Positions 1 through 64,000 of a DNA stretch of 64,000 bases are shown here, piece after piece (position 1 is the first letter of the stretch; every line of letters begins with the position of its first letter). The position numbers were made by a program, and so were the translations under genes. The notes under the pieces are model-generated. The model worked only from the letters and a program-made list of their open reading frames with translations. It was not told the origin of the DNA and did not search any database. This DNA is from Plotosus lineatus (lineage: Eukaryota > Chordata > Actinopteri > Siluriformes > Plotosidae): contig CM045733.1 of assembly GCA_024760905.1 (NCBI GenBank), positions 27,509,501 through 27,573,500 of the forward strand. Reading direction: 5' to 3'.

Positions 1-120
1 CTTTATTTCCTTATACTGTATTTGAATTCGATGAATATTTATTTATTTAAAAAAAAAACGCAATGCCTTGAAGCCGCATTAATGACAAGTAGTGATGGAT
101 CCCTGTGTGTGTATGTATGT

Positions 121-244
<124 letters not shown>

Positions 245-310
245 CAATTGTTTTGTACCTTGTACATCTGTACTTCTGAGTAATTTGTTTTTCCTCTTTT
301 GTACTATCAG

Positions 311-435
311 AGACTGCATTGCTCTCTGTGCCCTAAACAGTGGCACCAGCATTTTTGCCGGCTTTGCTGTGTTCTCTGTTATAGGCTACATGGCTCATGA
401 GCTGGACTTACCTATGGAGGAAATAGTGGCATCAG
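311..435 (+). CDS. Gene 1 exon: TM7
   Basis: The acceptor is TATCAG at 305-310 and the donor GTAATA starts at 436. The exon completes a codon begun in the unseen upstream exon (phase 2) and encodes [17 protein letters not shown] onward, ending EEIVAS plus one base. It is 125 bp, identical in length and phase to the TM7 exon of gene 2 (58134-58258). Confidence 0.88.
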
Positions 436-2361
436 GTAATATCTGATCTTTTAAGAACACTATCTGAGCATAAGTGTGTGATATCAGATTAATCTATACT
501 TAGATACTTATACAGTTCTTGACTAATAAAACCTTTGTAAACATATTCTGGGAGTTAGGATCTGGTCTTTGATTATTTTTATGGCAGAAAAAAGAACAAT
601 GCTAATTAAAAAGGAAAGGGTCACCAGAGAATACTATAATGGTTAATTCTGTAACCACTACTATTGCTAATAATTTATTTTCTTTTAAAGAATGCGGGAA
701 AAAAGGAAATTTATATTATTGGTGCACAGTTAATAATCAGTAATTTTCAGCAAATACTCATCCACTTAAATTTAATCATAGGATGATAAGTTCAGCCAGC
801 TGTTCGAGTAGAAAGTCATGATATAAGTGCTAGAACTTAGTTCATTTCAAAATATTAAAATATTCAAACATATCAGTTTGGCTTTTGCACGAAGCCGCTT
901 TTCCCAGGTAATGAGGGTAAAGTAATTTAATCCTTCAGTTACTTCACCGCATCACTGAAAGTAATTTAAAATCTACTGTTTCACTTTGACCTGTTTCATG
1001 AAGCACAGCAGTGGAAAGCACATACTAAGAAAGCAATTATCATAATGTGCTCAGTGATGGGACAAACTATTTTTACTCTGAACTGTTTTTCAGGTCCAGG
1101 CCTGGCATTTATAGCATATCCCAGAGCCCTGTCTCTTCTCCCAGGCCCGCAGTTTTGGTCTGTCCTTTTCTTCTTGATGATCCTCTTTCTTGGACTAGAC
1201 AGTCAGGTAATAATGTGGATCATTATGTCATTATTATGTCAGAGTGTCTTGACTTGTGAAAACCCAGTTGTATAAGCAGCTTTGCAAATGTCTTTTCACT
1301 TTAGAGCTCATTAAATACCCTCATGAAAATAAAATTACAGCCCATAAATTTTTTTCTCAATATATTTAAATAAACAATGATTTTACCCTGTGTTATAGTG
1401 CATGCAGACAGTGGCAATACACTTCTTTTGCCTTTTGCTAACTTTGCTCAGAAGCACTGTTAACTTCGCTGGTATCTAAGGAATCTAGAATTGACCATCA
1501 CAGAGTGGTACCTTGTACTATATTCAGATTAATCAGTCTGCAATAGAGAATGTTTGCTGAATTTCTAAAAAAAAACAAAAAAAAAAAAAAAAAAAACAGC
1601 TGTGACCCAGTAGTTTGACCATACTGTCCCAAATTATTCTGATTCGCTGTTGTGCTATGTTTGATGATATCTGAATTTACAAAACTGATGTAGTTAGGGT
1701 CAAGAATTATAGTGCTGTATTTTGTATTACAGCAACTAAAAAAAGTTGAAATTAAATACATTTTATGGTAATGAACTATGATGTGGTCCTTTCATAACCA
1801 ATAAGAGTCTCTCGACTCTTCATCTATACAGTTTTCCATTAAATAATGTAAATTTTTGTTTTCATTTAAAATCATGCTCAAGTACAACTGAACTCATTTC
1901 ATATGATGCGTCCCTGTTAGTATACAGAGACATAAAACAATGAATCATAGAACAGGGTGATTCTATAACTGAAATCAATTTTAAAGTATGTTCATGTCTT
2001 GCATGCAAAAAAGTGACATGCATATTAACACTGTGTTTCAGTTCGTTTGTGTGGAAAGTCTCGCCACAGCACTCACTGATGTTTTTCCTGAATATCTAAG
2101 GAAGCCAAAGCGCAGGGAGATTCTAGTGTTGCTTATTGCTGTCGTCTGCTTCCTGCTGGGCCTTCCTCTGGTCACCCAGGTACCAAAAGTGGTACCAAAT
2201 GAAAGACAATAAAATTTTCTTGCATATGGTCGTAAACACATGGAACACCTGTGCAAATTTTAACTAATAAATACCTATTTTTTGTGCTTCGAAAGGATGA
2301 CATACAATACATAACTTTGTCTCAAAAATGTTACTCTTAATAACATAAAAATAAAATAAGG

Positions 2362-2458
<97 letters not shown>

Positions 2459-3393
2459 TAAATAAAAATGTTAAAATTTACACAGGTGTTCATATGTTTT
2501 GTTGTGTTTTCTACCATATACAAGAAAATTTTATTGCCTTGCATTTGGTACCTCTTTTAATGCTATAGCATCAACCTCTGGGAACCTACAATGAAAACAA
2601 AGACATAATATCCCAAAATTTTCAGTGTTTTTGACAAATGTCAACAATAAAACTACATGGCTCTTGAGGCAGTCATTGCCAAGGTCCAAGATCAAAGTAA
2701 CTGGTATATTTAGTTAATTTAGATCTTGGAGAATGGGGAAAATATCAGTTTGCATATGTTTGATGAAAAAAAGGTCAAATTTGAAGAGGTCTACCCTCCT
2801 TCTTCCCAGTTCAGTTATATATATATAGTGTGTTACCCATGTGTTAAGATGTCGTCTCTGTGATCTTTGTGTTTACACTGTTTTGCGGACTCTTAAGATA
2901 AGATAAGATACATTTTTACATTTTAATTTTGTAAATTGTTATTGTGGTTTTAAAAATTTTAATAAAATGTACCTAAGACCAAATAATAAGCCATTATGAA
3001 TGTATACTGTATTTATATTCAACTTCCATTGAATATTAAAAAAATCAAAATACTTACAAATGAGTTGAGCAGATTATAGAAAACTGGTTCCCTTCTCAAT
3101 GTTCAATCTGAAGCTTTAACAGATGAAATTAAAGCAGTTAAAATTCGAACAAAAACTTAAGTGACATAACTGAGCTAAGAATAAAACCTTACACTTGCCT
3201 GAATAACCCAATATATGTTTACATGTATGTTTGCCTCTCACTCAGGGTGGACTCCACCTTTTTAAACTTATAGACTCATATGGCCCCAGTGGAATTAACT
3301 TGCTGTTCATCTCTTGCTTTGAGACTGTGGTCATTGCCTGGGTGTACGGTAAGCTTCAGGAGAAAATAATAACTTGAGAATTTTATATGTGTG

Positions 3394-3448
<55 letters not shown>

Positions 3449-4256
3449 TAAAACCTCCGCTGATGAGCGCTTAAGATTACGAACTTTTCGCCTCAAGAAC
3501 ATTAAATTTGCGAGCATATAGTCTCTGCTGACGGACTAGTTTTCGGCGGACGAACCAAACCACGCGGTCGAACAGCGCCACGGTGGCGGCCACGAGAAGT
3601 TGGCCTTGCGCTCACGGCGTCCCAGTTCGTCACCCCCTTTCTTTGAGTGCGGAAGTGGTTTGTGTTTGATAGACATTTTGGACCATATTGAGTGTACTTT
3701 TGCTATTATGGGACCGAAAAAGACCCCACCACAGGCGGAGATCATTGAAAAACACAAACGAGGTGTGCGTTTGTGTGACTTAGCGTCCCAGTACCAGTAC
3801 AAGGAACAAGGAAGCTATTAAGGGTGCGTGTGTGGCTAAAGGTGTTTCCAAACAGTAGGCGTTTCCAAACACTCCTTCCAAACAGTAAGTCCCTCCCTCC
3901 CTCCTCCCACTCCATTCCATCAAGCCGTCAACTACCATCACAAAGGTAAATAAAACGACTTTATTATACAGTACAGTTTATTTCTTTAATTACAATACAA
4001 TAGACATTTATTATACATAAAATAAGGTATATTTTTGTGTAGTTTTAAGGCTTATTTTATATTTATTTTATTTATTTATTTAATTTATATTATATTTATG
4101 TTTTATGGGGACCTGGGAACGGATTATTCTCATTTTAATGGTTTCTTATGGGAAATAAATGTTCGGAAGACAAACTTTTCGCCTTGCACACACTTTCTGG
4201 GAACCAATTATGTTCGTGAGCTGAGGTATATATATATATATATATATATACCACTG

Positions 4257-4338
<82 letters not shown>

Positions 4339-4675
4339 GGCAGTGGTGGTCTAGTGGGATAGGGCTCTGGATTGCTGATCCAAAGGTTGGGGGTTCGAGT
4401 CCCACTGTCCCTCCCAGTGCGGCTAACTGGGTTATCAAAGGCGGGCCATGGTGAGAGCCTCTCTATGGTGAGAGGCATGTAAAAGAACCATTGCTGACTT
4501 TCATAAAGTGTAGGCTGCAAAGTCGTCAGCGTGTTTCTGTCCCTTGCTAAAAAGGGTTGTGACAGGAAGGGCATCCGACATAAAAACCTCTGCCAAATCA
4601 AACGTACGAATCAGATGATTCGCTGTGGCTGGCGACTCCCGAGTAAAAGGGAAAAAGCCGAAAGGAAGACAGACA

Positions 4676-4730
<55 letters not shown>

Positions 4731-4996
4731 GACAGGACAAAGGCTTTCTATTGAAACTCCATTTATCACTACAGATCTGTTTCGAGGGGTGGTGAAACCA
4801 TCCCCTCTCTTCAGGTGATTACAGAAGAAGATTCTTCTGTAATCACCTGAAGAGAGGGGATGGTTTCACCACCCCTCGAAACAGATCTGTAGTGATAAAT
4901 GGAGTTTCAATAGAAAGCCTTTGTCCTGTCCTTTTGTTATTTGCTCTACCAAAAAGTATTGAGCACTCTCCTACGGAAGGATCTACTCAGAAAATC

Positions 4997-5039
<43 letters not shown>

Positions 5040-5221
5040 GATATACAGTAGGCCATTGACTATTCGCGGTTTTGCACTCACGGTTTGAGTATTCTCGGAC
5101 TGCAAAGGAACTGACACGTCACTCAAATTCAGCCAATGGCTGTCCTCCTTCTTGCTGATTGGTTGAGATGATGTAACGCCCCTTTTTCCTCATTCGCACA
5201 CAAGTTGTCAATAAATAATGT

Positions 5222-5288
<67 letters not shown>

Positions 5289-8200
5289 GTTCAGTATAAT
5301 GTTTGAATATACAGGAAATAAGTTAATTTTGTTTGAGTAAAATGAGAAAATAATCCCAGTACAATGCTACAGGTGCAGACCGTTTTATGGATAACATCGA
5401 AGACATGATTGGATATCGTCCCTCACTAGTGCTGAAGTACTGCTGGCTCTTCATCACTCCATTCATCTGTAGTGTAAGTTCTCTAAATTTCTTTCCTCTT
5501 TTTATTCTCTACTGTGTATTCTTTAAAAGAACACAAGAGGTTCAAATGAATATGCAATACACTGATATGTACATAAATGTTTTATACTTTAACAACCTCA
5601 CGAGATCATTTTGGGTAACCAGTTGTCAAAAAATATGATTTTGACAACAATGTCAGTGTTAGATATTTCACGTGATGATTACGTTGTATCGACCATTGCT
5701 TATTGCATTGCTGCCTAATATCCAAGCTGTTGCACCTGGCCACAGGTTTACAGTACGGTAGTGTGTGTAGAAGCCGGATTGAGTAATTTTGCTGTAGGAA
5801 TTGTCCTCGATTCTTTTTCTGCAAGGCATTGAAGGGATACTGTGTATTACCCACCATCCCGATTCTCCTGCAGTATGCATGACACATGGTCGGGGCCGGT
5901 GGCGTAGTGGTTAGGGGGGCTACACTCATGATTGGGAGGTTGTGTGTTCAAATCCCAGTTCGACCCTCACTGTGCTAAGACCCCTGGGCAAGGCCTCAAC
6001 CATAAATGTGCCTCTGTTCACCCAGCAGTATAAATGGGTACCAGTAAAAATATACTGGGACGATAACCTGTGATGGACTAGCATCCCATCCAGGAGGAGT
6101 TGTACTCGTAGTCGCTTCACGCTATGCAAACTGGGGATAAGCACTGGCCTAATGAGCCACTATGGCTCGGTTGTAAAAAGCCCAAATGCACGACAAACTC
6201 TGTTCATGAAGTGTTGATGACAAAGCTGTGTATAGCCATAGCTGCCTATGGTTGCCATAGCAACCCACCCTGTAAAAGACATGCTATATCTAGGCCAGGA
6301 TTGTCAAACTTATTCCACAAAGTGCTGTGTGGCTGCAGATTTTTAGCACAGAGCACAAAGATTGACCAATTAACTGCCTGAAGACTCCGATCAATTGATC
6401 TAGGCCATTGTATAAACAAACATTCTTGGATATAATGCAATCTAATACCAGACTCACTGGAATCATAACACTCAAATTGAACTTACATATAAAATATACA
6501 ATATATATATATATATATAAGTGGTACATTCCAGTCGTGGTACACTCTGACTATAACTCGCAGCAATACAATGATCGTGTATCATGCAGGTTTTTCCAAC
6601 GTTTTGGTAAGGATCCTGGAGGCTGTCTTGTCCATTTAAAACTCAGTAAGTGATCTCTATTGGATATGAAAAATATAACGCACCAGCTTTCAGTTATACT
6701 GTAATTTTGGTTGGCAAGTCCGAAAAACACAAACCTTTCACACACGCACATCTTATTTACCTCTCTCTTTTCTTTTAATCCAGGGATTTTTTTGGCACTT
6801 GCACACACTGCAGGAGTCATTTAAAAACCGAGATACCACGGGAACAGCATCCTCCTTGAGTTTTGTTTCATTTCAATCTTTTTATTTCTGCAGCTTAGTC
6901 CTGAATGAATGCATCTTCAAACGTTCACTGCACACAACATAATTGCAATTTGGCTAGAATTTCCAGCTATCACTAACATCAGTCCACTCGCGCTTCAAAA
7001 TCTCATCCTTCAGATAATTAAAAAAGAACCTCTTTGTTCCTTTCTGAATGCTTTGTACAATCAGATTTCATTGTACAATGACGCTTCATGGTCCTTTGTT
7101 ATCAAACTGTACCGTGCATGTTCCATAATGGATTATAGACACTATGGTTATCATCATGAACCTTCTCATAAGATCTCACACTTTTTGTAGCAGATGAGAA
7201 CTGAATTTGGGGAAATAAAATCCTTAGTAAAATAATAGTTCTTCTCTGCAATCTTTAACTATTTATGTTTACATAGATATGGAATACTTGGTGAACATTG
7301 TATTTTTGAATTCCTATATTTATCGAGGAAGAAACTCTTTGCTTAGTACCTCATTGTTGACAAACATTTTTTGTTTAGAAACAAAGAAAGTTAATTCATT
7401 TGCAAAGCAATTTTATCCTACTAGGTTCATGGGGAGGATGGAGCCTATTTTAGCCGACTCTGAGTGAGTGCGGGGTACAGCCTGAACAGCTTTCCTGTCC
7501 ATAGCAAGGCCAACACCCAACCATTCATGCTCACAGGGACACCAAGGGGACAATCTGAAACAACCAATTAGCCTAATGTGCATGTCTTTATCCAAAGGAA
7601 ACCCATGCAAGCACGGGAATAAATGATAACCCCACAGAAAAATGGCAGGGTACAGAATACACCTTGAATAGGCCAACAGCCTGTTGCAAGATTAACATAG
7701 ACACAAACAAGCATGCACACTCATACTCACACATGTAGGCATGTAGAGTACCCAGTCGACATAAAGCTCATGTCTTTTGTGGGAGGAAAATAAAATACCC
7801 AGAGAAGACTGACACAAACATGGGGAGAACCTTCAAACGCCACACATCTGGCAGCGGGATTCAAACCCTAAACCTAGAATCTTTTTAAAACATTGCTAAC
7901 CACTGAGCCTCCATGCTGCCATTTTTCATAAAATAAAATCATATAAAAAGCTAAATTGGAACAAGTATTATCAGGTGAATGGGTGCAAGATAATATTGTT
8001 TACCCTTTTCCTTTTTGCATCTGTCTCACTGTCTACCACTGTACTTCTTTTTGTAATGCCACCACAGGCCACTCTTTTTTATGATGTGTTCGAAGGTCCA
8101 CCACTCGGTGTGTTAAATGAATTTGTACCCAGCTGGGGTCTTGCAGTTGCTTCCCTGCTCACTCTCACACCAATGGCGTGCATCCCTATCTTCATTCTGG

Positions 8201-9432
8201 TGGCTGTTATAAGAGTAAGTCAATTACATATTTCACAAATGAATTCTTAACAGACATGGTGTGATTAAGAACTCTGAGAACATATTGCTTTAAACCATAT
8301 TGGTATCTTTATGAAAACATCAAATGTTATTTTTACATGCTTAAGCTGCATTTGTACATTGTTTTCATAAACTACTGAAAGACATATTGTGCATTTAAAA
8401 TATATCAGAGCTTTCCTAAATAAAAAAAAATGCTTTGTATTTTTATATATTTAGTAATTATCTTGTTCTTTATTTTATTTCTGATAAGAAATAGATATTA
8501 CTTTTTGTATTACTGTATACTACAGTGCTGCTTAATGCTCATATGACTAGTCAATGGTTGGTGATTACGTTTCTATAGCAGCAGCTCTGACAGTCGTCGT
8601 CGTCGGCAGCCGTACGTCTCGAGAGACGATGGTGTAGCGCTATGGTAGGCATTTGCGGTAGTGACTGTAAAGGCCCACCTTAGAGTGACAGTTTCTTAAA
8701 CAATTATTGCATATGAAAGGGCTTTGAGGAGCCATGGGGGCTACCCTTTCTTTCCTCTTTGCTCTTTTCTCAGCCAGCTTGTTTATTCTGTTGGTTTCAG
8801 CTTTGTTGATACCCTCGTTGACAGGACTCACACTGCAGTGTTTGGTATGTGACAGGAAGCGCGTCCCAAGGCAATCAGCTGGTCTGTGGGTTGAAGTTTT
8901 TTCATGTCTGTCCATTTGCGTTTTGCTTGCCAGCTCTGCTTGGCTTCTTGCACATGAGCTGAAACAAGTGAAATGTATCTCTTTACCCAAAAACAACTCG
9001 CGCAGGCTGTTGTATATAATCCAATAAAATTAGAATTTCAAGGTATCGGCCCCACCCACACACTGGAGTACAGAAAGGATTGGCTCTCTGCTGCACGCCA
9101 CAGTGACAAGTGGCATTGAAAATAGATGTATAGATTAAAATGTGTGAGATTTATTTATGTTTTTGTTTTATTTGATGGCTTTTGTTCTGTACTTTTATTT
9201 CAAGGACAGCGAAATTACGTATTCGTTATTCTGTTCAGAAAGGCCACCTGATTTATCTGAGAGCCAGATGCAGTCATCAAAAGAGCCACGTCTGGCTCAC
9301 GAGCCATAGGTTCCCGACCCCTGCTCTAATGGATTATAATTTTTTAAGTTGTGGCCAAGAGTTTAAATATTATCATCATGTCCTGGCATATTGAGCTTTT
9401 GGTGGTTTCATGTTGGATAGTTGCCTTAAATA

Positions 9433-9485
<53 letters not shown>

Positions 9486-10976
9486 TATAATAAAAGATAA
9501 TTAAAGAAAATATTGTGCATACATTTTAATTGTATTTTAAGTTTTATGAATTTAATCTAAAGTCAAAATTGTACAATGTATAAAATTATGAATTAAACAG
9601 CAAACTTTTATTCAGTAAAAGTCTCTACCAAAAGGATCTGGCCTAGGTGAAACTTGTTTATTCATCAAGCTTCAAAGCAGAATATGGGCTAGATGTCTTA
9701 CTACTCTACTTAAACAAATCCATTTCAACATGGGTTTCTGGCACAGAGTCACATTTCAGCACAGTCCACATATTTTCAGTTGGATTGTTGTCACAATATT
9801 GTGGAAGTCATGCAAAATATATCGTAATGTAAAACATGTATTCCGCACATTTTAGGTATACTTAGGGGTCATTAGCCTGTTTGAACACTCAAATGTGTCC
9901 AAGTTTTTAATGGTATTAAGTTATAACTAATATATTTAGGATACTGACATTTGTTGTTGTAAAAGCATTTAGCCCTAGCAAAATAACATTTCAAATAAAC
10001 CATGAAAAATCCAACAATGCCATTACATTCATGTACATGTTGAATGTATGTAAACTTCTAAACGCAATGATATATAAAGAACTTGCATGGGGATACTGTA
10101 TGCCAGATGTAACCATTTATACAACATAAAACTGGAAAGTCAGTGTTATGTGGACTTGTTTTTTGGTGACAGAAAACTTTATTACACTTAGTATTCTTCA
10201 CTTACCCATGTCAAAACTCTTGAAAAGACAAAAATAGAGAAATTAATTTATTAAAAGATGCAATTGTCAGTACATTCTGAGATCAGTGTAGAATGAGTCT
10301 GCATTGTTTGTATTATGGAATCACAGAATAGCATTGTATTCCCATTATGTGCCCCAGTAGCACTTTATCTTGATCAGCATTTGCATTTTTGGCACCTGAC
10401 AGACTTTATTATCAAGAGGAACTTACATGTACCAGTTTTTATACAACTGAGGGTCAAGGGCCTTGCTCACAAGTCCGACAATGACAATGACAGCTTGATG
10501 CTGCTGGGGCTTCAACTCCCAACCTTCAGATCAGTAGCTACGAGTCTTAAACCCAAAGCTTAACCCCTAGTGCAATCAGCAAGGATGCTTAGTGGCATTT
10601 ATGCCCAAAACTTTTTAACTGTGTCTTTCTTCTTCTGGTACATGACTTACCTTTAAATTGATAAGCAGTGATGGGAGCCAGCCTCCCTGCAACCCGAATT
10701 ACAATTAAACGGTTCAGAAAATGAATGAATGAGGATGATGAGCAGTTAGTGGTAGAGTAACAGTAACACTTTGTCTTGATACTAAACTTGGTTTTGCGAA
10801 CAGTATACATATTTCTATTTAGAGCATCAACATGAAGAAAGTCAGCTCTGAAATTAAATTATACCCTTTTATTTCTGTTTACAATGTTAATGTCCATGAA
10901 ACTTGAATGAGAAAATTGGTGCTATTTGTGTAGTTTTTAAAAGTTAGTTACTTAGTTTAGCCAAGCAAGCAGATGG

Positions 10977-11067
<91 letters not shown>

Positions 11068-12023
11068 CAAAACAAACGCATACTGTATTCCCTTTTGCAT
11101 GTCCAATGAGCGTGTGATTAGAAAGCTAGGTAAGCATTGTTGCCAAGACACAATGCAGTTACTTTTCGGAATAACGGTCCCAGGTAAATCACTGTGGTAT
11201 AAAACACCTCACCAAGTGTTGTGGAAGCAGAAAAATTAACTTTGGGGTGAGAATGGGATCACAAAACCTAGTCAAAGATTATTTTCCTATATGTGTTTAT
11301 CTTTGCATTTTACTATCATTTTTAATATTAATTTCTAATAATGTATAATATTTAGTTCTTATTATAGTTAATATGGGCAGTGGTGGCCTGGTGGTAAAAG
11401 GTGCCTGATTGCCGATACTAAGGTTGGGGGTTCGAGTCCCACTCTCCAGAAGATTGTCACTGTACCCCCAGTGCAGTTAACTGGGTAATCAAAGGCCGGC
11501 CACGTCTCTCACCATCTATGGTGAGAGGTTCATGTAAAAGAACCATTGCTGACTTTCATAAAGAGTAGCTGCAAAGCCGTCAGCGTGTGTCTGCCCCTTG
11601 CTAAGGGTTGTGTTAGGAAGGGCATCTGACGTTAAAAAAAAAAAAAAAAAAAAAAAAACTATGCCAAATCAAACATGCTGTGGCGACCCCGGAGAGAAAG
11701 GGACCAGCTGAAAGGAAAAGAAGAAATAAGTTATTATTCTAATTAATGTAATCTTTATAAAGTTAGATTTTATCATCAAGTCTTTTATTTTTTTTATTGA
11801 CATCTGTTAATGCATTCATTTTTTTTTTTTAAATAATCATATTTCTACTGATTTTCAGAACTCAAGCCTGTTCACACCTTCTGCTGATCTGCCACAGCGC
11901 TACCCAAACAACCCTCGGCTAACACTGTGTGACTATGTCATCATTAAGAAACAGAAACCTTTTCAAACAGAGGGAAACAAAAGTGTTGAAATAACACAGA
12001 AAGAGGCCACAACTGGCATGTAA
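311..12023 (+). CDS. Gene 1: SLC6 GABA/betaine/taurine-type transporter, 3' part (7 exons)
   Basis: Joined exons 311-435, 1094-1206, 2042-2179, 3246-3348, 5373-5473, 8068-8214 and 11859-12023 read in one frame with AG acceptors and GT donors. They encode TM7 to TM12 and the cytoplasmic tail of a Na+/Cl- dependent neurotransmitter transporter; TM1-TM6 lie left of the window. SLC6 landmarks seen are [11 protein letters not shown] in TM7 (chloride/sodium-site region), GPGLAF and GLDSQ in TM8 (Na+ site), FVCVES at the start of TM9, and [11 protein letters not shown] before TM11. From memory of the family, [16 protein letters not shown] and the tail motif DLPQR fit the GAT2/GAT3/BGT1 group better than GAT-1 or the creatine transporter. 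The TM11-TM12 exon is divergent and short (49 codons against about 57 usual), so the exact paralogue is unresolved. The gene lies upstream of a GAT-1-like gene in the same orientation, as SLC6A11 lies next to SLC6A1 in mammals. Confidence 0.88.
1094..1206 (+). CDS. Gene 1 exon: TM8
   Basis: Acceptor TTTTTCAG, donor GTAATA. It encodes [17 protein letters not shown] and ends FLGLDSQ. The Asp-Ser pair of GLDSQ is the TM8 sodium-site signature of SLC6. It is 113 bp, the same as the paralogous exon 59969-60081. Confidence 0.9.
2042..2179 (+). CDS. Gene 1 exon: TM9
   Basis: Acceptor TGTTTCAG, donor GTACCA. It has 46 codons beginning [20 protein letters not shown] and ending GLPLVTQ. The opening FVCVES is typical of GAT2/GAT3/BGT1 transporters. 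It is two codons longer than the gene 2 exon because of an insertion around the KPKRRE linker. Confidence 0.9.
2359..2453. repeat. poly(A) followed by (TA)n in gene 1 intron
   Basis: About 36 A residues run into a TA array of roughly 58 bp. The A-run next to the array may be a retroposon tail, but no element body is recognisable. Confidence 0.9.
3246..3348 (+). CDS. Gene 1 exon: TM10
   Basis: Acceptor CTCAG at 3241-3245, donor GTAAGC. It encodes [16 protein letters not shown] and ends VVIAWVYG, the TM10 hairpin of SLC6. The common aromatic FDYYSASG motif is replaced by IDSYGPSG, a visible divergence from most GABA transporters. It is 103 bp, equal to gene 2. Confidence 0.88.
3446..4226 (+). 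mobile_element. pogo/Tigger-like DNA transposon remnant
   Basis: Bounded on both sides by (TA)n. The left end CAGTAAAACCTCCGCTGA and the inverted right end (CCTCAGCTCACGAAC on the other strand) are degenerate terminal inverted repeats. Around 3710 a short open frame reads [19 protein letters not shown], like the N-terminal helix-turn-helix of Tigger transposases. The catalytic domain is missing. A related left end occurs at 61671. Confidence 0.6.
4230..4335. repeat. (TA)n array
   Basis: Nearly uninterrupted TA dinucleotides, broken once by an ACCACTGCCC insert, between the pogo-like element and a SINE. Confidence 0.95.
4336..4680 (+). mobile_element. tRNA-derived SINE, RTE-tailed type
   Basis: The head GGGCAGTGGTGGTCTAGTGG has an A-box-like segment, and GGTTCGAGTCCC matches a pol III B box. 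The body contains CAGGAAGGGCATCCGACA and CTGCCAAATC, similar to the 5' region of the RTE at 43.9-47 kb. The end resembles that RTE's 3' terminus (TTCGCTGTGGC..GAC). Followed directly by (TA)n. Confidence 0.75.
4765..4819 (-). ncRNA. Hammerhead ribozyme motif (left arm, copy 1)
   Basis: On the minus strand: ATCAC, CTGAAGA, stem II GAGGGG..CCCCTC with an extra TGGT/ACCA helix and TTC loop, GAAA, stem III ACA/TGT with GATC loop, cleavage-site A, then GTGAT pairing with ATCAC. All core positions fit the hammerhead consensus. Confidence 0.82.
4842..4896 (+). ncRNA. Hammerhead ribozyme motif (right arm, copy 1)
   Basis: Stem I ATCAC 4842-4846 pairs with GTGAT 4892-4896. CTGAAGA is at 4847-4853; stem II GAGGGG 4854-4859 pairs with CCCCTC 4872-4877; GAAA is at 4878-4881; stem III is 3 bp closed by GATC. 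Predicted self-cleavage follows A4891 (a GUA site). The architecture matches type I hammerheads with very short stem III, as described in Penelope-like elements. Confidence 0.85.
5046..5215 (-). mobile_element. TIR element fragment (CAGTAGGCC family)
   Basis: It begins CAGTAGGCCATTGACTATTC beside a (TA)n/(CA)n array. The next 160 bases match the inverted right end of the 1.2 kb element at 21014-22214, including the GCCAATGGCTGT segment. The other end is missing. Confidence 0.7.
5226..5287. repeat. (TA)n(TG)n microsatellite
   Basis: TA run followed by a TG run, 86 bp before the gene 1 exon at 5373. Confidence 0.95.
5373..5473 (+). CDS. Gene 1 exon: loop and start of TM11
   Basis: Acceptor CTACAG, donor GTAAGT. 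It encodes [17 protein letters not shown], then the hydrophobic start of TM11 ending [14 protein letters not shown] is strongly conserved in the family. The corresponding exon of gene 2 lies beyond the right edge of the window. Confidence 0.88.
5893..6185 (+). mobile_element. tRNA-derived SINE, second family
   Basis: The head GGTGGCGTAGTGGTTAGG and the B-box-like GTGTTCAAATCCCAG are typical of tRNA-derived SINEs. The body (CCTGTGATGGACTAGCATCC) differs from the RTE-tailed SINEs in this window. Confidence 0.65.
6190..7430. other. Gene 1 intron without recognised element
   Basis: AT-rich unique-looking sequence with one short (TA)n near 6500. I see no gene, RNA or clear transposon end. Confidence 0.5.
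7433..7921 (-). repeat. Diverged SINE-like repeats (reverse orientation)
   Basis: Two degenerate stretches (about 7433-7670 and 7700-7921) carry the fish phrase AATTAGCCTAATGTGCATGT, a GGGATTCAAACCC B-box complement and GCTAACCACTGAGCC. These match the reverse of a tRNA-derived SINE as at 54400-54670. Heavily mutated. Confidence 0.5.
8068..8214 (+). CDS. Gene 1 exon: TM11-TM12
   Basis: Acceptor CCACAG, donor GTAAGT after ATAAGA. It encodes [20 protein letters not shown], then a hydrophobic stretch ending ILVAVIR. It is 49 codons, about 8 shorter than usual: the basic segment normally following TM12 is absent, and the usual ALSSM motif is TLTPM. The reading frame runs on to a stop soon after the donor, so a longer version of this exon is not open for long. 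Confidence 0.8.
8570..8818 (-). mobile_element. LINE 3'-terminal fragment with zinc-finger tail (tentative)
   Basis: On the minus strand the frame ends [20 protein letters not shown], a C-x2-C..H-x3-H/C finger resembling the C-terminal finger of some fish LINE/retroelement polyproteins. It ends abruptly where a hAT relic begins. Short and degenerate; the family is not assignable. Confidence 0.35.
8820..9323. mobile_element. hAT-type DNA transposon relic
   Basis: The right end reads CATAGGTTCCCGACCCCTG, the inverted form of a CAGGGGTCGGGAACC hAT terminus. The body matches about 400 bases at 63590-64000 (GTGACAGGAAGCGCGTCCC, TTGATGGCTTTTGTTCTGTA). The left end is lost at the LINE fragment. Confidence 0.6.
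9428..9484. repeat. (AAT)n microsatellite
   Basis: Uninterrupted AAT trinucleotides in the last intron of gene 1. Confidence 0.97.
10437..10745 (+). repeat. SINE fragments
   Basis: 10437-10590 has GCCTTGCTCACAAGTCC and a degenerate reversed B box. 10665-10745 has the tail motif ACCCGAATTACAATTAAACGG then TTCAGAAAATGAATGAATG, the alternative tail also found on SINEs at 30.4 and 48.8 kb. Confidence 0.5.
10981..11063. repeat. (TA)n array
   Basis: About 83 bp of pure TA dinucleotide. Confidence 0.97.
11375..11727 (+). mobile_element. tRNA-derived SINE, RTE-tailed type
   Basis: The head GGGCAGTGGTGGCCTGGTGG, B box GGTTCGAGTCCC, body AGGAAGGGCATCTGACG, an internal A-run, and the end GCTGTGGCGACCCCGG..GAAAAGAAGAAA. 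The last part is the same as the RTE 3' terminus at 15250-15294. Lies upstream of the final gene 1 exon. Confidence 0.8.
11859..12023 (+). CDS. Gene 1 terminal exon: cytoplasmic tail and stop
   Basis: A pyrimidine-rich tract and TTTTCAG precede AAC TCA AGC. The exon encodes [18 protein letters not shown] and a hydrophilic tail ending KEATTGM, then TAA. The element TPSADLPQR resembles the tail of GAT2-type transporters. Frame agrees with the previous exon (phase 0). Candidate polyadenylation signals AATAAA occur downstream near 12117, 12218 and 12910; the sequence alone does not say which is used. Confidence 0.82.
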   Translation, partial: NSSLFTPSADLPQRYPNNPRLTLCDYVIIKKQKPFQTEGNKSVEITQKEATTGM

Positions 12024-13262
12024 GGTAAAGTATGACATGGATAGTGAGTCTTTGGCATCGATGTCAATACATTTTGGATGCATAAGCTCTGTGCCCAATA
12101 ATGAAACTCCCAGTAAAATAAACTTAAGGTACAATTGTGATATTCTGACCTCTTTTTTTCAATGAACAGTATAAGCTTTTATGTAAAATATATAATTATG
12201 TATGTACTGTAAGCATTTAATAAATGTATGTTTTTGTTAAAGATAAGTTATAGATAGAATGGTGGCCCTGATATTTCCACAGCAAGTACAGTACTGCTAA
12301 TATGGCAGGCACCTTGGTGTAATATTTCATATACAGTATCATGGCCAGGGACTCATCAATGTATCATCAATATAAATTATAACTGAGCCATGATTGCCCC
12401 TAATCATGTTATATGGCTTTTGTATCAATTTGTAAAACATAAACTGCAATTATAAAAAATATGAGTTGGTTTCCATGTTAGCATTAACCTTAGCAATCGG
12501 CAATAGCCATCCAAAGCTAATGATTCTGCAGTCATACCTCCATTATTTCATTAATAATTAGTCTTCTAAGCAGCACTGCTTACAAGAACATTATATTACA
12601 TTTATCCAAATAGTGATAATCTGTCAGACTCTCGAGTTCATGCAGCTTGTGTAACTTATTGTTTACCTTTTAAGGAATTGTTTTGTTTATATCATCAGGC
12701 TCAGGGATCATAGTTGTGCCAGGAGAGGGCAGTCTTTTTCTCTTTAACAGGCACACAATGAAATACCTGGCATTTTATATTAATTCTTATTAATTGAATC
12801 AGTCAACATAATTCCCATATGTACTTTGACTGTCCGGAAAACATATAATGTAAACTTTCCATTTACTATTTGAATGTCTGTGAAATTATAAAACAGACTG
12901 TGAATTGTTAAATAAAGAGAGTGATACCTAGTACTTTCTGGTGTGACTTTACTGCTACATTTCTTGCAACTGTGTTTTATGGTGTTATATCACATGTTTT
13001 ATCACTCACACATAATGTGCTGCTTGAATGTTCGTGTAACCTGGGGAATTTTTATTGCATAAACATGATTTAATATAAAAATCCAGTTCAACAAAGAAGA
13101 CTTAAATATTGCACTTTTTGCACATATTTATTTATTGAGGGAAGTGATCCATTATTACATGTTCTTGAGTGGTACAAGTATGTGAACCTTTAACTAAACT
13201 AAACTTTTGTGGCAACTGTGTATCAGTCCTGGATATCAACTTGTAGGGACTTTAGTCCATTC
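12024..13262. other. Gene 1 3' UTR and flank
   Basis: AT-rich sequence following the stop codon, with AATAAA-type signals near 12117, 12218 and 12910. No other gene or transposon end seen. Confidence 0.55.
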
Positions 13263-13270
13263 CTCTCAAC

Positions 13271-15569
13271 CAGTGGTTCTTAACCATGGGTTCGATCGAA
13301 CCCTAGGGGTTCGGTGAGTCAGTCACAGGGGTTCGGCAGAGGTCAAGACACACACCTGACTCATATTCATGACAACATGCCCTGCTTGGCCATCACTGGC
13401 TGCAGGAAATTTGGTGTGCTCAGTTGTCGACTTGTGACTGTTGTGATGGTACGTCGTTCGATTTATTTCTCAATGTTTTAATCCATACTATGTTGAGCAA
13501 AAAAAGAAAGCGGTCAGATGAATATGTACAACATGGATTCACATATATAATGGAACGTGATGGGAGTCAGCATCCTATCTGCATGATTTGTGAAGTAGGA
13601 TCCCCCCCCCCCCCCCCCGCTGACGTGTTTATTATATCAATAAACACATATTCAATGCTATAAATGCTTATAATAACAATTACACATTCAAAAACAATGC
13701 ATGAGATGTAAATAAAACATAAGTACTTTGAAGAGCTGATGAATGAGGAAAATGAGAGAGAAAAAAAGAGTAGAAGAGGTGACCATTGAGGAGCAGGATG
13801 TAGCAAAGATCAGTAAGGGTGAAGTGAGAAGGGCATTGAAGAGAATGAAGAATGGAAAGGCAGTTGGTCCTGATGATATACCTGTGGAGGTATGGAAGTG
13901 TCTAGAAGAGGTAGCAGTAGATTTTCTGACAAGAACATTCAACAAGGTACGAGAGAGTGAGCAGATGCCGGAGGAGTGGAGGAGAAGTGTGCTGGTGCCC
14001 ATTTTTAAGAACAAGGGAGATGTGCAGAGTTCTGGCAACTACAGAGGGATAAAGTTGATGAGCCATACGATTAAGTTATGGGAAAGAATCGTGGAAGCTA
14101 GACTAAGGGCAGAGGTCAGCATTTGTGAACAACAGTTTGGTTTCATGCCAAGAAAGAGCACCACAGATGCAATGTTTGCTTTGAGGATGTTAATAGAGAA
14201 GTACAGAGAAGGTCAGAGGGAGCTACATTGTGCCTTTGTGGATCTGGAAAAAGCATATGACAGGGTGCCAAGAGAAGAACTGTGGTATTGCATGAGGAAG
14301 TCTGGAGTGGCAGAGAAGTATGTTAGAGTGGTGCAGGACATGTATGAGAGATGTAAGACAGTGGTGAGGTGTGCTGTCGGTGTGACCGACGAATTCAAGG
14401 TGGAGGTGGGACTGCATCAAGGGTCAGCTCTGAGCCCCTTCTTGTTTGCTATGGTGATGGACAGGCTGACAGACGAGGTGAGACAATAATCTCCATGGAC
14501 TATGATTTTTGCCGATGACATTGTGATCTGTAGTGAGAGCAGAGAAAAAGTGCAGGAAAATCTAGAGAGGTGGAGGTATGCCCTGGAAAGGAGAGGAATG
14601 AAGGTTAGCCTCAGAAAATCAGAATACATGTGTGTGAATGAGAACGACCCAGGAGGAACGGTGATGTTACAGGGAACAGAGATAACGAAGGTGGAGGATT
14701 TTAACTACTTAGTCTCAACAATCCAGAGCAATGGAGAGTGTGGAAAAGAGGTGAAGAAGCGTGTGCAGGCAGGCTGGAATGGTTGGAGAAAAGTGTCCGG
14801 TGTGATGTGCGATAGGAGAGTCAGCAAGAATGAAGGGAAAAGTGTACAAGACGGTGGTGAGCCCAGCGATGTTGTATGGCTTAGAAACAGTGGCGCTGAG
14901 GAAAAGGCAGGAGGCAGAGCTGGAGGTCGCGGAGATGAAAATGTTGAGGTTGTCTCTGGGAGTAACGAGGATGGATAGGATCAGAAATTAGTATATCAGA
15001 GGGACAGCCCACATAAGATCTTTTGGAGACAAAGTCAGAGAGGCTAGATTGAGATGGTTTGGACATGTACAGAGGAGGGATAGTGAGTATATTGGCAGTA
15101 GGATGCTGAGGTTGGAACTACCAGGCAGAAGGCCTCGAGGAAGACCAAAGAAGAGATTTATGGATGTGGTGAAGGAAGACATGAAGGTCGTTGGAGTCAG
15201 AAAAGAAGATGCGGAGGACAGGGTGAGGTGGAGACGGATGATTTGCTGTGGCGACCCCTGAAGGGAGCAGCCGAAAATAAAAGAAGAAGAAGAAGATGTA
15301 AATAAAACATAAATACACACACAGATGCGCACCTCATATAAAAATGAAAGTAGTTGTGATGGGGAGTTCATGCATTGTATTGGTTTTGTTCTTTGAATAC
15401 AGTGATGTTAATGCATGGTTCATTTTGGTGCCCCAGTAAAAACATATACCTTTGTCTTGAATTTGAAAAAAAAAAAAAAGTCATTTTATTTTTCAATAAA
15501 GAAAGGTTCGATGAATAAGCATATGAAACTGGTGGGGTTCAGAACCGCCAACAAGGTTAAGAACCACTG
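13271..15569 (+). mobile_element. hAT DNA transposon relic with nested RTE
   Basis: Perfect 15-bp terminal inverted repeats, CAGTGGTTCTTAACC and GGTTAAGAACCACTG. The flanking 8-bp duplication is CTCTCAAC on the left and CTCTAAAC on the right (one difference). Near 13490-13590 the frame KKRKRSDEYVQHGFTYIMER with HPICMIC resembles the BED-type zinc finger N-terminus of hAT transposases. The catalytic part is gone; a 1.57 kb RTE occupies the middle. A poly(C) run is at 13602-13617. Confidence 0.82.
13726..15294 (+). mobile_element. RTE-clade LINE, 5'-truncated, inside hAT
   Basis: The insertion is flanked by a ~20-bp duplication (GATGTAAATAAAACATAAGT at 13705 and GATGTAAATAAAACATAA at 15295). 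A reverse transcriptase frame runs 13743-14489 (GKAVGPDDIPVEVWK, FVDLEKAYDRVP, GLHQGSALSPFLF). A stop then breaks it where other copies read on, and FADDIVIC follows from 14502 in another frame. The end is GCTGTGGCGACCCCTGAAGG, then (GAA)n, typical of RTE elements with very short 3' UTRs. Not functional. Confidence 0.88.
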
Positions 15570-15577
15570 CTCTAAAC

Positions 15578-17162
15578 AGAAAAGCTTCAACTCTGGGACA
15601 GTGGTGGACATCCTCATCTGAGCTCCTCACACACCATTTATATCGGCTTATGTTCAACACTTCGACTTGAACATTTCAAAGTATTACATTTATTATTCTT
15701 TACATATTCCTTGGTACAATAACCCTTACCCAAGAGTCTGTACTGCTGTAGTGCTAGAAGGAGAACAATTCTTTTACCACTCTTTGTCATAGTTGTGGGC
15801 ATAGACTGAACTCACAAAATTTTCCTATTTATGCATTCTCTCCAGCAGGCATAGGGTCAGCTTCGAGTGTCCCTTCAGTGGGATGTTCATAGTACATTTC
15901 TACTAGAAATCTGCCATTTGGCATCCATATATGGGTCCTCTTATTTAAGAAGAGCGGAGCCAGTTGTCTGAGGTGCTTCCATTTTCATCTCCTCACCCCA
16001 TCATGGACAGAAGCTATTTTGACAGTTCTTATTCTCCTTTTTTCCCCCACTCATGAGTAATATTCCCAGAATCTTACATTGTTTGCAGGGTCTTCCTCAA
16101 CTGAGTATTATACTTTTCTTCTGACTTCTATTCTCAACCAATACAATTTTTAAAAAAATAACAAAACCCTAAACAAAGATGGGCTTTAACATAATGTACC
16201 AGAGATTCTGGCAGTGCCCCTAGAAGTGTGAGCATGTCCACAGTTCCAAAGTGTTTTTTCATTCATTTTTTGTTTCGTTCAACAATATCTGCTGTAGTAC
16301 AGACTACATGTTTTTTCATTACTGCATAAGGCCTTGGCTTTGATATTAATTGGTATTCTACTCAATGAGTTATTTTACAGAGAGATTTGCTGATGTGGCA
16401 GAATAGTTGAAGGGCTTTAGGTGAGTCGGCATCAATAGGCTTAGGCCCATATATATCTGTCTTTATGCAGCTCTTCCAAAGTACAGATAAGCTCATTACT
16501 GGAATAAATTTACATCACTTGTCCTTGCATTAATTGATGAAATTTAACAATATTAGCTTGCTTCCTAAAATATACCAGTCAATTGTTCAATGGTCTGCAT
16601 TAAAATATGTAAAGATTGTACAGGTTCCTGGACCCAGAAAATGGATCTGTTATGCAGTACCCTACATTATTTATAGATGTGTTATGATGGACATGATTTT
16701 TTTTCCCCACTTTTTGGGACATTTGATGCACTGAATCACTTACATTAGTCATTTGATTGTTCGACGTTAAACCCATTCGATCCTTATGTGTTAACGTGTA
16801 ACAGATAGCATTTTTAAGGCAATGTTAGGCTTAGATGTACAGTGGTTGTTCATCACCTGAATTGCTTAAGAATATCATCAGGATTTTATAAAATATTTTT
16901 TGTCTTGCAACAATCGTTTCACATTCATATGAACAGACATCATAGAACATGAATCTCCAAAATCTACCCCACCCAAATGTACATCAGTCCCTTCACCTGT
17001 AGGACTGCTAAATTAATATGAAAAATTACAGGTTTATCCAACAACAACTTCTTTCGGGCAGAAGAAATGGAACCCATACAGAGAACTTGATCTCAGGACC
17101 AAACCCCAGACCTCGGAGCTATAAGGCCTCAGCACTTGTCTCACTGTGCCACTCTTCTTTCT
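15578..17162. other. Intergenic, nothing recognised
   Basis: Unique-looking AT-rich sequence. No open frame of interest, no terminal repeats found by eye. Confidence 0.5.
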
Positions 17163-17712
17163 CTCTAATTCAGTGCTTCTCAATTATTTTCTGTGGCGCC
17201 ACCTCGAGGAAGAAAAAAAAAAAAAAAAAAACATTTCACGCCCCCCCTCCCCACTGCCCCACGAGCGACTAGTATTATTCGTCTATAAAATTATTAGCAC
17301 ACCTCTGCATAACATTGTATCTTTATTAAATATTAAAAAGAGAAAGAATATAGTTCAACTTACAATAAAGAAAAAAATGCATTAACATTATTTTTAAATC
17401 TGTAATAGAAAAGATTTAAAGTGCACCAATGTGCCTGAAATAAAAACAAATACATCCTTATTTAAACTCATTTAACTTATGTCTTGATATCTCCGTCTCC
17501 CTCCACCTTTCTTTGTTCCTGTTCGAAAATTTTCCGTGTTGTTTCTTGAGGGGTTGTTTACTGCGCTTCGTATCGTTTGCTCGTGCGAAAAAAAAAAAAA
17601 AAACGCTACACCATAGCGCAGCAATGCGCGCCACTGCCAACTACTGGAGTAGAGGTGCAATTACATTTAATTTTCGGACACGATTCCAGAAAAGCATGTT
17701 TCCCAGGGTTAA

Positions 17713-18922
<1,210 letters not shown>

Positions 18923-19499
18923 TTTATTACCCCACCCCACGCATCACACAGCGCGCCCCACAATTTAAGCACTGCCTAATTGCTTACAGTAGACAGTGTA
19001 GACAGGTGTGCAGTGGCAGTTGCACTTTTTCCATCACTGACACAAAGGTTAACAGCACAAAATCGTCTAGAATGCCTTTTAATGGTGTTGCAATGTGATT
19101 TATGTTTATTGGAAATAAGGAGGCTTATGAAATAGCTCTGTGCACAAACAAAATCTATAAAGAGAGTTTGCCAAGGTTAATGTGGGAAAAGTGCAGTGCC
19201 CTAAACTTAAATTGGAACGGAGATAAATTGGAAACCCGACTGCATGCCGGGCTTTCTCACTTGATATCAGTGCTTTACATCAGTAATGCTCACTAAGGCT
19301 AAAAGAGCACATCCCTGCAGCTATATTGCAGAAATTTTATGGGAAACCTTCCTTGAAAAGTGTAAGTCTCCCAGAAGAGTGGAAAGGCTAGTATAGCAAT
19401 AAAATGGCAACTAACTCCCTGGTTTTAGAACAGTATAATCAAATGTTCAGGAAGTATATATGGGTGATTGCTAAGGACTCGGTTCTCAAAAATTGAAAA

Positions 19500-19855
19500 G
19501 CTTGCACTGATGATTCCTCTTGGAACTAAGTCTGTGTCTTAAGTGAAGTGAGTTACAGGGTTACAGTGAGCTGCTCATTTTGGGCAGAATCAAGCTAACA
19601 TCATTTTCATGTAAATTCCTGAGTGAGTTTGGTTCCTCTCAAAGTTTCTTTCTCGTGTCAATTGAGGGAGTTTTCCCTTGCCACAATCACCACTGGCTTG
19701 CTCAATATGGAGATCCAGGGTTTGTCGAATAAATATTACATTTTGTTTAATTAGCTTAGCTATTTTTATAATTAGTTCATATTATTGTAAATCTGGTTTG
19801 CGTTAATATCAATTATAAAAGCGCTATACAAATAAAATTGAATACTGTGGTGAAA
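19500..19855 (+). repeat. Interspersed fish repeat ending in AATAAAATTGAAT
   Basis: The phrases GGTTCCTCTCAAAGTTTCTT, GGGAGTTTTCCCTTGCC and AAAAGCGCTATACAAATAAA are a common teleost interspersed repeat tail. I cannot name the family with certainty. Confidence 0.5.
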
Positions 19856-19888
19856 CAATGTGTTAGGTTGTCATTTGGCGCATATTTA

Positions 19889-19964
<76 letters not shown>

Positions 19965-19966
<2 letters not shown>

Positions 19967-20448
19967 GGGATCCCTCGTTAGTTCGTGCGATTTATGCAGC
20001 TTCAGTGCATCGCGTTTTTTTTTTTTTTTTTTTTAAATATTCATCAAAATAAAAAATAAGGAAATTAAGGAAGAATAGGGGTGTTTAAGGAAAATACAGT
20101 ACAGCAAAAACAAGGCCAATTGTGCAAAAAAACCCCAAAAACAAACAAACAAAAAAACAAACAAACAAAAAACAACCCAAAATCCCCCAACAAAACTACT
20201 TACATTTTTGTGAGGTGCATGTCTGTATGTGTGTGCATTTATATTTTATTTACATCTTATGCATCATTTTTGAATGTTTAATTGTCATTGTAAGCATTAA
20301 TAGCATTGAATATGTATTTATTTATTTATATTATATACACATACATATATACATGTACACGTCAGTCAGGGAGGGTTGATCCTTTTCATGAATTTCAGTG
20401 TTTGTGGGGGATCTCGGTCCCTATTAACAGCGGAAAGTGAGGGATTCC
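19965..20448. mobile_element. Non-autonomous DNA transposon, CAGGGATCCCT family, copy A
   Basis: The left end CAGGGATCCCTCGTTAGTTC and the inverted right end AGGAATCCCTCACTTTCC are related. The body is A-rich and lacks a coding frame. Two longer copies (33482-34609 and 58634-59854) share ends and body. Confidence 0.7.
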
Positions 20449-20463
20449 TATGTGTGTGTGTAT

Positions 20464-20984
20464 TGTAGAAGTGCATCATATTATTATGTACTTTGGTGCA
20501 AACATTGCCTTGTATAACGGTACGGTGGTGCTTTGTTTTTCTATGTTTTGCTATGCTTGAATGCTTGCTGAGAATAATCAAATAATATGCTTAAGGGGCC
20601 ATTCTGCATGTCTATTGTAAAAGTGCATACTCAGACACCTATGACACACTGAGCCGTCTGTGACCTTCAACAGTTCCTGGTTCGGTGGTTTCCTTACTTC
20701 CTCATGTTTTCCTCACTTCCTCACTTCCCAGACAGAGCCCAGACTCATCGCATCCTCTTGAGACAACAACGCATCGTAGACCCAGTCACAAACCAGGAAG
20801 AAGGAACCTGCTCTGAAGCCCTTAAAAGCACACACCCGCGAGTGAGACCCCAGACCTTTTCTAGCGTGTCTTTTATGCATGTTTGTTGGGTCTCCGTCCT
20901 CTGCAGACGACGCAATAAAGCTTCTCATATTCAACTCAAAACCAGTCTCCAGTCGTCTTCTTCCACATTCAACGGATCCTAACA
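20464..20984 (+). mobile_element. Solo LTR of an endogenous retrovirus-like element
   Basis: A 521-bp unit starting TG and ending CA, flanked by GTAT on both sides (20460-20463 and 20985-20988), a 4-bp target duplication. Inside, CCTTAAAAGCAC could act as TATA-like signal and ACGCAATAAAGCTTCTC as polyadenylation signal, in the order expected of U3-R-U5. No gag, pol or env sequence is attached. The GTAT on the right lies in a TA-rich run, so the duplication could be chance. Confidence 0.6.
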
Positions 20985-20985
20985 G

Positions 20986-21013
<28 letters not shown>

Positions 21014-21016
<3 letters not shown>

Positions 21017-22214
21017 TAGGCCCTTGACATTCTCGGGGTTCAGTTCCGAGCCCTCCCACGAATCGAGATAATCTGCGAGTTTTGTACCCGGAAGTAAAAC
21101 CCCATGTATCACCATGCGCGAATGAGCAGCCGGAAGTAAAATACTATGTATCTATTACATGCCCTAAAATATGCTTCTTAAACACATTCTATAGACAGTC
21201 TTAATCAATAATACAGTATTAATGTAGTAAAATGTAGTAATGATTAAGAAAAACTTTTCAATTTAGTGTTATATTTATTGATGATAAAATATAAACACTA
21301 TACAGCATAAGCATAAAAACACCTTTAATGCATTCTGTTTATAAACATACAGCACTGTAGTTTTCTAAAATGCCCACTAGAGGAACGTATTGTATTAGGC
21401 ATGATACGACTGAATTCAGGTATGAACTGCATGAAGTCCGAGCAGCTCGGCCACGCCCCAGCCAGAACACAAAACAGAGTTTTAGAGTGATAGCATTAGA
21501 GGCGTTACAAACCAAAGAAGCGGTGATGTTGATGTGAGTTAATCCTCTGGCGCAGAGCTGAGCGTGCTTTTGTTTATTGGGAGTAAATGAGAATAGTGAA
21601 TTCAGGTGTGTGCTACTGAGCAGCTCAGCCACGCCCCTCAGGAAGCAAACAGTTAGAGGCACAGCGCCAAAATCAAAGTCCCCCAAAACACAGACCAAAA
21701 CAAAAAAGGACATAAAAGAACCAGAAATGTAATAAATTGGATAAACAACACAATGAGAAACATGCTACACCACAGGAAATAAAATATAACACACAAACAT
21801 TTTTAACATTACCTTATGTCATTTACTGGAATAATAATTAATAAAGACTTTAATAGTGGAGTGTTTTACAACAGTTTAGACGATTATTCCTCTTCAGCAA
21901 TGACGTGACTTCAGAGGAAACTCGTTTCTTCCAGAGAAAGTCTTATTTCTTCAGAAGGGACATAGTCATTACCTTTTTCTGGTGCTTAGCAGGCATTTGA
22001 GTGACATCATAGAACTTAACTGGTAATTAAAACACACTAAAAAAGGCTTATTGCCAACTTGTGCGCAAATGAGGAAAAAGGGGCGTTACATCACCTCAAC
22101 CAATCAGCAGGAAGGAGTACAGCCATTGGCTGAATTTGAATCACTGTGAGCTGCTCAGCAGTCCGTGAATATTCGAACCATGAGTGCAAAACCCGAATAG
22201 TCAAGGGCCTACTG
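21014..22214. mobile_element. 1.2 kb TIR DNA transposon, CAGTAGGCCCTTGAC family
   Basis: Perfect 15-bp inverted ends CAGTAGGCCCTTGAC / GTCAAGGGCCTACTG between TA-rich and TG/TA-rich flanks. The interior has no convincing transposase. A one-ended relative is at 5046-5215. Confidence 0.75.
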
Positions 22215-22419
22215 TGTGTGTGTGTATATATATAAAATCTCAATTTGGTTGCCGTGCCAGAATTCTGGCATAGGTGGCAACCATGACAGCCTTTGTCATG
22301 GCTGTATACAAAGGTCAAAAAATCCGCAGTAGAGGCCCAAAGTTCTTTCTGCAGGGTGTTGTTATTGAGACACCATCTCTAGCTTGAACTCCGCCAATGT
22401 CCGATCCCAAACCCAGATG

Positions 22420-23600
22420 AGGAAGGAGGAGGGTTGTGCACAGGGTTAGCAGCCCAGCCACGTATAACTCCCAAACACTCCGGAAACCAAGTCAGGAAGC
22501 CAAAGCCAAGCAAAAAGGAGCCCAGAAGATATTGGTTGTGGAAGCAACTTTAATTGCCGCTAGCCAAACCAGACATGGAGGTCATGACAGAAATAATATT
22601 TTTCTGGGCCCCAAACACAAATTTTACATTAGTGCATGGAATGTTCGCACAATGTATGAGACAAGAAAGACAAGTCAGGTGATACAAGTCATCTTCTCCG
22701 GCAGAATGGACAATCATCACTCTAGAGGAGTACTTGCAATTAAAACGAAAAAGCACAAAAAGCTCTGATAGAATGGCATCCAACAGAGAATAATAACAGC
22801 TAGATTCTTGTCAAAATACTCAAAGATGACCATAGCGCAGTGCTATGCACCAACAAATGATGCTGAAGAGGAAACAAAGAATAGTTTGTAATAGAAAGGT
22901 ACCAGCACATGATTTGCTAATAGTCTGTGGAGATTTCAATGCTAAAGTTGGGAATGATGACAGCAACAAAGAAAGGACCATGGGAAAAGCTGGTGTGGGA
23001 AATATAAATTAAAATGGTGAACTGTTCGGCAACTTTTGTGGATTAAATGATCTTGTAATAGGAAGAACCTTATTCCACCACAAGAACCTCCACAAAATTA
23101 CATGGTACTCTCCAAACAGAAGGGACGTCAACCAAATAGACCATATAGTCATAAATGGTAGGTGGAAACACTCACTACTTGATGTCCGAGCAAAGAGAGG
23201 TGCAGACTGTGGAAATGACCATCACCTAGTAATCTGCAAGATCCGCTTGAAGCTAAAGACCCCAGGCAAGAAACACTCTGACCGGGAGGGATATAACATC
23301 CAAAAGCTCGAACAGCCTGAAATGCAACAAAAGTTCAAGTTTGAACTAAAACATCGTTATCAGCCACTGCTTGTAGCAGATGAAGTAACAAACAACACAG
23401 GCGAAGACATAGAGAATGAGTGGGCAGCAATAAAGGTCATCTATAAGGAAACATCAAAAACAGTCCTTGGAGTCAGAGACAGGAACAGAAAGGAATGGAT
23501 TAGTGAACCAACATTGGATGCGGTAATGGATAGGAAGAACATCAAACAGAAGTTATTACAGGTAAAATCTGGAAGGGTTGAAGGAAAGAATCCAGTCTCA
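22420..23600 (+). mobile_element. Non-LTR retrotransposon, AP-endonuclease fragment (second LINE lineage)
   Basis: Frames broken by stops and shifts give SAWNVRTMYETRK near 22640, CYAPTNDAEEE near 22845, VCGDFNAKVGNDDSN near 22930, TWYSPN..DVNQIDHIVING near 23100, and GADCGNDHHLV near 23205. These are the ordered motifs of the exonuclease-endonuclease-phosphatase domain of LINEs. It continues downstream to 23600 without reverse transcriptase. The sequence is unlike the RTE endonuclease at 46.3-46.7 kb. Confidence 0.7.
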
Positions 23601-23739
23601 AAACACAGAGCCATTCACAATCACACCTTGGAACATCCAATAGTGAGCCTAATTTTTATTTATTTATTTTGCTACAATGTATGAATCCCACAAGAGAAAT
23701 TATTCCTTAGAAGTGAACACACTAATCTTTTTATTAGTT

Positions 23740-24062
23740 ATGGGTTGCCACATACATCGAGGGTGTCCAGAAAGCAGTTGGGGGTTGGCTACCTTGCTCA
23801 TGGGCACTTCAGTGATGAGTGAGGAGGAAGGGAAGGGAAGGTGCAACTCACTATCCCCACCACTGCACATTTTTACTGCTGGTTTGGGAATTAAACCAGC
23901 GGCCTTTCAGTCCCTTCTGAAGTCCCAAGCTGCTTTTCTAACCATGGTCTTGCTAACCATGGTCAGTAAGACCATGGTCCTGATAATCATGGTCTTGGAA
24001 CTGTAGGAGAACACTGAAGTACCCAGAGGCCCTCCTTACTGAAGTGGACGTGTTAACCACTA
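23740..24062 (-). repeat. SINE-like interspersed repeat with CCATGGT cluster
   Basis: GTTGGCTACCTTGCTCATGG and a degenerate reversed B box are typical of a fish SINE read backwards. From 23940 a run of CCATGGT/ACCATGG palindromes follows. Confidence 0.45.
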
Positions 24063-24079
24063 CCATGGCACACCATTGT

Positions 24080-24083
24080 TTGT

Positions 24084-24147
<64 letters not shown>

Positions 24148-24148
24148 T
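24080..24148. repeat. (TG)n microsatellite
   Basis: About 65 bp of TG dinucleotide with a few CG interruptions at the left. Confidence 0.97.
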
Positions 24149-24293
24149 AAGGAGTGTCTGAATTTTTAAACTAATGCTTGCCAGGTTTTCACAGTTTGGC
24201 AAATTTGACAAAAATCAGAGTGGATTTAAAACTTGCTCAAAGCACAAATAGTTACATGATATGCAACACATTGATGAAAATTAAACATGTATT

Positions 24294-25477
24294 TTGAATC
24301 CAGGATAAATGTCATCATTTTTTCAGAGTGCAACACTGACCGATGATATCAGAGTTTTGCCGTGGAATTTCTGAAGGATGTTAATCGAGAAGTACAGAGA
24401 AGGTCAAACAGAGCTGCATTGTGCCTTTGTGGATATGGAGAAAGCATATGACAGGGTGTCGAGAGAGAAACTGTGGTATTGTATGAGGAAGTCTGGAGTG
24501 GCAGAGAAGTATGTTAGAGTGGTGCAGGACATGTATGAGACATGTAAGACAGTGGTGAGGTGTGCTGTCGGCGTGACCAACGAATTCAAGGTGGAGGTGG
24601 GAGAGCAGCACGGGTCAGCTCTGAGCCCCTTCTTGTTTGCTATGGTGATGGACAGGCTGACAGACGAGGTGAGGCAAGAATCTCCATGGACTATGATGTT
24701 TGCAGATGACATTGTGATCTGTAGTGAGAGCAGAGAACAAGTGGAGGAAAATCTAGAGAGGTGGAGGTATGCCCTGGAAAGGAGAGGAATGAAGGTTAGC
24801 CTCATAAAATCAGAATACATATGTGTGAATGACAAGGACCCAGGAGGAACGGTGATGTTACAGGGAGCAGAGATAATGAAGGTGGAGGATTTTAAGTACT
24901 TAGGCTCAACAATCCAGAGCAATGGAGAGTGTGGAAAAGAGGTGAAGAAGCGCGTGCAGGCAGGCTGGAATAGTTGGAGAAAAGTGTCCGGTGTGATGTG
25001 CGACAGGAGAGTATCAGCAAGAATGAAAGGAAAAATGTACAAGACGGTGGTGAGGCCAGCGATGTTGTATGGCTTAGAAACAGTGGCGCTGAGGAAAAGG
25101 CAGGAGGCAGAGCTGGAGGTAGCGGAGATGAAAATGTTGAGGTTCTCTCTGGGAGTAACGAGGATGGATAGGATCAGAAATGAGTACATCAGAGGGACAG
25201 CCCATGTAAGATGTTTTGGAGACAAAGTCAGAGAGGCTAGATTGAGATGGTTTGGACATGTTCAGAGGAGGGATAGTGAGTATATTGGAGGTAGGATGCT
25301 GAGGTTGGAACTACCAGGCAGAAGGCCTAGAGGAAGACCAAAGAAGAGATTTATGGATGTGGTGAAGGAAGATATGAAGGTCGTTGGAGTCAGAAAAGAA
25401 GATGCAGAGGACAGGGTGAGATGGAGGCGGATGATTTGCTGTGGCAACCCCTGAATGGAGCAGCCGAAAGGAAAAGA

Positions 25478-25482
<5 letters not shown>
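24294..25482 (+). mobile_element. RTE-clade LINE with chimeric 5' end
   Basis: An open frame of 358 codons (24378-25454) covers the reverse transcriptase from MLIEKYREGQTELHCAFVD through FADDIVICSESRE to the C-terminal RRPRGRPKKRFMDVVKED and GNP stop. The N-terminal half of the element is replaced by about 80 bp (24294-24375) not found in the other RTE copies, except at 50702-50784. The end has GAGCAGCCGAAAGG, then (TA)n. It is the least damaged reverse transcriptase frame in the window. Confidence 0.88.
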
Positions 25483-25516
<34 letters not shown>

Positions 25517-25543
25517 TTATATACTAGTATATATATATATATA

Positions 25544-26615
25544 CTTGTCCTTCTCAAAACACTAGCATATTGTGATAAAGTTCATTATTTTCTGTAATGT
25601 ACTGATAAAAATTCAACTTTCATATATTTTAGATTCATTACACACCAACTGAAATATTTCAGGTCTTTTATTGTTTTAATACTGATGATTTTGGCATACA
25701 GCTCATGAAAACCCAAAATTCCTATCTCAAAAAATTAGCATATCATGTTCAGGTAGTCTAAACGAGCTATTAACCTAATCATCTCAATCAACCAATTAAC
25801 TCTAAACACCTGCAAAAGATTCCTGAGGCTTTTAAAAACTCCCAGCCTGGTTCATTACTCAAAACCGCAATCATGGGTAAGACTGCCGACCTGACTGCTG
25901 TCCAGAAGCCCATCATTGACACGCTCAAGCAAGAGGGTAAGACACAGAAAGAAATCTCTGAGCGAATAGGCTGTTCCCAGAGTGCTGTAACAAGGCACCT
26001 CAGTGGGACATCTGTGGAAAGGAAAAAGTGAAAGAAGGGCCAATTCCAGACTTTGGGGGACCCGTGGAAGCAGTGGACTGAGTCTGGAGTAGACACATCC
26101 AGAGCCACTGTGCACAGGCGTGTGCAGTAAATGGGCTACAGGTGCCGCATTCCCCAGGTCAAGCCACTTTTGAACCAGAAACAGCGGCAGAAGCGCCTGA
26201 CCTGGGCTACAGAGAAGCAGCACTGGACTGTTGCTCAGTGGTCCAAAGTACTTTTTTTGGATGAAAGCAAATTTTGCATGTCATTCGGAAATCAAGGTGC
26301 CAGAGTATAGAGGAAGACTGGGGAGAAGGAAATGCCAAAATGCCTGAAGTCCAGTATCAAGTAGCCACAGTCAGTGATGGTCTGGGATGCCATGTCAGCT
26401 GCTGGTGTTGGTCCACTGTGTTTTATCAAGGGCAGGGTCAATGCAGCTAGCTATCAGGAGATTTTGGAGCACTTCATGCTTCCATCTGCTGAAAAGCTTT
26501 ATGGAGATGAAGATTTTCACTTTTCAGCACAACCTGGCACCTGCTCACAGTGCTAAAAATTACAGAAAATAATGAACTTTATCACAATATGCTAATTTTT
26601 TTGAGAAAGGACTAG
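25544..26615 (+). mobile_element. Tc1-type DNA transposon, decayed and internally deleted
   Basis: Inverted ends starting CTTGTCCTTCTC and CTAGTCCTTTCTC, each followed by GCATATTGTGATAAAGTTCA, flanked by TA. The transposase relic begins at ATG 25873, MGKTADLTAVQKPIIDTLKQ (paired-like helix-turn-helix), shifts frame near 26030, and retains LDESKFCMSFGNQG and VMVWDAMSAAGVGPLCFIKG. The second catalytic Asp site reads HNLAPAHSAK instead of QDLAPAH-like, and the third acidic motif is deleted up to the right end. Inactive. Confidence 0.88.
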
Positions 26616-26660
26616 TAGAAACTCGTGTATATATAATAATGTGTGTGTGTGTGTGTGTGA

Positions 26661-26880
26661 ATAAGGCTGGCCATGTCTCTCACTGTCTATGGTGAGAGGT
26701 TCATGTAAATGAACCATTGCTGACTTTGGTAAAGAGTAGGCTGGAAAGCCTTCAGTGTGTTTCTGTCCCTTGCTAAAGGGTTGTGTCAGGAAATGCATCC
26801 GATGTATAAACCGATGCCAAATCAAGCGTGCAAATCATTCGCTGTGGCGACCCCTGAAAACGGGAAAAAGTCAAAAGGAA
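26661..26880 (+). mobile_element. SINE 3' half, RTE-tailed type
   Basis: It has GGCTGGCCATGTCTCTCACT, AGGAAATGCATCCGATG and ATTCGCTGTGGCGACCCCTG. The tRNA head is missing; a (GT)n run replaces it at 26640-26660. Confidence 0.7.
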
Positions 26881-27085
26881 ATCTCTCTCTCTCTCTCTTT
26901 CATACGTGAATAACAGAGCTTATTGTTTATTTTCCTTTACTGCTTTTAAGAATCTACTTCAGTGCTGTTCAGCCATTGGTAGACAAACTATTTCTATTTT
27001 TCATTGTGTGCCAGTGATTCATTGAAAGACTGCATGAGAGTCAGCGCTCTTTCTGCCAAATCATTTGTCATTCATAGAGAAAGTA

Positions 27086-27272
27086 GTGGCAATGGTGGCC
27101 CGGAGGTATGGTGCTAGACTACTGATCCCAAGGTCAGGGGGTTGAAGCCCCACCGTGACGGAAGTGTCACTGCTGTCCCCCCAGTGTTGCTACCTATGTT
27201 ATCAAAGTCCAGCCATGTCTCTCACTGTCTATGGTGATCGGCATGTAAAGGAACCTGTGCTGACTTTTGTAA
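27086..27272 (+). mobile_element. SINE 5' half (tRNA head)
   Basis: GGCAATGGTGGCCCGGAGGT with degenerate B box GGGGTTGAAGCCCC, then CCATGTCTCTCACTGTCTAT. The 3' half is lost. Confidence 0.65.
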
Positions 27273-27575
27273 AACAAAACAAAACAAAAAAGTAGGCTTA
27301 GAATAGGTGTGTGTGTGCATGAGACCAGGCTTATTTAATATGCTTTAAGTTCTTTCTTTTTTGTCCTTGCATGACAATTTCCTGTATAAACACATCATTA
27401 ACATCTATTGATTAGAGAACACCATGCACAGATTGATGAGTAGTAGCAATGACAGCTGCCATTCTCTGCTTGTTGCATACTGATTGTAGCAAATGACAAA
27501 CCTAATAACGTTCTGTGATTTGGTATTGATAGTGGGGAAGTGCTGTGGGGTTTATTTTTGAACTTTATTGTTTGA

Positions 27576-27580
<5 letters not shown>

Positions 27581-27622
<42 letters not shown>
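27581..27622. repeat. (TA)n array
   Basis: About 42 bp of TA dinucleotide ending in a T-run. Confidence 0.96.
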
Positions 27623-27631
<9 letters not shown>

Positions 27632-28218
27632 TAAGTCATGTCACATGAAAGGAAAGCCTTCAGTCTGATATTTACTTTTAAAATATTTTTGACATTTCAA
27701 GCAATTTAATTAATACTCTTTGCATTGCGTTTTCGTAGCACCTGCAGGATTATGGACAAGTGGTTTTCTGTACTGTAATAATGCAGCAATAAAAAATGCA
27801 AACAACAAATCAACCTATCTGTATGTCCTTGCTTATATTTGCAACAGTATTCATAGTTTGTTTGTTATAATGTCCACTAATATTATTTGTGCTGTGCAGT
27901 CCTATTTTTAGAGTGCCTTATATTCAAGGTGATTAAAATACTAATCAATAGTTTGGCATGCAGCTTCTGTACTCTTTATTAAACTCTCCGGGCATGCAAG
28001 GACATAGAAACGGGGCGAGCCGAATAGCTTTAGGACTGTTGAGATTGCTATGAGATGCCCATTCCAGGTTTTTTTTATAAAATCTACTTGAAATGCCAAT
28101 AAAAGTTGCTGCCTATTTTTTGGAAGACAAAATATATTGGATATGCCCCATAAACACAGCTACCCACATAATTATACATTTATAATTAAAAATATAGAAT
28201 TTGGAATTTCAAGAGTTT

Positions 28219-28452
28219 TGTGTTTGTGTGTGTGTGTGTGTGTGTGAGAGAGCGAGAGAGAGAGAGGCAGAGATTGTGTGTGTGTGTGTGAGCGAGATTG
28301 TGAGAGACAGAGAATGTGTGTGTGTGGGTGTGTAAGAGAGATTGTGAGAGACAGCGAATGTGTGCGTGTGTGTGAGAGCGAGAGAGAGAGAGAGAGAGAG
28401 AGAGAGGCAGAGATTGTGTGTGTGTGTGAGCGAGATTGTGAGAGACAGAGAA

Positions 28453-28485
<33 letters not shown>

Positions 28486-28669
28486 TTGTGAGAGACAGCG
28501 AATGTGTGTGTGTGTGTGTGTGTGTGATTGTGAGAGAGATTGTGAGAGACAGCGAATGTGTGTGTGTGATTGTGAGAGAGATTGTGAGAGGCAAATATTG
28601 TGAGAGACAGTGATTGTGTGTGTGTTTGTGTGTAAGAGAGAGAGAAAGAGAGATTGCGAGAGACCGAGA

Positions 28670-28708
<39 letters not shown>

Positions 28709-28709
28709 T

Positions 28710-28748
<39 letters not shown>

Positions 28749-28919
28749 AGAGAGAGAATTGTGAGAGAGAGACATTGTGAGAGCGAGAGCGCGAGAGATT
28801 GTGAGAGACAGTGATTGTGTGTGTGTGTGTGTGTGTGTATGTGAGAGAGAGAGAGATTGTGTGTGTGTGTGAGAGAGAGAGAGAGCGAGCGAGAGAGACA
28901 GAGAGAGAGAGAGATTTTA

Positions 28920-28956
<37 letters not shown>

Positions 28957-28957
28957 T

Positions 28958-29045
<88 letters not shown>

Positions 29046-29046
29046 T
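28219..29046. repeat. 830-bp (GT)n/(GA)n tract
   Basis: Alternating blocks of GT and GA repeats, with recurring AGAGATTGTGAGAGACAG units. The + strand is almost free of C. Long open frames on both strands are artefacts of the dinucleotide repeats. Confidence 0.97.
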
Positions 29047-29423
29047 GTCGAGCTGGGAAACATGTCTCATTTGGCAGGCAGACAGACAAGTACAAGCAGA
29101 CGGAGTGAGCTCTTCGCCTGGAGTCTGAGCTTTCCCGACAGTGCATGATGACTGACATATGCTACTGATCGTATCTTTCCAGCAATCTCAGTGCCTCCAC
29201 CACCTCAAGCACTGAGCTCATACTTGCTATGTCTAGAACTGCTGATTATTTCCGAACACATGCATCTGTTCATCCTAGATCCAAACTACTCCATGCTGCC
29301 ATATATAAATAGAGGCTGAGGAAAAAAAAAACTGGCATAAAATGTCAAGACGCAGGATGGAATTTCAAATATTAATAATAATAAAATAAAATCTTCGAAA
29401 ATTTTCTCCTATAGTGCAAAAAG

Positions 29424-29545
29424 TTCAGTTCATATTCTGTAAGCGCTTAATCCTAATTAGGGTCGCAGGGAGGCTGGCGCCCATCCCAGTCGACTCCGGG
29501 TGAGGGCAGAGTACACCCTGGACAGCTCATCAGGCCGTCACAGGT
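29424..29545 (-). repeat. SINE 3' tail fragment, alternative tail type
   Basis: The reverse complement ends with the CCTAATTAGGATTAAGCGCTT motif region and contains GCCAGCCTCCCTGCGACC, as in the SINE at 30355. Confidence 0.7.
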
Positions 29546-30354
29546 TATTTTATGTAATAAAATGAGTTGAATTAATCACAAAATGTTTTGACACCCAAAA
29601 TGTAGGAATTTATTGTAACTGAGTGACTTGCTCAGTTTAGGGGAATTATTTACTCAGAATGATTTACTTGAGCTGGATTGAAAATACTTTGTCCACCAAA
29701 ATAGTTGTACCAGACATATAGTACCAATATTGCTCAGACTACTCTTTACTACACAATTATTATAAAAATAAATTGAAAATTAGAATTTAAAGAGCTTAGG
29801 TTCATTGGTATACAGTTCAGGAACTTCCATTTTTGTAAGGAACAGACAAACTCAGACAACACACAAACATTTATTTATTAACTACAACAAACAACAACGA
29901 CTAGACAAGATAACTGATGGTGGGATTATGGGAATGATTGTCCCAGAACAATATTAATGGTGATATAACACAGACATGTTATCAGAAGCTGTGCTGCCCA
30001 TCCCTGTTGGATGAATTGGTCTCCTGCCGAGCGTCTCTGGCATGTTCTAAAGGGAGGAGTGTCTTCATGTTTTTTGTGTTGAGCTGGGCATCTTGGCAGT
30101 GAGTTGGCTGGGTGTAAACCTCCTTTTGGTAAAGTGTCTGCTTTTTCCCATCTTTGTTGTTTGCACTGCACTTAGATTTTATGAAATGTGATGAGGACGT
30201 GTCTGGGAAGAAGTTTCATTCTTTCTTTGTGTTACTTCATGTTGTTTCCCTGTTTTTCACATCCTCTTCCTGGTGCTACTTCTTTCCTGTTCTTGTGAAA
30301 TAGCCTTTCTTGAATAGCACCTTCTTGTGAAAAAGCAAATGTATTCTGGGATGG

Positions 30355-30691
30355 GGGGCAGTGGTGGTCTAGTGGTATAGGGCGCTGGATCGTTGATCCA
30401 AAGGTTGGGGGTTCGAGTCCCACTCTCCACAAGGTTGTCAAATGTCCCTCCAGTGCAGCTAACTGGGTTATCAAAGGCCGGCCATGTCTCTCACTGTCTA
30501 TGGTGAGAGGCATGTAAAAGAACCATTGCTGACTTTCGTAAAGAGTAGCTGCAAAGCTGTCGGCGTGTTTCCGCCCTGCGATGGCCTGGCGAGCTGTCCA
30601 GGGTGTACTCTGCCCTCGCCCGAAGTTGGCTGGGATGGGTGCCAGCCTCCCCGCGACCCAAATTAGGATTAAGCGGTTACAGAAAATGATG
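30355..30691 (+). mobile_element. tRNA-derived SINE, alternative tail, with target duplication
   Basis: Flanked by ATTCTGGGATGG on both sides (30343-30354 and 30692-30703). Head GGGGCAGTGGTGGTCTAGTG, B box GGTTCGAGTCCC. From about 30570 it switches to CCTGCGATGGCCTGGCGAGC and ends GGATTAAGCGGTTACAGAAA, not the RTE tail. The intact duplication marks it as a genuine retroposed copy. Confidence 0.88.
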
Positions 30692-31017
30692 ATTCTGGGA
30701 TGGTGAATAGACAGCACTTCAGTTCAGTACTAGTCTCTGGCCAATAGCCAGCAGTTCAGACTTGAGCTGCAATTTATGATGTTTCAGATCATGGCTTGCA
30801 TGCTGTGACAATTGAAATAATACTGCTTCTTCCAGGTACACGTACATGAAAGCCGACACAAATATCACGCTCAGGGGAACACAAACTTCACTTTAATATG
30901 AATATTGTTATATTTGGCAGGTTATATAACAGGATTCTGGTTGTTTGAGTATTTTTGATTATATAAATTAGTTTATCAAATGAATACATACTTTTACCAC
31001 GCATATTAATTACATAC

Positions 31018-31321
31018 TTGTCTGCCACAGAATCATCTGATTCGCACGTTTGATTTGGCAGAGGTTTTTACGTCGGATGCCCTTCCTGTCACAACCCTTT
31101 TTAGCAAGGGACAGAAACACGCTGACGACTTTGCAGCTACTCTTTACGAACGTCAGCAATGGTTCTTTTACATGCCTCTCACCATAGACAGTGAGAGACA
31201 TGGCCCGCCTTTGATAACCCAGTTAGCTGCACTGGGGGGGACAGTGACAACCTTGTGGAGAGTGGGACTCAAACCCCCAACCTTAGGATCAGCGCCCTAT
31301 ACCACTAGACCACCACTGCCC
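31018..31321 (-). mobile_element. tRNA-derived SINE, RTE-tailed type, with 17-bp target duplication
   Basis: Flanked by GCATATTAATTACATAC at 31001-31017 and 31322-31338, perfect. On the minus strand: GGGCAGTGGTGGTCTAGTGG head, GAGTCCCACTCTCC, then AGGAAGGGCATCCGACGT and CAAATCAAACGTGCGAATCA. It is cut short in the final CTGTGGC segment. Confidence 0.9.
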
Positions 31322-31411
31322 GCATATTAATTACATACATGAGCACAATTTCACAATAGACATTATCTGGTCATACCAATACACAATCTAAGAAATAACA
31401 CCAGGATTTCC

Positions 31412-31414
<3 letters not shown>

Positions 31415-31483
<69 letters not shown>

Positions 31484-31484
31484 G
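31415..31484. repeat. (TG)n microsatellite
   Basis: About 70 bp of TG, one TTTG break. Confidence 0.97.
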
Positions 31485-31736
31485 GAGAGACAGCCACACC
31501 TTTCTAACACCTGAGTTTGCAATTTTAATAGCAGAGTTTGTTGTTATTAAATTGGTCAGTTTTCTAAAAGTTTCATTTAAATTTATTCTTTGAGTCAAAT
31601 GGGTTTGTAACTTGTTAGCTTAATCAGAAAGATGCATTCCTTTAGACTTCTGATGCGAATTTTCTGATCTTCTTAATCTGGTAATGGGTTTTTATTTAAA
31701 AAGCTGTCTTTTCCAATGTTTATGATGCATTTAGGT

Positions 31737-32300
31737 CAGTGCTTCTCAAATAATGGGGCACGCCTTGGGAGGGGCATGGTATGATGACGGGGAGGGTTAT
31801 AACCCTGGGGAACATGCTTTTCTGGAATTGTGTATGAGAATTAAGTGTAATTGCACCTCCACTCCAGTAGTTGGCATTGGCGCTCTCATTGGCACGCTAT
31901 GGTGTCATGGTTTTTCGCATGAGCAAACCAGATGATGTGCAGTGAACAACCCCTCAAGAAACAACACGGAAAAATCTCTAACAGGAATGAAGAGAAAGGT
32001 GAAGAGAGATGGAGATATTAAGACATAAGTAAGTTGAATGAGTTTAAAATTAGGATGTATTTTTTTTTTCAGGCACATTGGTGAACTTTAAATATTTTCT
32101 ATTACAGATTAAAAAACAATGTTTGAAAAATGAAGTTTTTCTTTATCGTAAGTTGAGCTATATTTCTTTCTTTTTTGTTTTTAATGTTTATAAAGATACT
32201 ATATTGTGCAGAGGTGTACTAATAATTTAATCAACAAATAATTTATATTTATAGTCACTCGCAGGGCAGTGGGGGGGGGGGGGGTAATTCAGAAGCCCTG
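31737..32300. mobile_element. hAT-like non-autonomous element, perfect 8-bp duplication
   Basis: ATTTAGGT flanks both sides (31729-31736 and 32301-32308). The left end is CAGTGCTTCTCAAATAATGG; the right end AGAAGCCCTG is its degenerate inverse. 564 bp with a poly(G) run near the right end and no transposase. Confidence 0.8.
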
Positions 32301-33481
32301 ATTTAGGTGCACAAGAAGGACCTTACGGGTCAAACTAAAGCTTTTAATACCTTTTTGGGGCCTTTGTGTAGACATTGAGTCTTTAAATTCGAGGAGAGAT
32401 TCCCAATGCAGATTTCCAAAGTGAGATTTCATGGATGATTTTTTAAAAATGTCAAAGGGTGAAATTATTTTATAATAATATTTGTGCCAGGTGGCTAAGT
32501 ACATATCTGCCTTCTGTGGTTAAACATGTCACCTAGCTAACGTTTTAATGTTTTTAATATACATTGAACAGTAAGAATGCTACCGAATTGTTGTTGATGT
32601 TCCTTTCAACTTTATAAATAACTAGCTTCTCACCTGCTCAGGTAAAATTATCTGGAGATGGTCAACACTGGCGATCAATATTACTCTAAACATGTTGCTG
32701 TGTATGGAGGCTATAGCTTTAATTATGCACACTTCCTTTAAGGCTGAAAAATAATATATGGTTCCATTTTGAAATAACATGCAACTCCAACTTTGGAGAC
32801 TGTGAAGAGCTTAATGTGAACAATATTTTGGGTGAGTACATAAATGTTGCTGAGAAGTTTCACATCAATAGTGGTAGTGATGGTTACACCAGGCAAGATG
32901 AGAATGGCACGTTTCCCAAGATTTGGACCTCAGACAATTCTCATTCTGCACCCACGACCAGTGTGCTAAATACCATTTTTTTCACATCTGGATCTTATCA
33001 ACTCTTCTTACTAGTGCTTATTTGTACACATCTCCCAGTTTCAGACCACTGTCACTTATAGAGCTCACTGGATTAAGCAAATTTGAATATGGAATATCAA
33101 TACTGTATCAATTTATGTCCATTTTTTACTTAAGGTAGATGTACATTTATTACCACTTGTTCTAAAAACTAAATGAGTTTCATAAAGTCTGATAATGAGA
33201 AGAGAATTACTGTTGACCTCTCATGTTTGCTAACAACCACAGATGCTAAGCTTATCACAATACTCTACCTACATATACATAACACACCGCACACAAAAAA
33301 CTCATTTCACTGATTAATTTTTTTTTTCCTTTCCTGAGAGACAGTACAAGGACACTTTAAAATTACACACTGCAGTCAATTCCCTGAAGAATTCCATTCA
33401 CAAATTCAACTTTCATACCAAGAAAAAAGTTTTTATCAGTAATCTACTACTGAGTGCTCAAGGATGTATTTTGTTGAAGTA

Positions 33482-34609
33482 CAGGGATCCCTCAGTACTT
33501 CGTGCTTCAGTTCATGCAGCTTCAAGTGCATCACAGTTTTAGTTTTTAAATATTAATCAAATTAAAAAATAAGGAAAGAACAGATGGAAAAGTTAAGGAA
33601 AATGCCACAAAAACAAGGCCAATTATGCAAAAAAACAAAAAACAACCCAAAGCCCCCATCAAAACTACATACATTTTTATTTTGCGCATCCATGAGTGTG
33701 TACGCGCATCTGTGTGTGTGCGCGTGAATCCCTATGTGTCTGTATATTTATATTTTATTTACATCTTATGCATTATTTTTGAATGTTTAATTGTTATTAT
33801 AAGCATTTATAGGGTTGAATATGTATTTATTGACATTATATACACAATCCTCTACGCTGCCATCTGCTGGGCCCCGGGCAGCACAGAGCGGGACAGAAAA
33901 AGACTGAACAAGCTGGTCAGGAGGGCCAGCTCTGTCCTCGGCTGCCCATTGGACTCTGTGGAGGAGGTGAGTGAGAGGAGGATGGTAGCAAAGCTCACAT
34001 CCATCATTGACAACAGCTCTCACCCACTGCACCAGACTGTAGAGAAGCTGAGTAGCTCCTTCAGTGGACGACTGAGACATCCTCAGTGCAGGAAGGAGCG
34101 CTACCGCAGGTCGTTCATTCCCACCGCTGTCAGACTGTACAACGCCACTTTGTAACTGTCTGTGAAAATACCGGTTATGTGCAATAAAAACCCCGTGTAC
34201 TTTAATCAACCACATCTACCCCACTGACTGTGAACCATATCAACCCATCTACTCTGCACTCAGATACATATACACTTTAATATAGGCCAGTCTATAAAGT
34301 TGTTCCCTTCTTTTCTTTTATTGTTTATTAATTTATACTATTTATGTATATATTTATTTATTTACTTATATAATATATATGTATGTGTGTATGTTTGTAT
34401 ATGTATCTATTTTTGCACCCACTACTGATGGTACCTCAAGAGCCTGTAACAGTGAATTTCTCCATTGTGAGATTAATAAAGCTGTATCTTATCTTATCTC
34501 TTATATACGTGCATGTATATGTCAGTCAGGGGAGTTGATCTTACTTCGCGGAATTTGGCAGTCGCGAGGGATCTCGGTCCCAATTAACCGTGGAAAGTGA
34601 GGGATCCCA
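33482..34609. mobile_element. DNA transposon, CAGGGATCCCT family, copy B with nested LINE
   Basis: Ends CAGGGATCCCTCAGTACTTC and AAAGTGAGGGATCCCAG. Flanking and internal A-rich body match copies A and C. A LINE fragment at 33850-34500 splits it. Confidence 0.72.
33850..34500 (+). mobile_element. LINE 3' end (L2/Rex1-type C-terminus)
   Basis: The frame from 33850 to the stop at 34153-34155 reads WAPGSTERDRKRLNKLVRRA, IDNSSHPLHQTVE, FSGRLRHPQCRKERYRRSF and AVRLYNATL, the C-terminal tail of many fish LINE reverse transcriptase proteins. A UTR then ends GAGATTAATAAAGCTG and a CTTATCTTATCT run. TTATATAC occurs on both sides, a likely target duplication. The exact clade is uncertain. Confidence 0.7.
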
Positions 34610-34879
34610 GGAATCAACTTTTGAGAGAGATTGGACTGCTAAGCTGGTTGTGTCAATTTCAATTCTAACATTGAGATGATAGTTGAAGGCATTTTAAAAC
34701 TTGAGAGAATTGGGCCCAGAAGTTGTCTGAAGCTGATTATGAGCATGCTGGTCTATCTTATATGTGCATATTTGCATATGTGATAAATTACTACCATTTT
34801 TAATGTTTTATTAAATGGTGGCTTTGTGTATTATTGCTCCTTCTTCACATTCTAATGACATAGTCGTTCGTCTCACTCT

Positions 34880-35225
34880 CATTCATTTGCTAAAGTGCTT
34901 AATCCTCTTAGCATCACAGTTTCTGAAGCCTATATCATATCCAAAACTGAACAAAGGCAGGATACAAACCAAACAGTTTGTCAGATCTTTGTGAGGACAA
35001 GGGACAACCATTCACACTCACATGTACACCTAGAAACTATTTGGGACAAGCCAGTAAAACTAATGTGCATGTCTTTGGACTATGGGAAGAAACGAGTGTA
35101 CCCAGAGAAAACGGCACAAATACAAGGAGAACACGTAATCTCTACAGAGGAACGCACAACCCAGGACTTGAATCCAGGATCTTCTTGCTGTGAAGCAGTC
35201 GTGCAAACAACAGCATCCCATGGCC
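34880..35225 (-). repeat. Diverged SINE (reverse orientation)
   Basis: It contains AACTAATGTGCATGTCTTTG, GGAGAACACG and CTTGAATCCAGG (reversed B box), then CTTGCTGTGAAGCAGTCGTG, the reverse of the tRNA SINE head seen at 54600-54670. Confidence 0.55.
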
Positions 35226-36229
35226 ATTCATAAACTAGCTTCATTCCCCATTCCTAATTCATCAAACCATATGTTTTCAGCCAACATGATTCAGTCAGCA
35301 TGTTTAAAACCCAACTAGTTAGTTAATTCCTTCGCGTATAGGCTTCTTTTCAAGGTATTTTTCAACACAACTAGATAGGTGGGACTTAATTGACACACAA
35401 GCTACACCCCTGTACATAAAGTACTTTAAATATACTATGTCATGTAATTGGGGAATTGACTTCACATGCTCTGTGACAGAACTGGAAAAGCAGTGGAAAA
35501 GCAATATATTGCACATATCACAGAACACGTCGAAACTTATTATCAGTGGCTCAATATTAACCACGGATTTCCCAAGCTACAAAAGCCATTCAAACTGATG
35601 AGAGAAAGAGAGAGAAGGGGCGGGTGGGGGTGTTGTTATTGGGGGAGTTTCTTTTGAGTCTGCAAGTGGCAGCTTGGTACTAAGCCTTATTTGGAGAGTG
35701 CATTGTCTTTTTGATCTTTCATTCACCTGAGACACATTTCACAGGTACAGTGCCTTTTTCTTTCTTCTTCATGTCCAGTACTTTATGACTTTAGAGATTC
35801 AGAACAGACAACAGAGACACAGTTTCCCAAACTGCAAGAAACATAAAAATAACAACGACAAATCAGTTTGGTTCTCCGAGTCTTTGAAGAAAACACAGAC
35901 GGTTCAAGTTTGAGGATATCATACAAAGACATGCATTATATTAAGGGTATTTCATCACATGTAGTACAAGCTTTACAGCGTTGTGGAGCAGAGCAGTTTA
36001 TTTCCTTAATTTTGTGAGATATTGCTACCAATGACTTTTACAATGCTAGTGAACATGCAAAAAGTTCATTATATAATACTGTAATGGGGATTTCGAGATG
36101 TGGCCGTATATAATAACTTTTTAATTAAATTATAACTACTTCAGTTATACTTTATATTACTCGAGATTATACATATAACTTATGCTTGGACTTTGACCTT
36201 GACAATAGAACAATGAAAGCCTTCCATGT

Positions 36230-36268
<39 letters not shown>

Positions 36269-36407
36269 AATCATCTCTCTGCTGTCTACTACTCAAGATC
36301 CACATTGTTTGCAGAACAACATCATCATGTATGAGATTTAACACAGCTTATTGTTTTGTACACTACTTCAGTCCTTAGGTGGACTGTGGAACCGTTATGA
36401 TCTAGCC
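35226..36407. other. Upstream region and 5' UTR of gene 2
   Basis: No element recognised except a 33-bp poly(T) at 36232-36264. CTTCAG or TTAG before 36380 could be an acceptor for a 5' non-coding exon. The promoter cannot be placed. Confidence 0.45.
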
Positions 36408-60807
<24,400 letters not shown>

Positions 60808-61058
60808 GTACAGTAACTCTCACTCATAATGTTTAATAACACATACAGAATGTTTCATAGTTTTTGAATTCCAAAACACTGACATCAGGGGCCTGTCAGT
60901 TATGAAACAAATTGCATTACGTATTTTACATTAATTTTTTTTTTTTTTTTGATGACACTAAATATATGTAGATATGTTTAACTTTTAAAAGATTCAAATT
61001 TTGAAGCCTCAAAAGTTTTCTAGAATAGAAAGTAGCATGCTTGCTTCCGTATATTATA

Positions 61059-61290
61059 GTTCAGTTCATTTTCTGTAACCGCTTAATCCTAATTAGGGTC
61101 GCGGGGAGGCTGGCACCCATCCGAGCTGACTCCGGGCGAGGGCAGAATACACCCTGGATAGCTCGCCAGGCCATCGCAGGGCGGAAACAGCTACTCTTGT
61201 CGAAAGTCAGAATTGGTTCTTTTACATGAACTTCACACCATAGACAGTGAGAGACATGGCCGGCGTTTGAGAACCTAGTTAGCTGCATTG
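61059..61290 (-). mobile_element. SINE 3' half, alternative tail
   Basis: The reverse strand carries GCCATGTCTCTCACTGTCTA, CTGGCGAGCTATCCAGGG and ends CCTAATTAGGATTAAGCGG then TTACAGAAAATGAACTG. Lacks the tRNA head. Confidence 0.75.
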
Positions 61291-61670
61291 GGGGTAGGTT
61301 TGTGTTCTGATCATCAAATGTATAAATATGGACAAAAGGCTCAATTTACTCCTCTCCCACAGAACTGCAGATTTTTCTCTCCTCCATGTTGTCAAATTTG
61401 AAGCCAGATTCTGTGCACTGGATCATTTCTGTACCTTGAGCATGTGCAGTAGAAGTATGAGGTGCCATCATTCCTTTCCCAGATGTCTGGAGCAAATTAT
61501 CAGATAAACAGCCACTACAAGCATAATTCTTGCTTTTTTTGAAGCATGATGTTTCAATAAAAATGGCTGAAAATGTGTATTAGATCATGTTTCCAGAAAG
61601 GTTTTAAAAAGTATGCACACTGAAGTGAAATTTGTTGGGAATTTTGATGATTTCAAAAAGTTAGTACGTA

Positions 61671-62100
61671 CAGTGATACCTCAGCTAACGAATTTAATCT
61701 GATCCGAGAGCAAGCTCGTAAGACGAAAAGTTTGATAGATGAAACAATTATTCCCATAAGAAATAACAGAAAACCAATTAATCCGTTCCAACCCCCTCCC
61801 AAACTCTCATAACCTGCATAAACATGTATATTTTACCTAATACTAGTATATTAAAGATAAACATGTAAAAACAATAAATATTTAATAATGATAATAATAC
61901 ATGTACATTAACATTAATACTAACTTATAATAAATGGTAATAAAACAAGAATAAACAATTAGTCAACTCACCCTTCCAATCATCAACTGCAGCGAAGAAG
62001 TCATGTGGGCAGGCAAACGGTGGTGCGCAACACAGGAGGAGAATTTTGTGCACGCTACGAATGCCAGCAAGGAAAGGCTCATGGTGAGCTCCCACAAAGC
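61671..62100 (+). mobile_element. Left end of pogo-like DNA transposon
   Basis: CAGTGATACCTCAGCTAACG starts after GTA. CATAAGAAATAACAGAAAAC and TCCGTTCCAACCCC resemble the inverted right part of the element at 3446-4226. The right part is lost to later insertions. Confidence 0.5.
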
Positions 62101-62109
62101 CAGTGCTTC

Positions 62110-62264
62110 TCAAATAGTCGGGCACCAAGGGTGATGCTGGGGAGAGGGGGGATATGACCCTGGGGAACATGTTTTTTTGCAATACTGTATTAGAATTAAG
62201 TGTAATTGCGCATCCACTACAGTAGTTGGCAGTGCCGCTCTCATTTTCTAGCTATGGTGTAGGA
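62110..62264 (+). mobile_element. Left part of hAT-like element (CAGTGCTTCTC family)
   Basis: CAGTGCTTCTCAAATAGTCG and TGTGTAATT-type sequence to CACTACAGTAGTTGGCA match 31737-31920. Cut by the hAT starting at 62265. Confidence 0.65.
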
Positions 62265-62340
62265 CAGGGGTCAGGAACCTTTTTGACTAAGAGAGCCAAA
62301 AAAAAAAAAAAGACATATTTTAAAACCTAATCCTCTGAGC

Positions 62341-62343
62341 GTG

Positions 62344-62392
<49 letters not shown>
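62341..62392. repeat. (TA)n array
   Basis: TA run immediately before the truncated hammerhead unit. Confidence 0.97.
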
Positions 62393-62399
<7 letters not shown>

Positions 62400-62505
62400 A
62401 TGGAGTTTCAATAGAAAGTCTTTGTCCTGTCCTTTTATTTTTATATTTTTATTTGCTCTACCAAAAAGTATTGAGCACTCTACTACGGAAGGATCTACTC
62501 AGAAA

Positions 62506-62509
<4 letters not shown>
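62393..62509 (+). mobile_element. Truncated hammerhead-family unit (post-cleavage part)
   Basis: It starts GTGATAAATGGAGTTTCAAT directly after (TA)n and continues to the tail end TCAGAAAATCA. It contains everything 3' of the predicted ribozyme cleavage point and nothing 5' of it. Confidence 0.75.
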
Positions 62510-62534
<25 letters not shown>

Positions 62535-62536
<2 letters not shown>

Positions 62537-62570
62537 TGAGCACTCTCCTACGGAAGGATCTACTCAGAAA

Positions 62571-62574
<4 letters not shown>
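62535..62574 (+). repeat. Tail fragment of hammerhead family
   Basis: ATTGAGCACTCTCCTACGG to TCAGAAAATCA, between two (TA)n runs. Confidence 0.8.

Positions 62575-62575
<1 letters not shown>

Positions 62576-62634
<59 letters not shown>
62576..62634. repeat. (TA)n array
   Basis: About 59 bp of TA separating two hammerhead-family units in opposite orientation. Confidence 0.97.
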
Positions 62635-62640
<6 letters not shown>

Positions 62641-62736
62641 TTTCTGAGTAGATCCTTCCGTAGGAGAGTGCTCAATACTTTTGGTAGAGCAAATAAACAA
62701 AGGACAGGACAAAGGCTTTCTATTGAAACCCCATTT

Positions 62737-62791
62737 ATCACTACAGATCTGTTTCGAGGGGTGGTGAAACCATCCCCTCTCTTCAGGTGAT
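62737..62791 (-). ncRNA. Hammerhead ribozyme motif (left arm, copy 3)
   Basis: Same sequence as the 4765-4819 motif read on the minus strand: CTGAAGA, GAGGGG/CCCCTC stem II, GAAA, ACA/TGT stem III, GTA site, ATCAC/GTGAT stem I. Confidence 0.82.
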
Positions 62792-62810
62792 TACAGAAGA
62801 TTCTTCTGTA

Positions 62811-62865
62811 ATCACCTGAAGAGAGGGGATGGTTTCACCACCCCTCGAAACAGATCTGTAGTGAT
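62811..62865 (+). ncRNA. Hammerhead ribozyme motif (right arm, copy 3)
   Basis: Identical in core and stems to 4842-4896. Predicted cleavage between 62860 and 62861. Confidence 0.85.
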
Positions 62866-62905
62866 AAATGGAGTTTCAATAGAAAGCCTTTGTCCTGTCC
62901 TTTTG

Positions 62906-63026
<121 letters not shown>

Positions 63027-63027
<1 letters not shown>

Positions 63028-63226
63028 ATTTTCTGAGTAGATCCTTCCGTAGGAGAGTGCTCAATACTTTTTGGTAGAGCAAATAACAAAAATAAAAGGA
63101 CAGGACAAAGACTTTCTATTGAAATTCCATTTATCACTACAGATCTGTTTCGAGGGGTGGTGAAACCATCCTCTCTCTTCAGGTGATTATAGAAGTTCAC
63201 ATTATATGTCCTGTCCTTTTATTTTT

Positions 63227-63229
<3 letters not shown>
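63027..63229. mobile_element. Hammerhead-family element, copy 4, one arm deleted
   Basis: Tail and left arm complete to 63190. The right arm is reduced to TGTCCTGTCCTTTTATTTTT. (TA)n on the right. Confidence 0.75.
63133..63187 (-). ncRNA. Hammerhead ribozyme motif, copy 4
   Basis: Core CTGAAGA and GAAA intact; stem I ATCAC/GTGAT and stem III intact. Stem II GAGAGG/CCCCTC has one A-C mismatch, the same position as copy 2. Confidence 0.72.

Positions 63230-63285
<56 letters not shown>
63230..63285. repeat. (TA)n array
   Basis: About 56 bp of TA with one TTTA interruption. Confidence 0.96.
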
Positions 63286-63290
<5 letters not shown>

Positions 63291-64000
63291 GTGTGTGAAT
63301 ACTGAATACAACTAAATTGAAAAAGAAGACAAACAATTTTAGAGTATAATAAGACTCTGAATTTATTTTAAACAACATTGTCATAATGAAGTTATTTATT
63401 AAAAAGAAAAGTACTTCTTACTATAAATGCGACTTCTGGTGCTGCATGGTTTTGCTGATGGCTTTGTAGTCTGGTTGATACGTGGTGAGGTTCAGCTTCA
63501 TGCAGGCGTTTATGCTTCCATCTGTTCCATCAGGTTGGTCTTGATGTTTTTCAGGTGAGAAGGACTGCTTGCATGCATATGTTCGAGCCAAACATGGTCA
63601 ATATGACAGGACTCACATGCTGCAGCATTTATGTGACAGGAAGCGTGTCCCAAGTTTTGCCAATCATCTGATCTGCGGGTTAAAGTTATTCCATGTTTTT
63701 CCAGCTGCGCTTGGCTTTGTGCAAATGAGCTGATCAAAAACGAGGCAAATTTACCTCTTTACTCAAAAACAACACGTGCAGTCTGTGGCTGTTGTTATAA
63801 TCCAATGAAATTAGAGTTTTAAGGTATCGGACCCGCCTGCATACTGGCGTACAGAAAGGATTGGCTCTCCGCTGCGTGCCACAGTGAGGTGGCATTGAAA
63901 ATAGATGTATAGATTTAAATGCGTGAGATTTATTCATCTGTTTTTGTTTTATTTGATGGCTTTTTTTGTATTTTTATTTAAATGACAGTGAAATTATGTA

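Follow-up and report, generated by a model that had tools for sequence, protein, structure and literature searches.

The palindrome at positions 4726–4999 of the window (the whole 64,000-nt stretch of DNA analysed here) is probably an insertion consisting only of the pseudo-LTR of a GIY-YIG Penelope-like element (PLE), made by two-ended priming, with a minority of such insertions deriving from hammerhead-cut RNA. Its arms adjoin the coding frame of a PLE elsewhere in the genome; units of the family have two fixed outer ends and varied centres, and doubly truncated copies show an excess of inner ends at S60–S62 in the arm numbering defined below, at the predicted ribozyme cut. From this we infer priming from both ends of the target, a transcript start at S0/S1 and the ribozyme as cutter. 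With thousands of insertions in a single genome, each revealing the start and end points of its cDNAs, one can ask whether the ribozyme cuts in cells, whether a single RNA serves the two DNA ends, and how head-to-head pseudo-LTRs originate, a question left open in the available text of the report on Adineta vaga (PMC3846280). The analysis covers one host genome and chosen loci, and concerns a predicted hammerhead.

Structure of the palindromic unit

The two arms, 4726–4829 and 4832–4935, are each 104 nt long, 100% complementary to one another and separated by a 2-nt spacer. The original prediction described a near-perfect 104-bp inverted repeat with a hammerhead in each arm, and this is confirmed: the arms are perfect, and a complete core lies on the outward strands. 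The interval first assigned to the feature, 4765–4896, does cover both hammerheads; what it omits is a tail on one of the arms, and the full unit spans 4726–4999. Positions within the unit are numbered along the sense strand of the arm, such that S1 is window position 4832, S60 is 4891, S104 is 4935 and S169 is 4999, the tail of the window unit being one base shorter than the 65-nt reference tail. Further units were recognised elsewhere in the window, and all are given here with the basis of each assignment.

4726–4829, minus strand: short arm, the 3′ part of the pseudo-LTR from S104 to S1, without tail (arm comparison)
4830–4831, no strand: centre GA, in which A reads as parent base S0, plus one extra G/C (S0 is A in parent copies)
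4832–4935, plus strand: S1–S104 part of the long arm, identical in sequence to the short arm (arm comparison)
4936–4999, plus strand: tail S105–S169, on the long arm only, followed by (TA)n (sequence and locus parsing)
4842–4896, plus strand: predicted hammerhead, with the cut predicted at 4891/4892 (sequence, descriptor scan and RF00163 alignment of 72 nt)
4765–4819, minus strand: predicted mirror hammerhead, with the cut predicted between 4770 and 4769 (sequence)
42115–42338, no strand: second unit, subfamily A, long arm truncated at S64 (locus parsing)
62638–62906, no strand: third unit, full palindrome with tail (locus parsing)
63024–63220: fourth unit, long arm at 63024–63195 (minus strand), other arm reduced to TGTCCTGTCCTTTT at 63207–63220 (locus parsing)

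At 62534–62605 and 62606–62677, tail-end sequence and TA repeats form another perfect inverted repeat, of 72 bp, that lacks arms.

The predicted hammerhead

On the plus strand, stem I pairs ATCAC (4842–4846) with GTGAT (4892–4896), and the core is made up of CTGAAGA (4847–4853), GAA (4878–4880) and the A at 4891, which precedes the predicted cut at 4891/4892. Stem II, GAGGGGaTGGTttcACCACCCCTC (4854–4877), has 10 bp with one bulge, stem III is ACAgatcTGT (4881–4890), with 3 bp and the loop GATC, and the predicted cut site triplet is GUA. Each arm thus has the CUGANGA...GAAA...UH core with three stems that is a feature of type I hammerheads, and the anatomy originally described was correct. A descriptor scan (CTGANGA, stem II of at least 4 bp, GAAA, stem III of at least 3 bp, TH, stem I of at least 4 bp) matched the window four times, all matches coming from the palindrome's family; in Markov simulations, the same descriptor gave 19 matches in 2,807 windows, or 0.0068 expected per window.

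Searched at gathering thresholds, Rfam detected no hammerhead, and relaxing the search over the 381 nt that surround the palindrome gave 39 matches, chiefly to hairpin families and none to a hammerhead. When 72 nt alone were compared with RF00163 (Hammerhead_1), every core position was aligned, but the score was 10.7 bits (E 6.2), below the threshold of 34. The covariance check proposed with the original prediction therefore falls below threshold, the core being intact nonetheless. The accompanying worry, that stem pairs might fail to covary, is justified in part: subfamily A, the commoner subfamily in the contig-C1 sample, has an A.C mismatch in stem II. In folding calculations, the hammerhead fold lies 2.8 kcal/mol above the minimum free energy, and a transcript containing both arms adopts a hairpin of −200 kcal/mol, which supports the earlier expectation that a long hairpin would compete with ribozyme folding.

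Recurrent small deletions around CCCCTCGAAAC were observed in L002, L011, L022, L023, L026, L079, L094, L113 and L115. They remove the G of the GAAA core, and may have arisen by slippage of reverse transcriptase (RT) at stem II, or may mark a subfamily whose ribozyme is dead.

A Penelope-like parent

The exact arm 26-mer occurs 11,398 times (5,688 + 5,710) in the 1.33-Gb genome of 30 contigs, whereas a reversed 26-mer control has zero occurrences in the same genome. Longer copies (L048–L050, L077, L082 and L092) have arms extended upstream of S1 and, in L092, an RT C-terminus and a GIY-YIG frame lie between the inverted arms, both frames matching consecutive parts of one protein, P0007. The L092/P0007 frames contain YRDDG, which we take to be the RT motif. 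Homologues of the L092 RT frame numbered 1,378 at E ≤ 1e-3, with Nematostella, Oculina and the pipefish Entelurus among the 120 listed, and in the host genome, where 132 of 441 candidates were scored, the frame had 135 matches, many of them in open frames several hundred residues long.

We inspected 1.2 kb downstream of six RT matches chosen from these 135. In all six the arm sequence was found 3′ of the GIY-YIG frame, at 94–100% identity, and the arm is therefore the 3′ pseudo-LTR of a GIY-YIG Penelope-like element; the suspected link to this class of elements is borne out by these chosen loci. Four of the six stop at the S104 site, and the other two (L170 and L172) continue into the tail. 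In L168–L171 and L173, but not in L172, the end of the RT query reads straight on into GIY-YIG within a single frame. Domain searches were less productive, Pfam yielding only a weak GIY-YIG match in the L092 frames (13 bits), neither RT nor GIY-YIG in ten relatives, neither domain in P0007 and, among 18 relatives, GIY-YIG in three (best E 3e-4) and RVT_1 in one; a profile search against PDB sequences gave no match. An AlphaFold model of P0007 had a mean pLDDT of 60, and the best PDB fold matches were RTs (TM 0.26). Taken together, Pfam and the fold search lend modest support to the domains.

Outer ends, targets and centres

Thirty-nine loci found with the arm, together with the window, were parsed into 42 head-to-head pairs, and a stricter script run over L001–L120 and the window recovered 59. 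Every one of these 59 pairs combines one tailed with one tail-less arm (58 by tags, L105 by eye), and the rule extends to 50/50 listed doubly truncated loci, described below (49 by tags; in L143 the tail is partly deleted). With one pair common to both sets, 108 distinct head-to-head pairs were scored and none was symmetrical; L018, which has an N run, was not scorable for the tail. Single-arm loci also exist (L004, L030 and others). A TA run was present within 45 nt of 95/95 short ends and 66/75 long ends, most of the nine long ends without one lying in (TC)n. For comparison, (TA)≥4 runs fill 2.0% of the window. Target-site duplication is unreadable inside (TA)n.

Centres measured from 0 to ~140 nt, some being assembled from arm pieces, and 38 comparable joints displayed 28 different centre strings. 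Two of these strings recurred, 6 and 5 times. Among 20 strict joints GA was seen 7 times and C 5 times, and such recurrence of short centres we count against the explanation preferred below. The GA/TC centre was found in both mirror forms relative to the tail, which favours separate origins. One extra C/G was present at 12/20 strict full-arm joints, and A/T without C/G at six single-base S61 joints; that the extra base is a copied cap is suggestive only. The centres of L003, L024 and L038 are long fillers of repeated arm pieces or TA-rich runs, resembling the products of template jumping or theta-type joining. L025, L029 and L033, which occupy different places, each have their long arm ending at S32, within the loop of stem II.

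Comparison of the arms between subfamilies flagged 7 of 86 pairs, three for single base differences (L002, L012 and L059) and four for an indel near the short arm's end, and these arm variants do not discriminate between the copying of one RNA and of two. Where one arm was truncated beyond S12 and the other was near full, the shortened arm was the tailed one in 10/11 pairs, at loci partly chosen for a full arm; that truncation falls nearly always on the tailed arm hints at an order of synthesis.

Inner ends and the predicted cut site

Inner ends were read for 101 arms, taken from the first 100 listed 26-mer matches plus one. Sixty-seven end at S0–S4 (34 at S0, 13 at S1, 10 at S2 and 10 at S4), six run at least 126 nt upstream of S1, one lies beside an N run, and three end at S60/S61, two of these being the arms of L069 and the third the lone arm of L086, joined to TA repeats. 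Because parent copies have AATCATTCTTC, or nearly so, at S0, which we take to resemble an initiator, S0/S1 is probably the RNA 5′ end and hence the transcript start.

A pattern search permitting any content between two inverted arms truncated downstream found 238 doubly truncated loci. Among the 50 listed (contigs C1–C3), 61/100 arm ends fell at S60–S62, the predicted cleavage product beginning at S61, and in 24/50 loci both arm ends did so. By position, the listed ends included 8 at S59, 20 at S60, 26 at S61 and 15 at S62, subject to greedy matching, which can shift an arm end by one base. The strict 61/61 form was seen in 29/50 listed loci, seven of which continue through stem III and were left out of the S61 class. 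Against a null spread evenly over 31 positions, p is about 2e-36, a crude figure that treats arms as independent and ignores joining preferences. Two neighbouring doubly truncated loci are separate insertions, one of which was left out of the null test as a duplicate, and no two of the 50 listed loci had a common 60-nt flank stretch. Two observations are counted against our preferred explanation: 13/100 listed arm ends lie at S50, a self-palindrome in stem III, and 18/21 of the doubly truncated pairs fetched first have the A-type base at S87, despite the stem II mismatch of subfamily A.

The idea that pairs with one full arm show a sharp peak at S61 was considered and rejected. In 20 loci combining one full type-B arm with one arm truncated at S39–S69, only one end lay at S60–S62 and ten at S45–S53, near stem II (8/20 at S46–S52). 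The 24 pairs of the contig-C1 sample included one with both arms at S60/S61, none with a full arm and an S60/S61 end, and four with one arm truncated between S13 and S59; in L003 and L007, which were found with the full arm, a full arm is paired with an end at or near S61. Ends at S61 therefore come mostly in pairs and other truncations mostly do not, a pattern resting on type B and on small numbers. That sister copies end at or next to the predicted cut suggests that the ribozyme cuts in living cells.

Origin of the insertions

Under the explanation that we favour, the PLE enzyme would open AT-rich DNA, in most cases (TA)n, and the two ends so exposed would prime reverse transcription of the element RNA, one starting at the distal site S169, which gives the tail, and the other at the proximal site S104. 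Both cDNAs would run to the RNA 5′ end near S0/S1, just upstream of the hammerhead, after which they would be linked head to head, frequently by way of fillers. For a minority of insertions the template would be hammerhead-cut RNA, both cDNAs would stop at S61, and the insertion would record the cut site. We invoke two cDNAs because the centres vary and the outer ends follow a fixed long/short rule. The ribozyme that matters probably sits in the parent RNA and not in the inserted palindrome. Most insertions would come from uncut RNA, the cut-RNA share being an estimated 2% or so if about half of the 238 loci qualify among several thousand units; taken with the result for PAc mutants described below, this implies that the ribozyme is not needed. 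It is conceivable, although we stop short of calling it probable, that insertion is concerted, each DNA end being assigned its own RNA start site and the ribozyme state being common to both templates. A common cut state could arise if one RNA were copied twice, or if two RNAs were held by a dimeric hammerhead via the self-complementary stem III ACAGATCTGT and cut together. If this is true, the genome preserves a trace of hammerhead cutting as it took place in vivo in the course of retrotransposition.

Self-priming on an antisense template has been proposed for Penelope in Adineta vaga, in the available text of that report (PMC3846280). A single RNA-templated cDNA that turned at its end and was copied as the second arm would account directly both for two arms ending at one point and for their near identity. 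Such fold-back is nevertheless unlikely here, as the second arm has its own fixed end near S104, rather than the first arm's start, and a copied arm would be expected to shorten along with its template, whereas in 10 of the 11 uneven pairs, some of them selected for having a full arm, the tailed arm is shortened and the tail-less one is full. We give a similarly small chance to the S61 ends being the work of an RT stop, a joining preference or another nuclease, with the hammerhead inactive, a reading that is compatible with two-ended priming. The low Rfam score is in its favour, as are the ends away from S61 (10/20 at S45–S53 beside stem II, three pairs at S32 and 13/100 at S50). By reasoning, however, stem I should arrest an enzyme near S65–S66, before the 3′ strand of that stem is copied, and S61 is the last base of this strand as well as the predicted cut; moreover, ends at S60–S62 mostly hit both arms, whereas other truncations mostly leave one arm near full.

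The original prediction viewed the palindrome, with one ribozyme per strand, as a minimal mobile unit in itself. Short units do far outnumber longer copies (only 6/101 arms run at least 126 nt upstream of S1), and GA, the centre of the window unit, is the commonest (7/20 strict joints). Yet one replicating unit would not give the GA centre in both mirror forms relative to the tail, nor does replication of a fixed palindrome sit well with 28 different centre strings in 38 joints, with single arms or with independent truncations. Given these centres and the long/short rule of the outer ends, that view is probably wrong, and we regard a palindrome replicating as a minimal element as very improbable. 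Hardly any weight falls on a MITE or fold-back DNA transposon in which the inverted repeats resemble a hammerhead by chance: long perfect inverted repeats, many copies and AT-rich sites would suit it, but the outer ends are unequal in 108 scored pairs, the centres vary, and arms exist as single copies and also form the 3′ end of an element with reverse transcriptase and GIY-YIG. A DNA transposon with terminal inverted repeats, the first idea to come from L001–L008, was dropped once the parent reverse transcriptase was found.

Comparison with known elements

Read as pseudo-LTR-only insertions of a PLE, the units represent an element of a known kind. The expected features are present: RT and GIY-YIG in one frame, inverted pseudo-LTRs with a tail on one of them, and an AT-rich target. 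As far as the available accounts extend, RT with GIY-YIG, pseudo-LTRs, an optional tail and AT-rich targets are shared with PAc of Anolis and the Pen families of Adineta vaga; Adineta also has inverted pseudo-LTRs of which one bears the tail (PMC3846280), and PAc has the hammerhead and two internal start sites (PMC11167929). In the available text on PAc, both strands were cut and extended, with two internal RNA start sites in vitro, and the tail is the stretch between them; hammerhead mutants inserted normally, no reads ended at the cut site, and uncut RNA was the main substrate (PMC11167929). The PAc start site showed no strand difference in that text (PMC11167929), unlike the present family, where every scored pair has a different site at each end; this contrast we count against our preferred explanation. 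Relative to canonical GIY-YIG PLEs, pseudo-LTR-only palindromes dominate our sample, which also differs in the tail asymmetry of 108 scored pairs and in a class of insertions ending at the predicted ribozyme cut.

The weak stem III, here of 3 bp, is like that of the minimal type I hammerheads of PLEs and Terminons (PMC7761336). Motifs with a weak stem III are said, in the available part of that review, to cut as dimers, for which the self-complementary ACAGATCTGT would be well suited (PMC7761336). The in vivo activity and role of these hammerheads are called ‘still a mystery’ in the same text (PMC7761336), whereas the present family has a genomic footprint that is consistent with cutting. Metazoan retrozymes are likewise repeated DNA with type I hammerheads (PMC7229834), but they form head-to-tail repeats that yield circles; here the arms belong to an element with its own RT. 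Instead of the head-to-tail hammerhead repeats of 150–400 nt that characterise retrozymes, the arms are arranged head to head. The cut-site footprint and the tail rule were not found in the open-licence literature searched, and print may hold more.

Genomic context of the window

Upstream of the palindrome and on the same strand, window positions 297–446 match SNF (profile 283–326 of 524, E 7e-11). Another SLC6 start is present at 36420–36701. The ORF at 7999–8250 had no Pfam match. The originally suggested location in an intron of an SLC6 gene thus gains support from the upstream match and none from this ORF, and the palindrome likely lies inside such an intron. Other repeats in the window include two tRNA-like matches at the Rfam threshold (4340–4409 and 30358–30431), probably the heads of tRNA-derived SINEs, and degraded LINE-type reverse-transcriptase frames, recognised by eye in the ORF list, at 13743–14978, 22421–25454 and 43617–46768.
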